DNA of 64,000 nt from Psychrobacter raelei. Its GTDB lineage: Bacteria; Pseudomonadota; Gammaproteobacteria; Pseudomonadales; Moraxellaceae. Where the stretch lies: the NCBI RefSeq assembly GCF_022631235.3, contig NZ_CP093310.2, positions 310,001 to 374,000 of the forward strand, given 5' to 3'. Shown here one piece after another: positions 1-64,000 of this stretch. The number at the start of each line of letters is the position of its first letter. Within the stretch, counting starts at the first letter, position 1. The position numbers and the translations under genes are program-made. The notes beneath the pieces were generated by a model. The model was not told where the DNA came from, did not search any database, and worked only from the letters and a program-made list of their open reading frames with translations.

Positions 1-180
1 GATAGGGTCAGCAATGCGCTGCTCAGCAGTCTTTACACACTCAAGCACTGGCAATACGTTATTTTCATCATAATAAACGCCAACGCCAAGGTTTACTTTA
101 TTGGGGTTGCTGTCATTAGCATATTCAACCATAAGGCCTAAGATTGGGTCACCAGCATAAAAATCGACACGTTCAAACAT
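1..180 (-). CDS. Aromatic amino acid aminotransferase, N-terminal part (cut by window edge)
   Basis: The minus strand reads open from an ATG at 180 to the window edge and gives 60 residues starting MFERVDFYAGDPILGLM, followed by NKVNLGVGVYYDE and PVLECVKTAEQRI. This is the typical start of the class I PLP-dependent aspartate/tyrosine aminotransferases (AspC/TyrB), which move amino groups between aromatic or acidic amino acids and 2-oxo acids. An AAAGGA ribosome site lies just upstream. The catalytic lysine lies outside the window, so substrate preference cannot be judged. The gene is divergent from the antiporter gene at 371. Confidence 0.85.
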   Translation of the reverse strand, partial: MFERVDFYAGDPILGLMVEYANDSNPNKVNLGVGVYYDENNVLPVLECVKTAEQRIADPI

Positions 181-370
181 TTTATTTCCTTTCAGAAGGT
201 TGTAGGTCACACACTCTAAAAGAATAAACTAGATTGGCGGTTAACTCAATGTTAGATTGAGCCATAATCCAATTGTTTGCACGCTTATTGTGCCAAAGCT
301 TATGTAATTGCTCAAAAAATTGCTATTATGGGCGCTTTTTATGCCACGTCGCTTATCAAACGGATAGTGT

Positions 371-1855
371 ATGTCATCAAATACCCCCGCTCAGCCTGAT
401 CACACCGACTCTACTCATCACCCCCAGTCAACACCTAACCCTACTTTCACTCAGCTATCAAGCCACTCGCCGCAGCCCGATCCACAGCTGTCGCCCATCC
501 AAGCCTTTGTGATGGCTGGATGGGTGGTTTTAATTATGGGCGTGACCATGATTGGCTTTGGCTGGGTGCCGCATCTGTCATTATTATTAGCGATTTGCTT
601 TTTGTTATTAATGGGGCGGCTAAGAGGATTGAGCTTTACCCATCTACAGTCGGCGATGACAGATGGGGTGGTCAGTGGCAGCGGCGCTATCTATCTGTTT
701 TTCTTTATCGGGCTTATGGTGGCGGCGTTAATGATGTCTGGGGCCATTCCCACCTTGATGTACTTCGGCTTTGAGCTGATTTCTCCACGGTTTTATTATA
801 TTTCAGCCTTTGTGCTCACTTCTATTATTGGTATTGCCTTAGGCAGCAGCTTGACCACGGTAGCGACGCTTGGCGTGGCCTTTATCGGCATGAGTAATGC
901 CTTTGATGCCAATGTGGCCATTGCGGCAGGCGCGGTGGTCTCTGGGGCCTTCTTCGGTGATAAGATGTCGCCGCTGTCTGATACCGGTACCATTGCGTCG
1001 TCTGTGGTGGGTATTGATCTGTTTGAGCACTTACGCAATATGATGTATACCACGGTGCCAGCTTGGATCATTAGCGTGCTGCTGTTTTGGATGTTAACCG
1101 GACCGATGCAAATCGCCAATTTAGGCCAAGTCACTGTACTACAAAATCAGCTTGTCGCCAGTGGCTTGGTACACCGCTATGCCGTACTGCCGTTTGTGGT
1201 ATTAATAGTGTTGGCCATGTTTCGAGTCAATGCCATCTATACCATTATTTGCACCATTATCAGTGCCTTGATGATTACTTATATACACAGCTCACCCAGT
1301 ATCGAGCAATTGGGTGGTTATCTGTTTGCCGGATATGCGCCTGCTGCAAATTTAGAGTTGGGCGAGGTAGGGGGTATGTTGACTCGTGGCGGTATCCAAA
1401 GTATGTTCTTTACGCAGACCATTGTGATCTTAGCGTTAAGTCTGGGCGGATTGTTAAAAAAACTGGGTATTTTGCCGGCTTTGCTGGCTGGCATGCGCGA
1501 TAAATTGGCCACAGCCGGCCAGGCCATCTTTGCAGCGGCTATGTCAGCTCTTAGCATCAATGTGCTTATTGGCGAGCAGTATCTAAGTATCTTGTTATCA
1601 GGGACGGCATTTCGCCCGACTTTTGAGCGTTTGAGCTTACATCCTAAGAACTTATCACGTACCATTGAAGATGCGGGTACGGTGATTAATCCTTTGGTGC
1701 CATGGAGTGTGTGTGGGGTGTTTATTAGCCAAGCGCTTGAGGTGCCAGTGTTAGAATATCTGCCGTATGCGTTCTTTTGTTATTTATCGCTGCTGCTGAC
1801 TATTTTATTTGGCTTTAGTGGGGTGACTATTAGCCGGTTGGATGATAACGTTTAG
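371..1855 (+). CDS. nhaC: NhaC-family Na+/H+ antiporter
   Basis: The 494-residue protein is very hydrophobic, with about a dozen predicted membrane segments after a polar, Pro/Ser/Thr-rich N-terminus of about 45 residues. The segments SSLTTVATLG and GAFFGDKMSPLSDTG are hallmarks of the NhaC family (the GDKMSPLSDT motif). Members exchange cytoplasmic Na+ for external protons in the inner membrane and help with salt and pH tolerance. The gene stands alone, divergent from the aminotransferase gene and convergent with wzi, from which a bidirectional terminator separates it. Malate/lactate antiporters of the same family cannot be excluded from sequence alone. Confidence 0.85.
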   Translation: MSSNTPAQPDHTDSTHHPQSTPNPTFTQLSSHSPQPDPQLSPIQAFVMAGWVVLIMGVTMIGFGWVPHLSLLLAICFLLLMGRLRGLSFTHLQSAMTDGVVSGSGAIYLFFFIGLMVAALMMSGAIPTLMYFGFELISPRFYYISAFVLTSIIGIALGSSLTTVATLGVAFIGMSNAFDANVAIAAGAVVSGAFFGDKMSPLSDTGTIASSVVGIDLFEHLRNMMYTTVPAWIISVLLFWMLTGPMQIANLGQVTVLQNQLVASGLVHRYAVLPFVVLIVLAMFRVNAIYTIICTIISALMITYIHSSPSIEQLGGYLFAGYAPAANLELGEVGGMLTRGGIQSMFFTQTIVILALSLGGLLKKLGILPALLAGMRDKLATAGQAIFAAAMSALSINVLIGEQYLSILLSGTAFRPTFERLSLHPKNLSRTIEDAGTVINPLVPWSVCGVFISQALEVPVLEYLPYAFFCYLSLLLTILFGFSGVTISRLDDNV

Positions 1856-1887
1856 ACAGAAGGGAAATATATCTAGTATATAAAATA

Positions 1888-1919
1888 AAAGCTCTAAACC
1901 GTTAAGGTTGAGAGCTTTT
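1888..1919. terminator. Bidirectional rho-independent terminator between nhaC and wzi
   Basis: A 13-bp stem with one mismatch (1888-1900 with 1906-1918) closes a 5-nt loop. A-rich sequence lies on one side and T residues on the other, so it can act on both strands for the convergent genes nhaC and wzi. Confidence 0.8.
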
Positions 1920-1943
1920 CAAATACAAAGATATTATTAAAGG

Positions 1944-3404
1944 CTAAAAGTTAGCAAACTCAACACCAATACCGCCGCCCACATCAGTTGAGTGGATATC
2001 TGAGTCAGATACCCAGGCACGACTAGAAATGGTAGTTTTTGGATTTAGCTGGTGTTCCCAAGCAACATCTAATACAGTTAGCTTGTCTGACTCTGGGAAA
2101 GCTTGGTTAGTAGTGTGGTTTCTAGGGTTGACTTTGGCATGCTGTAGCTTAGTGTTAATAAAGTTTTGGTTGTTTACCCATAGCTTACCGCCTACAGCAA
2201 TGCTCTCAGCGTTTCCACCCAGAGCATATCCGAGAGGGTATCCATGTTGATAGTAGCCATCGGTATACGTTGAGTGATTATATGAGGCATTACCAACCTT
2301 ACCACTGGTACGGGTATCCGTCCATTCCGTGTATAACTGATAAGGCATAGCGCCCATAGTTGATGTATTCAAGCTCGAAGCAAAGTCAGCACCTGCTAAA
2401 TACATATTCTTGGCAGGTAGGCCGCCAGCTTCGTCCTCACCAATGTATTGTCCATAGACACTTACGGGTGCATTAACCAAAGGTGCTAGGTTAACACGAG
2501 CATCAAACCCGGCCAATTGGTTAGCTGGGTCACCCCCATCGCGACCCCCATTATCTTTATTACCCTTTAACGCATCCCAAAATGAACTGGCACTTTCAGG
2601 ACGTCCATCGCCGCCCCACATAAAGGTACGTGAAGCGCCGACTTCTAGCCATTCTGTTGGGCTAGCCGTTAGACGCATCCCGATTAGTTTTGTATCAGGG
2701 ACAGCTTTATAATCATCTAATTGGCCGGCGAATAGTTGATATTGCCAAGGACCTATCCAGTTTAGATAAGGATGGCTCGGTGCTGCTTGGACATCACGCT
2801 GCATAGTGACACCGACGACAGGTTTGCTGGCATCACCACGGATAAGGCTGCCATCATGCCCTGGTCCCCACCAAGTAGGAATTTGACCCGCAATAAGCCA
2901 CTGATTGGCATACTTGCCCGCCAGGTATGAGCCTTCAAAGCTTAAGTCTTCATCATCAATCATGTCTTTGTCTTTGACATTAGCCCGAAGGTTGACTTCC
3001 CAATCCTCTTCACTCAAGCTGGCTTGTGCGCTGGCTTGGAAGTTGGCTGTCTTATCGTCAGCAAAGCTTTGTGGTAGCTGTTCTCTATCAGTTTGCGCAT
3101 AAGCTGACACTTTAGTGTTCACTAAAGACTTTGGCTCTTTACCTAGCGTATAGCGAATAGACTGCACAATTTGCTGCTGCTCAGCAGTGCGAATATCTGC
3201 CTTAGCCAATGCTCTATTAATTTCATTGGCGGTCAAAGGCCAAGTACTGGTACTGATTTGAATCACGCCTTGCGCTCTTAGCCAGTCTAGCTCTGACTTT
3301 AAGCTCATGTCATTCATCTGTAAGTTCTGAGCACTAGCCAGTGTACCTACTAAGCTTAGGCTTAGTAGCACACTCAGCTTTTTCAATGTAAAGGTCTTTT
3401 TCAT
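1944..3404 (-). CDS. wzi: Capsule assembly protein of the Wzi family
   Basis: The 486-residue protein has a classical signal peptide (MKKTFTLKK, a hydrophobic core, and cleavage after ASA near residue 25). The rest is rich in alternating aromatic and polar residues, as expected of an outer-membrane beta-barrel, and it ends in Phe. The segment AGQIPTWWGPGHDGSLIRGD and the overall length match Wzi, which binds exported capsule and anchors it at the cell surface. It is the last gene of the polysaccharide locus, about 105 bp after the aminotransferase gene, and ends at a bidirectional terminator. The family assignment is firm; polymer specificity cannot be read from the sequence. Confidence 0.85.
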   Translation of the reverse strand: MKKTFTLKKLSVLLSLSLVGTLASAQNLQMNDMSLKSELDWLRAQGVIQISTSTWPLTANEINRALAKADIRTAEQQQIVQSIRYTLGKEPKSLVNTKVSAYAQTDREQLPQSFADDKTANFQASAQASLSEEDWEVNLRANVKDKDMIDDEDLSFEGSYLAGKYANQWLIAGQIPTWWGPGHDGSLIRGDASKPVVGVTMQRDVQAAPSHPYLNWIGPWQYQLFAGQLDDYKAVPDTKLIGMRLTASPTEWLEVGASRTFMWGGDGRPESASSFWDALKGNKDNGGRDGGDPANQLAGFDARVNLAPLVNAPVSVYGQYIGEDEAGGLPAKNMYLAGADFASSLNTSTMGAMPYQLYTEWTDTRTSGKVGNASYNHSTYTDGYYQHGYPLGYALGGNAESIAVGGKLWVNNQNFINTKLQHAKVNPRNHTTNQAFPESDKLTVLDVAWEHQLNPKTTISSRAWVSDSDIHSTDVGGGIGVEFANF

Positions 3405-3509
3405 AGGGTAGGGCCTTGAGCAATAGGGAGGTTTAAAAATTGTCTGGTGGCTTATAATAATGATAATAGTTAAGTAAAGCTACTATTATAGGCGGCATAG
3501 ATAACTTAT

Positions 3510-4718
3510 CTAAAGTCTATCCATATCTAATTTCGAGAATACAGTATTAATAGCGTCAACGGTTTTTTCAATTTCACTATCTAATAGAGTGGGGTGTACC
3601 AAAAACATTAAGCTCGTTTCCCCCAATTGTTTGGCCACAGGTAATCTTGGTTCTGGGCGTAAGCCTGTATTATCGAAAGCTTTTTCTAAATATACTTCAG
3701 AGGCAGAGCCGGAGTAGCAAGGGACTCCTAATGTATTGATTTCGTCGATAATACGATCGCGTGACCAGCCTTCAGGTAAGTTCTCTGGGCGAACATAGAC
3801 ATACAGTTTGTAGTAAGCGTGAGTGCAATCTTCAAAGCCTGGCGTCTGCTCCATCACAGGCACATTGAGATAGCCTTTTTGTTCCCAAGGCTTGCAGGCT
3901 TGCAGAATAGCATGGGCATTTGCAGTACGTTTGGTAGTCCATTCAGCCATTCTTGTTAATTGGATGCGGCCGATAACAGATTGCATCTCGGTAATGCGCC
4001 AGTTGGTACCGAAGCTTTCATGTAGCCAGCGGTAACCTGGGGCATGCTCGGTCTCATACACGGCAGCATAGCTCTTACCATGATCTTTATAGGCCCACAT
4101 CTTGCGCCATAGTGCTTCATCGTTGGTGGTAACCATACCGCCTTCACCACCAGTGGTCATAATTTTATCTTGGCAGAAGCTCCAAGCGCCGAAGTGACCA
4201 ATGCTACCGACACTACGACCTTTGTATTTGGCACCATGTGCTTGAGCACAGTCTTCAATCACATACAGATTGTGTTTCTCCGCTAATGCCATGATACCAT
4301 CCATATCACATGGCCAGCCTGCTAAATGGACACAAACGATGGCACGGGTCTTGTCCGTAATAACTGCTTCAATAGTTTTGGGTGAGATGTTACCACTGTC
4401 AGCATCAATATCAGCGAATACAGGTTTAGCACCAGCATTTACCACGCTTGAGATACTGGCGATAAAGGTGCGTGGGGTAACAATCACTTCGTCCTCTGGC
4501 TGTAAATTTAATACTTGCAAGGCGACATCTAGGGCTAAAGTACCGTTACCCACCGCTACTGCGTATTTGCTATCGGCCCACTGAGCAAACTCACGCTCGA
4601 ACTCACGGCTCTCATTACCCGTCCAGTAGTTGACTTTATTTGATAGTAGCACACGGCTGACAGCATCAGCCTCTTCTTGGGTAAAACTAGGCCAAGGTTG
4701 GAATTGAGTGTTTAGCAT
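3510..4718 (-). CDS. pglE: UDP-4-amino-sugar aminotransferase (DegT/DnrJ/EryC1, PglE/WeeJ type)
   Basis: This 402-residue protein is a fold-type I sugar aminotransferase. The segment IEDCAQAHG (about 154-162) provides the Asp that contacts the PLP ring, and SFCQDKIMTTGG places the Schiff-base lysine at K185. With the PglF-like dehydratase and the PglD and PglC homologues next door, it most likely converts UDP-2-acetamido-4-keto-2,4,6-trideoxyhexose to the 4-amino sugar, a step to UDP-N,N'-diacetylbacillosamine. It is downstream of pglD in the same orientation. Family membership is certain; the exact sugar configuration is inferred from the neighbours. Confidence 0.85.
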   Translation of the reverse strand: MLNTQFQPWPSFTQEEADAVSRVLLSNKVNYWTGNESREFEREFAQWADSKYAVAVGNGTLALDVALQVLNLQPEDEVIVTPRTFIASISSVVNAGAKPVFADIDADSGNISPKTIEAVITDKTRAIVCVHLAGWPCDMDGIMALAEKHNLYVIEDCAQAHGAKYKGRSVGSIGHFGAWSFCQDKIMTTGGEGGMVTTNDEALWRKMWAYKDHGKSYAAVYETEHAPGYRWLHESFGTNWRITEMQSVIGRIQLTRMAEWTTKRTANAHAILQACKPWEQKGYLNVPVMEQTPGFEDCTHAYYKLYVYVRPENLPEGWSRDRIIDEINTLGVPCYSGSASEVYLEKAFDNTGLRPEPRLPVAKQLGETSLMFLVHPTLLDSEIEKTVDAINTVFSKLDMDRL

Positions 4719-4813
4719 GGGGATTACTATACCTTTACAGTTTTTAATAGCATTTATAGTAGAAAATCACTGAGTTCTAACATCAGGAGGTTCAAATTTA
4801 ACGATACAATAGG

Positions 4814-5473
4814 TTATTTTACCAAGGGTCTGGCGGGGTTACCAACCACAACTGCACCAGCAGGAACGTCTTTAGTGACTACAGCGCCCATACCAACGAT
4901 AGCACCTTTACCAATAACTAAAGGCTTATCAGGAATGCCTTGCTTGATGACAGCTCCTGTACCGATATAGGCGTGGTCATGGATATGGATATTACCATTA
5001 CAGCTAACTCTTGGTGCAAAGGTCACATAGTCGCCGATAACACAGTCATGTTCTACATAACTATATAAATTTGCATGAAAGCATTTACCAATACGCACAT
5101 TAGAGCCTATAGTGACAAAAGGGCTGAGTGCTGCCCCTTCTTTTAGTTCTACTGCGTCCATGATGATACTGCTATCCGCTAAGATAGTCCACAAAGGGAT
5201 ATTATCCGCAGCAAGCTTATCGGCAATTTTTTCACGAATGGAGCTGTTAGCAATGGCAATAAGAACTTGCTTGTTCCTGACTTTAATCGATTTAAATTTT
5301 TTATAATTCATGGCTGTATAGCCATTGACTAACGTATCTTCTTCTAGAGCATCATCGATAAAGACAATTTTGGCTTGTTCATATAAGCCATCACGTTTTA
5401 GTTGCTCAACAGCAACAGGCATCAAGCTGCGACCACAGCCCGAAGCGCCATATATACCATATAGATAATCCAT
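4814..5473 (-). CDS. pglD: UDP-4-amino-sugar N-acetyltransferase (PglD/WeeI type)
   Basis: The 219-residue protein begins with a small Rossmann-like nucleotide-sugar domain (YGIYGASGCGRSL). From about residue 110 it continues as hexapeptide repeats of a left-handed beta-helix, ending GAVVTKDVPAGAVVVGNPARPL. His142 in the segment VEHDCVIGD fits the catalytic base of PglD. The enzyme is expected to acetylate the 4-amino group made by the aminotransferase, giving UDP-N,N'-diacetylbacillosamine from acetyl-CoA in the cytoplasm. Only 3 bp separate it from the sugar-phosphate transferase gene, so the two are co-translated. Another acyl donor is possible, since related enzymes in capsule loci use hydroxybutyryl groups. 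Confidence 0.88.
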   Translation of the reverse strand: MDYLYGIYGASGCGRSLMPVAVEQLKRDGLYEQAKIVFIDDALEEDTLVNGYTAMNYKKFKSIKVRNKQVLIAIANSSIREKIADKLAADNIPLWTILADSSIIMDAVELKEGAALSPFVTIGSNVRIGKCFHANLYSYVEHDCVIGDYVTFAPRVSCNGNIHIHDHAYIGTGAVIKQGIPDKPLVIGKGAIVGMGAVVTKDVPAGAVVVGNPARPLVK

Positions 5474-5476
5474 AAT

Positions 5477-6091
5477 CTATTGAGCCAGCTCATTAGTAGC
5501 AGCTGTACCAGTAAACTTACTCATTGTGGCTTCGCCTTCAGCACTAATACCATCCTTAATAAGCACTTGTTTAACGGTCTTTGCTAGAATTTTGATATCC
5601 AACCATAAAGACTGATTATCTACATACCAAGTATCTAGCGCAAATTTATCTTCCCAGCTAATCGCATTTCGACCGTTGACTTGAGCATAGCCTGTTACGC
5701 CTGGGCGCACCTTATGTCGACGAGCCTGTTCACTGTTATATAAAGGTAAGTACTCCATAAGCAGTGGGCGAGGGCCAACCAAGCTCATATCACCTTTTAG
5801 CACATTCCAAAGCTCAGGCAGCTCATCAAGACTGGTACTGCGTAGTTTCTGACCGAATGGCGTCAGACGTTCACTATCTGGTAATAGATTACCGTCTTTA
5901 TCAGTCGAGTCCTTCATGGTGCGAAACTTTATCATTTCAAATGGCTGACCATCTAACCCCGGACGAGTCTGTTTAAATAAGACAGGAGAGCCTAAGTTCT
6001 TTTTAACTTTATAAGCAGTCGCCGCTAAGACGGGGGATAGTACTACTAATGCAGCGCTACTGGCAGTAATGTCGATTAGTCTTTTGAGCAT
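5477..6091 (-). CDS. pglC: Initiating sugar-phosphate transferase (PglC/WeeH type)
   Basis: This 204-residue enzyme has one N-terminal membrane segment (about 10-28) and the conserved catalytic domain of small polyprenyl-phosphate phosphoglycosyl transferases: QTRPGLDG (41-48), FEMIKFRTM, the Asp-Glu pair D89-E90 in SLDELPELWNVLKGDMS, and VGPRPL. It transfers phospho-diacetylbacillosamine (or a close relative) to undecaprenyl phosphate and so starts the repeat unit at the inner membrane. The short form without the extra membrane segments of WbaP matches PglC. It lies between pglD and a GT4 gene, which probably adds the second sugar. Confidence 0.9.
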   Translation of the reverse strand: MLKRLIDITASSAALVVLSPVLAATAYKVKKNLGSPVLFKQTRPGLDGQPFEMIKFRTMKDSTDKDGNLLPDSERLTPFGQKLRSTSLDELPELWNVLKGDMSLVGPRPLLMEYLPLYNSEQARRHKVRPGVTGYAQVNGRNAISWEDKFALDTWYVDNQSLWLDIKILAKTVKQVLIKDGISAEGEATMSKFTGTAATNELAQ

Positions 6092-6108
6092 ATGAATGAC
6101 CTTGTAAG

Positions 6109-7248
6109 CTATAGCCCCATTTCTTTGAGCATAAAGTTATTGACAGCGTGTACGTCGAATTTTTCTTCAGCAATTTTACGAGACGCTTTACCCATGGTAT
6201 TAATTAAACCAGGATCAGTTATAAATTTCTCCATAGCCTCTGTTAATCCAACTACTGATTTAACAGGTACTAAGAAGCCATTAACCCCATCTGTTACCGT
6301 CTCTCGGCAGCCTGGTGCATCGGTAGTAATGATTGGTCTACCCATGGCCATGGCCTCTAGCACTGTACGAGGCGTACCTTCTCTATAGGAGGGTAGAACA
6401 TAGATGGAACTGGCAGCGATGGCGGGCTTAACATCTGCAAGCTTACCCCAGAAGTTGATAGTTCCGTCTTTAATCCAGCTATCTAACTCTTGCTGCTCTA
6501 TACTATCAGGATTGTCATCAATCCAACCGACCAAGTCAAATTGAGTTTGAGGATATTTTGCCTTAATACGTTTGGCAGCTTGAACATATTCTCTGACACC
6601 TTTATCTCCAAGCAGGCGTGCAATCATCAGAAATCTGAGTTCGGTAGTTTGATCATCTGTGATAGGTAAGGGTGCAATTTCATATTCGGAAATATCTACC
6701 CCCGATCCATTGACCACTGCAGTAGGCGTAGCAGAAGAAATAAGCTCTAGCTGTTTAAACAGGTTTAAATCATCCGGATTCTGAAAAAATACTTTGGACG
6801 TCTTAGCTAGAGCCTGCTTATACAGTCCATGTATAAGTTTCTGTAGTTTACTACGATGACCTGTTTCTTCAACCTGTTGAAAGGCATAGCCTAACCCCGT
6901 TATTAGGGCATAGCGGTTAGGAATCTTTGCTGCCCAGGCTGCTAGTGTTCCATAGATGACAGGCTTGATTGTATAGCTCATAACATAGCTAGGTGTAACT
7001 TTCTTCATTATTAAATATAGTGCAGATAACGCAGCAGCATCCTTTAGAGGATTCGTGCCAGTTCGTTGCAGTGGTATATTATGAAGGTTGTAACCTAGGT
7101 TCTTAAGCGCTGTAACATCTTCTGGGTGGTTACCAAATTCAGGGGCTGCAATATGTATCTCAAACCCTTTGTTCTGTAGTGCTTCAATCAAAGCGCCACG
7201 AAACTTTAGGATAGAGCCTGGATAGCTGGCTATAATTAGAAATTTCAT
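6109..7248 (-). CDS. GT4-family glycosyltransferase (PglA/WeeG-like)
   Basis: The enzyme has about 380 residues and two Rossmann-like halves (GT-B fold). The N-terminus reads MKFLIIASYPGSILKFRG; the segment YTIKPVIYGTLAAWAAKIPN and the C-terminal nucleotide-sugar site PSYREGTPRTVLEAMAMGRPIITTDAPGCRE are typical of retaining GT4 enzymes. The C-terminal E-x7-E pattern (EGTPRTVLE) is visible. I chose the ATG at 7248; a GTG four codons upstream would fuse directly to the end of the acetyltransferase gene. Beside PglC, it is a good candidate for adding the second sugar to lipid-linked bacillosamine, as PglA does in Campylobacter. Confidence 0.85.
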   Translation of the reverse strand: MKFLIIASYPGSILKFRGALIEALQNKGFEIHIAAPEFGNHPEDVTALKNLGYNLHNIPLQRTGTNPLKDAAALSALYLIMKKVTPSYVMSYTIKPVIYGTLAAWAAKIPNRYALITGLGYAFQQVEETGHRSKLQKLIHGLYKQALAKTSKVFFQNPDDLNLFKQLELISSATPTAVVNGSGVDISEYEIAPLPITDDQTTELRFLMIARLLGDKGVREYVQAAKRIKAKYPQTQFDLVGWIDDNPDSIEQQELDSWIKDGTINFWGKLADVKPAIAASSIYVLPSYREGTPRTVLEAMAMGRPIITTDAPGCRETVTDGVNGFLVPVKSVVGLTEAMEKFITDPGLINTMGKASRKIAEEKFDVHAVNNFMLKEMGL

Positions 7249-7260
7249 TTTTAACCGCAC

Positions 7261-8307
7261 CTATACCGTATCAGAATCAAAATAGCTTAAGTACCATTTG
7301 TTTCTATCGCTTAAGGTTTCTCTCAGGTTCTCATTAAAGATTCTAACCCCAAAGTGTAGTTCTATAGGTCTGATTTTTTCAGGTAGTGGTAAAAAGCCAT
7401 TAGCTTTGTATGCAGCATGGTTAGGCGAGTGATTAAAGTTCCACGCTAATACTGCATCGCAATGACTATCTTTTAAGTTTTGTAAAGCTTTATTCAAAGC
7501 AATAGAGCCTAATTTATCATCTAAGTATATAAGCTCCATAATGTAACCTATTAAGCCACCATGCTTCTCTTTAAGGGAGTAAATACAAATAGCTTGCATT
7601 TCACCCTTGTTATCGAGTATAGCAACATTCTGATAATCTTCACCAGGGCGAGAGAGTCGCCAATTGACATATTTAGCGTCCCTAATAAGGCCTGTATTTA
7701 TTTTTTTAGAAAAAGCAGTCCATAGCTGATCGTAATTAGAATCAATGGGTATGTTTTCGACTATATCGAAACTAGTCTGATACTTAATCTTCTTTAAATA
7801 TGTAATATTAGGTAATAAATTAGATACCTTATTTATAATAGGCATCTTTGATAAGATGTAATGTGAACGTAAGGGTAAAACTAGAAAAGGAATGGGGTCT
7901 AAGTTTATCCAGTCTAGTTTATTAAAGAAGCCATGGGCAGAGTTACCATTTGGAAATCCATAAACAAAAGCGATACCTCGGTTTTTTGCCTCATCATAAA
8001 CTTGTGAGGCTAACTTGTTAAACAGCCCCTGACCTCTGGCTTCAGGAGCAACCAAGGTATCTAGAGATTGTGAGGCAGTAACTTTTTGATTGTCAGATAT
8101 AAATCTGTTTTGAAAAATAGCATAGATACCGGTTAGGCCTTTTAATAGGGTTGGATCAATGCCTCCTAGTACCAGTCTACCTTCTTGACAATAACTATCT
8201 ATGTATTGCCATTTCAAATGTTGTAGGGTACGAGGGCTATCATTGTTATTAAAGAGTTGCTTAACCAGCTCTAGGTCCTGCTCATTGTCTATCCATTTAT
8301 TATTCAT
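7261..8307 (-). CDS. GNAT-family acyltransferase of the capsule locus
   Basis: In the 348-residue protein, residues of about 85-135 read LDTLVAPEARGQGLFNKLA followed by VYGFPNGNSAHGFFNKLDWI. This is the acetyl-CoA-binding core (R/Q-G-x-G type) of GNAT N-acetyltransferases. The second half resembles a further degenerate GNAT-like domain ending in HFGVRIF. There is no signal peptide, so it is cytoplasmic. It overlaps the deacetylase gene by 8 bp and meets the GT4 gene, which suggests joint action on a sugar: removal of one acyl group and addition of another. Specificity is unknown. Base composition is more AT-rich than in the flanking export and precursor genes. Confidence 0.75.
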   Translation of the reverse strand: MNNKWIDNEQDLELVKQLFNNNDSPRTLQHLKWQYIDSYCQEGRLVLGGIDPTLLKGLTGIYAIFQNRFISDNQKVTASQSLDTLVAPEARGQGLFNKLASQVYDEAKNRGIAFVYGFPNGNSAHGFFNKLDWINLDPIPFLVLPLRSHYILSKMPIINKVSNLLPNITYLKKIKYQTSFDIVENIPIDSNYDQLWTAFSKKINTGLIRDAKYVNWRLSRPGEDYQNVAILDNKGEMQAICIYSLKEKHGGLIGYIMELIYLDDKLGSIALNKALQNLKDSHCDAVLAWNFNHSPNHAAYKANGFLPLPEKIRPIELHFGVRIFNENLRETLSDRNKWYLSYFDSDTV

Positions 8308-9229
8308 TGTAATACCTTTTGCATTCTTCCATTGTCAGATTTAGAATTTCACCATTATCAATTCTAGTAGAAATATTTTTTATTATACTTTCAAACGTAT
8401 CACGCATTTTAGGAGCTGTAATCATATTATGAGGATGAAACCACATATGTGCCTGTGCAGAGCGACGTGACGCAGATCTTAATATGTGATCCCATCGTCT
8501 ATAAGTAACCTCACTAGGTATGAGTCGCCTTGGACCACTGGGCCAGTTCAAAAAGTAACCTGCAGGCAAGCTTATCATAGGCGTCTTTTTAGATTTAGAT
8601 GACTTAAACTTTTGTGATGACTTTAATACATTAAATTCGTCAAGGACTCTATAGTATTTATTAGAATGTAATCTAGATTGCTCTATTACACCTTTTCTAT
8701 ACACATCGAAGCCCGAGTTACCCAGTAAATTTAAATGACCCACATCATTACGTGGGAATACTATAGAAGTCACATCTAAACTCTCTTTTTCAAATACCTT
8801 AAGAGACTCTGAGACTTCAAATTTAACGATATTTTTTTTGGTAGTTTCGCCTAATGGGTGATGAGTAAAACCATGCCAAGCAATTTCATGACTATTTTTC
8901 TTAGCTTGCAAATAGAATTCTCTGCCTAGCCAACCGTCCAAATTTCCGTTATGTAATGTATTAAAGATATGTTTATACCATTCATCTTGCTCATTAATAT
9001 AAGATTGTATACTGTCTTTATATTTTAGGATGTTAGCTTCATCCTGGGTGAAGAGGGTGGTGAAGGCATAAGTGGCTTTAATTGAGTGGTGTGATAATAC
9101 GTCATCAATATACGAATAAACTTCACTGAGGCTGTTTTGATTAATAGATTGCGTAGAGGAGCCTAGATGATCAGCAACTCCCCATAGCCCCTCACAGTCA
9201 AGCGACAAGGTAAAAACCCCTTTACTCAT
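8300..9229 (-). CDS. Polysaccharide deacetylase (NodB-homology) family protein, cytoplasmic form
   Basis: The 309-residue protein shows the NodB metal site: SLDCEG with D11 (motif 1) and HEIAWHGFTHHPL with H119 and H123 (motif 2), plus FPRNDVG and a WFHPHN segment near the C-terminus. Such enzymes remove N-acetyl (or O-acetyl) groups from amino sugars with a divalent metal. Unlike most family members it has no signal peptide or membrane anchor, so it probably acts on a nucleotide sugar or lipid-linked sugar inside the cell. It overlaps the GT4 gene by 4 bp (ATGA) and the GNAT gene by 8 bp. An A8 tract lies in the coding strand at 8832-8839. Confidence 0.8.
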   Translation of the reverse strand: MSKGVFTLSLDCEGLWGVADHLGSSTQSINQNSLSEVYSYIDDVLSHHSIKATYAFTTLFTQDEANILKYKDSIQSYINEQDEWYKHIFNTLHNGNLDGWLGREFYLQAKKNSHEIAWHGFTHHPLGETTKKNIVKFEVSESLKVFEKESLDVTSIVFPRNDVGHLNLLGNSGFDVYRKGVIEQSRLHSNKYYRVLDEFNVLKSSQKFKSSKSKKTPMISLPAGYFLNWPSGPRRLIPSEVTYRRWDHILRSASRRSAQAHMWFHPHNMITAPKMRDTFESIIKNISTRIDNGEILNLTMEECKRYYNE

Positions 9230-10368
9230 TTTTTTCTCCGGGTATGGTTACTTTGATTTATTGCTTCATTCCATACATCAATATAGCGCTCACACATTTT
9301 CTCGATTGAGTAATTTTCGATAACTCTGTCATAAGCTTTCTTTCTGCGAGCTGCCCATTTCTCTGGGGAGCTCATATATTCGTGATAAGCCTCTTCCAAA
9401 GCATTCTCTAGTGCTTCCTGATCGTCTGACGGAACAATCCAACCTGTATCTGCAATAATTTCTCTAGCATCACCGACATCGGTACTGATGCATGGTACAC
9501 CAAAGCTCATAGCTTCAATAAGTACATTGGGGAAGCCCTCAGTAATACTACTTAATACTAGGCAGTCCATTCTCTTATAAATATCAGAAAGTTCCTCTCT
9601 TGTATCTATTTGGCCCAATAACTCATACGAATCATTTAGTATCGAAGCGAAATTTTCCTCGAAGTTTATGTTACTAAGGGTTACGCCTGGCCCTGCCATT
9701 AAGGCGTAAGTATCCTTATAAGCGGAATGAAATTGACTAAAGGCATGTATAAAGAGCTTATGGTTTTTTGCTGTGCTATATCTACCGACATGCCCTAAAG
9801 TAAAAATAGAGGCTGTTGAGTTAGGAGATTCTTTTGAATAAAGCTTTTTCTCAATGTAGCTGCCATTAGGAATATATACGAATTTGTCAGCATAACCCTC
9901 TTTTTTATGTAGATTAATAGAGCGTAAAGAGCAGTTTATTATTTTAGTTGGTATGTTCTTAGACAAGGCTGCATTAACTTTTAGAATAACTGTATTTTTA
10001 AAGCCTAAAGTTTTTCTATTAAGAGTGCCTTGTCTTATATTCCATACAACTGGGATACCTAGACTTTTACCTATAAGCCCAAACATGAAATTAGGATGGC
10101 GCATCCAAGTCTGGATGACGTCAGGTTGAATTTCACGAATATCCTTTTTAAACTTTGCTAGGTTTAAAACAAACTGTTTAGGAGCTTTTATATTTAGGGA
10201 TTTTAAATTGATTCCAACCTTTGAAAAATCAGGGGCATAGTCAGGCATATCCTGTAGTGTATACACAGTATGCTCTATAGAATCAGATGTCTGATTCACA
10301 AGTCTTAGAAGAGCACCTTCTGCTCCACCGCGGCCATTGCCACCTGTAATTATATGGATAACTTTCAT
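9226..10368 (-). CDS. GT4-family glycosyltransferase
   Basis: This 380-residue GT-B enzyme begins MKVIHIITGGNGRGGAEGALLRLV, a typical GT4 acceptor-side glycine loop. It carries the donor-site segment SSITEGFPNVLIEAMSFGVPCISTDVGDARE, with the E-x7-E arrangement in EGFPNVLIE. No membrane segment is evident, so it is expected to work at the cytoplasmic face on the lipid-linked repeat. It is translationally coupled to the deacetylase gene by a 4-bp overlap and lies next to wzy. Donor and acceptor sugars cannot be deduced. Confidence 0.88.
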   Translation of the reverse strand: MKVIHIITGGNGRGGAEGALLRLVNQTSDSIEHTVYTLQDMPDYAPDFSKVGINLKSLNIKAPKQFVLNLAKFKKDIREIQPDVIQTWMRHPNFMFGLIGKSLGIPVVWNIRQGTLNRKTLGFKNTVILKVNAALSKNIPTKIINCSLRSINLHKKEGYADKFVYIPNGSYIEKKLYSKESPNSTASIFTLGHVGRYSTAKNHKLFIHAFSQFHSAYKDTYALMAGPGVTLSNINFEENFASILNDSYELLGQIDTREELSDIYKRMDCLVLSSITEGFPNVLIEAMSFGVPCISTDVGDAREIIADTGWIVPSDDQEALENALEEAYHEYMSSPEKWAARRKKAYDRVIENYSIEKMCERYIDVWNEAINQSNHTRRKK

Positions 10369-10421
10369 AGTATTGTCTTATTTTTAAAATATTCAAATAA
10401 AGTATTTTAGTATTCACCTAG

Positions 10422-11558
10422 CTAGTTTTTTAAGGAATCTGTTCTGTATTGATGAAAAACATAAATTAGTAGGTATATAATAACTGGCATAAACATCCAT
10501 TTCTGTCTAGTAGCAATACCTAAGTTTGCTGTGGTCAGGGCAAGCACCGAAGAAGTAAGCATTAAGTAAGCAAAAAGCCACATATTCTTATCTTGTATAA
10601 AGGGTCTAAGCTTAAACCTGGTTTTAATAACAATATATATAAAGGCAAATAGAAGTAGGGTGTTCTCAATACTGTTGACCAAGGCGGTTATACTGTGAGC
10701 CTCAAACGGTAGGGGTCTAAAGGTGTAAGTGAACATTTTCATGGGATAGCTCATTGAACTGATATCTACTGCTGAACCACCTGTTTGACTAACTGATTCT
10801 CTTTTATCAATATAGTCCATATAGCCATCAGCAGATGACTCGTCTAAACCTATATACTGTTCTACAAAGCTGATAGAAAGTAATAACCCTGCTAATATGG
10901 CAGGGATAGTTATAACCTTAAAAAGAATGTGTACTTTGGCTCTAATAATGAAGTATATAACATATGAAGCTAGAATCAATGCTCCAATATGAGGCCGAAC
11001 CATAAACATCGCAAAAAAAGCAATAGATGATAGTAGTATAGTCTTTTTACTTGTAGTTATAGCATAAATCAAAAGACATACAGCAAAAAAAGATATTGAG
11101 TCTTTACTCAGTGATGAGGTCCAAAAACTCATCGATGGTAACAGCAGTATCAAAAACCAATACGATGATAAGGAGTTTAGATATTTCTTTAAAGACAGGT
11201 AGAAAAGGACAAGACCAAGCGCTCCTATTATACTGAAGACTAAAGCTGTATTCAGATAGCTTGCATCTATACCACGAGAAAATATTGATGCAATATAATT
11301 GACAAAAGGACTACCTGGATAAAACTGGAAAGAGTCTTCAGTTATTGAGCTTCTATAATAGCCTTTTGCATCTGAAACATTAGATAGTGAAAATAGGTAA
11401 TATATAGCTGCAAATAGAGTATGCCATACATATAGTATGAGAATTTTGGCCACATCCCCCTTTTTTTTGGCACCAATGACTAATACTAGAAATAGCCCTA
11501 ATATTAGTATCGTGAGAGTTAATAGGTTCTGGTAAAAATCTAACTTATACTCAAACAT
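10422..11558 (-). CDS. wzy: Wzy-like polysaccharide polymerase
   Basis: The 378-residue protein is very hydrophobic, with about ten predicted membrane segments and one larger loop between them (around FVEQYIGLDESSADGYMDYIDKRE). The conserved patches SFWTSSLSKDS, MFMVRPHIGA and TANLGIATRQKWM are the kind of short charged motifs seen in O-antigen/capsule polymerases of the EpsG/Wzy type. It would join flipped repeat units at the periplasmic face. Wzy proteins share little sequence, so the call rests on topology, the position between glycosyltransferase genes and the presence of Wzx and Wzc. It overlaps the upstream PaaK-like gene by 8 bp and contains an A8G5 homopolymer run near codon 30. Confidence 0.8.
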   Translation of the reverse strand: MFEYKLDFYQNLLTLTILILGLFLVLVIGAKKKGDVAKILILYVWHTLFAAIYYLFSLSNVSDAKGYYRSSITEDSFQFYPGSPFVNYIASIFSRGIDASYLNTALVFSIIGALGLVLFYLSLKKYLNSLSSYWFLILLLPSMSFWTSSLSKDSISFFAVCLLIYAITTSKKTILLSSIAFFAMFMVRPHIGALILASYVIYFIIRAKVHILFKVITIPAILAGLLLSISFVEQYIGLDESSADGYMDYIDKRESVSQTGGSAVDISSMSYPMKMFTYTFRPLPFEAHSITALVNSIENTLLLFAFIYIVIKTRFKLRPFIQDKNMWLFAYLMLTSSVLALTTANLGIATRQKWMFMPVIIYLLIYVFHQYRTDSLKN

Positions 11559-12909
11559 TTTTTGAACCTAGTAAGTTTTTTACTAATCTGAATTTACCGC
11601 TTTTTTCTTTAGTTATTTCCTCTACTAGCTCTACTTCAATCAACAGCTTTGGGCCGAATCTTTCTTCTAGTGCAGCTTTAAATTTTTGACTTTGAGCTTG
11701 AGTAAAGCTGTCATTTGATACTATTAAAACCTTAACCTTATCAAGGCTACTCTGAATTACTTGAAACTTAACTATACCTTCTATATTTTTCGTACTATTA
11801 CTAATATTCCCTAGGTTAACCTTGCCATGTGTCGGCGAGAGAACATAGTCTGTAGTTCTACCATCAATTCGTTCAACTAATGGAAAGCTTGAGCCACAGT
11901 CACACTTTATATTTGAAGGCGCTAGTTTTATGCCATCTCCTATACGATATCTAATAAGCGGAGTACCATGTGTTGTGAAAGAAGTAACTAGCATCTCTCC
12001 TTCTAGAGAAGGTTTTAGGTTTTCATCTACAACTTCAAATATGCCTGTTAAGGGGTGAATATGCAAAGATCCTGCTGCGCATTCTAAGATGAAAGGTGCG
12101 CCCTCTGATGAAGCATATTGATCGACCGTTTTACAGCCCATCACTTTAGCTATCAGTTTCCTATGCTCAGGTAGTACAGTTTCTGCTGTTGGGAAAAAAA
12201 CCTTAACTTTTCTTTTCAACTTAAGCCCTTTTTTATCAGCAATTTTACATATTTCGTAGACACTAGAAGGGAAGCCTACAATAAATTCAGGCTGAAACTT
12301 ATTTAATGACTTCCAATAAGTATCAAAATTCTTTTGGTTTATGTGAAATGTCGAATAGAATTTAATTTTATTTAGAAAGTCGTAGTGAGAGCAGATGTTT
12401 TTTTTCAGGTGTTTTTCAGAGATTAGGTTTTTACCTGAAAACCAAGCCGTTTTCTTGCCTAACTCATAGCCATGCTTAGCTCTAAAGTGATCTAATATCG
12501 CAAAACGTTCCTGCATATCACTTTTAGTATAAACTACTTTCATGGAGGCGCCGGTTGTTCCTCCAGTTAAGCTTATAACACCATCTTTCTCATCAATAGT
12601 TTGGATTAATGCTAATTTATTAATCACATCACTTTTTTCTAAAATTGGTAGTGACTGAAACTCATTAAAGTTATAATTTTTGTACCAAGGAGATTTAGCT
12701 TCAACATAATTAAAGAATTCATTTTTTTTCGCATCAATTTCTCTATGAAGTTCAAACTCATTCATTAATTCAGCTCTTGCATAATAATCTCTAAAAGCAT
12801 TGTAAACGCCGCCATGACGCATCTTATACTGGTAGTTATTAAACAAAGCAATAGCTGAGTTTTGAATGAAATATGGAGTCTTAGAAAATAACTTCTCTTT
12901 AATGCTCAT
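11551..12909 (-). CDS. PaaK/CapK-like adenylate-forming enzyme
   Basis: The 452-residue protein has the AMP-binding P-loop SLTGGTTGASMKV (TGGTTG at 115-120), the segment YASSEGAPFILECAAG and a later TPLIRYRIGDG (YRIGD) adenylate-site motif, followed by a possible metal-binding CDCG. This matches phenylacetate-CoA ligase relatives (CapK type) often found in capsule loci. Family members activate a carboxylic acid as acyl-AMP; the acid here is unknown. It could supply an activated acyl group to the GNAT enzyme or act on a uronic acid. It overlaps wzy by 8 bp. The gene is AT-rich, with A8 runs in the coding strand at 12398-12405 and 12722-12729. Confidence 0.8.
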   Translation of the reverse strand: MSIKEKLFSKTPYFIQNSAIALFNNYQYKMRHGGVYNAFRDYYARAELMNEFELHREIDAKKNEFFNYVEAKSPWYKNYNFNEFQSLPILEKSDVINKLALIQTIDEKDGVISLTGGTTGASMKVVYTKSDMQERFAILDHFRAKHGYELGKKTAWFSGKNLISEKHLKKNICSHYDFLNKIKFYSTFHINQKNFDTYWKSLNKFQPEFIVGFPSSVYEICKIADKKGLKLKRKVKVFFPTAETVLPEHRKLIAKVMGCKTVDQYASSEGAPFILECAAGSLHIHPLTGIFEVVDENLKPSLEGEMLVTSFTTHGTPLIRYRIGDGIKLAPSNIKCDCGSSFPLVERIDGRTTDYVLSPTHGKVNLGNISNSTKNIEGIVKFQVIQSSLDKVKVLIVSNDSFTQAQSQKFKAALEERFGPKLLIEVELVEEITKEKSGKFRLVKNLLGSKNV

Positions 12910-13107
12910 AGCTAAATCCGATAACTTGCATAAGTTTGGAGATTACTTATGTAAATGCTCTTGTTAGGGGGTTCAATATAAATTTATCTTTGCTAAATGC
13001 TTGAGTTTTTTGTGCATATATTAACAGTCTGAGAGTAAAGTTTTAGTACGATTATTAGTCACAACTGACACCTTATTAATTAAAAAACAATCGTTTAAAA
13101 TTACATA

Positions 13108-15075
13108 CTAGGGAGTTTTATTTAGTTCAAAGTTTTCTTTATACCAAGCTTGGAACATTAATATTGACCATAGCCTTGCGCCATAATGCCTAGTACCTGA
13201 TAAGTGATGACGCCACATATTACGAATCTCATCGGTATGAAAGATATTTTGTTCTTCTAAAAACTGAACACTAAGTAAATCTTCAGCCCAATCTTTTAGT
13301 GGTCCGCGGAGCCAATCATTTAAAGGCACGCCAAAGCCCTGTTTAGGTCTTTCGATTAATTCTTTAGGTACATGCTTATATAAGACTTGACGTAAAATCC
13401 ATTTAGTTTGACCATCTCTATATTTAAATTCAAAAGGAAGCTGCCATGCATACTTTACTAAGTTATGATCTAAGAACGGTGCTCTTAATTCTAATGAAGC
13501 GGACATAGCTGCACGATCCACCTTTACCAAAATATCATCGGTTAAATAGGTGAGGGTGTCTAAAGCCATCAGCTTCTCAATAGGATTGTTTAGCTCAGGC
13601 CATTCGTTAATACTACCTAGTAAGTATTGAGGCAAGCTATCTAACCCTTTAACTAATTTTGTTGGGTTATTAATTTCACTGACATATGCCAAGTATAAAC
13701 TTTCGAATGAGTCCACATTTTCAAGGCGCTCCCCAAGTTTATATAGCTTATCAGGTAGCGCTGCTTGCTTAACTCTGCTAAAGAGCCAACCTAGTAATAA
13801 ATTAGATTGCTCAGGCGTTATCGTAGTCAGTAATGTGCTCAGCTTGTTACGTAGGGGATGAGGCAGTTTGTCTAAATTTTTCCATAGCTTTTGTATTAAG
13901 TAATAACGGCTATATCCTCCAAAAGTCTCATCACCTGCATCACCGCTTAAAGCCACTGTAACATGCTGCTTGGCTAATCTTGATACAATAGTAGTAGGTA
14001 GCTGTGAGCTATCTGCAAATGGTTCATCGTATATTTTCGCAATCTCAGGTACTAAGTCTAATAAATCACCTGGTCCCATGATTAGAGTGGTGTGATCCGT
14101 ACCTAAATGATCAGCTACAGCCTCTGCGTGTTTAGATTCGTCAAACTTTGGATCTTCAAAGCCAATGCTAAACGTTTTAATAGGTATATCAGAGATATCT
14201 TGCATTAGTGCAGCTACTAATGAAGAGTCTACTCCTCCAGATAATAAGGCACCTAAAGGAACATCCGAGATCATCTGTCTTTTGATGCTTTCTGTTAATA
14301 GATTCTCCAGATTTTCTACTGCAGAATCATCACCAATATCCAACTTATTGGAATCAGACTTTTCTACTAAATCTTTAAATGACCAATAGCAAATAGGTTT
14401 TGGACTAGTATCGCCTCCAGTAATAATAAGATAGTGCGCAGCGGGTAGCTTGAATATATTATCCCAGATAGAGTGGGGGGTAGGTATATAGCCGTGCTTA
14501 AGTAACAGGCCTATAGCACCTTTATTTAACTTCTTTTCAAAAGCTGGATGTAAGGTGAGCGGTTTTAATTCAGAACCAAATAAAAGGGTGTCACCTTGCC
14601 AGCCATAATAAAGTGGTTTCTCTCCAAATCTATCACGTGCTAAATAGAGCGCACTTTTCTTTTTATCCCATAGCGCGATTGCAAACATGCCTATAAGTTT
14701 TGTTAAAGTACCTTCCCAGCCAAACACCTCGATTGATTTTAGAAGCGTTTCTGTATCGGAATGACCATTCCAGTAGATTCCTGAAAATTTAGACTCGATT
14801 TCTGAACGAATTTCTAAATGGTTATATATTTCACCATTAAAAGTAATGACGTATCTATTGTCATCAGACTGCATTGGCTGATGTCCTGCATCGCTCAAAT
14901 CTAATATAGATAATCTGCGATGACCTAAAGCGATTTCATTATCCTTATCTATCCAATGACCTTCTGAGTCTGGTCCTCGATGAACTATTGAGTCTGTCAT
15001 TGTTTTCAAAATAACTAAGCTATCTTCTCTCATAGAAAAAGAAGCGCCCTTTAGAAAGCCAGTTAATCCACACAT
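13108..15075 (-). CDS. asnB: Glutamine-dependent asparagine synthetase-like amidotransferase
   Basis: The 655-residue, two-domain protein starts MCGLTG, so after Met removal Cys2 is the glutaminase nucleophile. The class II amidotransferase domain follows (VHRGPDSEG, GHRRLSILD, FNGEIYN). The synthetase domain holds the ATP-pyrophosphatase loop LSGGVDSS at 279-285 and SGDAGDETFGGY. Such AsnB homologues in O-antigen and capsule loci (WbpS type) are thought to amidate uronic acids. TviB and TviC in the same cluster make UDP-GalNAcA, so formation of a GalNAcA amide is a reasonable inference. Ordinary asparagine synthesis cannot be excluded. It lies alone between 50-bp and 200-bp gaps, in the same direction as the cluster. 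Confidence 0.85.
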   Translation of the reverse strand: MCGLTGFLKGASFSMREDSLVILKTMTDSIVHRGPDSEGHWIDKDNEIALGHRRLSILDLSDAGHQPMQSDDNRYVITFNGEIYNHLEIRSEIESKFSGIYWNGHSDTETLLKSIEVFGWEGTLTKLIGMFAIALWDKKKSALYLARDRFGEKPLYYGWQGDTLLFGSELKPLTLHPAFEKKLNKGAIGLLLKHGYIPTPHSIWDNIFKLPAAHYLIITGGDTSPKPICYWSFKDLVEKSDSNKLDIGDDSAVENLENLLTESIKRQMISDVPLGALLSGGVDSSLVAALMQDISDIPIKTFSIGFEDPKFDESKHAEAVADHLGTDHTTLIMGPGDLLDLVPEIAKIYDEPFADSSQLPTTIVSRLAKQHVTVALSGDAGDETFGGYSRYYLIQKLWKNLDKLPHPLRNKLSTLLTTITPEQSNLLLGWLFSRVKQAALPDKLYKLGERLENVDSFESLYLAYVSEINNPTKLVKGLDSLPQYLLGSINEWPELNNPIEKLMALDTLTYLTDDILVKVDRAAMSASLELRAPFLDHNLVKYAWQLPFEFKYRDGQTKWILRQVLYKHVPKELIERPKQGFGVPLNDWLRGPLKDWAEDLLSVQFLEEQNIFHTDEIRNMWRHHLSGTRHYGARLWSILMFQAWYKENFELNKTP

Positions 15076-15126
15076 AATGTAAGCTCCTTAGTTTACAATT
15101 AATTTTTAGGATAGAATAAGTTTTTA

Positions 15127-16224
15127 CTATGGAGCAAAAACTGCTATATAGCCACTTAAGGAGTTGTCTACACTGAAATCTTCGGCTCGTTTTTTTACTA
15201 ATTCTGATTTAAATTTAGTATTATTCAAAGCTTTTAATATAGCTTCAGCTAAACTATCAGGATCATTGGTTGGAACAAGGCTTCCCCAACGACCATTTTC
15301 CAAGATCTCACTCGGGCCACTAGGACAATCTGTGCTAACTACAGGGGTACCACATGCCATAGCTTCTACTAAGACATTACCAAAACCCTCATATATTGAA
15401 GAGAGTACAAAGAGGTCCGCTTTAGACATCCATGCATAAGGATTATTAACAAACCCAGGAAGTTGTACGTTATCTTGTAGATTTAAGTCTTTGATTAATT
15501 TTTCTAATTCACATCTAAGCTCTCCTTCTCCAAGAATAATTAAATTACAGGCCTTGTTTTTTAGTACTTTTTTAAAAGCATGTATTAGTGTAGCAAAGTC
15601 TTTTTGATGAGTAAGCCTACCTACAGCTAAGACCAATGGAAGTGCGTTTTCATTAAGCCAGGGATGTGAAACTGGCTCATCAGAACGTCTAACTAAGTCT
15701 TCTGAAAAAATTGGATTATAAATAGTAGTAAGTTTATTCGCTTCTATATTAATTTCGTGAATTAGGGATTCTGCAACACCATTAGATACTGCTACGATTT
15801 TATCAGCCTTGTTATAAGTGTAGCTCATTAGAAGTTTTAGGATATGGTGTGTGATAGTGCTTGATGACTTATTGGATTCTGTTAGATTGATGTGTTCGCT
15901 AACAATAACTTTGGTATCCGAGTTGCTAATCAACTTAGCCATTACTGTTACAATATTAACGTAGTTCATAGCTGATAAAATAGCATTAGGCCTCTCTGTA
16001 CGTAGATATTTAGCTAAAGGCAATATACTTCTAAGGGTTCTTGAAGTGTTTAAATTAACTATATTAACTTTTTTTGATGCATCTTTCAGATACGGGCCAT
16101 CTACTCTATTTAGTAATAAATCGACTTGAATATCTTTTTCAGCTAGCCCATTAGCAAGAGCTAACATAACTCTTTCCGCACCACCGCCGTTCATTGATGG
16201 GATGTATAAAGCAATTTTATTCAT
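15127..16224 (-). CDS. GT4-family glycosyltransferase
   Basis: The 365-residue GT-B enzyme begins MNKIALYIPSMNGGGAERVMLALANGLA, a signature of GT4 enzymes of the WbnK/PimB-like group. It carries the donor-site segment LAVGRLTHQKDF and SSIYEGFGNVLVEAMACGTPVVSTDCPSGPSE (E-x7-E in EGFGNVLVE). It lacks membrane segments and should add one sugar to the lipid-linked repeat at the inner face of the membrane. It lies between wzx and asnB, in the AT-rich middle of the locus. The sugar transferred is not predictable. Confidence 0.9.
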   Translation of the reverse strand: MNKIALYIPSMNGGGAERVMLALANGLAEKDIQVDLLLNRVDGPYLKDASKKVNIVNLNTSRTLRSILPLAKYLRTERPNAILSAMNYVNIVTVMAKLISNSDTKVIVSEHINLTESNKSSSTITHHILKLLMSYTYNKADKIVAVSNGVAESLIHEINIEANKLTTIYNPIFSEDLVRRSDEPVSHPWLNENALPLVLAVGRLTHQKDFATLIHAFKKVLKNKACNLIILGEGELRCELEKLIKDLNLQDNVQLPGFVNNPYAWMSKADLFVLSSIYEGFGNVLVEAMACGTPVVSTDCPSGPSEILENGRWGSLVPTNDPDSLAEAILKALNNTKFKSELVKKRAEDFSVDNSLSGYIAVFAP

Positions 16225-16266
16225 ATAACTTCCTAGATAGTCATTTTATTTATAAGATATGAATTA

Positions 16267-17562
16267 CTATTTTATTTTATTATCCAAAGTTGCTGCATGC
16301 TTAAAAACTTTTAATATTAGAATTAAGAAAGCAAGCGAGCCAGTAATACTAAAAAGTGATATGGCTACGATTGGGTTATTGAAATAGTAATAACCAATAA
16401 ACAAAGCCAGAATTTTCACTATTGTTGATATTAGTTCGAATATCAACAACCATCCTTGAAGTTTAAATACAGGAATAGCGGAAATACTCGGTCGGCTGAC
16501 TAATGTAAATAAAAACCATATTGATAGCCATTGTGCATACTTGCCAGCTTCGTACCATTCATCTCCAAAGACTAAAGAAAAAGCAAAAGGTGCAAAGAAT
16601 ATGGTTAGCACAAGTGGTACCAGTCCTACATATAGTAAGGTCAAAGTAGGCTTCATTAAAAGACTTGTGGTTTTAGAGTTGTTTAATACAGCTTCATTAA
16701 AATGTGGGTAAAATACACTCTGTATTGAGGAGCCTAATAAATTTATGGGAATGGCTAATACTGTTCGTGTAAGTGTATAAAACCCTGCAATAGTTAAACT
16801 AAAGTATGTGGATAATAAAATAACTGGCATACCTTGGGATATTGCGCTGAGCAACATTTCAGGGGCTCTATACATTGGGAAGTCGTAGTACTTCCTCAGT
16901 ATTCTCAAGGCTGAAGGTTTACTATTACGATCACTCTTTAATGAAGTGCTTCTAATATCTTTACTAAAATAATATAGCATTAAAGCTCTAACGAATATTC
17001 CAATAGTATGAATTGCAATCAGTATATAAGTAAAAGGGTATTTAAAACCTATAAGTGCTTGTGTCCCATAATTTAATAATGAATGACTAACTGAAACTTT
17101 AGATAAATCTTTAAATTCTTTTTTTCTAATGATCCACTGAGTATAAACATCTTGACATGAGGTGAATAAAAGTGCTAAAGGTAAAAACCAAATCAAATTA
17201 CCAAGGTTTTGGAAGGTTGAGAGATTTACTAATAAGTCATTAGCTGCTATAAACACTAAACTAAGTATTGTAGAGACTAGCAGAGCAATAATAAGCGAAA
17301 GCCGAGCAATTGCCCTAGATTCAGAGTCTTTTTCAGGTAATACGATTGCACTAGGTAATGCCATTGTGGAGATAGGTGTTAATATCGTTATTACTGTGAT
17401 GAAAACACCTAGTTTTCCATAGCTTTCCGGCCCATATAGTCGTGTAATAATAGGCATTAAGATCAAAGCAATAATTTGGGCGGCAGCAGTCCCGCTAGCG
17501 ACTATTAATACATTTCTTGCTAAGTTGTTATTGCTAAGTTTTTTGAATATATTAGATTTCAT
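16267..17562 (-). CDS. wzx: Wzx-type lipid-linked repeat-unit flippase
   Basis: The 431-residue protein has about twelve predicted membrane segments. Its N-terminal pattern (ASGTAAAQIIALILMPIITRLYGPESYGKLGVF) is that of the polysaccharide transporter (MOP) family. The segment AIVLPEKDSESRAIARLSL is also common in this family. It would flip undecaprenyl-diphosphate repeat units from the cytoplasmic to the periplasmic face for Wzy. It follows tviC by 9 bp in the same operon. Assignment to the flippase family is secure; the repeat it recognises is unknown. Confidence 0.9.
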   Translation of the reverse strand: MKSNIFKKLSNNNLARNVLIVASGTAAAQIIALILMPIITRLYGPESYGKLGVFITVITILTPISTMALPSAIVLPEKDSESRAIARLSLIIALLVSTILSLVFIAANDLLVNLSTFQNLGNLIWFLPLALLFTSCQDVYTQWIIRKKEFKDLSKVSVSHSLLNYGTQALIGFKYPFTYILIAIHTIGIFVRALMLYYFSKDIRSTSLKSDRNSKPSALRILRKYYDFPMYRAPEMLLSAISQGMPVILLSTYFSLTIAGFYTLTRTVLAIPINLLGSSIQSVFYPHFNEAVLNNSKTTSLLMKPTLTLLYVGLVPLVLTIFFAPFAFSLVFGDEWYEAGKYAQWLSIWFLFTLVSRPSISAIPVFKLQGWLLIFELISTIVKILALFIGYYYFNNPIVAISLFSITGSLAFLILILKVFKHAATLDNKIK

Positions 17563-17571
17563 AGAAACTGA

Positions 17572-18597
17572 CTACTTTAGTTTCCTAACATACCAAGCCA
17601 TCGCTTCATCAATACCTTGAGAGATATTAAATTTCGGCTCATATCCAAGTAGGCTATTGGCTTTACTGACATCGGCTTGACTATGACGCACATCGCCTGG
17701 TCTAAAGTCGCGATAAGTCGGCTCCTGCTCGTAAGTTACACCGTTATCTGCTAATGCTGACTTAATCGCATTAAACAGCTCATTAAGTGTAGTACGATCG
17801 CCTATAGCCACGTTATATACTTGGTTGATAGCCTCTGAATTTTGCGTAGTAGCGGCTAAGATATTAGCTTGTACCGTATTTTCGATATAGCAGAAGTCAC
17901 GGCTGGTATCACCATCGCCATTGATAAATACCGTATCGTTTTTGATCATGGCAGCAGTCCACTTAGGGATTACTGCAGCATAGGCGCCGTCTGGATCTTG
18001 ACGACGACCAAAGACGTTAAAGTAGCGCAAGCCAACACTCTTAAATCCATAAGAGCGAGCGAATACATCAGCATACAGCTCGTTTACATATTTAGTGACC
18101 GCATAAGGAGATAAGGGCTTACCAATTTTGTATTCTACTTTAGGTAGGCCAGGGTGGTCACCATAAGTTGAACTACTGGCGGCATAGGTAAAGCTTTTTA
18201 CTTCTGCATCACGGGCAGCAGTTAGCATGTTCAAGAAGCCTGAGATATTGACGTCATTGGTGGTGATAGGGTCCGCAAGTGAACGAGGTACTGAACCAAG
18301 GGCGGCTTGATGTAGCACATAGTCTATGCCAGAGCAGGCTTTTTGGCAGTCTGCAAAGCTACGAATATCACCCTCAATGAAGCTAAAGCGCTGCCATTGC
18401 TCACTAGATACTAAGCCTTGAACCTCATCTAAGTTTTTCTGATAGCCAGTAGCGAAGTTATCCAGACCCACTACTGTTTGATTTAGCTTTAATAAGGTCT
18501 CAAGCAGGTTCGAGCCAATAAAACCAGCCACCCCTGTTACAAGCCAGGTCTTAGGCGCAGCAATTAAGTCTTGTTGAGTCTTTTTATATTGGGTCAT
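17572..18597 (-). CDS. tviC: UDP-GalNAcA/GlcNAcA C4-epimerase (TviC/WbpP family)
   Basis: This 341-residue extended short-chain dehydrogenase has the Rossmann motif [11 protein letters not shown] (21-31), the substrate segment SSTYGDHP and the catalytic Y165-x3-K169 pair in SPYAVTKY. The substrate-side sequence [23 protein letters not shown] is characteristic of WbpP/TviC, which interconvert UDP-GlcNAc(A) and UDP-GalNAc(A). It directly follows the UDP-GlcNAc dehydrogenase gene tviB, so the pair probably makes UDP-GalNAcA for the capsule repeat. It acts in the cytoplasm. A UDP-glucose epimerase role is less likely because of the pairing and the WbpP-like substrate loop. Confidence 0.9.
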
Positions 18598-18670
18598 AGG
18601 ACTTTACTCTTTTATTTTTAAAATTTTAGTCTATCTATTACTTAGAGTTTAACTTATAAGCAAGATAATA

Positions 18671-19957
18671 TTACAAACGAATATCACTAAGATCACTATT
18701 GAATAGGTATTTTAAGTCATAAAGTACATGATTAGATTTACCGAGAGCTCTAATTTGCTCTACGCCCATTTCTACGAACTGATGATGTGCGACTGCTAAG
18801 ATAATACCATCGTAGCTATTATTCTCTAAGTTAGTATTATCATTGATAGGGCTAATACCATACTCATGTTGAGCTTCTTCAGCATCAACCCAAGGATCGA
18901 ACACATCAACATCGATGTTATATTCTTTTAGCTCATGCACGATATCAATCACTTTGGTATTACGCACATCAGGGCAGTTCTCTTTGAAGCTTAGACCTAG
19001 GATGAGAACTCTTGCGCCTTCAACCTGAATGCGCTTTTTAATCATAGTTTTGACTAATTGGGTAACCACATATTCGCCCATACTGTCATTCAAGCGGCGA
19101 CCTGCCAAAATAATCTCTGGGTTGTAACCAATGGCCTGAGCTTTATGAGTGAGGTAGTAAGGATCGACACCGATACAATGCCCACCGACCAGACCTGGAC
19201 GGAAGGGTAAGAAGTTCCATTTAGTACCTGCCGCAGTTAATACGGCCTCAGTATCAATGCCCATTTTATTAAAGATAACGGCTAGTTCATTGATTAGGGC
19301 AATATTGACATCGCGCTGAGTATTTTCAATAACTTTAGCTGCTTCAGCTACCTTGATAGAAGGTGCTTTATGAGTGCCGGCTGTAATGACCAAGTTATAA
19401 ACATCATCTACTAGATCTGCTACTTCAGGAGTAGAGCCTGCAGTCACTTTAAGAATGTTAGTAACGCGGTGCTCTTTATCGCCTGGATTAATGCGCTCTG
19501 GACTATAGCCTGCAAAGAAGTCTTTATTGAAAGTGAGACCCGAGCTTCGCTCTAGCTCAGGAATACAGACCTCCTCTGTAGCACCAGGGTAGACAGTTGA
19601 CTCATATACCACAATGTCGCCAGCTTTAAGCACACTACCAATGGCAGTAGAAGCTTTAATTAGAGGCGTTAAATCAGGTTGTTTATATTCATCGATAGGG
19701 GTAGGTACGGTTACGATATAAAAGTTGCATTCAGCCAGTTCATTGATGTCTGAGCTAAACTGCAGTTGTTTGGCACTGGCGAGCTCTTCATCACTGACTT
19801 CTAAGGTATGATCTGTTCCTGATTTTAGCTCTTTGATTCTGTGTTGATTGATATCAAAGCCGATAACTGGATTCTTTTTACCAAACTCAACGGCTAAGGG
19901 TAGACCCACATAGCCCAAGCCGATTACTGCAATTTTTATATCGTTAACATTTAACAT
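18671..19957 (-). CDS. tviB: UDP-N-acetylglucosamine 6-dehydrogenase (TviB/WbpO)
   Basis: The 428-residue nucleotide-sugar dehydrogenase has the NAD-binding motif GLGYVG (13-18), VTVPTPID, the segment [14 protein letters not shown] and the catalytic Cys261 in [12 protein letters not shown]. These WbpO/TviB-type sequences, rather than the GFGGxCFPKD of UDP-glucose dehydrogenases, mark oxidation of UDP-GlcNAc (or UDP-GalNAc) to the uronic acid in two NAD-linked steps. It is paired with tviC downstream and with the PglF-like dehydratase gene upstream. Both TCA-side Ugd-like genes in this window belong to a different branch. Confidence 0.92.
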
Positions 19958-19997
19958 AACTGTCCTTTTACTTTTTATAGAATTTTATAAAGGTTAT

Positions 19998-21980
19998 TTA
20001 ATTTAGATTAGACTCTGGCGTATAGCCTTCTACATAATGAGTAAATTGCTGCTTTAACCAGCCCACATCATGGTATTGAGCTCTAGATGCCAATTCAGAT
20101 AGCGTGTCCTCAATATCAGCGAGATCAAAGCTGTGCTCACGGGCTTGCATAATTAATGAATGCTGAGTGGCCTCAATATTGTCATCTCCGATGATCAGCT
20201 CCTCATAAAGCTTCTCGCCTGGGCGTAGACCACTAAAGACTATCTCTATATCACCAGCAGGGTTGTTCTCATCTTTAACTTCATAGCCACTTAGGTGAAT
20301 CATGCGGCGCGCTAGATCAACAATTTTTACTGGTCTGCCCATATCTAGTACGAAGACTTCACCGCCTTTTGCCATAGCACCAGCTTGAATTACTAAATTA
20401 GCAGCCTCTGGGATGGTCATAAAGTAGCGAGTCACTTCAGGATGAGTGACCGTAATAGGGCCACCTTTAGCGATTTGTTTGGTAAATAGAGGCACCACTG
20501 AGCCTGATGAGCCCAATACATTACCAAAGCGTACCATACTGATTTTCGTCTTAGGATGCTGATTACTAAAGCCCTGACAAACCAGCTCCGCTAAGCGTTT
20601 CGAAGCGCCCATGATATTGGTAGGGCGTACCGCTTTATCGGTTGAAATAAGTACAAAGGTTTCTACATTTGATTCACTAGCTGCTTTGACACAATGATAC
20701 GTACCTTTGGCATTATTGATAACGCCTTCAAAGGGGTTATATTCTACGATAGGCACATGCTTATAAGCTGCCGCATGATACACGGTATTAATCGCATATT
20801 CGTTAAATACCATGTTTAATTTTTGTTGGTTGTTCACATTACCCAATAGAGCGATGATCTGTGTAGGAGAACTATCGCTAGTCATTGGATTAGCTGTCTG
20901 CCAAGCTAATAAGTCTTGGTGAATGGCATACAGAGCGTATTCAGACAATTCGTATAATACCAAGCATTTAGGCTTATTTTTTATAATTTGGCGACATAGC
21001 TCACTGCCGATTGAGCCACCGGCACCCGTTACCAATACATTCTTACCTTTAATGTTCTTAGCTAATAATACAGGGTCGGGATCAACTGTTTGTCGATCTA
21101 ATACATCCAAGATATCGACGCGGCGCATGGTACTGACTGTCACCTTACCTTCAGCTATATCTTGCAGGCTAGGTAGCTCTTTGATTTTTACAGACAGATT
21201 GGTTAAATCGTTAATAATCTCACGACGACGCTGGCGATTAACCGAAGGCATCGCCAAAAATACTTGGGCGATGTTTAGGTCTTCAACCAAGCTTTCAATA
21301 TCGGTAGCGGGATAGATTTTTTTATTTAAGATATGCCCGCCCGTTAAGCGATTGTCATCATCAATAAAGGCAGCCACTTGATAGCGAGGAGAGTCTTGTA
21401 AGGCTTCTAATAACGCAGTGCCTGATGAGCCAGCACCATAGATAAGCACATTGTCGCGCTCGATACCGCTTTTATGTAAATCCTGATAAACCGGCTTGCC
21501 TTGTAAGCGCAGTAATAAGTCGCGTAGAAACAGCCGGCTGCCCCACAGCCAGATAAACAGCATAAACAAATACAATAGCGGGACTGAGCGCGGGATACTG
21601 GTGATAAAGTCAAAAAGGTAGACAACGGTAAATACAATTAAAATAATGACAAATAGCTTAAGCACGCGGCGCATATCGGTATCGAAGAAGATACGAGTTA
21701 CACCGCGGTAAAATCCAACCACATATAAGCCTAAAATCGGTACTAAAGCATATAAAGCGACCAGTAAAGGGCTAGCATTAACATCGAGCACGCCTTGACG
21801 AAGTGATAGTGCTAAAAATAGGCAAATAATAGAGATGATATAATCACCAACTAATAAAATGGCCTGTTTTATTGGTCTGGATAAATCTAGTAAGCTCTCT
21901 GCTAGGACATTAAGTTTAGTTGAAGAAGCAGGATTAGCAGCTACTGTGTTAGCCAGAGTGTCTTTATCTTTGTGTTGCAT
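19998..21980 (-). CDS. pglF: Membrane-bound UDP-GlcNAc 4,6-dehydratase (PglF/Gdr/WbpM type)
   Basis: The 660-residue protein has four N-terminal membrane segments (about 38-155). A first nucleotide-binding domain (IYGAGSSGTALLEAL, about 180-195) follows, then a C-terminal short-chain dehydrogenase domain with TGAGGSIGSEL (318 on), YHAAAYKHVP and the active-site set STDK (446-449) with M457 and K461. The long membrane form and the S-T-D-K site, replacing Y-x3-K, define PglF/WbpM enzymes, which make UDP-2-acetamido-2,6-dideoxy-4-ketohexose from UDP-GlcNAc. It supplies the aminotransferase and PglD homologues at the far end of the locus. It lies between wzc and tviB. Confidence 0.92.
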   Translation of the reverse strand: MQHKDKDTLANTVAANPASSTKLNVLAESLLDLSRPIKQAILLVGDYIISIICLFLALSLRQGVLDVNASPLLVALYALVPILGLYVVGFYRGVTRIFFDTDMRRVLKLFVIILIVFTVVYLFDFITSIPRSVPLLYLFMLFIWLWGSRLFLRDLLLRLQGKPVYQDLHKSGIERDNVLIYGAGSSGTALLEALQDSPRYQVAAFIDDDNRLTGGHILNKKIYPATDIESLVEDLNIAQVFLAMPSVNRQRRREIINDLTNLSVKIKELPSLQDIAEGKVTVSTMRRVDILDVLDRQTVDPDPVLLAKNIKGKNVLVTGAGGSIGSELCRQIIKNKPKCLVLYELSEYALYAIHQDLLAWQTANPMTSDSSPTQIIALLGNVNNQQKLNMVFNEYAINTVYHAAAYKHVPIVEYNPFEGVINNAKGTYHCVKAASESNVETFVLISTDKAVRPTNIMGASKRLAELVCQGFSNQHPKTKISMVRFGNVLGSSGSVVPLFTKQIAKGGPITVTHPEVTRYFMTIPEAANLVIQAGAMAKGGEVFVLDMGRPVKIVDLARRMIHLSGYEVKDENNPAGDIEIVFSGLRPGEKLYEELIIGDDNIEATQHSLIMQAREHSFDLADIEDTLSELASRAQYHDVGWLKQQFTHYVEGYTPESNLN

Positions 21981-22039
21981 GGTTATATCACTGTTATATT
22001 CGCTATGAGACTAGACTAGCAGAGAGTAAGTTACTAAAA

Positions 22040-24298
22040 CTAATCTTTCGAGTTGCCATAAGCATAGCTATAGTGGTAACTATACTTACTGGTAATGCTT
22101 TGTACCATGTCATTTAACACAATACCATCAACCGTAATATTTGCCTTATCCATCTGCTTAACTGCATAGGCCAGCTGTCCTTCTATAGAATGATTGTAGC
22201 GAGTCACCATGAGTACTTTATCTGCATACTGAGCGGTAATAATAGCATCGGAGACTGCTAATACTGGCGGTGTATCAATGATAATATAGTCATAGATATT
22301 CACCAGCTGCGCTAACATATTGGAAAACTTATCTGTTGATAGTAGAGACGCCGGGTTATGTGGATGCTTACCACGCGGCATAAAGTCAATAAACTCAAAG
22401 CTGGTAGGTTGGATAAAATCTGCTATGTGCGCTGCAGACTCCGTTAGATAATCCCCTAAACCATTATTTTGGGTAATGGTGAATATTTTATGCAATTCAC
22501 CGCGGCGCATGTCACCATCTATAATCAGTACCTTTTTATTCAGCTGAGAGAAAGTTTCAGCTAAGTTTGAAGAGATAAAAGACTTGCCGATATTTGGCGC
22601 CTCACCAGAGATAACAATGATTTTACCTTGTTTACTATTAGCATCATTTAATTGAGTGCCTAATACGGCTGATATCTTACTTACCTTCGGCATAGCAAAC
22701 ATTAAAGAGGTACGTAAACTCTTAATACCCTCATAGCTGAGCCCGTCATGATCCACCATGGCCAGTAGGCGGCGACTGTTCTTGTTATTTTTCATCAAGT
22801 TGATAGATGTTTTTGAACGAGGAATGGTGGCAATAACGGGTACGCCTGTTTTAGCTTCCAAACGCTCTGGATCTTTAACGGGATTACGTAGCAAGCTCTT
22901 AATAAGAACTAATAAACTCCCTAGAAGCAAGCCTAGCAATGAAGCAATGGCCCAGATTTGTGCTTTTTTGGGTGCAATAGCTTTATAAGTATTGATAGGC
23001 ATATCAACCACTCTTACATAACCAATCTCACCGGCTTGAGCAATTTTCAATTGCTGATAGTTTTTGAGCATGGTTAGATAAATTTCGCGGTTAATCTCAG
23101 TGTCTTGAGATAACTGGAGAAATTCACGCTGCATTTCAGGTAAGCGAGAAATGCCTTCTTTGATCTGACTGCGTCTTTCACTTAAAGCCGAGAGTTGATC
23201 ATTAATCTGAATAACTAATGGATGCTCTTCAGTATAATAAGTAAGCAGCTCTGCTTTTTTTAGATTGAGCTCACTGGTTTGCTTTTCTATAGCAGCACTT
23301 TCATTTATTAAAATACCTGCTTCTTGAGTAACATCAATAGTGCCATACTGTTCACGGAATTTATTGAAGGCTTCTTCTGATTGTTCAAGCTTTTGTTTAA
23401 GTTGTGGAATCTGTGATTCCATAAACTCGATAGTAGTTCTGGTTTGTTGAGAGCCTCGAGCTAAGTTTTGGGCGGTATAGGACTCAATAATATCTGTTAA
23501 TATACGGCTAACTTGTTTTTGATCTTCTCCTGTTAAGGTTAATTGAATAATGCCAGTTTTCTGGCCACGTTCCGCTACAGCTAAAGCATTATTTAGAGCA
23601 TCAATGGCGTTAGGGGTCGATACTTTAGTTAAGTTAACAGGATGACCGGTCGCAGGTAAGGCGCTTACTGCTATAGTGATATCACCGTCTGGCGTCTTAA
23701 AAGTGGTGGGCGTACCGATATTACCCTTGTATTCTACTACCTCTTCATTGAGCTCAAGGCTTAGAGTGAAGCCTGTAGATGTTTTAACTAAGCTAAAAGG
23801 TCTATTTGCATAAGCTAAAGGTACCTCGAAACGACTAATTTGTGCCCTTCCATTACTTGTTTCTAGTACGACTCCTTGCTCTGTACTGGTTTGAGTCGGT
23901 GTTTTTGAGTGTAGGATACGATCCCAAGTACTTAATTCTGGGTTATGCAGCTTAATATCTAAGTGCAACTTCTCTACTACAGGCTGTAGAACCATACGTG
24001 ATTTAATAAGCTCACGCTCGGTCTCTGCAGGAGTAGACTCTTCACCCACTAACTCAGATATGTTAGCACCTAAAGCTGCAATACTTTTTGATTTATTATC
24101 AATTTGTAATAATGCATCGGTTTGGTAAGTAGGTTGTACATAACGGCTATAGGTAACGCCTAATAAAAGCCCCAATAATGCAGCCGCTAAAATTGTTTTC
24201 CAACCACGCAACAAAGCCAATAGTAACGCCATTAAATCAATTTCGTTGTCATCTTTAATAGCTTTGTCATTAGGTGAGGGAGGCACAGTTTGAGTCAT
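22040..24298 (-). CDS. wzc: Wzc tyrosine-protein kinase / polysaccharide co-polymerase
   Basis: The 752-residue inner-membrane protein has two membrane segments (about 33-50 and 447-468) flanking a large, coiled-coil-rich periplasmic region, a GNVR-like segment, and a cytoplasmic BY-kinase domain. Visible motifs are Walker A GEAPNIGKS (565-573), Walker A' IIDGDMRRG (592-600), Walker B-like IIDTPP (673-678) and a C-terminal tyrosine cluster with Tyr at 739, 741, 743, 745 and 747. Wzc autophosphorylates on this cluster and, with Wza, controls chain length and export. It is preceded by its phosphatase gene wzb. Domain content and length match the family fully. Confidence 0.95.
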   Translation of the reverse strand: MTQTVPPSPNDKAIKDDNEIDLMALLLALLRGWKTILAAALLGLLLGVTYSRYVQPTYQTDALLQIDNKSKSIAALGANISELVGEESTPAETERELIKSRMVLQPVVEKLHLDIKLHNPELSTWDRILHSKTPTQTSTEQGVVLETSNGRAQISRFEVPLAYANRPFSLVKTSTGFTLSLELNEEVVEYKGNIGTPTTFKTPDGDITIAVSALPATGHPVNLTKVSTPNAIDALNNALAVAERGQKTGIIQLTLTGEDQKQVSRILTDIIESYTAQNLARGSQQTRTTIEFMESQIPQLKQKLEQSEEAFNKFREQYGTIDVTQEAGILINESAAIEKQTSELNLKKAELLTYYTEEHPLVIQINDQLSALSERRSQIKEGISRLPEMQREFLQLSQDTEINREIYLTMLKNYQQLKIAQAGEIGYVRVVDMPINTYKAIAPKKAQIWAIASLLGLLLGSLLVLIKSLLRNPVKDPERLEAKTGVPVIATIPRSKTSINLMKNNKNSRRLLAMVDHDGLSYEGIKSLRTSLMFAMPKVSKISAVLGTQLNDANSKQGKIIVISGEAPNIGKSFISSNLAETFSQLNKKVLIIDGDMRRGELHKIFTITQNNGLGDYLTESAAHIADFIQPTSFEFIDFMPRGKHPHNPASLLSTDKFSNMLAQLVNIYDYIIIDTPPVLAVSDAIITAQYADKVLMVTRYNHSIEGQLAYAVKQMDKANITVDGIVLNDMVQSITSKYSYHYSYAYGNSKD

Positions 24299-24375
24299 AG
24301 GTTTTTTTCACTATTTATTAGTTGCTAGTTAAACAATGGGCAGGTTTTTATATCGAGAATAAAAATAGCGTTAAG

Positions 24376-24807
24376 TTAATTTATTTTATCCTGCCAATCC
24401 TCTATACCTTTTACGATATCTTGATATGCCGTTTTAAATGCACTCATCTCATGTTTGTAAGGGTCGGCAATATCTTTATCACGCCAATGACCCAGTTTAA
24501 AGGTTTTACCGCGGCAAAAAGGGAAGCGTTCTTCAATCCACTTATTTTGTCCGTCAGACATGGTGAGTATTAAATCATATTTTAGAGCCAGATCTTCATC
24601 TATTTGCTTAGCGATATGACCGGTAATATCAATATTTTGCTGCTGCATAATTTCGATAGCAGCGGGATCGGCTCCATGACCGACCAAAGCCCCAACACCT
24701 GCAGAATCAATGTTTTTGTCAGGAAAGCGCTGCTTTAATAACGCTTCTGCCATAGGACTACGGCAGATATTACCGACACACACTACCAAGATATTTTCAA
24801 ACGCCAT
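24376..24807 (-). CDS. wzb: Low-molecular-weight protein tyrosine phosphatase Wzb
   Basis: This 143-residue enzyme has the P-loop CVGNICRS (nucleophile Cys10, Arg16; C-x5-R) close to the N-terminus and the general-acid segment ADPYKH (Asp115). Wzb removes phosphate from the tyrosine cluster of Wzc and so drives the cycling needed for capsule assembly. I chose the ATG at 24807 because a GAGGA ribosome site lies 7 bases upstream; a TTG five codons earlier also opens the frame. It lies between wza and wzc, the standard order in Acinetobacter-type loci. Confidence 0.93.
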   Translation of the reverse strand: MAFENILVVCVGNICRSPMAEALLKQRFPDKNIDSAGVGALVGHGADPAAIEIMQQQNIDITGHIAKQIDEDLALKYDLILTMSDGQNKWIEERFPFCRGKTFKLGHWRDKDIADPYKHEMSAFKTAYQDIVKGIEDWQDKIN

Positions 24808-24863
24808 AAGATTAATCCTCAACCTACTTCTATTTAGCCTATTTGATGTAATATACAGATACT

Positions 24864-25967
24864 TTAGTTAAGTCTATCAAGAGCATAGGCTGAAGGAAGG
24901 ATAGCACCAATAAATCTTGACCATCGGGTTAGACCTGTAGGGTCTACATAGACGATATCATTGGGCTGCATTTCAAAGCGGTTGGCTAATGCTAAGTTAG
25001 TAACAGATTGTAGATTGGCATGATAAATATCCGTATAAGAAGCATTGCCGTGATCACGTATCACATAAAGCTTGGCAGCATCTGCAGTACGGGCATCTAG
25101 ACCTTCTACTTCACCTAAGACTTGAGTCAGGCTTAACCCTTGGTCTGGTATCTCTACAGGTTTGACGCTGCCAAACTCGCCTAATACGTAGACTTTATTA
25201 CGATCACGACTATTGACATGTACAGCATCGCCGTCTCTTAGATAGATTTGATTCGCAGAAACCCCCATACTTTTTAGGTCATTCAAACCAAGCTCATAAG
25301 TGGTACCGTTACGAGTTAAAGTAACATTGTTTGAATCACCTTCAGGCGCAACACCTCCAGCCATTGAAATAGCGCCATATAAAGATACAGGTCTATCATC
25401 CATACTGAACTCACCTGATTGCTTTACAGCGCCATCAATAAAGAAGTTATTACTACGATATTTTAAAACTTGAACCTGTGGATCAGGATATTTTAAATAG
25501 CGTTGTAACTGGTTGCGTAATTGACTGGTAAACTGAGGTACAGAAAGCCCACTGGCCTTTACTCGACCTACCAAGGGAAACTGGATATAGCCTTGCTGAT
25601 CTATAGGGTAGCCAATATCAGATTTTGGAATTTGAGGGTAATCACCCAACGAGATGGTAAGTACATCCCCTTGTGCTAGACGATATTCGCTACTGCGTGG
25701 TCCATTTAATAGCTCATGTACGCGAGCATTCTTCATGCTAGAGCCGCTATTACGTCTACTTGAATAAACAGGTGAAGCGGGTAAGCCAGCTAAGCTTAAG
25801 GGCTGAACGTTGAATTGCATGCCGTTTTCAGCGATAAAGACACCTTGTGGTGGCAGCTCACCTGCTTGCAAGCCTGAGTTGACGCTGGCACAGCCTGAAG
25901 TTAAGCCTATCAACACCGCAAGAGAGGTACTGGCAAACAGTGATTTTGGGCTTTTTAAAACATTCAT
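24864..25967 (-). CDS. wza: Outer-membrane polysaccharide export lipoprotein Wza
   Basis: From the ATG at 25967 the protein has 367 residues, close to the usual Wza length. A lipoprotein signal peptide ends in the lipobox TSGC with Cys26. The poly-export (PES) domain follows (EYRLAQGDVLTISLGDYPQIP), then SLBB-type repeats (FFIDGAVKQSGEF; VYVLGEFGSVKPVEI), and it ends in a short amphipathic tail (TRWSRFIGAILPSAY) like the barrel-forming C-terminal helix of Wza. An in-frame upstream ATG at 26021 would put 18 polar residues before the signal peptide, so I did not use it. Wza forms the octameric export channel and is the first gene of the polysaccharide operon. Confidence 0.93.
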   Translation of the reverse strand: MNVLKSPKSLFASTSLAVLIGLTSGCASVNSGLQAGELPPQGVFIAENGMQFNVQPLSLAGLPASPVYSSRRNSGSSMKNARVHELLNGPRSSEYRLAQGDVLTISLGDYPQIPKSDIGYPIDQQGYIQFPLVGRVKASGLSVPQFTSQLRNQLQRYLKYPDPQVQVLKYRSNNFFIDGAVKQSGEFSMDDRPVSLYGAISMAGGVAPEGDSNNVTLTRNGTTYELGLNDLKSMGVSANQIYLRDGDAVHVNSRDRNKVYVLGEFGSVKPVEIPDQGLSLTQVLGEVEGLDARTADAAKLYVIRDHGNASYTDIYHANLQSVTNLALANRFEMQPNDIVYVDPTGLTRWSRFIGAILPSAYALDRLN

Positions 25968-26120
25968 GTTAACTTCTCTACCTTTATTCCGACCGACTTT
26001 GCCCAGAAAGCTACTGGACAAAAACTATTCTATGAGCGGCAATTATGTTGGCAAAATGCACCCATTATTACCGTTATTTTAACATTAAATTAAGAGTGCT
26101 GCCCAAATATGCTGATATCT

Positions 26121-26152
26121 TACTATAAAAAGACAGAATACGTACTATAAAA
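26121..26152. promoter_or_regulatory. Paired TACTATAAAA repeats upstream of wza
   Basis: The 10-bp sequence TACTATAAAA occurs at 26121-26130 and again at 26143-26152, 22 bp apart (two helical turns), about 150 bp upstream of the wza start. Spacing of this kind suits a dimeric regulator or two promoter-like elements, but no function can be shown. Confidence 0.25.
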
Positions 26153-26181
26153 GTAGGGAATTATATGGTCAGTTGTGCTTG

Positions 26182-28410
26182 CTACCACCATTCGGGGTCA
26201 TTCGATTGAGATTCATCAGATTTTCTTACAGATTCTGCAGCATCAGCTTTTACAGTATCTTCTGGAACCTCAGCAATAAAGCGGGATATCTTATCGAAGT
26301 AACCGGCGAAGCTTGAGAAATAATCAGGGGCGGTTAAATATAGGTGGGTTTTGGCGCGGCTACAGGCCACATAAAACAGCTTACGCTCTTCTTCTAACGC
26401 CTCAAATTCATGCAAAGAGCGGTGATGCGGCATTAGGCCATCGACTAAAGCATTAATAAAGACCACCGGCCATTCAAGACCTTTGGCGCTATGAATGGTA
26501 GAAATAGTCACCGCATCGGCCTCTTTGTCCTCAGGATTAGTCATTACCGCGACCGAGTCATTGGGCGGATCGAGTGCTAAATTCTCCAAAAAGTTATCTA
26601 AGCTGCTGTGCTCTTGCGCCAAATTAATCAGTACTCGAAAGTCCTCAGAGCGTTCCCGCCAATTGTCTTCCAAGGTTTTTAAAATAGGCGCATAAAAGTC
26701 GATCAGGGTTTGCAAGATATCGGCGACAGTGGCTTGCTGCTGCGCTTTAATGAGCACATGATACAGCTCGTTAATGGGCACTTTGTTTTTGGTCAGCTTG
26801 GGATCGAGTAGCGGCTGTAACGAGTCATTACTGCTGGTAATGGCCTGGGTAATCTTAGATGCAGTCACATCACCAACGCCACTGAACAAGGTTAAAATAC
26901 GGTGCCAAGCAATGGTGTCATTGGGGTTGTATAAAATTTTCACCAGCGCCAAGATGTCTTTGATATGACGCTTTTCAATAAATTTGATACCGCCCACCAC
27001 GATAAAGGGGATATTGCGCTGCATAAACTGCAGTTGAATCTCGTTGGACTGAAACGAGGTGCGGCTCAGTACCGCAAAATTATTAAAATCATACTCTGGC
27101 TTAAGCTCGATAATTTTATCAGCAATATAAACCGCCTCTTGCTTGTCATTACTGCGCCGGCAAAGTGTCGGCTTTTCACCTTCAATCGCTAGGTTAGAAA
27201 ACAGCTTTTTTTGATAGCCCAAAGTGATGTGTTCAGACAGCGCATTGACGTAGTCTAAAATGGCAGGCGTGCTGCGGTAGTTTTGTTCAAGTTTAATCAA
27301 CTTAGCGTCGGGATAACCGTCAGCAAACAGTAGGATATTTTCGTAATTGGCGCCGCGAAACGCATATATACTTTGGTTATCATCACCGACCACCATCAGC
27401 GACACATTATCAGGCTCACAGAGATAGTCGATTAACTGCTTTTGGGGAATGTTGGTATCTTGATACTCATCTACCATGACATGACGGTAGGTGTCTTGAA
27501 TCAGCTTGCGAAATTGCAGGTTATTTTTTAGATGATAAACCACCTGGCTAATAATATCGTCAAAATCGTATAAATGATTGGCACGCTTATACTTGTGATA
27601 CGCCATCGCCAGATCTTCAATCAGCGGAATATGGATGGCGATATCAGGATAGTCATTTTCAATCAAATCGCGCAGTAAGATATGACGGTTGCGAGAGGTG
27701 GAGATTAGATTTTGTAGGGTCTTTTTGCGCGGAAAAGCCTGCTTCATGTTTTTGCGCACAATGCCTTGCTCTTTGCAAATCATATCCAGCGCATCTTCGC
27801 TATCACCGGTGTCCAAAATCGTAAACTTAGGGTTGATGCCCAGTAAGCCTGAATAGCGGCGCAGCAGCATATTACAAAAAGAGTGAAAGGTGCCGCTGGT
27901 AATGGCATTGAGATCCAGGCCACTTAACGCGCGATTATCGGCCAAGCTTTCGGCCAACAAGCTTTTGACACGGCCCTTGATTTCGTTGGCTGCTTTTCGA
28001 GTAAAGGTCAGCAGCAGAATACTGCTTGGAGACGCACCGCTTTCAATCAAATAACTGGTGCGGAAGGTGAGGGTTTTGGTCTTGCCAGAGCCGGCGCCAG
28101 CAATGACCAATACCTTACCTTCGGTGGTGGTGGCGGCCAGTAGCTGGCTTGGGTTGAGCTCGCCAGCATAATCAACCTCGCTTGATGCCAATACGCTGTT
28201 GTGTGAAGCTGAGTGCTCATTATCTATTGTCTGATCAGCTATTTTATGATCATCTACTGTGTTTGATAAGTGTTTATCCATGGACTCTGGGGTGATTAAA
28301 TTCGACTCCAGCTTGGCGATAGACTGCTGTAAATGCGCCATTTTTTGACGAATGGTGTCATCAAGGGTAGGGTAGCTGTAATGGCGGGTCGAAAATAAAG
28401 AGTCGGTCAT
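26182..28410 (-). CDS. UvrD/Rep-family (SF1A) ATP-dependent DNA helicase
   Basis: From the ATG at 28410 the protein has 742 residues. An unusual N-terminal extension of about 85 residues precedes the helicase core: QLLAA (Q motif region), AGAGSGKT (about 104-111), TFTRKAANEI, TFHSFC, DEYQDTN (motif II), GDDNQSIYAFRGA (motif III), LEQNYRST (motif IV), STIHSAKGLEWPVVF (motif V) and EERKLFYVACSRA (motif VI). All are typical of 3'-5' helicases of the UvrD/PcrA/Rep group involved in repair or replication restart. The GGA just before the ATG is the only ribosome site seen. A TTG three codons upstream also opens the frame. It is convergent with nothing and lies immediately upstream of the wza operon. 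Confidence 0.9.
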   Translation of the reverse strand: MTDSLFSTRHYSYPTLDDTIRQKMAHLQQSIAKLESNLITPESMDKHLSNTVDDHKIADQTIDNEHSASHNSVLASSEVDYAGELNPSQLLAATTTEGKVLVIAGAGSGKTKTLTFRTSYLIESGASPSSILLLTFTRKAANEIKGRVKSLLAESLADNRALSGLDLNAITSGTFHSFCNMLLRRYSGLLGINPKFTILDTGDSEDALDMICKEQGIVRKNMKQAFPRKKTLQNLISTSRNRHILLRDLIENDYPDIAIHIPLIEDLAMAYHKYKRANHLYDFDDIISQVVYHLKNNLQFRKLIQDTYRHVMVDEYQDTNIPQKQLIDYLCEPDNVSLMVVGDDNQSIYAFRGANYENILLFADGYPDAKLIKLEQNYRSTPAILDYVNALSEHITLGYQKKLFSNLAIEGEKPTLCRRSNDKQEAVYIADKIIELKPEYDFNNFAVLSRTSFQSNEIQLQFMQRNIPFIVVGGIKFIEKRHIKDILALVKILYNPNDTIAWHRILTLFSGVGDVTASKITQAITSSNDSLQPLLDPKLTKNKVPINELYHVLIKAQQQATVADILQTLIDFYAPILKTLEDNWRERSEDFRVLINLAQEHSSLDNFLENLALDPPNDSVAVMTNPEDKEADAVTISTIHSAKGLEWPVVFINALVDGLMPHHRSLHEFEALEEERKLFYVACSRAKTHLYLTAPDYFSSFAGYFDKISRFIAEVPEDTVKADAAESVRKSDESQSNDPEWW

Positions 28411-28487
28411 AGCGTCCAATAGTAAAATATAGTAAATATTAGGGCATCTGCTAAGCCTGCTTTTTAATTAAGCTGAAATCAAAAGCT

Positions 28488-29735
28488 CTAAGCTGAAACC
28501 AAAAACTGCTTTAACACACGTGAGAACTGCAGCGGTGCATCCAGAGGAATGGCGTGACCAGAGCCTGCAATCTCAATCACCTGAGCATTGGGCAAGATAT
28601 TGGCCACCTGGCGTTGCCATTTGGGATCATACAGCTGGGACTGAGCGCCAATCAGCATGATCACCGGAGTCTGGGTAACCGGCAGAGCGTCTCGGTAATC
28701 ATACGGTAGCTCAAGATAGGCCTGCAGACCACGCAGCTTTTGTTGCCAAGTGGGGTGCTGATAAACCGCCAGCTTATGATCGGGCAGATAACCACTGGCT
28801 TTAATAAATAATTGCGACGCAACGCGGCCGGCTGACAGTAATGAAAATGCAGTTTCCATCTGAGTGATTTGCCGTTTTACCTGATGCGGTAATTGGGTAA
28901 ATGCCAGGGTCGTTTGCCCATTAGCACTTTGACCATTGGCGCTTTGCTGATTCACATAAGGCAAAGTTGCTTGCAGTACTGTATCAAATTGTTTAAAGAC
29001 TTCGGCCTGCTTCTCCCCAAACACCCCGCCTTGCCAGTCAGCGTGATTGTGCACAATAGGCGATTGATCAATGTTTAAATAACGCTTAACTTTGGATGCA
29101 GTTTCAAACGTGGCTTCTGCTTTGGTTTCAAAGTTGCTTTTTGCTTTGCCTTGTAGCTTACCTGCTAGTTTATCTTCTGCCTGTGCGCTGTCTGTCTGCG
29201 AATGCTGTGCATGGCGATTAAAATGCGCCCACATGACCAAAGCGCCCATAGAGATGGCGGCCACATCGACCGACTTGACCTGATGTTTACTGCAAATATG
29301 AGTCAGAATAACGTCCACATCATCGGCGTACTGCTCGATAAAGTTAAACTCACTGCTGGGCGTGGCAGCAGCTAACCCAAAGCCGCGAAAGTGAGGCAGA
29401 TAAAAGCAGTATTGGCCAGCCAGCGGCAGCACAAAGGGTAAAAACTGACGGGCGTCCATGCCAAACGCATGTAGCAAGAGTACAGGTGTGGCGGATGGAT
29501 TACCAACGATAGTCACAGGGATTTGACTGCCATCGTAGCTGACCCAGTGCTGCAGCTGAATATGATACGGCTGCAGCAGCTGAGTTGCCACTCCCAAAGG
29601 CTTGGTAAGTAGCGTCTTTGAGAGCAAAGGCTTAAGCTTAGATTTAGGCATCTTGGCAGAGGCTGCCGTCATCGAAGACGGCTTTAAAGCAGATGCCTTG
29701 AAAGCAGATGCCTTGTTTTTGAGCGTATTAAGCAT
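28488..29735 (-). CDS. Alpha/beta-hydrolase fold protein with repeat-expanded segments
   Basis: The protein has about 415 residues with an alpha/beta-hydrolase core: LLLHAFGMDARQFLPF (oxyanion region), nucleophile elbow AISMGAL (Ser), a late Asp region (IMLIGAQSQLYDP) and GSGHAIPLDAP (His). Family members cleave esters or related bonds; the substrate is unknown. Compared with compact hydrolases it is long because of low-complexity insertions: an N-terminal ASAFKASALK repeat, a KSNFETKAEATFETASK stretch and NQQSANGQSANGQ. The ATG at 29735 overlaps the end of the ribB gene by 8 bp; ATGs at 29744 and 29771 are alternatives with longer overlap. Translational coupling to ribB is likely. Confidence 0.75.
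   Translation of the reverse strand: MLNTLKNKASAFKASALKPSSMTAASAKMPKSKLKPLLSKTLLTKPLGVATQLLQPYHIQLQHWVSYDGSQIPVTIVGNPSATPVLLLHAFGMDARQFLPFVLPLAGQYCFYLPHFRGFGLAAATPSSEFNFIEQYADDVDVILTHICSKHQVKSVDVAAISMGALVMWAHFNRHAQHSQTDSAQAEDKLAGKLQGKAKSNFETKAEATFETASKVKRYLNIDQSPIVHNHADWQGGVFGEKQAEVFKQFDTVLQATLPYVNQQSANGQSANGQTTLAFTQLPHQVKRQITQMETAFSLLSAGRVASQLFIKASGYLPDHKLAVYQHPTWQQKLRGLQAYLELPYDYRDALPVTQTPVIMLIGAQSQLYDPKWQRQVANILPNAQVIEIAGSGHAIPLDAPLQFSRVLKQFLVSA
29686..29715. repeat. Two tandem 15-bp units inside the hydrolase gene
   Basis: The 15-bp unit AAAGCAGATGCCTTG occurs twice without a mismatch (29686-29700 and 29701-29715). Read on the minus strand it duplicates five codons at the N-terminus of the hydrolase (the KASAF / KASAL repeat). 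Confidence 0.8.
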
Positions 29736-30846
29736 TTGGCGCATCAGGTGAGTCAATGCACTCGACCACATTTAAATCAAAGCCTGACAACGCATTAAAT
29801 TTGAGCGGGGTAGATAATAAGCGCATGTCACGTACACCTAGGTGACGTAAGATTTGTGCACCCACGCCGATGCTGCGGTAAGGCTGATTGGATAGCGTAG
29901 AGACAGACTGATTGTTGCTGGCAAGCTCAAGCGCTTCGCCCAGATCAACCGGCTGATTGTTGCCAATCCAGACCAGTACGCCGCGCTCAGACTGACTGAT
30001 TTCTTGTAAAGAGTTTTGGATACTCCAACCACTGCGGCCGGTGGCATCACGTTTGGCAGCAAATAAATCACGTAGCGGATGGAAGCCATGCACACGCACG
30101 GTACTCACGCCTTCGCTAGGATTGCCTTTGACAAGGGCTAAGTGAGTCTCTGACGCACCGTATTCTTTAAATTGATATAGGGTAAAGGTGCCAAAGTCGG
30201 TTTCAAACGGACGTTTGCTGACTTCATTGACCGTTTGCTCATTGGCAATGCGGTAGTTGATAAGATCAGCAATAGTACCGATTTTTAGATCATGTTCAGC
30301 GGCGAATTTTTCTAAATCATCACGGCGGGCCATGGTGCCATCGGGATTGATGATTTCTACGATAACAGCGGCAGGCTCAAGGCCGGCTAGGCGTGCCAAG
30401 TCACAGCCAGCTTCTGTATGGCCAGCACGGTGCAATACACCACCTTTTTGCGCCATGATGGGGAAGATATGGCCAGGCTGCACAATGTCTTCAGCCTTGG
30501 CTGTGGCAGATACCGCCGCTTGCACGGTACGCGCACGGTCAGCAGCAGAGATACCGGTCGTTACGCCTTCAGCCGCTTCGATAGACACGGTGAAGTTGGT
30601 GCTGAATTTGGCCTCGTTACGGTCACTCATCAGCGGCAGCTCAAGACGGCGGCAGCGCTCTTCAGTCAAGGTCAAGCACACCAAGCCGCGGGCATGGGTA
30701 ATCATAAAGTTAATCGCTTCAGGGTTGACATGAGTGGCGGCCATAATCAGGTCACCTTCATTTTCGCGGTCTTCATCATCCATTAAGATGACCATTTTAC
30801 CGGCACGAATGTCTTCAATGATGTCTTTAATATTATCTAGTGCCAT
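29728..30846 (-). CDS. ribB: 3,4-dihydroxy-2-butanone-4-phosphate synthase with degenerate GTP cyclohydrolase II domain
   Basis: The 372-residue protein begins with a complete RibB domain (MVILMDDEDRENEGDLIMAA, residues about 18-37; HTEAGCDLARLAGL near 137-150), which converts ribulose 5-phosphate to the 4-carbon unit of riboflavin. A RibA-like domain follows (from about FETDFGTFTLYQF), but the zinc-binding cysteines (the GDxxxSxRCDCG region of GTP cyclohydrolase II) are absent; the matching stretch reads FHPLRDLFAAKRD. The second domain is therefore expected to lack GTP cyclohydrolase activity, as known for RibBX-type proteins of several proteobacteria. The hydrolase gene follows with a short overlap. 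Confidence 0.93.
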   Translation of the reverse strand: MALDNIKDIIEDIRAGKMVILMDDEDRENEGDLIMAATHVNPEAINFMITHARGLVCLTLTEERCRRLELPLMSDRNEAKFSTNFTVSIEAAEGVTTGISAADRARTVQAAVSATAKAEDIVQPGHIFPIMAQKGGVLHRAGHTEAGCDLARLAGLEPAAVIVEIINPDGTMARRDDLEKFAAEHDLKIGTIADLINYRIANEQTVNEVSKRPFETDFGTFTLYQFKEYGASETHLALVKGNPSEGVSTVRVHGFHPLRDLFAAKRDATGRSGWSIQNSLQEISQSERGVLVWIGNNQPVDLGEALELASNNQSVSTLSNQPYRSIGVGAQILRHLGVRDMRLLSTPLKFNALSGFDLNVVECIDSPDAPNA

Positions 30847-30976
30847 GATGTGTTGTCTCTTTTATTGTTCGTTAAATATTGTTCGTTCAGTTAAGGGCCA
30901 ATTATAGCAACCATTGTACCTGTAACTGAGTCTCAGTGCCATTCACTACAGTCAATCAATGTGATTGAAAAATCTG

Positions 30977-31058
30977 TGAGCGGCTGATTATCATCAACGC
31001 GTACCCTTATTGCTTATTGAGCGGCTGATTATCATCAACGCGTACCCTTATTGCTTAT
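30977..31058. repeat. Perfect 41-bp tandem duplication after rarA
   Basis: A 41-bp unit beginning TGAGCGGCTGATTATCATC occurs twice head to tail (30977-31017 and 31018-31058) without mismatch. It lies in the gap between ribB and rarA, directly next to the rarA stop codon. Confidence 0.95.
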
Positions 31059-31066
31059 TTGGTTTA

Positions 31067-32395
31067 TTAGGGGTTATTAGAGGGTGCCTGCGTCTGCAAC
31101 CACTGCATAAACTGTAAACTGTGCTGCTCACGTTGGTTATCGGCATACTCATAAAGGCGAGTACCCACCAAGTTGTCAGGCAGATATTGCTGCGGCTGAT
31201 AATGATTGGGGTAATCATGCGGATAAATATAGCCCTGGCCATAGCCTTGGCTTTGCATCAGCTTAGTGACCCCATTGCGCAGGTGCATCGGCACAGGTGA
31301 TTGATCCTGTTGTGCCAATTGCATCGCTTTGTTAATGGCCAAATACGTGCTGTTACTCTTAGCGGAGGTGGCCAGATACACCACCACTTGGCCTAAGATA
31401 ATCCGCGCCTCTGGCATGCCAATGGTTTTTACCGAGCGCAAGGCGGCATCGGCCAGCAGCAAAGCATTGGGGTTGGCATTTCCGATATCTTCACTGGCCA
31501 AAATCACCAAGCGCCGAGCGATAAACTCCGGCGGCTCGCCAGCCACCAGCATCCGCGCCATCCAGTACAAAGCAGCATCAGGATCTGAGCCACGCACCGA
31601 CTTAATCATCGCTGAGATAATGTCGTAATGCTGGTCACCATCTTTGTCATAGCGCTGCAAGGTGGTCTGTGCCACGCTTGATAACAGCGCATCATCAATC
31701 ACAATTGGCTGCTTGCTGTGGTCAGAGGCCTGTACCGCCATCTCTAATAAGTTAAGCGCTTTGCGGGCATCGCCTTGGGCCAGGTTGGCTATTTGTGGCA
31801 GCGCTTGCAGATCAATGCTGAGCTGAGATAAAAATTCATCTTGGCTAAGCGCCCGCTGCAACAACTCACCAATCTGGGTGTCATCGAGTGGCTGCAAGCG
31901 ATATACCTGACAGCGTGACAGCAGCGCATTATTAACGCTAAACGAGGGGTTTTCGGTAGTGGCACCAATTAAGGTAATGTCGCCTGATTCCACCGCTCCC
32001 AGCAGCGCATCTTGCTGCGCCTTGTTAAAGCGGTGAATCTCATCTATAAACACCACAGGCGACGCAAAATCCAGCCCCCCTTGACCAGAGCTACAGCCTG
32101 CATCGAGTACCTCTCGCAGCTGCTTTACCCCCGTGTTAATCGCTGATAACGGGTAAAACGGGCGACCCACGGCATCGGCCAACAGCATGGCAATGGTGGT
32201 CTTACCGATACCCGCTTCCCCGTGCAAGATAAGCGAGGGCAGATGACCATGCTCGACAAAGCGCTGGATGGGCGCACCCGGCGCTAGAAGATGGGTCTGT
32301 CCAATGACCTCATCTAGGCGCTTAGGGCGCAGCCGCTGAGCCAGAGGAATATCAGGATAAATAGCAGAGTGGGGGTGAGTGGCCATAATGGGCAA
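31067..32395 (-). CDS. rarA: Replication-associated recombination protein A (RarA/MgsA)
   Basis: The 442-residue AAA+ ATPase has [22 protein letters not shown] at the N-terminus, Walker [10 protein letters not shown], Walker [20 protein letters not shown], sensor 1 [10 protein letters not shown] and the C-terminal RarA domain ([27 protein letters not shown]). These features are diagnostic of RarA, which acts at stalled replication forks and is related to clamp-loader ATPases. A TTG at 32395 has an AAGG site at good spacing; an ATG three codons downstream (32386) is the other possible start. It is divergent from the HELTH-protein gene. Confidence 0.95.
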
Positions 32396-32797
32396 TGATT
32401 ACCTTGTTTTATAACGTTTTTAACATGCGTAGCGACAGTCTTTGTGGTATCCATAGCATAGGAAGATAGCATAAAACAGTTGCTATAAGATGACAGGACA
32501 ATGCGTGTTAGTATGCCTTGTCGCGTTGTAAACTTCAGTGCAATTAGCGTGAAGGCGTGTCAATCAGTCACGATTACAGCCCAAAATCAGCCTAATTGCA
32601 AGCTAAGTCCCACCTAATTGCAAGCTAAGTATAGCTAAGTTAAGCCTTGGTAAGCGTTTATTAAAACTGTGGGATTAGCGTGAGATATCCGAAGCGTTCA
32701 CTTGTAGTTATGGCCGCTTGCACTCATTATTAGAGTGTGGTCATCTTTTTCATATCCATCACCTTAATCTATACCTTAATTTATAAAGAATCCGTCT
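32396..32797. other. Intergenic region with an 18-bp direct repeat (rarA / HELTH-protein divergent region)
   Basis: About 400 bp without a credible gene. It contains the 18-bp direct repeat CCTAATTGCAAGCTAAGT at 32591-32608 and 32613-32630, followed by a partial third copy (AGCTAAGT). It must hold the promoters of the divergent genes, but no clear consensus was found. Confidence 0.6.
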
Positions 32798-33472
32798 ATG
32801 TTGCCCAAAAATAGGCTATCAAAAATAGCAGTCTTAAAAATAGCGCCCTTAAAAATAGCGTCAAAAGCCATCACCCCATTAAAAACCTTAGCGCATCGCT
32901 CAGTGAGCAGCTTGCGTTTAAGTCAGCTAACGCCTGTGGCTGAGCAAAAAAGTCGGCCGTTAAATGCTGATGAGATTGCCATGGCGCACTCGGTATTCGG
33001 TGCTGACTTTGATGTCTCACAAGTGCGATTAAAAACCGCGTGGTGGGTGCTAAAAACCTATGCGGTAAGCCCCAATGGCAATATTTATTTTAATCCAAAA
33101 GACTGGATCGAGGACTTTAGCAAACAGTCTTTGGGTAAAAAAAGCTGGCTGATTCATGAGCTTACCCACGTGTGGCAACTGCAGCAAGGCCTTAAGGTGG
33201 TGCGCGGGGCCATGATGAACCGCCGATACGATTACAGACTTGCTGAGGGCAGACCGTTTTTTAGCTACGGTATTGAGCAGCAAGCACGCATGGTGCAGGA
33301 TTATTTTGTGCGCCGAGAGCAGGGCAAAGACTGTAGCGCCTGGCAGGCGTGTATTCCGTTTTTGCAAAACCAAGCGCTTGGCAATAGTGCGTTGTTGCAA
33401 GCGCAGCGCCAGCATCAGACTCAGGCCGATGCTCAAGTAGATAAGCTAAGCACCCAGGAGACCAACACATGA
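32798..33472 (+). CDS. Predicted HELTH-motif zinc-metallopeptidase-like protein of unknown function
   Basis: The 224-residue protein has a basic N-terminus built of pentapeptide-like repeats (KIAVL, KIAPL, KIASK), then a globular part with HELTH at 120-124 (HExxH zinc-site pattern) in the segment WLIHELTHVWQLQQG. The context (VFGADFDVSQVRL, NIYFNPKDW) resembles the DUF4157-like metallopeptidase domains sometimes linked to toxins or secretion systems. A further glutamate ligand is not certain. No signal peptide is evident. The gene overlaps the lipoprotein gene by 4 bp (ATGA), so the products are probably made together. The proteolytic function is inferred only from the motif. Confidence 0.65.
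   Translation: MLPKNRLSKIAVLKIAPLKIASKAITPLKTLAHRSVSSLRLSQLTPVAEQKSRPLNADEIAMAHSVFGADFDVSQVRLKTAWWVLKTYAVSPNGNIYFNPKDWIEDFSKQSLGKKSWLIHELTHVWQLQQGLKVVRGAMMNRRYDYRLAEGRPFFSYGIEQQARMVQDYFVRREQGKDCSAWQACIPFLQNQALGNSALLQAQRQHQTQADAQVDKLSTQETNT
32805..32864. repeat. Degenerate 15-bp repeats at the start of the HELTH gene
   Basis: About four copies of a 15-bp unit with the core AAAATAG(C/G) follow each other at the 5' end of the gene. They encode the pentapeptide repeats starting K-I-A. Confidence 0.65.
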
Positions 33473-34428
33473 GCTTTATCACATCAGATGTTGTCAAGCC
33501 GTCCAATAACAAATCACAGCCCACAAAAAAATCTTTTATGGCATTGGCGCTGCTCTCAAGCTTGGGACTGGCCGCTTGCCAGCCTAGCGCTGAGCAGTCG
33601 GCCGCCAATAAAGCCCCCGACAATAGCACCCAAAGCAGCGAGGCGGCGCAAACCTCAGATACCCAGACACCCACGCCAATGAGTGCAGAAGCTGCTGCCC
33701 AGGTGAAAACCTTTGAGGCAGAATTTGTGAACAAAATGCTGGATCTACAGCAAAGCCAGCAGGCTGAATATGAAGCGCTGCAAGCGGCAGATGCTGCAGA
33801 GCAGGAGGTGGCTACCAAACAGGTCGACGCGTCCAATCCAAAAACTGGCCTTGAAGCTGGAACTGGCACTGGCTCTGAAGCTGGCTCTGGTTCTGAAGCG
33901 ACCACCAAAACCACTGACCCTGACATGACAGGCATAACGGGCAGCGGTGAGGCACAGGCGGCGACCCAGCAAGAGGCAGAGCCGTCCCAAGAGCTACCCA
34001 GCTTACCGCTTGTAGATTTGGCCATTAAGCCGCCTGAGCAGCTAACGCCCACCGAGATTAGCAGCCGTTATAACGTGGCCATGCAGTCGTTGTATCTGGA
34101 GGAGGGCATACCGCTACCAGCTCAGGCCATTGATACTTTGCTTAATATCGCCACGTTAACCCCAGGCGTGTTTCATAATACTGAGCTGGCTGAGCATTTG
34201 GTGGCAAAAAGTACGGCATTGGCCAGAATGCTCAAACAGTATCAGGCATGGGATCAGATTGAGCGTCAGCAAAGCGCCGAGCTTGAAGCGCTCAAACAGT
34301 CGCAGATTGAGGCTCAGCAGAAGCAGCAGGCTGAGTTTGATGCGTTGGCCAAAGAGTTCAATGACAAAATTGCCGCGTATGATGAGCAAATCAAAAACTA
34401 TGAACAAAAGCTGAAGACGTTTAACTAG
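33469..34428 (+). CDS. Predicted lipoprotein with coiled-coil C-terminus, partner of the HELTH protein
   Basis: The 319-residue protein has a lipoprotein signal: KKSFMALALLSSLGLAAC with the lipidated Cys37. A low-complexity region rich in Ala, Ser, Thr and Glu follows (including GTGTGSEAGSGSEA). A conserved-looking middle section (LTPTEISSRYNVAMQSLYLEEGIPLPAQ) comes next, and the C-terminus is a long Gln/Glu/Lys-rich predicted coiled coil (AELEALKQSQIEAQQKQQAEF onwards). I do not recognise the family. The start codon overlaps the stop of the HELTH gene, and the two charged lysines before the hydrophobic core favour this start over an ATG at 33538. It ends shortly before the terminator shared with gltA. 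Confidence 0.7.
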   Translation: MSFITSDVVKPSNNKSQPTKKSFMALALLSSLGLAACQPSAEQSAANKAPDNSTQSSEAAQTSDTQTPTPMSAEAAAQVKTFEAEFVNKMLDLQQSQQAEYEALQAADAAEQEVATKQVDASNPKTGLEAGTGTGSEAGSGSEATTKTTDPDMTGITGSGEAQAATQQEAEPSQELPSLPLVDLAIKPPEQLTPTEISSRYNVAMQSLYLEEGIPLPAQAIDTLLNIATLTPGVFHNTELAEHLVAKSTALARMLKQYQAWDQIERQQSAELEALKQSQIEAQQKQQAEFDALAKEFNDKIAAYDEQIKNYEQKLKTFN

Positions 34429-34464
34429 GCGAGTGCGTGTGGTGGGCAGGTGTTTATGGACTGG

Positions 34465-34548
34465 CCATTTAAAAGCAGATATTCAAAAGCAGCCATTTAA
34501 AAGCAGTTATTCGAAAATGGCCATTTAAAAGCGGCCATTCAAAAAAAG
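34465..34548. repeat. Three degenerate 28-bp tandem repeats
   Basis: Three consecutive 28-bp units begin with CCATTTAAAAGC (34465-34492, 34493-34520, 34521-34548) and diverge in their second halves. They lie between the lipoprotein stop codon and the terminator next to gltA. Confidence 0.8.
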
Positions 34549-34567
34549 CTTAAATTGAATACCCAAT

Positions 34568-34604
34568 AAAAAAGCGCCCGATAGTCATATCGGACGCTTT
34601 TTTT
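34568..34604. terminator. Bidirectional rho-independent terminator between lipoprotein gene and gltA
   Basis: A 16-bp stem with one mismatch (34568-34583 with 34588-34603) and a 4-nt GTCA loop is bordered by an A6 run on the left and T7 on the right, so it works on both strands. Confidence 0.9.
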
Positions 34605-34641
34605 AGCAGAAGCTAAATTTAAATCTTAAACGAACACTCGC

Positions 34642-35922
34642 TTATTTGCGGTCTTCAAGTTTTACGAAGTCACGTTTGGTTTTACCAGTGTATAACTGAC
34701 GTGGACGACCGATCTTGAATGGTGCTGAGTGCATTTCTAACAAGTGGCTGATCCAACCTGACGTACGTGCTAGAGCGAAGATAACGGTAAACATTGAGGT
34801 TGGGATACCGATCGCTTTTAGGATGATACCTGAGTAGAAGTCAACGTTTGGATATAGGTTACGTTTTACGAAGTACTCATCTTCTAGAGCGATTTTTTCA
34901 AGTTTCATCGCTAGTTCAAGCTTAGGATCAGTGATACCTAGCGCTTCTAAAACTTCGTCACAAGTTTCTTTCATCACTTTGGCACGTGGGTCGAAGTTTT
35001 TGTAAACGCGGTGACCAAAGCCCATTAGCTTCACTTCTTTACGCTTAACTTTTTCCATGAACTCATCAACGTTCTCTACGGTGCCGATTTCATCAAGCAT
35101 CTGTAGTACCGCTTCGTTAGCACCACCGTGTGATGGGCCCCATAGCGCTACGATACCCGCTGCGATACAAGCGTAAGGGTTGGCACCGGTAGAGGCGGTT
35201 AGACGAACAGTAGAGGTTGAAGCGTTTTGCTCGTGGTCTGCGTGTAGAGTGAAGATCTTGTCCATAGCTTTCACTAGAACAGGGTTCACTTTGTAGTTTA
35301 CATCTGCAGGGGTAGCGAACATCATGTATAAGAAGTTTTCTGCGTAACTAAAGTCGTTACGTGGGTACATGAACGGTTCGCCCTTGGTGTACTTGTAGCT
35401 CATTGCCGCAATGGTTGGCATTTTTGCAATTAGGCGAATGGCGGTGATGTCACGTTGTTTTTCATCAGTCACATCTAGGTTGTCATGATAAAAAGCAGAT
35501 AACGCACCTACCACACCGACCATAATGGCCATAGGGTGAGCATCACGGCGGAAGCCTTCGAAGAACTTACGTAGCTGGTCATGAACGCCAGTGTGGCTAC
35601 GTACTTTTTCATAAAAGTCCGCTTTTTGTTCAGCGTTTGGTAGCTCGCCATGTAGTAGGGCATAACACACTTCTAAGTATTCAGCATTGTCAGCCAGTTG
35701 ATCAATGGGGTAACCACGGTGCAATAACTCACCTTTATCGCCATCAATATAAGTGATTTCTGACTCAACAGGAGCAGTTACTTTAAAGCCTGGATCATAG
35801 GTCCAGTAGCCTGCGGTTTGGAAAGCTGAAACGTCAACTACTGACGGGCCTAAAGTGCCCTCAATAATAGGTAATTCATATTCCTTTCCATCTACCTTTA
35901 AATATGCAGTTTCGTTAGCCAT
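34642..35922 (-). CDS. gltA: Citrate synthase (type II, hexameric)
   Basis: The 426-residue enzyme is the length of the proteobacterial GltA. It shows the N-terminal domain [38 protein letters not shown], the active-site segments [22 protein letters not shown] (His) and [16 protein letters not shown] (His), and a C-terminal [13 protein letters not shown]. It condenses acetyl-CoA with oxaloacetate, the entry step of the TCA cycle. It is divergent from sdhCDAB across a 1.5-kb gene-free region, the usual order in Moraxellaceae. Confidence 0.98.
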
Positions 35923-36112
35923 AAGATCCTCTTAATTGTTGGAATAAATAATTAGTTTTTGGGGTGATAGCCTAAAACTAAGCCAGCTACCCATCGAATG
36001 ACAGTAACTGGTATTTTATAAAGAACACCCGCTATCAGGGTATGACACTATTACTCTACGTAGGGTCTACGTATTTTCTTGGAAGAAACTTGGTCATATA
36101 AGCTTGCGTTAA

Positions 36113-36159
36113 ATCTCTTAAAAAACCAACGCTAACAACAGGTTATCTTTTTAAGAGAT
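36113..36159. repeat. 12-bp perfect inverted repeat upstream of gltA
   Basis: ATCTCTTAAAAA (36113-36124) pairs perfectly with TTTTTAAGAGAT (36148-36159) across a 23-nt loop. It would lie in the gltA leader if transcription starts upstream. Neither strand has the U-tract of an ordinary terminator after the second arm. Confidence 0.75.
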
Positions 36160-36879
36160 AGGTTGTTTAACACAAGATTATGGGGGTAATACTATTGTTA
36201 TGAAGTAACTGGCGGGCAGTGGCAATGATTTACTATCTGCACACAGTCCTTGTGACAACACTAAGAGAGGCTGCTAACAGGGACGATTGATATACTACCA
36301 GTTAATACAGACAATTGAAAAAAACATTTATAACGCAGATTCCCCCCGCTAGTCAATGATTGTTGACCATATTGCCGGATTTGCAGCACAGCCTTAGCGC
36401 AGATTCATCACTGATTTTTTGACAGGTGTGGTGAAAAATAATGTTGTTAAATCTAAAGTAAAACAAAGAGGGTGCCGGATTTAATTTTAAGGTTGCCCTT
36501 AATCTATCAAGGCGGCCGTCGTCTTGTCAGTGTTTAGCCCTACTTTGTAAAGGGTGATAACTAAAGCGTGAGCACCCAGTGGATTTTCAAGTTTTTGGCG
36601 TAACGGTAAGGACGGTTTTTAGAAACATTTAGTTACGTATTAGTTTGGCCAAAACCAAGCGGTGCTGTGTCCATATTGGCGGGGCAAATTCGACCAAAGC
36701 GGCTGTGATTGATAGCGCCTAATGCAGTCAATAACCCTTAAGTTCTATACCAACTTAGCCGCAGCGCTCAGGCCTTGCACTGATTTTGACCAGTAAATAA
36801 ACAACACAGACAATCTAACCGGCAGCAATGGGTAATAGTCGGTAATAAAGCCTCACAAAGCGTTAATTTGGCAATTTAT

Positions 36880-36908
36880 TTGTAATTGACAGCAACAAAC
36901 TCTATAAT
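36880..36908 (+). promoter_or_regulatory. Sigma70-like promoter directed toward sdhC
   Basis: TTGTAA (36880-36885) and a perfect TATAAT (36903-36908) are separated by 17 bp. The start would leave a leader of about 530 bases before sdhC. The alternative TTGACA at 36886 is only 11 bp from the -10 and so cannot pair with it. Confidence 0.45.
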
Positions 36909-37450
36909 TACAGCGTTATAGATGCTGGCTTGTCATTTATTTAATTGATTGGTCACAGAGAATTTACCCAGATTTCTAATTAATATCTAATCAGACCTAA
37001 GTAGTATTAAGGTATATTTAATATTAATTATAAATTTTTCGTATAAAATTATTTGTGATTACAATAAGTTAGCTTTATGTCAGCCGCCAACGCCTTTCAA
37101 GCTTCAATTCTGTATTTGTTAACACTCTGTCTGGTTTTTTGATTGGATGGGCCTACCAGGGTAGGAGGATTTGAGTGACGGCGTAAGCTTTAGCATCAAC
37201 TCCAACTGCTCTAAGTCTTTTTTAACATTAAAATATATTTAGAGTGCTGTAAGCTTTACAGTACGGCTAGGTATGAATTTAGCCAGTTAGCAACTCCTTA
37301 ACTTATCCGTCTCGTGTCCGTTTTATGCGTCAGAGCTGGTAATGAATTAACTAGGTGAGTGTTTGACAAGCCCTTATTAATCACATTACATCTTGGTTTT
37401 TTGGCGTTAAAAGCGTATCCACGAGTGTCAACCGCAAAAGGACGCCCGCT

Positions 37451-37828
37451 GTGAAAAGCAACCGACCGATTAATCTGCCACTTAGCCAAGTGATAAGCGT
37501 TAACAGTTCACCGACGGCCAGAGCTTCGATTTTACATCGTATCTCAGGAATTATTCTTTTCTTATTAATTCCGGTGATGCTGTGGCTTTTGCAAACCTCA
37601 TTATATTCTCCTCAAGATTTTCTCGCTGTGTTTGACAATGTGCTTGTGCGCTTTGTTGCGTGGATCTTTGTCGCAGCAACGGCTTACCATTTTGTGATGG
37701 GTATTAAGCACTTATTTGCCGACATGGGTTTTAACGAAGAGCTTCAGTCAGGTAGAACTGCGTCAATTGTGAGCTTTGTTATTGCCGCTATCTTGATAGT
37801 GCTGTCATTTGTATGGGTGATGTTCTAA
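37451..37828 (+). CDS. sdhC: Succinate dehydrogenase cytochrome b556 subunit
   Basis: The 125-residue protein has three membrane segments. It carries the SdhC signature SPTARASILHRISGIILF (Ser and Arg near the quinone site) and the haem-ligand region TAYHFVMGIKHLFADMG. The start is a GTG preceded by an AAAGGA site. SdhC with SdhD anchors the SdhAB catalytic subunits in the inner membrane and passes electrons to ubiquinone. It is the first gene of sdhCDAB; the stop codon of sdhC overlaps the start of sdhD. Confidence 0.95.
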   Translation: MKSNRPINLPLSQVISVNSSPTARASILHRISGIILFLLIPVMLWLLQTSLYSPQDFLAVFDNVLVRFVAWIFVAATAYHFVMGIKHLFADMGFNEELQSGRTASIVSFVIAAILIVLSFVWVMF

Positions 37829-38211
37829 TGAGAAGAAATGATTCTGGAATTAAAAGTGCGACAGGCCTAACCGGCTCTGGCTCGCGCGACTGGGTAATGC
37901 AGCGTATCAGTGCCGTCGTATTGGCCATATATGCTGTGGTAATGGTAGGGTTTTTCTTAATTAATGGTGATGTATCCTACCAGCAGTGGGTTAGCTTCAT
38001 TATGAGCCTGCCCATGCGCCTATTAAGCTTGGTCGCAATTATTGCGCTAGCGGCTCATGCTTGGGTAGGGATGTGGACGGTATTTACCGACTATGTTAAA
38101 TCTACTGGCCTACGCCTTGTGCTTCAAGCTGCTATGATTATCGCAATTTTGGTATACCTATTCTGGGGCGTCATGATTTTCTGGGGTCCAGGTTTACTAA
38201 ACCTAGGTTAA
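37828..38211 (+). CDS. sdhD: Succinate dehydrogenase membrane anchor subunit
   Basis: From the ATG at 37828 (TAATG overlap with the sdhC stop) the protein has 127 residues and three membrane segments. GSGSRDWVMQRISAVVLAIYAVVM is the typical N-terminal quinone-site region, and the haem-ligand helix reads AAHAWVGMWTVFTDYVK. An in-frame ATG at 37813, inside sdhC, is less likely because it lacks a ribosome site and adds five residues outside the family's usual start. The protein completes the membrane domain of complex II. Confidence 0.95.
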   Translation: MRRNDSGIKSATGLTGSGSRDWVMQRISAVVLAIYAVVMVGFFLINGDVSYQQWVSFIMSLPMRLLSLVAIIALAAHAWVGMWTVFTDYVKSTGLRLVLQAAMIIAILVYLFWGVMIFWGPGLLNLG

Positions 38212-38417
38212 CAGACCAGTTTGGGCGGTTTTGGCTATATTGTTAATCAGTATTGTATATAGCACGGACTGCCCTGATTTAGGTTTGGGGGCTTAAGCAC
38301 CTGTTAGCGACTTTAGATTTAAGTGAGCCTGTCTGGTAATGTGAGGCTATGATAGTGATATCTATAGCGCCCATCGCCAGCTTATATGACGACTAACGTA
38401 TTCATTAGGAAAACGTA

Positions 38418-40268
38418 ATGGCAACTAGACAAGACAATACAATTAGTAATATTAAAACCCTAAATTATGACTCTGTTATCGTTGGCGGTGGCGGCTCAGG
38501 TATGCGTGCAGCGCTGCAATTAGCAGAAGGCGGCATGAAAGTAGCTGTTATTACCAAAGTATTCCCAACCCGCTCGCACACCGTTGCAGCTCAAGGTGGT
38601 ATCGGGGCAAGCTTAGGTAACATGAGTGATGACAACTGGCACTTCCACTTTTATGACACCGTAAAAGGGTCAGACTGGTTGGGTGACCAAGACGCTATCG
38701 AATTTATGTGCCGTGAAGCGCCAAAAGTAGTGTATGAGCTTGAGCACATGGGTATGCCGTTTGACCGCAACCCAGATGGTACGATTTATCAGCGTCCATT
38801 CGGTGGTCACACTTCAAACTACGGTGAAAAAGCGGTACAACGTGCTTGTGCGGCCGCTGACCGTACTGGCCACGCATTGCTACACACTCTATATCAAAAG
38901 AACTTAGAAGCGGGTACTGAGTTTTTCATCGAATGGATCGCGCTCGATCTCATTAAAGATGAAAAAGGCGACATCAATGGTGTGGTAGCCATTGAGCAAG
39001 AAACCGGCACTGTTGCTGTATTCCAAGCCACTAATACCGTATTAGCAACCGGTGGTGCAGGTCGTATCTTCTCAGCTTCTACCAACGCTTACATCAATAC
39101 CGGTGATGGCCTAGGTATGGCAGTACGTGCTGGTATTCCATTACAAGATATGGAATTCTGGCAATTCCACCCCACCGGTGTATTCGGTGCAGGTGTACTG
39201 CTGACTGAAGGTTGCCGCGGTGAAGGCGCTATCTTACGTAACAAAGATGGTGAAGCCTTCATGGAGCGTTATGCACCAACGGTTAAAGACTTGGCACCTC
39301 GTGACCTCGTATCACGCTCAATGGACCAAGAGATTAAAGAAGGCCGTGGTTGTGGTCCAAACAAAGACCACATCGTAATGGACATGACTCACTTAGGTGT
39401 TGAGACCATTATGAAGCGTCTGCCTTCTGTATTCGAGATTGGTAAGAACTTTGCCAACGTCGACATTACCAAAGAGCCTATTCCAGTTATCCCAACCATT
39501 CACTATATGATGGGCGGTATTCCAACCACCATTCATGGTCAGGTTATCGTGCCAGATCTTGAAGGTCATGTGGATGAAGAAGGCCTATACACAGAAGGCA
39601 AAATCGTTAAAGGCTTATACGCCATTGGTGAGTGTGCTTGTGTGAGTGTTCACGGTGCCAACCGTTTAGGTACCAACTCATTACTTGACTTGGTGGTATT
39701 CGGCCGTGCTGCGGGCAAACACATCATTGATAACTTCGGTAGCTCAGATCATAACTACCATCCAATGAACCCACGTGTACTAGACTTCACTGTGGGCCGT
39801 TTGAATAAGCTACAACAGTCAACACAAGGCTATAACGCTCAAGAAGTGGCTGATGAAATCCGCGCCCTAATGCAAAAACACGCCAGTGTATTCCGTACTC
39901 AAGCGTTGATGGATGAAGGTGTTGAGAAGTTATTGGCTCTAAAAGATAAAGTAGATAACATTCATTTGGCAGATAAGTCGCAAGTGTTCAACACCGCGCG
40001 TATTGAAGCCTTAGAAGTTGCTAACCTTTACGAAGTGGCCAAAGCCACCATGCTATCAGCGGCCAAGCGTCATGAATGTCGCGGCGCGCATACCGTGTTA
40101 GATTATGATCGTCCAGAAGATGATCCAATCGCACCAAACGGCCGTAACGATAACGAGTGGATGAAGCATACTGTTTGGTACTCAGAAGGCAATAAGATTG
40201 TTTATAAGCCGGTTCGTAAAGTACCGCTTACTGTTGATTACGTTGAACCTAAAGTGCGTGTTTACTAA
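38418..40268 (+). CDS. sdhA: Succinate dehydrogenase flavoprotein subunit
   Basis: This 616-residue flavoprotein shows the FAD-binding DSVIVGGGGSGMRAAL and the covalent-FAD histidine H54 in TRSHTVAAQGGIGA. It also has the substrate-site segment HPTGVFGAGVLLTEGCRGEG, APRDLVSRSM and the C-terminal ECRGAHTV. It oxidises succinate to fumarate in complex II. An AGGA ribosome site precedes the ATG. It is separated from sdhD by about 200 bp and from sdhB by 128 bp, a gap that contains a perfect 13-bp inverted repeat. Confidence 0.98.
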   Translation: MATRQDNTISNIKTLNYDSVIVGGGGSGMRAALQLAEGGMKVAVITKVFPTRSHTVAAQGGIGASLGNMSDDNWHFHFYDTVKGSDWLGDQDAIEFMCREAPKVVYELEHMGMPFDRNPDGTIYQRPFGGHTSNYGEKAVQRACAAADRTGHALLHTLYQKNLEAGTEFFIEWIALDLIKDEKGDINGVVAIEQETGTVAVFQATNTVLATGGAGRIFSASTNAYINTGDGLGMAVRAGIPLQDMEFWQFHPTGVFGAGVLLTEGCRGEGAILRNKDGEAFMERYAPTVKDLAPRDLVSRSMDQEIKEGRGCGPNKDHIVMDMTHLGVETIMKRLPSVFEIGKNFANVDITKEPIPVIPTIHYMMGGIPTTIHGQVIVPDLEGHVDEEGLYTEGKIVKGLYAIGECACVSVHGANRLGTNSLLDLVVFGRAAGKHIIDNFGSSDHNYHPMNPRVLDFTVGRLNKLQQSTQGYNAQEVADEIRALMQKHASVFRTQALMDEGVEKLLALKDKVDNIHLADKSQVFNTARIEALEVANLYEVAKATMLSAAKRHECRGAHTVLDYDRPEDDPIAPNGRNDNEWMKHTVWYSEGNKIVYKPVRKVPLTVDYVEPKVRVY

Positions 40269-40327
40269 TTACCGCTTTTGTTTGCCGTCGTTTAACGTTA
40301 ATTATTTGAATTTAATTTTTTAAATTA

Positions 40328-40377
40328 GTAAAGCTGTTTTACAGATACTGTGACAGGTTATGCAAAAACAGCTTTAC
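40328..40377. repeat. 13-bp perfect inverted repeat between sdhA and sdhB
   Basis: GTAAAGCTGTTTT (40328-40340) pairs exactly with AAAACAGCTTTAC (40365-40377) around a 24-nt loop. The repeat ends 8 nt before the GGAG ribosome site of sdhB, so the hairpin could influence sdhB translation or protect processed mRNA ends. Confidence 0.85.
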
Positions 40378-40396
40378 GCCGTGTGGAGTTAGCACT

Positions 40397-41107
40397 ATGA
40401 GCCGAGGTACTCGCACCATTGAGATTTACCGCTACGATCCTGATAAGGACGCAGCCCCTTACATGCAAACTTATACGATTGAGCTGTTAGACTCAGATCG
40501 TATGTTACTTGACGTTTTATTACGTTTGAAAAAACAAGATGAATCCATCACTTTTAGACGCTCATGCCGTGAAGGTATTTGTGGCTCTGATGGGGTGAAC
40601 ATCAATGGTAAAAACGGCTTGGCATGTTTGATTAACATGAACACTTTGCCTGAGAAAATTACCATTCGCCCACTACCTGGCCTGCCTGTTGTGCGTGACC
40701 TTGTTGTGGATATGAACCAGTTCTATGAGCAGTATGAAAAAGTACATCCGTACTTAATCAACGATCAGCCTGCACCGCCTACTGAGCGTCTACAGTCTCC
40801 AGAAGATCGTGAGAAGCTAAACGGTCTGTATGAGTGTATCTTATGTGCGTGCTGTTCAACCAGCTGCCCATCATTCTGGTGGAACCCTGATAAGTTCTTA
40901 GGCCCATCAGCACTATTGAACGCTTATCGCTTCGTAGCAGACAGCCGTGACAGTGATACACAAGCGCGTCTTGCTCGTATGGACGATCCGTTTAGCTTAT
41001 TCCGTTGCCGTGGTATCATGAACTGTGTGGCCGTATGTCCAAAAGGCTTGAACCCAACCCGTGCTATCGGTCATTTACGTAACTTGTTATTAGAGCAGGC
41101 CGGTTAA
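40397..41107 (+). CDS. sdhB: Succinate dehydrogenase iron-sulfur subunit
   Basis: The 236-residue protein holds the three clusters of complex II. The [2Fe-2S] ligands are C57, C62, D65 and C77 in SCREGICGSDG and GLAC. The [4Fe-4S] ligands begin at CILCACCSTSCP (C147, C150, C153), and the [3Fe-4S] set includes C157 and RCRGIMNCVAVCPKG. It passes electrons from FAD to the quinone site. It ends the sdhCDAB unit at the terminator 41201-41234. Confidence 0.98.
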   Translation: MSRGTRTIEIYRYDPDKDAAPYMQTYTIELLDSDRMLLDVLLRLKKQDESITFRRSCREGICGSDGVNINGKNGLACLINMNTLPEKITIRPLPGLPVVRDLVVDMNQFYEQYEKVHPYLINDQPAPPTERLQSPEDREKLNGLYECILCACCSTSCPSFWWNPDKFLGPSALLNAYRFVADSRDSDTQARLARMDDPFSLFRCRGIMNCVAVCPKGLNPTRAIGHLRNLLLEQAG

Positions 41108-41200
41108 TATCTAATTAGCCCGTTTTAACACAGTAATTAATAGCATTAATTAATATTACAGGTTTAAGTTATCGGTTAGCATTACTTACGTGAATACGAC

Positions 41201-41234
41201 AGACCTCTATTTGTTGATAGGGGTCTTTTTTTGT
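41201..41234 (+). terminator. Rho-independent terminator after sdhB
   Basis: AGACCTCTAT and ATAGGGGTCT (one G-U pair) close a 6-nt loop and are followed by a run of T. It ends the sdhCDAB transcript. Confidence 0.9.
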
Positions 41235-41718
41235 TAAAATTAGACACATTCGAATAATCATCATTTAGCAACTAAATACATACTATTGAAGAAACAAACG
41301 CTGCTCGGTTCGATTCCATGTTACCCTTATACTCAGTGTGCAACTGTATCCTGTTAAGGGATAACCACCTAGTAACAACAGACAATACTTCAATAGATAT
41401 GGCACACTATGTGCAATATTTCAGACGCTAACCCATAATTATTCAAATTATTAGATCACTGCCTAATTTAATGAGCACTATGGCCATTTTGGCTGTAAGG
41501 CTTGACTGAAATTTAACCATGACGCCCTGATGAGATTTGGCAAGCGCATTGGCCAAAGAGCTGAAGGCTGAGACAAACGTTAACGGTTAATACTTTAGTA
41601 ACAGTGAATACCTGGGTAATGAGCAGTAGATCACAGGTTTTGATAAAAATATCCGCTTTGCCCTTGATATTTTATTAATATCCTATAGATACGAGACTAA
41701 GGTTAAGTCAGTTTGATT

Positions 41719-41724
41719 TATAAT
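41719..41724 (+). promoter_or_regulatory. Candidate -10 element upstream of sucA
   Basis: A perfect TATAAT about 145 bp before the sucA start codon. The hexamer 17 bp upstream (ACTAAG) matches the -35 consensus poorly, so this is a tentative promoter. Confidence 0.3.
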
Positions 41725-41867
41725 AATGCAAATAAATCTGGCTAGAAAATGGCCCAGTTTTTTTATTTATAGCAGACTATTCATAAAAGACGTGAATCAC
41801 CCATAGCGATAGCATGAAATAAATGTGTTTTATTTTAATTAAACTTTAATGTAAATAAGAAAAGACT

Positions 41868-44744
41868 ATGAATACTATGACTAATGATGCCTTAAAAGCC
41901 GATGCTACAGAGCTTGCAGGGGACAACGCTACCTATATCGAGTCTCTATACGAGCAGTATTTACAAGACCCAAGTAGTGTAGATGCTGATTGGCAAGCTT
42001 ATTTCAAAAACTATCAAAGCGACAATGATGCCCTGCATCATGCCATCCAAGATCAGTTCTTACTGTTAGCCCGTAATCAAACGGCTAATAAAGGCGCTGC
42101 AGCTCCTGCTACCTCAGGCAGCTTAGATGCCAACTGCGTTGATCCAAGACATATGGGCGTACAAAAGCTAATTTCAGCTTATCGCCGTCGTGGTCATCGC
42201 CGTGCCAAGCTTGATCCTTTAGGTCTACAGCCACGTGCGGATGTAGAAGACCTAACCTTAGCGTATCATGGTCTATCAGAGGCGGATCTAGACACCATCT
42301 TCTCAACCAGTGACTTAAACATTGGTAAGAGCGAGGCGAGCCTACGCGAAATCATTGAAATCATGGAGCGTGTGTACTGTGGCCACATCGGTCTTGAGTA
42401 CATGCACGTGACGACCAGCACCGAGAAGCGTTGGTTTGAAAACTACATGGAAACCAACCTAGGCTACATCAAGTTTGACAACGAGAAGAAAAAAGAGATT
42501 CTTGAGCGTCTAACTGCGGCCGAAGGCCTAGAGAAATACTTAGCACGTAAATACACCGGTGTTAAGCGCTTCGGTCTTGAGGGCGGTGAAAGCTTTATTC
42601 CAGCGGTTCACGAAATTATCCAGCGTGCTGGTGGCTACGGTACCAAAGAGATGGTTATCGGTATGGCTCACCGCGGCCGCTTAAACCTATTGGTTAATAT
42701 CTTGGGTAAAAACCCAGCGGATTTATTTGATGAGTTCGATGGTAAAGTCATGCCAGAAAAAGGCTCAGGTGACGTAAAATACCACAATGGTTATTCATCA
42801 AACGTGATGACACCAGGTGGTGAGGCGCACTTAGCATTGGCCTTTAACCCATCACATCTAGAAATCGTTTCTCCTGTACTTGAAGGCTCAGTACGTGCCC
42901 GTCAAGTTCGTCGCAATGACAAAGATGGTAACTTAGTATTGCCGTTGGTGGTACATGGTGACGCTGCGATTGCTGCGCAGGGTGTGGTTCAAGAAACCTT
43001 CCAGATGTCACAGACCCGTGCTTATACCACAGGCGGTACCGTTCACATTGTTATTAACAACCAAGTGGGCTTTACTACCAGCCGTCAAGAAGATGCTCGC
43101 TCTACAGAGTACTGTACTGACATCGCTAAAATGGTGCACGCACCAATCTTACACGTCAATGGTGATGATCCTGAAGCGGTCGTATTTGCGGCTCAAATGG
43201 CATTAGATTATCGTCACGAGTTCCACAAAGACATCGTGATTGACTTATTCTGCTACCGCCGTAACGGTCACAACGAAGCCGATGAGCCATCAGCCACTCA
43301 GCCACTGATGTACTCGATCATCAAAAAACTGCCAACCACGCGTACTCAGTATGCCCAAAAGCTAATGTCACAAGGTGTTATCTCTGAAGGCGACGACAAG
43401 ACGCTTGAAGATGAATACCGTGAAGCATTAGATAAAGGCGAATATGTTGCTAACTCTTTAGTACAGCAGCCTAATGAAGAGCTGTATGTGGACTGGAGCC
43501 CCTACTTAGGTCATGAGCTAAAAGATGACTGGGATACCAGTGTTGATATCGAAAAACTAAAAGCCTATGGTCGCCGCATGGCAGAAATGCCTGAAGGCTT
43601 TAAGCTTCAGCGTCAAGTTCAAAAAGTAGTCGAGCAGCGCTTAGCGATGCAAACTGGTGAAGAGCCTTTAAACTGGGGTGCTGCTGAGACCTTAGCTTAT
43701 GCCTCACTAGTAGACGAAGACTTCTTAGTGCGTATTACCGGTGAAGACGTGGGCCGTGGTACTTTCTCACATCGTCACTCAGAGATTTTCAACGTTGAAA
43801 ATGGTGATATGTATGTGCCGCTAGCGCATTTAAATGACACCCAAGCTCGCTTTGCCACTTACAACTCATTGTTGTCAGAAGAAGCGGTATTGGCGTTCGA
43901 ATACGGCTATGCAACGACAGTACCAAAAGCACTTATCATTTGGGAAGCTCAGTTTGGTGACTTCGTAAACGGTGCGCAGGTCGTGATTGACCAGTTCATC
44001 TCAAGTGGTGAAACCAAGTGGCAGCGTGTGTGTGGTCTAACCATGCTTCTACCACATGGCTTTGAAGGTCAAGGTCCTGAGCATTCATCAGCCCGTTTAG
44101 AGCGCTTCTTGCAACTGTGTGCTGAAGACAACATGCAAGTGATTACCCCAACCACACCTGCACAAATCTTCCACGCCTTACGTCGTCAAGCGGTACGCCC
44201 AATTCGTAAGCCACTAGTGGTGATGTCACCGAAGAGCTTACTGCGTCACAAACTTGCGACCTCAGAGCTTGAAGAGCTTGCTAGCGGTAAATTTGAAACC
44301 GTACTACCAGAGATCGATCAGCTAGATAACGATAAAGTAACTCGTATCGTCATGTGTGGTGGTAAGGTCTATTATGACCTGCTAGAGCAGCGTCGTGAGC
44401 TGGGCCTAGACCATGTGGCCATCGTTCGTATCGAGCAGCTGTACCCATTACCACAACAAAGAATGGTAGAAGAGGTTCAAAAATATGCCAACCTTGAAGA
44501 GATTGTATGGTGTCAAGAAGAGCCATTAAACCAAGGCGCATGGTACTATTTAGCACCGCATATGTTCCGTATCTTTGGCCCACAAGCTGACAATCAGCCT
44601 CGTGTGACCAAGGCACGTGTGGTAGACCCTGTCGCGCGTCCTGCGTCAGCAGCGCCAGCAACTGGTCTTCCTTCAATCCATGTGCGTCAGCAGCGTGAGC
44701 TGGTTGCCGGTGGTCTTGGTGTCTCAGTAGACCAACTAAAATAA
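41868..44744 (+). CDS. sucA: 2-oxoglutarate dehydrogenase E1 component
   Basis: The 958-residue protein starts with the E1 N-terminal helix that binds the E2 core (NATYIESLYEQYLQDPSSVDADW). It continues with HRRAKLDPLGL, GMAHRGRLNLLVNILGK, the thiamine-diphosphate motif region HGDAAIAAQGVVQE with NNQVGFTTS, and GRGTFSHRHSE in the second transketolase-like domain. It decarboxylates 2-oxoglutarate and passes the succinyl group to the lipoyl arm of SucB. It is the first gene of sucAB-lpd-sucCD. A strong hairpin follows the stop codon. Confidence 0.97.
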   Translation: MNTMTNDALKADATELAGDNATYIESLYEQYLQDPSSVDADWQAYFKNYQSDNDALHHAIQDQFLLLARNQTANKGAAAPATSGSLDANCVDPRHMGVQKLISAYRRRGHRRAKLDPLGLQPRADVEDLTLAYHGLSEADLDTIFSTSDLNIGKSEASLREIIEIMERVYCGHIGLEYMHVTTSTEKRWFENYMETNLGYIKFDNEKKKEILERLTAAEGLEKYLARKYTGVKRFGLEGGESFIPAVHEIIQRAGGYGTKEMVIGMAHRGRLNLLVNILGKNPADLFDEFDGKVMPEKGSGDVKYHNGYSSNVMTPGGEAHLALAFNPSHLEIVSPVLEGSVRARQVRRNDKDGNLVLPLVVHGDAAIAAQGVVQETFQMSQTRAYTTGGTVHIVINNQVGFTTSRQEDARSTEYCTDIAKMVHAPILHVNGDDPEAVVFAAQMALDYRHEFHKDIVIDLFCYRRNGHNEADEPSATQPLMYSIIKKLPTTRTQYAQKLMSQGVISEGDDKTLEDEYREALDKGEYVANSLVQQPNEELYVDWSPYLGHELKDDWDTSVDIEKLKAYGRRMAEMPEGFKLQRQVQKVVEQRLAMQTGEEPLNWGAAETLAYASLVDEDFLVRITGEDVGRGTFSHRHSEIFNVENGDMYVPLAHLNDTQARFATYNSLLSEEAVLAFEYGYATTVPKALIIWEAQFGDFVNGAQVVIDQFISSGETKWQRVCGLTMLLPHGFEGQGPEHSSARLERFLQLCAEDNMQVITPTTPAQIFHALRRQAVRPIRKPLVVMSPKSLLRHKLATSELEELASGKFETVLPEIDQLDNDKVTRIVMCGGKVYYDLLEQRRELGLDHVAIVRIEQLYPLPQQRMVEEVQKYANLEEIVWCQEEPLNQGAWYYLAPHMFRIFGPQADNQPRVTKARVVDPVARPASAAPATGLPSIHVRQQRELVAGGLGVSVDQLK

Positions 44745-44752
44745 GCCAAAAC

Positions 44753-44782
44753 AAGGTCTAAGCGGGTAACTGCTTAGACCTT
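44753..44782. repeat. 11-bp perfect hairpin between sucA and sucB
   Basis: AAGGTCTAAGC (44753-44763) pairs with GCTTAGACCTT (44772-44782) around an 8-nt loop, 8 bp after the sucA stop. It lacks a T-tract, so it may stabilise or process the mRNA rather than terminate it. Confidence 0.75.
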
Positions 44783-44951
44783 CGGCATTTGTTTAGAACC
44801 AACCGAATTTATTTTTTACCGTAAACAACCTCTTAATCCAAAAAGCTTTATGCATAAGTTGTTTATTTGCCAATCATAAAAATAATGTGCTTATTTAACC
44901 CTTATCAATAAGTCATTAACACTTTATATTAATATAACAGGAGCAATTCCC

Positions 44952-46181
44952 ATGGCAGAAATTAAAGCGCCCGTATTCCCAGAGTCAGTTGCTGACGGTA
45001 CCATCGTAGAATGGCACGTAAGCGAAGGCGAACAAGTTAACCGTGATGACATTTTAGCTGAAATCGAAACAGATAAAGTGGTCTTAGAAGTGGTTGCTCC
45101 AGATGACGGTGTGGTAACTAAAATTGTTAAGCAAGTAGACGACACTGTGTTGTCTGACGAGCTAATCGCTGAATTTGAAGCTGGTGCAACAGGCAGCGCT
45201 GCTGGTGCCTCTGAAGACAAAGCAGAAGAAAGCAGTGACACGGCTACTGAAGAAAAACCAGCAGCTAAGCCTGCCGCAAGTGCTGACAGCGCCGACGATC
45301 ATAAAGATCAAAGCCCAGCGGTTCGTAAAGCAGCCAAAGAGTCTGGTGTAGATCCTAAAAATGTAGAAGGCACAGGCCGTGGCGGTCGTGTGACTAAGCA
45401 AGATATGGCCAGCCCAACACTGAAAGCGGATAGCTCTATCAAGTCTGACAGTGGCCGTCCTGTCGCAGAATCAGTAGGTGAGCGCACTGAAAAACGCGTG
45501 CCTATGACTCGTCTACGTAAGACTGTGGCCAACCGTTTGTTAGCTGCTTCTCAAGAAACTGCGATGTTGACCACGTTCAACGAAGTGAACATGAAGCCTC
45601 TAATGGATCTACGTGCTAAGTACAAAGATCAGTTTGAAAAACGTCACGGCACTCGTCTAGGCTTTATGTCTATGTTCGTTAAAGCTGCTACTGAAGCACT
45701 AAAACGCTTCCCAGCTGTTAACGCGTCAATCGACGGTGATGACATTGTTTATCACGGTTACTATGACGTTGGTGTTGCGGTATCTTCAGACCGTGGTCTG
45801 GTGGTGCCTGTACTACGTGATACAGATCGTATGAGCATGGCAGACATCGAAGGCGGCATCCGCGACTTCGCTGGTAAAGCCCGTGATGGTAAATTATCAC
45901 TACAAGAGATGACAGGTGGTACCTTCACGATCACTAACGGTGGTGTATTTGGTTCATTAATGTCAACGCCTATCTTGAACCCACCCCAAACTGCCATCTT
46001 AGGTATGCACGCGATCAATGAGCGCCCAATGGCAGTTAATGGTCAAGTTGAGATCCTACCTATGATGTATCTAGCGTTATCATACGATCACCGTATGATT
46101 GATGGTAAAGATGCGGTACAGTTCTTAGTCACCATCAAGCAGTTGGTTGAAGACCCAGCAATGCTACTACTTGACCTATAA
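44952..46181 (+). CDS. sucB: Dihydrolipoyllysine-residue succinyltransferase (E2)
   Basis: The 409-residue protein has a single lipoyl domain with Lys42 in [11 protein letters not shown]. Next is an Ala/Glu/Lys-rich linker, then a peripheral-subunit-binding domain ([22 protein letters not shown], the E1/E3 dock). The catalytic domain ends in [12 protein letters not shown] with His380 and Asp384. It transfers the succinyl group to CoA in the 2-oxoglutarate dehydrogenase complex. The start has an AGGAG ribosome site. Its terminator at 46190-46225 separates it from lpd. Confidence 0.97.
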
Positions 46182-46189
46182 GGTCAACA

Positions 46190-46225
46190 GGCTTGTATCG
46201 GAGAGATTCTGATACAAGCTTTTTC
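46190..46225 (+). terminator. Rho-independent terminator after sucB
   Basis: GCTTGTATC (46191-46199) pairs exactly with GATACAAGC (46211-46219) around an 11-nt loop and is followed by TTTTTC. It would stop or attenuate transcription before lpd. Confidence 0.85.
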
Positions 46226-46387
46226 GTTATGGATTGATTGATTATTAAGTTATTTAGCACACAGTTTTTTGAGTAATGATTTTGATTCAGAGGCTCGAAG
46301 CTTCGCTAAAGACTTAACAAGCATAGCTAAGTAGGTCATTTCATAATTCAAACTATAAATAAAGAGCTTTTACAATTCTTTGATTAA

Positions 46388-47860
<1,473 letters not shown>

Positions 47861-47883
47861 CAAAAACAGTTATAGACACCAAT

Positions 47884-47921
47884 AAATCACTCATAGGCGG
47901 TTAATAGTCTATGAGTGATTT
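47884..47921. repeat. 13-bp perfect hairpin between lpd and sucC
   Basis: AAATCACTCATAG (47884-47896) pairs exactly with CTATGAGTGATTT (47909-47921) around a 12-nt loop. Only three T residues follow, so it is a weak terminator or a stabilising structure. Confidence 0.75.
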
Positions 47922-48075
47922 GACAAAGTCTGTTACTAAAGTGAGTTGCTGAGTGTAATTGTTTTAAGCCATAAAGCAGTAAACGGCCGTGGTATTAGGT
48001 CATTTATTTGCCGCTATTGCCAAAACATTTAAATCAGCTTTACCCTGCTAAATAAAAAAACTAAAGGATAACTTT

Positions 48076-49245
48076 ATGAATTTACATGAGTATCAAGCAA
48101 AACTATTGCTAGAGAGCTATGGACTACCTATCCAAAAAGGCATCATTGCTTATAACGGTGAAGAAGCGGCTGAAGCCTTTGATAAAACCCCAACTGACGT
48201 AGCTGTAATTAAAGCACAGGTTCATGCTGGTGGCCGTGGTAAAGCAGGCGGTGTTAAGCTTGTTAAAACTCGTGAAGAAGCCAAAGAAGTTGCTGAAAGC
48301 TTAATCGGTACTAACCTAGTGACTTACCAAACTGATGCAGAAGGCCAGCCTGTAAACTTCGTATTAGTTGCCGAAGACATGTACCCAGTAAAAACTGAGT
48401 TATATCTTGGTGCCGTTGTTGACCGCGCTACTCGCCGCGTAACCTTCATGGCCTCAACTGAAGGTGGTGTTGAGATTGAAAAAGTAGCTGAAGAGACTCC
48501 TGAGAAAATCTTTAGCATTACCGTTGATCCTTTAGTCGGTCTATTGCCTTTCCAAGCGCGTGAAGTAGGTTTCAAATTGGGCCTAGAAGGCAAACAAATC
48601 AATCAATTCGTTAAACTAATGACTGGCGCTTACAAAGCGTTCGTTGAAAACGACTTTGATATGATTGAAATCAACCCACTGGCCGTTCGTGAAAATGGTG
48701 AATTGGCTTGTGTTGACGGCAAAATCGGCGTGGATTCAAACGCTTTATTCCGCCAGCCAAAAATCGCAGCACTTCATGACCCATCACAAGAGAACGAGCG
48801 TGAGCTTAAAGCTGCTGAATTTGACCTAAACTATGTGGCTCTAGAAGGTAACATTGGTTGTATGGTTAACGGTGCCGGTCTTGCTATGGCGACTATGGAC
48901 ATCATCAAGCTATACGGCGGCAAGCCAGCTAACTTCCTAGACGTTGGCGGCGGCGCAACCAAAGATCGCGTTGTTGAAGCTTTCAAAATCATCTTAGAAG
49001 ATTCAAGCGTACAAGGCGTTCTAATCAACATCTTCGGTGGTATCGTACGTTGTGACATGATTGCTGAAGCCATTATCGCGGCAGTTAAAGAAGTTAACGT
49101 TACTGTACCTGTTGTGGTTCGCTTAGAAGGTAACAATGCTGAATTGGGCGCTAAGCTATTAGATGAGTCTGACGTTGAAATCATTTCAGCTCAAGGCCTA
49201 TCTGATGCTGCACAAAAAATTGTTGATGCTGTAAAAGCGGCATAA
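48076..49245 (+). CDS. sucC: Succinate-CoA ligase beta subunit
   Basis: The 389-residue protein begins [18 protein letters not shown], the standard start of SucC with an ATP-grasp domain ([24 protein letters not shown]). It continues with the CoA-ligase-like domain ([44 protein letters not shown]). With SucD it converts succinyl-CoA to succinate, conserving energy as ATP or GTP. An AAGGA site precedes the ATG. It is followed by sucD after 57 bp. Confidence 0.97.
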
Positions 49246-49302
49246 TTCGCCTATCACAACTGTATCAAACCTATAATAAGTGAATCCTACTAGGAGTAAA
49301 TA

Positions 49303-50178
49303 ATGAGTGTATTAATTGATAAAGACACCAAAGTATTGGTGCAAGGTTTTACTGGTAAAAACGGTACTTTCCATTCAGAACAAGCCATCGAATACGGCAC
49401 CAAAGTAGTTGGCGGTGTTACCCCAGGTAAAGGCGGTCAAACTCACCTAGGTCTGCCTGTATTTAACACCATGGCAGAAGCGATGGAAGCAACTCAAGCT
49501 GACGCGTCAGTTATCTATGTACCAGCACCTTTCGTACTAGATTCAATCATCGAAGCGGTAGACGCAGGCGTTAAGCTAATCGTTGTTATCACTGAAGGCG
49601 TACCTACTTTAGATATGCTAAAAGCCAAGCGCTACATCGAAGAAGCTGGCGATGTGAAAATGGTTGGTCCAAACTGCCCAGGTGTTATCACCCCAGGTCA
49701 GTGCAAAATCGGTATCATGCCAGGCCACATCCATCTGCCAGGTAAAGTAGGTATCATCTCACGTTCTGGTACCTTGACTTATGAAGCTGTGGCTCAGACC
49801 ACTAAGCTTGGCTTCGGTCAGTCAACTTGTATCGGTATCGGTGGTGACCCAATCCCAGGTATGAACCAAATCGATTGCTTGAAGATGTTCCAAGAAGATC
49901 CTCAAACTGAAGCCATCGTACTTATCGGTGAAATCGGTGGTACTGCTGAAGAAGAAGCCGCCGCTTACATCAAAGAGCACGTCACTAAGCCAGTTATCGG
50001 TTACATCGCTGGTGTGACTGCCCCTAAAGGCAAGCGTATGGGCCATGCTGGCGCTATCATCTCTGGTGGTAAAGGTACTGCAGAAGAAAAATTCAAAGCA
50101 TTCGAAGATGCGGGCATCGCGTACACTCGTGACCCCTCTAAGATTGGTGAGACGGTTAAACAAGTTACTGGTTGGTAA
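49303..50178 (+). CDS. sucD: Succinate-CoA ligase alpha subunit
   Basis: The 291-residue protein has the CoA-binding Rossmann segment [22 protein letters not shown], the loop [20 protein letters not shown] and the phosphohistidine region [18 protein letters not shown] with His248. It forms the alpha-beta unit with SucC and carries the phosphorylated histidine in succinyl-CoA hydrolysis. It is the last gene of the suc cluster and is followed by a UUCG-loop terminator. Confidence 0.97.
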
Positions 50179-50211
50179 TTTGCCCGTCTCGGTGTTAACG
50201 GTAAGTTAACT

Positions 50212-50242
50212 CAAAGAGCATCCTTCGGGGTGCTCTTTTTTT
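50212..50242 (+). terminator. Rho-independent terminator after sucD
   Basis: AGAGCATCC and GGGTGCTCT (one G-U pair) with a TTCG tetraloop are followed by T8. It ends the suc transcript before galU. Confidence 0.93.
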
Positions 50243-50384
50243 GTCGCATATTTAATGATCTGACCAAGTTTTTATTAAGCTTTGTACGCTTATTGGTGGT
50301 GCTGAGCGCTAAGTTTGCTACAATAGAGTGATAATTAGGGCTTACTCTATGTTTATAAAAAACTAAACTGATATTTTAAATTGG

Positions 50385-51263
50385 ATGCTTATGACCACTC
50401 ACGTTACTCATGCCGTTATCCCTGTTGCCGGCTTCGGTACCCGTATGTTGCCTTTATCAAAGTCTGTGCCCAAAGAGCTGCTACCACTCGGCAATCGTCC
50501 AGCCATTCATTATGTGGTAGAAGAGGCGATAGCGGCAGGGATTAAACACATCGTCTTAGTGGGCCATGCTCAAAAAAGCGCCATTGAGAACTACTTCGAT
50601 GTCAATGCTGAGCTTGATAATCAATTGCGCGCTAAGGGAAAAGATGAGCTGGCCGATAGCCTAAACTGGCTGCCTGAGGATGTCTCAGTGTCTGTGATTC
50701 GTCAAGGTAAGCCCTTAGGTCTGGGTCATGCGGTTTTAAAGGCGCGTCCTATTGTCGGTGACAATCCTTTTGCGGTGCTGCTACCTGATGTGGTGCTAAA
50801 CCCATTTACTACCAAGATGGATAAAGACAATCTGGCCTATATGATACAAGCCTTTGCGCAAACCCATCACTCACAAATCCTAGTTAGCCATGTTGCTGAT
50901 GAGGATGTACAAAAATATGGCATTGCTAAGCTAAAAGATGCTGATCAATTGTCGCAGCTAACAGGAGACAAAAACGCCAATTTTGCAGTGGCAGGTTTTG
51001 TCGAAAAGCCGCAGTTAGCAGATGCCCCCTCTAATCTGGCGGTAGTGGGACGCTATGTATTTAACGCCACTATCTTTGACTACTTGGCCAATACTCAGCC
51101 CTCTGTGGGCGGTGAGATTCAGCTAACGGACGCCATTGATGCGCTTATTAGTACTCAAGGTGTTGATGTCACGACCATGCTCGGTGATAGCTTTGATGCC
51201 GGTGATATGACCAGCTATATGCAGGCCTTTATTTACTTTGCTCAGCAGCAGCTACAAGCCTAA
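50385..51263 (+). CDS. galU: UTP-glucose-1-phosphate uridylyltransferase
   Basis: The 292-residue (or 290 from the ATG at 50391) enzyme starts with the nucleotidyltransferase signature VIPVAGFGTRMLPLSKSVPKELLP and has the sugar-binding segments EEAIAAGIKHIVLV, QGKPLGLGHAV and FAVLLPDVVL. Family-typical VGEIQLTD-like sequence follows (SVGGEIQLTDAI). It makes UDP-glucose, the precursor for UDP-glucuronate and several capsule sugars. The GGAT just before the second ATG suggests that start. It is the first of three same-strand genes (galU, pgi, ugd-like). Confidence 0.96.
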   Translation: MLMTTHVTHAVIPVAGFGTRMLPLSKSVPKELLPLGNRPAIHYVVEEAIAAGIKHIVLVGHAQKSAIENYFDVNAELDNQLRAKGKDELADSLNWLPEDVSVSVIRQGKPLGLGHAVLKARPIVGDNPFAVLLPDVVLNPFTTKMDKDNLAYMIQAFAQTHHSQILVSHVADEDVQKYGIAKLKDADQLSQLTGDKNANFAVAGFVEKPQLADAPSNLAVVGRYVFNATIFDYLANTQPSVGGEIQLTDAIDALISTQGVDVTTMLGDSFDAGDMTSYMQAFIYFAQQQLQA

Positions 51264-51399
51264 GCCAGCCAGCCTTAAGACTTATAACGACCTAAACCTG
51301 ATAAATAGCACTGTGCGAACATGACTTTAGCTGTCTATGAAGTTAGGGCTACAGACATTAAACGCTTTTTGTAACACTTAATTTTTGAGTACTCTGTTT

Positions 51400-53091
51400 A
51401 TGGATAAAACCTTGCCCAATCAGCTGCCCCAATGGCAAAGGCTTCAGCAATTAGCGCAGCAGCCTTGGTCAATCAATGAGTTATTTGCCAAAGACGCCCA
51501 TAGAAGCACCAACTTTAGCCTCAGTGCTCAAGGCATGTTTTTTGATTACTCCAAGCAGTGCTTAGATGAATCGGTGAAAGCAGAGCTGTTTGAGTTGGCC
51601 AAAGCATGCCGATTGCCACAAAAGCTGGCTGCCTTGTACCAAGGCGATAAGGTCAATACCAGTGAAAAACGTGCAGCCCTGCACACCGCATTGCGTCTGC
51701 CTAAGTCGGCTCGTCTAACCGTAGATGGGGTGGATGTGGTGGCTGAGGTACATGACAGCTTGGCCAAAGCAGAAGACTTGGTTGATCGCATTCGTAGCGG
51801 TCTGTGGCGTGGCTATTCAGGCAAAGCCATCACTGATGTGGTCAATATTGGGGTAGGCGGCTCAGACTTGGGTCCGGTGATGGCCAATACCGCGCTTGAT
51901 GAATGGGCAGACAGTAATATTCGAGTGCACTTTGTGTCTAACATGGATGGCACGCAATTGGGCAGCCTGCTCGATAAGCTAAATCCAGAGACCACCCTGT
52001 TTATCATCTCATCTAAGTCTTTTGGTACCGTCGATACCTTATCGAATGCGCAGACAGCCCGAGCTTGGCTATTGACCACCGGCGCCAGTCCAGCCACTTT
52101 GTTGCGCCGTCATTTTATTGGGATATCAGCCAATACGGAGCGAGTAAGTGCGTGGGGGATTGCCAAAGAGCATCAATTAAAGCTTTGGGACTGGGTAGGT
52201 GGCCGCTTCTCTATGTGGTCAGCCATTGGTCTGGCTGTGGCCATCCGCATTGGGATGCCGCGATTTTATGAAATGCTGGCGGGTGCTCACGCTATGGATG
52301 AGCACTTCAAGCACGCGGACTTTGAGCATAATTTACCCGTCTTGCTGGGGCTTATCGGCGTATGGAACAGCAGCTTTTTGGGGATTAATGCCCATACCGT
52401 ATTGCCGTATGATGGCCGTTTAAAATATTTTCCAAGTTACCTAACCCAGCTTGAGATGGAAAGTAACGGTAAGTCGGTCACGCATGGCGGCCAGCCTGTG
52501 CCTTACGCCACCTGTCCTATCTTGTGGGGTGAGATTGGCTCGAATGCTCAGCATGCTTTTTATCAGCTATTGCACCAAGGTACTCAAAAGGTGTCTTGTG
52601 ACTTTATTGCCTGTGTTAATTACTATCAAAGTCGTGAAGCTGACGAGCTCAAAAAGCAGCATGCGTTATCTTTGGCCAACTGTTTGGCACAAAGCCGAGT
52701 ACTGGCCTTTGGTAACGATGCTTTAGCGCCTAAGCCTGATCAGGTGGCCACTGAGCTTGATAAATTTAAGCGTTACCGTGGCAATCAGCCCTCGACGACG
52801 TTGCTACTTGATGAGTTGACGCCAGCCAGCTTTGGCGCCTTAATCGCGCTGTATGAGCACAAAGTATTTGTCATGGCCAGTATTTGGGACATCAACCCCT
52901 TTGATCAGTGGGGAGTGGAGATGGGCAAACAGGTGGCCAATGAGGTGTTTGCTCATATTCGATTGGATACATCTGTGGCCTCTGACGCAGCAGCAGATGA
53001 CGCTCATAAACAGGCTCAGCTTGCTGCAGAAGCCTTTGATGGCTCGACTCAAGCATTGCTGCAGCACATTAATCAGCAATTAGACAGCTAA
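51400..53091 (+). CDS. pgi: Glucose-6-phosphate isomerase
   Basis: From the ATG at 51400 the enzyme has 563 residues, near the usual length of bacterial Pgi. It contains NIGVGGSDLGPVM, FISSKSFGTVDT-like SSKSF, WVGGRFSMWSAIGL, LESNGKSV-like EMESNGKSVTHGG and the C-terminal QWGVEMGKQ. These bind the sugar phosphate and position the catalytic Glu and His. It links fructose 6-phosphate and glucose 6-phosphate, feeding pgm and galU. A TTG at 51385 in frame is an alternative start without a better ribosome site. It follows galU by 136 bp. Confidence 0.96.
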   Translation: MDKTLPNQLPQWQRLQQLAQQPWSINELFAKDAHRSTNFSLSAQGMFFDYSKQCLDESVKAELFELAKACRLPQKLAALYQGDKVNTSEKRAALHTALRLPKSARLTVDGVDVVAEVHDSLAKAEDLVDRIRSGLWRGYSGKAITDVVNIGVGGSDLGPVMANTALDEWADSNIRVHFVSNMDGTQLGSLLDKLNPETTLFIISSKSFGTVDTLSNAQTARAWLLTTGASPATLLRRHFIGISANTERVSAWGIAKEHQLKLWDWVGGRFSMWSAIGLAVAIRIGMPRFYEMLAGAHAMDEHFKHADFEHNLPVLLGLIGVWNSSFLGINAHTVLPYDGRLKYFPSYLTQLEMESNGKSVTHGGQPVPYATCPILWGEIGSNAQHAFYQLLHQGTQKVSCDFIACVNYYQSREADELKKQHALSLANCLAQSRVLAFGNDALAPKPDQVATELDKFKRYRGNQPSTTLLLDELTPASFGALIALYEHKVFVMASIWDINPFDQWGVEMGKQVANEVFAHIRLDTSVASDAAADDAHKQAQLAAEAFDGSTQALLQHINQQLDS

Positions 53092-53183
53092 GCGCAGAAA
53101 AGCTTGCTGTTGGCCATCACTGCTGGGCCCAATGTGCCCCACTGACTTTATTACCATTAAAAAATATTAAGGATATGCGTATC

Positions 53184-54524
53184 ATGGCAACGTCAACTCA
53201 TTCGCCTGCTGCCCCTAGCAAAGCCGTTACCGACCACTGCGTTATCGTGGGTCATTCTATCGATGCCATCACCACCGCGACAGTCATGGTCAGTCTTGGC
53301 AATCAGGTGTGCCTGTATGCAGACCAACAAGCCTTGCAGCATACGCTTGAGACTTACACCTTTGAGCATCAACAGCAAGCGCTATGGCAGCTGTATCTCA
53401 ATCAAAACAGCATTGTTGTGCAGGACATGCCACAGCTTGCAAGCCAATTATTTAGCGATACTAAGGCCAGCTTCTACTGGCTGTTTTATGGCGATTTGCC
53501 CAGCAGCTGGCACGCTTTGGATGGGGTGCAGCAAGCATGGGTCAGTCAGCTGAATGACAGCCAAGTACCCAGTCAAACGCCAGTTATTTTCAGTGGTATC
53601 AGCACCCTAGGGGTATTTGCAAGCCTGGCCAAGCAGTGCCAAAGACCATGGGTGTATTATGTCCCCTTTGTGTTTTTACAAGACGGCAGTGCCTATCCTT
53701 CGATGCTATCGCCAAAATTGTGGCTGATGGGTGAGAAGACTGCAGATTCTATCGATAAAGTGGCGGTGCTGCAGCCGCTAATAGCGCAGGCTCAGCAACG
53801 CTATATTAGCGATATTGCCACCATTGAGTTTTCTCGTAGTGCCATTATGAGCATGCTGGCCACCCGAGTTAGCTTTATGAATGAATGGTCGAGACTGGCC
53901 GATCAGCAGGGCGTAGATATCCTTGAGGTTGCCAATATTATGGGGTTAGATACCCGTATCGGCAGCAGCTATCTAAAAGCAGGCTGGGGCTTTGGCGGTC
54001 AAACCTTGCCGGCTGAGATTAGCGCCCTACAGCAAACCTTACAAAATACTCAGGTTGAACACCGCCTAATGCAGGCGGTCAATATCATTAATGATGACCA
54101 AAAAGAGCTGATTTTCCGTAAATTCTGGCAGCATTTTGATGGTGCCATTGAAAACAAACAGGTGAGCATATGGGGTGCAAGCTATAAAGCAGGCTCAGGG
54201 CGCACTTCCGCCTCTGCCATTCATCCGTTACTACGCCTATTGTGGTCATATAACATTACCACCCATATCTATGCGCTAGAGGCACAGTCTGAGCTGGCAA
54301 GTCTATACCCTGATCAGCCGCTGTTACAGTTTATTGACTCTGCCACCGATAAGTTGGCCGATAGCGATGCGTTATTTGTGCTGTCTTGGCCAAGCACCAA
54401 GCGTCTACCTATCAGTGCCATTAATGAGGTGGTGGTGCCAGTCTTTGATGCCCAAAATGCCTTTGCAAAAACTCAAGTGGCCGCTTTAGTAGGGACGTAT
54501 CAAGGAATTGGCCGCAGTAAATAA
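53184..54524 (+). CDS. UDP-glucose 6-dehydrogenase-like protein lacking catalytic residues
   Basis: The 446-residue protein follows the length and domain order of UDP-glucose dehydrogenases. The dehydrogenase centre is recognisable in FSRSAIMSMLATRVSFMNE, GLDTRIGSSYLKAGWGFGG and VSIWGASYKAGSGRTSAS, but key positions differ from the real Ugd at 56208. The NAD loop GAGYVG is VGHSID (22-27), and PEFLREG is PFVFLQDG. Lys231 and Asn235 of Ugd become Arg218 and Met222, and the catalytic Cys is Thr273 in GFGGQTLPAE. The frame is intact with good codons, so a non-catalytic role is likelier than decay. The AAGGAT site favours the ATG at 53184. It lies between pgi and pgm in the sugar-precursor block. 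Confidence 0.8.
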   Translation: MATSTHSPAAPSKAVTDHCVIVGHSIDAITTATVMVSLGNQVCLYADQQALQHTLETYTFEHQQQALWQLYLNQNSIVVQDMPQLASQLFSDTKASFYWLFYGDLPSSWHALDGVQQAWVSQLNDSQVPSQTPVIFSGISTLGVFASLAKQCQRPWVYYVPFVFLQDGSAYPSMLSPKLWLMGEKTADSIDKVAVLQPLIAQAQQRYISDIATIEFSRSAIMSMLATRVSFMNEWSRLADQQGVDILEVANIMGLDTRIGSSYLKAGWGFGGQTLPAEISALQQTLQNTQVEHRLMQAVNIINDDQKELIFRKFWQHFDGAIENKQVSIWGASYKAGSGRTSASAIHPLLRLLWSYNITTHIYALEAQSELASLYPDQPLLQFIDSATDKLADSDALFVLSWPSTKRLPISAINEVVVPVFDAQNAFAKTQVAALVGTYQGIGRSK

Positions 54525-54551
54525 CCACCCTAATTTTAAATCTATGTCACT

Positions 54552-54588
54552 AAAAAACCCCGCGACTTAGTAAGTCGCGGGGTTTTAA
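54552..54588. terminator. Bidirectional rho-independent terminator between ugd-like gene and pgm
   Basis: A perfect 15-bp stem (54554-54568 with 54572-54586), GC-rich at its centre, has a 3-nt AGT loop and A4/T4 ends. It serves the two convergent genes. Confidence 0.95.
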
Positions 54589-54652
54589 TTTACCTATCTA
54601 GCGGCTGATTGAACGGGGTAATCATTGGATGCCCTGCTAAGCAGCTAAACAG

Positions 54653-56116
54653 CTAAGCAACTTGAGCGCCTTGTGTGGCAAGCCACTGTTTAATCTCCGC
54701 TGTCTTCTCAGTAAGCAGACCCTCATCGCCTTTGGTTTCTATATTTAAGCGAATCAGTGGCTCTGTGTTGGAGGCACGGATATTAAAGCGCCACTGACCG
54801 AAGTCTAGGCTTAAGCCATCTAAAGTGTTCTTTTGAGGGTTTTGTACACTAAAATATGCCTCAATGGCCTTAATGATGTCATCACTGCTAGCTTCAGTGA
54901 GCTTAAAGTTAATCTCACCAGAGCTGGGGTAAGCATGGATACGCTCATCGACCAGCTGGCCTAGAGACTTGCCGGTGGTCGATAACAGCTCGATGGTAAG
55001 CAGCCAAGGAATCATGCCGCTGTCGCAATAAAAGAAGTCACGGAAGTAGTGGTGGGCGCTCATTTCGCCGCCGTAAACTGCGCCAGACTCACGCATCACT
55101 TGCTTGATAAACGAATGGCCGGATTTACTGATGACCGCTTTACCCTTACCTTCTTCGATAAGCGCTTCGGTATTATATAGGACACGCGGGTCATAGACGA
55201 TGGCGGCACCTTGATGTTTTTGTAAAAAGGCTTGTGCCAACATACCGACCACATAGCTGCCTTCTACAAACTCGCCTTGGGCATCAAATAAAAAGCAGCG
55301 GTCAAAGTCACCATCAAAGGCAATACCTAAGTCCGCTTTATTGTCGATCACCGCTTGCTGGGTAGACTCACGGTTGGCCAAAACCATGGGATTAGGGATG
55401 CCATTAGGGAAGCTACCATCGGGTGTATGATGTACTTTGATGATTTCAATGGGGGCGTTTTTTTGCTGTAAACGCTGCTCTAATAAGTCCACGGTGGGAC
55501 CTGCACTGCCATTGCCTGAGTTGATGACAATCTTTAATGGCACCAGCTTATTGGTATCGATAAAGCGCATTAAATGATCGACATAGGCGGTTTTATCAAA
55601 CTTTTCTACCACTGTGCCTGCGTGAGTGATAGCGGCAAAATCACCTTGCTCTGCTAACGCTTGAATCTCTGCTAGGCCAGAGTCGGCACTAATGGGTCTT
55701 GAGCCTTCACGCACCAGTTTTAGCCCGTTGTAGTTAATTGGGTTATGACTGGCGGTAACTTCAATGCCGCCTAAGGCATGATAGTGACTGGTGGCAAAAT
55801 ACACCTCTTCGGTACCGGTCATGCCCAGGTCAATGACATCGACGCCGGCATCGATGATGCCCCGAATGGTAGCCTGCTTGAGCGTCTCGCTCGAGTCACG
55901 GATATCGCAGCCTATAACAATGCTGTTCTCTAAGGTGTCATTACCTTCACTGTCGGCTTTTTGACTGGCCAAAATCTGGGCAAAAGCTCGGCCGATACGA
56001 TAAGCAATGTCTTCATCAAGGTTAACGCCCAGCTCACCACGAATGTCATAAGCTTTAAACGAGGTAATAGGACGATGTGGCAGATTATTAGCAGAAATAA
56101 CAGGATTTGTGGTCAT
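54653..56116 (-). CDS. pgm: Phosphomannomutase/phosphoglucomutase (AlgC family)
   Basis: The 487-residue enzyme starts with SFKAYDIRGELG, has the phosphoserine Ser123 in the loop EVTASHNPINYNG, the metal-binding loop DGDFDRCF, the sugar-specificity loop GEMSAHHYFRD and the phosphate-binding RASNTEPLIRLNIE. It converts glucose 6-phosphate to glucose 1-phosphate (and mannose phosphates), the step before GalU. It is transcribed toward the terminator shared with the ugd-like gene and follows ugd after 91 bp, so ugd-pgm is one unit. Confidence 0.96.
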   Translation of the reverse strand: MTTNPVISANNLPHRPITSFKAYDIRGELGVNLDEDIAYRIGRAFAQILASQKADSEGNDTLENSIVIGCDIRDSSETLKQATIRGIIDAGVDVIDLGMTGTEEVYFATSHYHALGGIEVTASHNPINYNGLKLVREGSRPISADSGLAEIQALAEQGDFAAITHAGTVVEKFDKTAYVDHLMRFIDTNKLVPLKIVINSGNGSAGPTVDLLEQRLQQKNAPIEIIKVHHTPDGSFPNGIPNPMVLANRESTQQAVIDNKADLGIAFDGDFDRCFLFDAQGEFVEGSYVVGMLAQAFLQKHQGAAIVYDPRVLYNTEALIEEGKGKAVISKSGHSFIKQVMRESGAVYGGEMSAHHYFRDFFYCDSGMIPWLLTIELLSTTGKSLGQLVDERIHAYPSSGEINFKLTEASSDDIIKAIEAYFSVQNPQKNTLDGLSLDFGQWRFNIRASNTEPLIRLNIETKGDEGLLTEKTAEIKQWLATQGAQVA

Positions 56117-56207
56117 TGGTGGCCTTTTTTAATCGCGTATAAAATTAGTAAACTTAATTAACTGAATCAGGGGGACTTAATTTTTGGTCACAGAGTCGCT
56201 GCGGCGA

Positions 56208-57476
56208 TTAACTATAGCCAAACACATCTCGTGAGTAAACCTTGTCTTTCACATCGGATAACTCATCATGCCAGCGGTTGGCAACAATCAAATCGTTTTG
56301 CTGTTTAAACTGCGCCAAATCATTGATCACTGGGCAGCCCTCAAAGCTGTCAGTTTCTAAAGCCGGCTCATAAATGCTAATGCTGACCCCATGCTGCTTT
56401 AGAGTATTGATCACATCGAGTACCGCCGAGTCTCTAAAATTATCAGCGTCTTTTTTCATGCTCAGGCGATAAATACCCACTTGATTGGGGTTTTTGTCGA
56501 TGATTTGACGGGCGATGAAACGTTTTCGGGTGTTGTTGGCATCGACCACAGCATGGATTAAGTTGGCAGGAATACCGGCATAATTAGCCTTTAACTGCTG
56601 GGTATCTTTGGGTAGGCAGTAGCCGCCATAGCCAAAAGAGGGGTTGTTATAATGCTGGCCAATACGTGGGTCTAAGCCGACGCCGGTGATGATGGACTGG
56701 CTGTTTAATTGATGCTTTTCAGCAAAGCTGTCTAATTCATTAAAAAACGCAATGCGGGTGGCCAGATAACTGTTGGCAAATAGCTTGACGGCTTCAGCTT
56801 CCGTCGGCGGCATCATCAGCGTCGCCACCTCAGGCGCTAGGCTGGCTTGTTGATATAAATGCATTAAGGCTGATGCCAAATCTTGCTGCTCTAAGCTTGC
56901 GCCCACAATAATACGAGACGGATATAAATTGTCATACAGCGCTTGGCCCTCGCGCAAAAACTCCGGCATAAACAAAATTTGATTATCAAACTGCTGACGC
57001 ATGTTGTCGGTAAAGCCAATCGGAATGGTTGATTTAATCACGATGGGTACCGTCGCATTTTGCTGTCGAACTGCGGCAATACTGGCTTCAACCGAGGAGG
57101 TATCAAACTTGCCTGAGGCCACATCGTAGTTCGTCGGGGTGGCAATGATCACCAAATCGCTGGCCTGATAAATGCCCTGATCCTCTATCACCGCCTGCAT
57201 CGTGGCAGTTAGGTTGAGCGGCTTATGCGCCAGATAATCACAAATCTCGGTGTCTTGTAGCGGTGACTTATTTTGTTGTAATAACTGTATTTTGTTTTGG
57301 TCGATATCAAACAGCATTACTTGGGTATGTAAATGAGCCTGCGCCAATAAAATAGCGTTGGATAGGCCCACATAGCCTGCACCGATGACCACAATCTTGG
57401 ATAAGCCAATAGCAGCAGCGTGCGCAGATGAGGGGTGTAAATGTGAGGCAGTTTCAGTGCTGTCAGAGTTGCTCAT
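56208..57476 (-). CDS. ugd: UDP-glucose 6-dehydrogenase
   Basis: The 422-residue protein has GAGYVG (32-37) for NAD+, IATPTNYD, the catalytic glutamate segment FMPEFLREG (E172, E176), KLFANSY with Lys231 and Asn235 and the nucleophile Cys287 with Asp291 in GYGGYCLPKD. It oxidises UDP-glucose to UDP-glucuronate in two NAD-linked steps. The extra 24-residue Ser/His-rich N-terminus before the Rossmann fold is unusual; a later start was not evident. The gene is upstream of pgm on the same strand and complements the degenerate homologue on the other side of pgm. Confidence 0.93.
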   Translation of the reverse strand: MSNSDSTETASHLHPSSAHAAAIGLSKIVVIGAGYVGLSNAILLAQAHLHTQVMLFDIDQNKIQLLQQNKSPLQDTEICDYLAHKPLNLTATMQAVIEDQGIYQASDLVIIATPTNYDVASGKFDTSSVEASIAAVRQQNATVPIVIKSTIPIGFTDNMRQQFDNQILFMPEFLREGQALYDNLYPSRIIVGASLEQQDLASALMHLYQQASLAPEVATLMMPPTEAEAVKLFANSYLATRIAFFNELDSFAEKHQLNSQSIITGVGLDPRIGQHYNNPSFGYGGYCLPKDTQQLKANYAGIPANLIHAVVDANNTRKRFIARQIIDKNPNQVGIYRLSMKKDADNFRDSAVLDVINTLKQHGVSISIYEPALETDSFEGCPVINDLAQFKQQNDLIVANRWHDELSDVKDKVYSRDVFGYS

Positions 57477-57637
57477 ATCTTTATTCTTGTGTGTTTTAAC
57501 GTTATTGGATCTTTAATGTTACAGTTTACTATATTCTGATGGGGTCATAATTACAATTTCAAAATGATACACTGCTGATATGACAAATTAAAAACGCTGC
57601 CATAAGCAGATAATATGAACAACGAGAGTCCACCCTT

Positions 57638-58507
57638 ATGTCAAAGACACCTGATATGCACGATAAAAAAATGATAGCGCCAAAACCTGTGATGGGCGTG
57701 CCTGAGCCAACGGCCAATATACACGACTTGTTGGCTTTGATGGCCAGACTACGCGCTGATTGTCCCTGGGACATTAAGCAGACCAATCACAGCTTAATCC
57801 CTTATGCGATAGAGGAGGCATACGAGCTGGCAGAGGCCATTCAAGAGGGCGATATTGAGGACATCAAAGGTGAGCTTGGTGATGTGCTACTGCAGGTTAT
57901 TTTTCATTGCCAAATCTATGCCGAGCAGCAGCAATTCGACTTAGGTGATGTGATCTATACGCTACAAAGTAAACTGATTCGTCGCCATCCCCATGTGTTT
58001 GAGGCCGATCAACTGCCCGATGAGGCGGCAGTAAAAAAACGCTGGGATGAGATTAAAGCCATCGAGAATGCAGAGCGTGAACGCCGTGGCAAACCCAAAC
58101 GAAGCCTAGATGCGGTCAAGGCGGGCAGTGCTTTAATGCAGGCGCAAAGCTTACAACAAGCGGCCAGCAAATTGGGCTTTGACTGGGAAGGAGTGGCGGG
58201 CGCAGTAGAGAAGCTGGAAGAAGAGATTAGCGAGTTAAAGCAAATTCTGCCGCAAGCCGGTGAGAGCATGGATGCGGTGCATAAGCAAGCGCTTGAAAAA
58301 GAGCTTGGCGACTGTGTGTTTGGCTTAGTCAATGTGGCACGAAAGCTTAATTTAGATGCAGAAGCGGCCACTTTGACCTGCGTGCATAAGTTTCGCTCAC
58401 GCTTTGGATTTATTGAAGCCCAGCTGGCCAAGCAAGGTAAGACGGCACAAACCAGCAGTTTAGAGGAGATGGATGCGCTATGGGAGCTTGCCAAACAGCA
58501 TGAATAG
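57638..58507 (+). CDS. mazG: Nucleoside triphosphate pyrophosphohydrolase MazG
   Basis: The 289-residue protein contains two MazG-type units. The first reads LLALMARLRADCPWDIKQTNHSLIPYAIEEAYELAEAI, with the metal-binding EExxE-type set continuing in KGELGDVLLQVIFHC. The second reads AVEKLEEEISELKQIL and EKELGDCVFGLVNVARKL. MazG hydrolyses nucleoside triphosphates to monophosphates and removes damaged nucleotides; in E. coli it also affects ppGpp levels. The C-terminal ALWELAKQHE is typical. It overlaps the ComEA-like gene by 8 bp. Confidence 0.95.
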   Translation: MSKTPDMHDKKMIAPKPVMGVPEPTANIHDLLALMARLRADCPWDIKQTNHSLIPYAIEEAYELAEAIQEGDIEDIKGELGDVLLQVIFHCQIYAEQQQFDLGDVIYTLQSKLIRRHPHVFEADQLPDEAAVKKRWDEIKAIENAERERRGKPKRSLDAVKAGSALMQAQSLQQAASKLGFDWEGVAGAVEKLEEEISELKQILPQAGESMDAVHKQALEKELGDCVFGLVNVARKLNLDAEAATLTCVHKFRSRFGFIEAQLAKQGKTAQTSSLEEMDALWELAKQHE

Positions 58508-58853
58508 GCGTACTAGCGCTTTAATTTTGGGAATGCTTTGCATGATGCAGGCGGTGTTAATGCCCGGTGCTTGGGCGCAGCAATGCTTTGCCGATGCCCA
58601 TCAAGCCTATGCACACCTAATAAATGAGCAGCAAAATCAGCAATTGGCAGAGCAAAGCGTGACGGTTCATTTAAATAGCGCGACCGAAGGTGAACTGACT
58701 CAGCTCACCGGTATTGGCAGCAATAAAGTGCAGCAAATTATCTTGTATCGAGACGCTTTTGGGCCGTTTGGCTCGGTGGATGATTTGGCAAAGGTAAAAG
58801 GCATCGGGGATAAAACCGTTGCCAAAAACCGTGCCCGAATGAGTATAGAGTAG
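58500..58853 (+). CDS. comEA: ComEA-like helix-hairpin-helix DNA-binding protein
   Basis: From the ATG at 58500 the protein has 117 residues. A signal peptide runs to about GAWA (residue 26). The C-terminal domain has two helix-hairpin-helix motifs (HLNSATEGELTQLTGIGSNKVQQI and DLAKVKGIGDKTVAKN) that bind double-stranded DNA. ComEA proteins take up DNA in the periplasm during natural transformation, a common trait of Moraxellaceae. The ATG overlaps the mazG stop region; an upstream ATG inside mazG would add nine polar residues before the signal peptide and was rejected. Confidence 0.88.
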   Translation: MNRRTSALILGMLCMMQAVLMPGAWAQQCFADAHQAYAHLINEQQNQQLAEQSVTVHLNSATEGELTQLTGIGSNKVQQIILYRDAFGPFGSVDDLAKVKGIGDKTVAKNRARMSIE

Positions 58854-58874
58854 ACCATGCATGGCATTCATCAG

Positions 58875-58964
58875 ATGAGCCTTACTTATATGAGCCTTAC
58901 TTATATGAGCCGTACTTATATGAGCCTTACTGACATGAGCCTTACTGACATGAGCCTTACTGAC
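58875..58964. repeat. Six tandem 15-bp repeats after comEA
   Basis: Six head-to-tail 15-bp units (58875-58964) are based on ATGAGCCTTACTTAT; the first two are identical, the third differs by one base and the last three end in GAC. Each keeps the reading frame and carries an ATG on the plus strand. They overlap the 3' end of the minus-strand gene 58957-59487. Confidence 0.95.
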
Positions 58965-59487
58965 AGACTGCCTGTAATAGGTCATCATCAGCGGCCAACG
59001 GTTGCCATTGCAGCTGTTGAAAGTTGGTTGCAGACAAAGGAGGGGCGATGGTGACACTGGTGATGGCAGGCTGACTGCAATTAACCAGCTGCGCAATGAC
59101 TTTGGTGCTGATGCGTCTTTCAAATAAGTAGATGTTGGTGCTTCTGATGTCGTCTGTGCTTGATGTGATATCTGTGGCTACAGGCTTGCCTGACTCTGCG
59201 GCCATAAAGCGGATCACTTGCGGTTTTAGGTAACTCCAAGGGCGATACCACACTTGACCTTCGACGGTTTTGACCACTTTTACCTGTGCAGGCAGTCTAT
59301 CTATTTGCTGCTGTTGCCAGTGGTATTCTTGATGAATTTGAAACCCTAACATACCGATACCAGCAAAAATGGGAATCAGCCATTTTGGGGCTTGTTTGCC
59401 AGCAAGCTTAGTCAAGTGACGTATAATCATGGCAATACCGGCCATACCAAAGCCTGCAGTTACGGTGGCAATAAATTCATAAATCAT
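58957..59487 (-). CDS. Small membrane protein of unknown function
   Basis: The 176-residue protein has two predicted N-terminal membrane segments (about 5-22 and 34-51; the second includes WLIPIFAGIGMLGF). A polar domain follows containing VWYRPWSYLKPQVIRF, FERRISTKVIAQLVNCSQ and a conserved-looking YLFER segment. I do not recognise the family. The end of the gene runs into the 15-bp repeat array: its stop codon uses bases of the last repeat. It is convergent with comEA. Confidence 0.65.
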   Translation of the reverse strand: MIYEFIATVTAGFGMAGIAMIIRHLTKLAGKQAPKWLIPIFAGIGMLGFQIHQEYHWQQQQIDRLPAQVKVVKTVEGQVWYRPWSYLKPQVIRFMAAESGKPVATDITSSTDDIRSTNIYLFERRISTKVIAQLVNCSQPAITSVTIAPPLSATNFQQLQWQPLAADDDLLQAVCQ

Positions 59488-59600
59488 AAGCAGGGGTCCA
59501 AAATAAGTGGGTCAAAAATGGCCAGTGGCAATAAACACTCATACTAATAACTACTAGCACCAATCAATACTAGCACCAATAAACACTCGTGCTAATAAAC

Positions 59601-59638
59601 AAAAGATGAATAAGTCGATTTACTGACCTATTCATCTT
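59601..59638 (-). terminator. Rho-independent terminator of the symporter operon
   Basis: AAGATGAATA (59603-59612) and TATTCATCTT (59629-59638) pair exactly. Read on the minus strand the hairpin is followed by TTTGTTT. It lies about 70 bp after the symporter stop codon. Confidence 0.75.
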
Positions 59639-59646
59639 GTGTTGGT

Positions 59647-59671
59647 CACTCAGTGGGCCAGCCACTGAGTG
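59647..59671. repeat. 10-bp perfect hairpin downstream of the symporter gene
   Basis: CACTCAGTGG (59647-59656) pairs with CCACTGAGTG (59662-59671) around a 5-nt loop. There is no T-tract on either side, so it is a stabilising structure or a remnant rather than a simple terminator. Confidence 0.7.
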
Positions 59672-59709
59672 CGTTTAATTTCATATAAATATACCGCGGT
59701 TGTCTAACA

Positions 59710-61578
59710 TTAATGATCGATAGCAGCACCAGCACCACGAGGAGAGCGTACGCTTTCTACCAATTTTTGAATGTGTACAGGAGGCGCTTGGGTCATTGAT
59801 GACACTAAGAAAGCCACAATAAAGTTGATCAGCGCACCAATGGCACCAAATGACATGGGTGATACACCGAACAGCCAGTATTCTGCAGTGTCAGGAAGAT
59901 TGGCGGTATGTGGAATAAAGAACCAACCTTTGTACACGAAGATATAAACTAAGGTAGTGATTAGACCCGCCAGCATCCCTGCGATAGCGCCGTAGTTGTT
60001 GATACGCTTTGAGAAAATACCCATCATCAGTGCTGGGAATAAAGACGCACCCGCGATACCAAAGGCTAATGCCACCACTTGCGCGGCAAAGCCAGGTGGG
60101 TTAATACCTAAGTAAGTTGCCACCACAATGGCCACCGCCATTGAAATACGGGCTACCAACAGCTCACCTTTATCGGTGATGTCAGGATTGAAGTTACGTT
60201 TTACCAAGTCATGGCTAATGGCAGAGGAGATGGCCAGTAACAGACCGGCAGCCGTAGATAGTGCTGCAGCCAAACCACCTGCTGCAATTAGACCAATAAC
60301 CCAAGGTGGCAGATTGGCAATCTCAGGGTTGGCCAGTACTAAAATATCATTGTTCACATCAAGCTCATTACCTTGCCAGCCGGCAGTGACAAACTTGCCC
60401 TCTAACTCGCCAGCGTGCGCGGTAGTGGCTTCTTCAACGGCGGTAGTGGCGGCAGCAACATCGCCACCTTCTGCTTGTGCTGTGGCCAGTGCCGCCTTAG
60501 CGGCGCCCAGACCTGAATCATTATACAGCTGAATACGGCCATCGCCATTTAGGTCATTGTATTTGATAAGACCGGTCTCTTCCCAAGTCTGCATCCAGCT
60601 TGGACGCTCATCATAAGGCAGAGCAGGGGCATCAACACCTTGAGGATAGACGGTGTCCATCAGGTTCAAACGTGCCATAGCACCCACAGCAGGGGCAGTA
60701 AAATATAATAAGGCAATAAAGACCAGTGCCCAGCCTGCCGACCAACGCGCATCGGCTACTTTAGGAACGGTAAAAAAGCGAATAATAACGTGGGGCAGAC
60801 CCGCGGTACCGATCATCAGTGATAAGGTGAATAGCACCATATTAAGCTTGCTAGGTACATCGGCGGTATAGGCGGTAAAGCCTAAGTCTGTGACCACTTG
60901 ATCAAGTTTAGTCAGTAGCGGAATGCCAGATTCAGTATGGTTTGAGAACATACCTAGACCAGGAATCGGGTTGCCGGTTAATTCAAGTGAGATAAAGACA
61001 GCAGGAATGGTGTAGGCGATAATCAGTACCACGTACTGCGCCACCTGAGTGTAGGTAATGCCCTTCATACCACCTAATACAGCGTAGAAGAAAACCACAA
61101 CTGCGGCGATAATAAGCCCGGTGGTATTGTCCACTTCCAAAAAGCGTGAGAAGGCAACGCCGGCACCGGTCATCTGACCGATCACATAAGTGGTAGAGGC
61201 AATAATCAAACAGGCCACGGCCACTAAAGCCGCCGTTTTTGAATAGAAGCGATCGCCGATAAAATCTGGCACGGTGTATTTACCGAATTTGCGCAAATAA
61301 GGCGCAAGTAACATGGCTAGTAACACGTAGCCGCCGGTCCAGCCCATCAGATAGGAGGAGGCACCATAACCGCCGGCTGCCAATAGGCCTGCCATAGAGA
61401 TAAAGGACGCCGCACTCATCCAGTCAGCGCCCGTTGCCATACCGTTTAACACAGGGTGAACGCCACCACCGGCCACATAGAATTCTTTTGTAGAGCCTGC
61501 ACGCGCCCAAATGGCAATGCCAAAGTACAACAGAAAAGAAGCCCCAACGAATATAAGATTGATAGTAAATTGGCTCAT
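59710..61578 (-). CDS. Sodium:solute symporter large subunit (VC_2705/ActP-like subfamily)
   Basis: This 622-residue SSS-family protein has about thirteen predicted membrane segments. Typical segments are GMATGADWMSAASFISMAG, TVPDFIGDRFYSK and GLPHVIIRFFTVPKVADARWS. Between membrane segments lies a polar insertion (about 325-415) with an EF-hand-like calcium loop DLNGDGRIQ (342-350) and an Ala/Glu/Thr-rich stretch. Members of this subfamily act with a small DUF4212 membrane protein and are thought to carry small organic acids such as acetate or lactate with Na+. The start codon lies 4 bp after the small-subunit gene, and its GAGGAG ribosome site overlaps that gene's stop codon. Confidence 0.9.
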   Translation of the reverse strand: MSQFTINLIFVGASFLLYFGIAIWARAGSTKEFYVAGGGVHPVLNGMATGADWMSAASFISMAGLLAAGGYGASSYLMGWTGGYVLLAMLLAPYLRKFGKYTVPDFIGDRFYSKTAALVAVACLIIASTTYVIGQMTGAGVAFSRFLEVDNTTGLIIAAVVVFFYAVLGGMKGITYTQVAQYVVLIIAYTIPAVFISLELTGNPIPGLGMFSNHTESGIPLLTKLDQVVTDLGFTAYTADVPSKLNMVLFTLSLMIGTAGLPHVIIRFFTVPKVADARWSAGWALVFIALLYFTAPAVGAMARLNLMDTVYPQGVDAPALPYDERPSWMQTWEETGLIKYNDLNGDGRIQLYNDSGLGAAKAALATAQAEGGDVAAATTAVEEATTAHAGELEGKFVTAGWQGNELDVNNDILVLANPEIANLPPWVIGLIAAGGLAAALSTAAGLLLAISSAISHDLVKRNFNPDITDKGELLVARISMAVAIVVATYLGINPPGFAAQVVALAFGIAGASLFPALMMGIFSKRINNYGAIAGMLAGLITTLVYIFVYKGWFFIPHTANLPDTAEYWLFGVSPMSFGAIGALINFIVAFLVSSMTQAPPVHIQKLVESVRSPRGAGAAIDH

Positions 61579-61582
61579 AGGG

Positions 61583-61843
61583 TTACTCCTCGTCTACGCC
61601 ATATTGTTTGTCTAACTTATTCATACGCCAAGCGTAGAAGAAGATAAGAAGGATAAAGCAGATGATTGAGCCTTGTTGTGCAAACCAAAACCCAAGATCG
61701 GCCCCGCCAAACTTAATACCGGCCAGAAGAGGACGAAATAAGATGCCGCAACCATATGAGCAAAAAGCCCAGATAAACAAACAGATGAGGATAAGACGGA
61801 CGTTGGCTTTCCAATAGCCTGACGAATCTTATGAGGGATTCAT
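61583..61843 (-). pseudogene. DUF4212 small symporter subunit with in-frame stop at codon 5
   Basis: Read from the ATG at 61843, with an AGGAG site 7 bases upstream, the frame gives MNPS, then a TAA stop (61829-61831). After that it continues in the same frame with DSSGYWKANVRLILICLFIWAFCSYGCGILFRPLL and the rest of a DUF4212 protein (GGADLGFWFAQQGSIICFILLIFFYAWRMNKLDKQYGVDEE). The length (86 codons) and the YWKAN start match the family. The only downstream in-frame start is TTG at 61780, which would lose part of membrane segment 1. The stop lies inside a perfect hairpin that covers the ATG. It could be a mutation, a sequencing error or a recoding site. Confidence 0.75.
61825..61843 (-). repeat. 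Hairpin over the start codon of the DUF4212 gene
   Basis: On the minus strand CTTATGA pairs with TCATAAG around ATCCC. The 7-bp perfect stem contains both the ATG and the in-frame stop TAA. It lies directly after the AGGAG ribosome site. Confidence 0.8.
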
Positions 61844-62461
61844 AAGACAAACTCCTTTTGTCAGTAGGGGGTGGCCCCTCTAGTGGGAGACTGCTTCCTG
61901 CAGCCTGATAGTTTCTTGTGAAAGTGTGTAAGTAACCTTTCAATTCATCTCTAAAACGACCTAAAATGTATCAGGTTAGTTACAGACTCATTTAAGTTTA
62001 CAGATGTAATCTTGGGATAGCAATCAACTATTTTCATATTTTGCATTTTTTAGTTAAATAATTTCACGATAAGCATCCGTTCAAGATATATATTTTATTC
62101 TTCAAAATAGCTAAGCCTTCTCAATTAAAGTTTAGTTTTTTCACAGTATTTGTTGTACTCAGCTCGACATTTTCTTAGAATGACCGGCTTGTCTGTACAA
62201 GTTGACACTTGGCTTGGCAGTCACTATCTGATTATCTAGAGATGGGGGCGTTGGCGCCAGCCCATTTGCGAGTCTTAATCGATGCAAACGGCGTCTCCAC
62301 GTATCATGTATTAAAATTAAGCACACTTAATTGCTCTAAACCTTGCCTATATTGAATAAAGCTTGGTGCCTGGGTTTTGCTTGGCTTTTTAAGTATTAGA
62401 AAATCAAGCCAAAGCCAGTTGCATTAAGCACTTGGAGGGTTTAGACACAAGGAGAATTGCT
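61844..62461. other. Divergent intergenic region between symporter operon and AGCS symporter
   Basis: About 620 bp without a gene. Next to the DUF4212 start, the plus strand carries AGGGG-GTGG-CCCCT (61866-61879), a GC-rich 5-bp hairpin in the probable leader of the minus-strand operon. Several AT-rich stretches occur, but no clear -10/-35 pair was found. Confidence 0.6.
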
Positions 62462-63970
62462 ATGGTGGAATCAACGAACGTCTTCGCAGAAGGCTTTAAT
62501 GCGTTTGTAAATTGGGGAAATGGGATTATCTGGGGTAATGACTCTTGGCTAATCATGGACAACCCCTGGTATGGTTTATTAATTTTTATTCTAATTGGTG
62601 CCGGTATCTTTTTTACCATTGCCACCCGATTTGTACAGTTTCGTCAGTTTGGTCATATGTGGAATCTACTGCGTAGCTCAGGTCAGGGCCGTAAAGATGG
62701 GGGGATTAGCTCATTTGAAGCCTTAATGACCTCACTGGCTGCTCGTGTGGGTACGGGTAACTTAGCGGGTGTGGCCATTGCCGTCTATATCGGTGGTCCA
62801 GGTGCGGTATTTTGGATGTGGATTACTGCAATTTTGGGGATGTCGACCAGCTTTATTGAATCGACCTTGGCGCAGGCTTATAAAGTGCCACACAATGATA
62901 ATGTATACCGCGGTGGTCCAGCTTACTATATCGAAAAAGGCTTGGGTCAGCGCTGGATGGCGATCTTTTTCTCATTATGTTTGTTGGTGGCCTTTGGTCT
63001 GGCCTTCAATGGCGTACAAGCCAACACCATCGCTCAAGCCACGCATCAAGCGTTCGGTGCACCAACCTGGTTGACTGGTCTGGTATTGGTGGTATTGGTA
63101 GCACCGGTGGTCTTCGGTGGTCTTCGTTCAGTGGCGCGTGTGGCAGGTAAAGTGGTACCAGTAATGGCCATCTTATATGTGCTATTGGCGCTGTTTATTA
63201 TTGTGACTAATTTTAGTCAGTTCCCAGCTGCCATTGCCCTAATCGTCAAATCTGCCTTCGGTTTAGAACAAGCCGCTGGCGGGGTACTTGGCTATGGTAT
63301 CGCTCAAGCAATGATTAACGGTATCAAACGTGGTCTGTTCTCAAATGAGGCGGGTATGGGTTCTGCACCAAACGCAGCAGCAACGGCCAAGAGTCATCCT
63401 GATCACCCTGCCGTACAAGGCTTTATGCAAATGCTGGGTGTGTTTATCGATACCTTGGTTATTTGTACCGCTACCGCATCGATTATTATCTTATCGGGCG
63501 TTGTGAATGATCCCAATGTTGAGCAAGAAGGTATTAAACTCACTCAGCTGGCCTTATCTCAATATGTGGGCGACTCAGGTATTTACTTTATTGCAGTGGC
63601 TATTTTCTTCTTTGCCTTTACCTCTATCATTGCCAACTACAGCTATGGTGAGTCAAACTTAGAGTTCATATCCGGTGAAAAAAGTGCTAAGTCTGCGATT
63701 ATGATTTTCCGCTTTATGGTATTGGCCATGGTATTTATTGGCTCAGTGGCCAGCTTGCCTGCCATCTGGAACTTTGCTGATTTATCTATGGGTTTAATGG
63801 CCTTAACCAACTTGGTGGCGATCATCATCTTATCACCTGTGGCACTGCGCGTATTACGTGACTATGAGCGCCAGGTAAAAGAGGGCAAGACCCCTGATCA
63901 AATCACCTTTGATCCAGATCAATTTGTGAAGTTAAAAGATGAAGCCAACCGTGATGCGTGGAAGGATTAA
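62462..63970 (+). CDS. Sodium:alanine/glycine symporter (AGCS family)
   Basis: From the ATG at 62462 the protein has 502 residues and about eleven predicted membrane segments. The segments TSLAARVGTGNLAGVAIAVYIGGPGAVFWMW, AYKVPHNDNVYRGGPAYYIEKGLG and KRGLFSNEAGMGSAPNAAA are signatures of the AGCS family, which carries alanine or glycine with Na+. An AAGGAG ribosome site 7 bases upstream fixes the start; the TTG at 62432 in frame was rejected. It ends 30 bases before the window edge and is divergent from the SSS-type symporter operon. Confidence 0.92.
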   Translation: MVESTNVFAEGFNAFVNWGNGIIWGNDSWLIMDNPWYGLLIFILIGAGIFFTIATRFVQFRQFGHMWNLLRSSGQGRKDGGISSFEALMTSLAARVGTGNLAGVAIAVYIGGPGAVFWMWITAILGMSTSFIESTLAQAYKVPHNDNVYRGGPAYYIEKGLGQRWMAIFFSLCLLVAFGLAFNGVQANTIAQATHQAFGAPTWLTGLVLVVLVAPVVFGGLRSVARVAGKVVPVMAILYVLLALFIIVTNFSQFPAAIALIVKSAFGLEQAAGGVLGYGIAQAMINGIKRGLFSNEAGMGSAPNAAATAKSHPDHPAVQGFMQMLGVFIDTLVICTATASIIILSGVVNDPNVEQEGIKLTQLALSQYVGDSGIYFIAVAIFFFAFTSIIANYSYGESNLEFISGEKSAKSAIMIFRFMVLAMVFIGSVASLPAIWNFADLSMGLMALTNLVAIIILSPVALRVLRDYERQVKEGKTPDQITFDPDQFVKLKDEANRDAWKD

Positions 63971-64000
63971 CTCATCAATTAATTAATTGACACGCTATTT

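Follow-up and report, generated by a model that had tools for sequence, protein, structure and literature searches.

A putative pseudoenzyme derived from UDP-glucose dehydrogenase and linked to galU and pgi in Psychrobacter and related bacteria

The UDP-glucose 6-dehydrogenases (UGDH or Ugd) of the long type, represented by PDB 3gg2, BceC (2y0e), UgdG (4a7p) and human UGDH, are the closest known system to the gene described here. Compared with these enzymes, the gene product, called X below, lacks the nucleophilic Cys and has a broken NAD motif, the Psychrobacter copies also lack the catalytic Asn, and Arg312, Trp315 and His347 have been gained. In Acinetobacter, the capsule (K) locus contains a conserved gene named ugd, whose product is given as UDP-GlcA in PMC3628348 and PMC9676051, and the block galU-ugd-gpi-pgm to which it belongs is described as well in PMC3726653. 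GlcA is assigned to extra genes, ugd2-ugd5, in an Acinetobacter K-typing paper, and the GlcA-containing types K71 and K74 carry ugd4 for UDP-GlcA besides the galU-pgm module (PMC11619341). K102 possesses the common ugd but lacks a complex-sugar module; its authors considered GlcA possible, and the capsule has none (PMC12111749). As for A. baylyi, galU and pgi are among the genes found unexpectedly dispensable, pgi reappears with code E at a later step, and ACIAD0072, a further gene of the name ugd, is given code E and no interpretation (PMC2606687); code E for ACIAD0072 is taken here to mean essential. The missing Cys of the common ugd is noted nowhere in the open-licence literature searched, in which queries for a UGDH pseudoenzyme, for the Psychrobacter UDP-glucose 6-dehydrogenase and for the active-site cysteine of Acinetobacter Ugd returned nothing.

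A functional analogy is offered by GalF of enterobacteria, a pseudo-GalU which, as X appears to be, is an activity-less paralogue of a UDP-glucose-pathway enzyme, and which sits in the capsule locus, as does X in Acinetobacter (PMC11796359). According to the same source, GalF of E. coli interacts with GalU. GalF has another fold, belongs to another family and derives from GalU, whereas X derives from Ugd; no homology is claimed.

The galU-pgi-X locus and its predicted protein

The window, a stretch of 64,000 nucleotides from Psychrobacter raelei contig NZ_CP093310.2, carries X as an open frame of 446 aa (Table 1), just where an earlier reading made from the letters alone (the sequence-only reading) had placed it; an alternative ATG start is possible at 53175. 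X is the third gene in line after galU and pgi on the same strand, with pgm and a genuine short Ugd beyond it on the opposite strand. The latter, 1.7 kb from X and with its catalytic residues present, confirms the genuine ugd reported in that reading, and the order pgi-X-pgm, for which a synteny check had been proposed, recurs in the Psychrobacter loci read. As a terminator-like hairpin lies 3' of X, galU-pgi-X looks like one unit, judging from position. This hairpin is not among the matches of a consensus terminator scan of the window, which found 12 against 7.8 expected, and the corresponding promoter scan was uninformative (12 found, 11.3 expected). What was recognised by eye as a polysaccharide locus, with glycosyltransferase-like genes, a Wzc-like protein and a TviB-like dehydrogenase (18671-19957), occupies 3510-24298 of the minus strand. 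The distance from X, about 29 kb, sets the galU-pgi-X module apart from this locus, unlike in Acinetobacter.

Table 1. Positions of X, its neighbours and its marked residues in the window.
Feature	Position	Strand	Remarks
galU	50385..51263	+	nucleotidyltransferase domain; galU identity inferred
pgi	51400..53091	+	PF00342
X, putative Ugd-derived pseudoenzyme	53184..54524	+	open frame
NAD-motif remnant, residues 23-28	53250..53267	+	Gly23 kept; canonical Gly25 is Ser, Gly28 is Ala
Cleft segment PFVFLQDG in place of PEFLREG, residues 161-168	53664..53687	+	alignment
Arg218 (catalytic Lys204 site) and Met222 (Asn208 site)	53835..53849	+	residue table
R...Y...GFGG loop, Arg258-Glu278, predicted to hold UDP; Thr274 at the Cys site	53955..54017	+	residue table
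Clade-specific Arg312 and Trp315	54117..54128	+	Arg in 47/49 and Trp in 49/49 X; each in 0/17 canonical
Lys335, predicted diphosphate contact	54186..54188	+	Lys in 41/49, Arg in 8/49 X
Clade-specific His347	54222..54224	+	43/49 X against 0/17 canonical
GC-rich hairpin, then TTTTAATTT; terminator-like	about 54558..54582	+	read by eye, downstream of the X stop codon
pgm	54653..56116	-	next gene beyond X; name as in the sequence-only reading
Genuine short Ugd	56208..57476	-	comparison gene

The central UGDH domain PF00984 is found in X at 81.7 bits, above its gathering cut-off of 25.4, a score on which X can be assigned, by its sequence, to the UGDH superfamily and which agrees with the UGDH architecture noticed before. 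The C-terminal UGDH domain of Pfam scores 21.2 bits, below its cut-off of 30, and the N-terminal NAD-binding domain PF03721, strong in the neighbouring short Ugd (98.1 bits), is absent from the Pfam search of X at E up to 1. TIGR03026, which is the model for nucleotide sugar dehydrogenases in NCBIfam, gives 128.1 bits, below its cut-off of 189.8. All three domains of UGDH appear in the structure prediction, and the protein is predicted to have the full UGDH fold; one structural match row, 1mfz, with an rmsd of 20.6, was disregarded. A second model, of the Acinetobacter copy P0122, is weaker (pLDDT 82.2, with loop 235-245 below 50), and Foldseek with this model retrieved UGDHs once more, at an rmsd near 8 A.

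Active-site residues of X and of genuine Ugds

Residues were compared in an alignment of 511 sequences that includes the genuine Ugd of the window, whose match to the S. pyogenes UGDH (1dli/1dlj) sets the numbering; the catalytic residues carry the names and positions that we assume for the S. pyogenes enzyme, placed through alignments. At these sites of the window X, Cys260 is replaced by Thr, Asn208 by Met, Glu141 by Val and Lys263 by Ala, and there are milder changes from Glu145 to Asp, Lys204 to Arg and Asp264 to Glu. In a residue table of 49 X against 17 canonical long Ugds, neither the nucleophilic Cys of GGxC (site 274) nor the first Glu of PEFLREG (163) occurs in any X, whereas both are present in 17/17 canonical sequences. 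Similarly, Gly is found at position 25 in 3/49 X and at 28 in none, against 17/17 at both, and the beta-2 Asp of the NAD motif in 1/49 X. The catalytic Lys persists in 25 and the Asn in 15 of the 49. A misaligned Cys was ruled out, because the GGxx loop is ungapped in the printed rows and all 17 canonical sequences share one position for GGxC. The cleft segment differs between X subclades (PFVFLQDG, PDTIQEG or PLFIREG), and an aligned Glu at the first PEFLREG site is seen in three X of the Alcanivorax group (L233, L234 and L237). At the Cys site, the Psychrobacter loci have Thr (once Ala); the Acinetobacter rows shown have Asn or Ser, with Ser for Asn208 and with the second and third Gly of the NAD motif gone, and Acinetobacter X keeps Lys204, Glu145 and Asp264.

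The sequence-only reading, in which every residue tied to catalysis had been lost, holds for the Cys, the Asn, the first Glu and two of the three NAD glycines. It was a little too strong for the remainder, given that the first Gly is kept, that Glu145, Lys204 and Asp264 are altered conservatively, and that R258, Y263, GFGG and K335 remain; nor is the loss of Lys general, as Lys is intact in Acinetobacter and in most copies of genera g24, g36 and g37. The retained positions are highly uniform: R258, an aromatic residue at 263, another at 334 and Glu or Asp at 278 occur in 49/49 X, as does GFGG or GYGG, with G269, G271 and G272 all at 49/49. We take R258, the aromatic 263, GFGG, 334 and 335 to be the residues that hold the UDP part in human UGDH structures, where the equivalent of R258 presumably reaches in from the partner subunit; Lys335 would correspond to human Lys339, and position 424 to human R442, presumably a sugar-side contact. 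Arg is kept at 424 in 29/49 X. In most of the Psychrobacter and Moraxella-type X sampled this site is Gln or Lys, so that binding of the UDP-sugar may be weaker there.

One clade, its distribution and its neighbours

The missing Cys extends far beyond the window. With X sequences as queries, three homology searches listed the best 120 of 695, of 2058 and of 7783 matches (the last search having scored 8000 candidates), and 0/360 of these proteins have the Cys, which leaves chance as no explanation. In the whole alignment, 480/511 rows are without it (T 185, N 151, S 131, G 9, A 4), and the 31 rows that have it comprise 23 long Ugds, 7 short Ugds and the TviB-like protein of the window; all 23 long genuine Ugds keep it. 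The 480 rows, which include the 360 proteins, are non-independent, because loci, protein clusters and the window overlap in them, and the very absence of Cys defined their grouping, so that the 360 listed proteins and the tree are the better, grouping-independent support. In the tree, built from 66 rows and three outgroup rows hand-picked for diversity, the 49 X come together in a single clade that contains no row with Cys (support 0.996); with 11 more rows, 58/58 sampled X, now including copies from Alcanivorax, Halopseudomonas, Ignatzschineria and Advenella, are monophyletic apart from genuine Ugds (0.993). Leaving out the N-domain gives a support of 1.0. The group proposed here is a galU/pgi-linked clade of Ugd pseudoenzymes, monophyletic and adjacent to galU/pgi.

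X is present in 105/105 Psychrobacter genomes, 169/175 Acinetobacter genomes and, on our own reading of the match table, 319/348 Moraxellaceae genomes; the last figure is 330 matches minus nine genomes with a long Ugd only (g31, g33, g34 and G368), one short Ugd (G157) and one weak match (G363). It occurs in 19/22 genomes of genus g35 and 6/6 of g29, both inferred to be Moraxella, and also in g24, g25, g27, g36 and g37; genera g31, g33 and g34 have a genuine long Ugd beside pgi instead. When named genomes were scanned with an Acinetobacter X, 68 of the 69 loci obtained contained a Cys-less X; the remaining one, L239 from a Lysobacterales MAG, has only a genuine Ugd. The species include A. calcoaceticus, A. 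pittii, A. nosocomialis, A. seifertii, A. baylyi and A. venetianus, along with a strain named A. baumannii ACIN00150. In A. baylyi ADP1, X is flanked by galU (ACIAD0099) and pgi (ACIAD0101). The clade spans Psychrobacter, Moraxella-like genera, Acinetobacter, Alcanivorax and Halopseudomonas. Acinetobacter-type X was also seen outside Pseudomonadales, beside galU and/or pgi, in L191 and L195 (Advenella), L203 (an Alcaligenaceae MAG) and L223 (an Ignatzschineria MAG); the Advenella and Alcaligenaceae copies are 73-74 % identical to P0122, and horizontal transfer is the likely source, with contamination also possible.

The frame is open over at least 427 aa in 103/105 Psychrobacter X, for which reason a sequencing artefact was rejected. 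In the other two genomes, G323 and G340 (assemblies 86 and 85 % complete), X is split into two frames; pgi and pgm are split too in the former and mazG in the latter, and the X splits are therefore taken as assembly errors. Among the match rows listed, seven X copies are flagged with a stop. Four are from Acinetobacter and show none when searched with an Acinetobacter query; in two of the other three, the stop is upstream of the gene. The last, from G281 of genus g35 (88 % complete), is genuinely interrupted by an in-frame stop within its N-domain. No Psychrobacter X row, nor any listed Acinetobacter X row, has an internal stop. The median dN/dS between Psychrobacter pairs is 0.082 for X (94 pairs), a value inflated by some untranslated upstream codons in the frames, against 0.040 for pgi (101) and 0.056 for pgm (147), from 47 X, 47 pgi (partial) and 44 pgm (partial) at dS 0.15-1.6. 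Within X, dN/dS is highest in the N-domain (0.099), followed by the C-domain (0.056) and the cleft (0.052), and the central domain (0.027) evolves most slowly. X is under strong purifying selection in Psychrobacter and is less constrained than its pgi and pgm neighbours. The selection values and the frame integrity argue against a decaying gene and bear out the earlier judgement that the gene is intact and not dead; no orthologue with Cys and no neutral dN/dS was found, either of which that judgement had named as speaking against it. By its sequence, X is supported as a pseudoenzyme, and not as a dead gene.

In the 47 loci of the dN/dS set, pgi always adjoins X. The order is galU-X-pgi in the printed Acinetobacter, Alcanivorax and Halopseudomonas loci, and galU-pgi-X in those of Psychrobacter, Moraxella-like genera, g36 and g37 where the contig allows; L068 and L079 show neither galU nor pgi, but end at contig ends. 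Two arrangements depart from this: pgi-X without galU, which lies on another contig, in G281 (L057), and galU about 1.5 kb downstream of X, not upstream, in G021 (C245, L005). The galU of G021 is only 67 % identical to that of the window, below most Psychrobacter, and the module is read as having been rearranged or replaced. Four Psychrobacter genomes (G014, G020, G312 and G333) have a divergent X, 36-38 % identical to the window X, which follows galU-pgi in three of them (L067, L065 and L066 for G312, G020 and G333) and in G014 (L079) lies at a contig end beside pgm. Three of these copies (L065, L066 and L079) were included in the tree, where they fall with genus g27, a placement suggesting that the gene was replaced in situ.

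X is missing from six Acinetobacter genomes, precisely those that lack galU, and pgi is absent from all of them too, a co-occurrence that is partly forced because the three genes are neighbours. Psychrobacter has galU in 103/105 genomes, the two misses being assemblies 83 and 89 % complete. G278 (g35) has galU without X and pgi, and its contig seems to end just after galU, as the locus (L151) comprises 2576 bases. Of the 19 X-less genomes searched, five have pgi (g26 and g30) and five galU, so that either can occur without X in other genera. The short Ugd is found in 64/105 Psychrobacter genomes, the other 41 having X without it (E 1e-30), in 70/175 Acinetobacter (our own count of rows) and in 148/348 genomes of the family; the long Ugd is found in 12/348 and missing from 336/348 (E 1e-75), four of the 16 rows of that search, in g25, being X itself, and these counts cover the short and long types, so that other Ugd subtypes may be missed. 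At the same threshold, no Psychrobacter or Acinetobacter genome has a long Ugd. G322 and G336 (Psychrobacter) show second short-Ugd matches with three and five in-frame stops, and also carry an intact short Ugd elsewhere and an open X. X is mostly linked to galU/pgi and not to the genuine Ugd, which is optional; spread as a clade across Moraxellaceae and beyond, it is neither peculiar to this locus nor bound to a single capsule type.

An intact long Ugd lies near X in three lineages: g24, with Ugd-galU-pgi-X-pgm in G234 (L130, L113); G289 of g36 (L118, L128); and an Alcanivoracaceae MAG (L236), in which Ugd-galU-X-pgi stand side by side at 712-5894, the enzyme and the putative pseudoenzyme together. 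An old duplication or paralogue pair would be the simplest origin of X.

Possible roles of X

The best explanation, with a probability of about 0.48, is that X would be a non-catalytic, UDP-sugar-binding partner which tunes the supply of UDP-glucose by GalU and Pgi, resembling GalF in function. Its starting point is what was observed: an open gene beside pgi and usually galU, belonging to one clade without Cys or NAD signature and with a dN/dS of about 0.08 in Psychrobacter. With its predicted UGDH fold, the protein would form a dimer through the slowly evolving central domain. Because R258, Y263, the GFGG loop, F/Y334 and K/R335 are kept, it may still bind the UDP half of a sugar nucleotide, while oxidation would be impossible. 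In the least certain step, the ligand-bound X might then act on GalU, Pgi or users of UDP-glucose, with Arg312, Trp315 and His347 marking the clade-specific site involved. Several points weigh against this reading: the link to GalU is one of position, and Pgi is equally close; the linkage to galU is non-universal (G281, G021), and co-occurrence is partly forced; the dN/dS of X is about twice that of pgi and, within X, peaks in the N-domain; Arg424 is mostly replaced in Psychrobacter and Moraxella-type X; and the G281 copy has a stop.

The same three residues are the basis of the main rival, a rather unlikely one, by which X would be an enzyme of changed chemistry that binds a UDP-sugar and, with a remodelled PFxFLxDG cleft, carries out a reaction such as hydrolysis or isomerisation that needs neither NAD nor Cys. 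Trp315, Arg312 and His347 recur through X and are absent from the genuine long Ugds (Table 1), the cleft segment evolves slowly and Glu/Asp278 is invariant, all as such an enzyme would have it; yet the cleft takes three forms in different subclades, which is unusual for one conserved reaction. A role for X within a genuine nucleotide-sugar dehydrogenase, as its regulatory or structural subunit, is improbable, although mixed dimers could arise through the central domain, which we assume to be the UGDH dimer interface and which is the slowest-evolving part of X, and although a genuine Ugd is near X in the window and in the three lineages with a long Ugd. With the short Ugd lacking in 41/105 Psychrobacter and present in only 70/175 Acinetobacter, and the long one found in neither genus at E 1e-75, service to the nearby short Ugd was rejected as a general role; other Ugd subtypes or TviB/Gna-type proteins are possible partners. 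More improbable still would be oxidation of UDP-glucose by X in Acinetobacter, leaving only the Psychrobacter and Moraxella branch as pseudoenzymes: the three catalytic residues kept there, and the name UDP-glucose dehydrogenase in PMC3628348 and PMC9676051, are set against the replaced Cys and Asn208, the lost NAD glycines, and the GlcA assigned in the literature to ugd2-ugd5, with ugd4 in K71 and K74. Least credible is slow decay, X being a relic retained through its place in the operon. The loss of most catalytic residues, a dN/dS about twice that of pgi and the one Moraxella-type stop speak for this view, which is already disfavoured by the low median dN/dS, the absence of internal stops from Psychrobacter and listed Acinetobacter rows and several residues invariant across the sampled clade.

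The conserved ugd of the Acinetobacter K locus belongs to the same clade and occupies the same slot, and is the orthologue of X, a match that rests on loci of A. nosocomialis, A. pittii, A. calcoaceticus and A. baumannii ACIN00150; it differs in gene order (galU-X-pgi, against galU-pgi-X in most Psychrobacter and Moraxella-like loci read) and in having Asn or Ser, not Thr or once Ala, at the Cys site. The residue table argues against UDP-GlcA as its product, and the absence of GlcA from K102, a single case, would be a weak further point against the common ugd making it. It can be proposed tentatively, with the odds leaning against it, that this ugd and its Moraxellaceae counterparts are a pseudoenzyme that monitors the pool of UDP-glucose and governs the GalU/Pgi node, having outlived a lost intact partner copy. 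The order of these events is testable by comparing genomes with both copies (L236 and g24) with the hundreds that have X and no long Ugd. If this proposal is true, X would be a clear case of a pseudoenzyme outliving its enzyme, typing schemes would assign an incorrect function to one of the genes described as constant in the A. baumannii capsule locus, and the K-locus ugd should not serve to predict what a capsule is made of.
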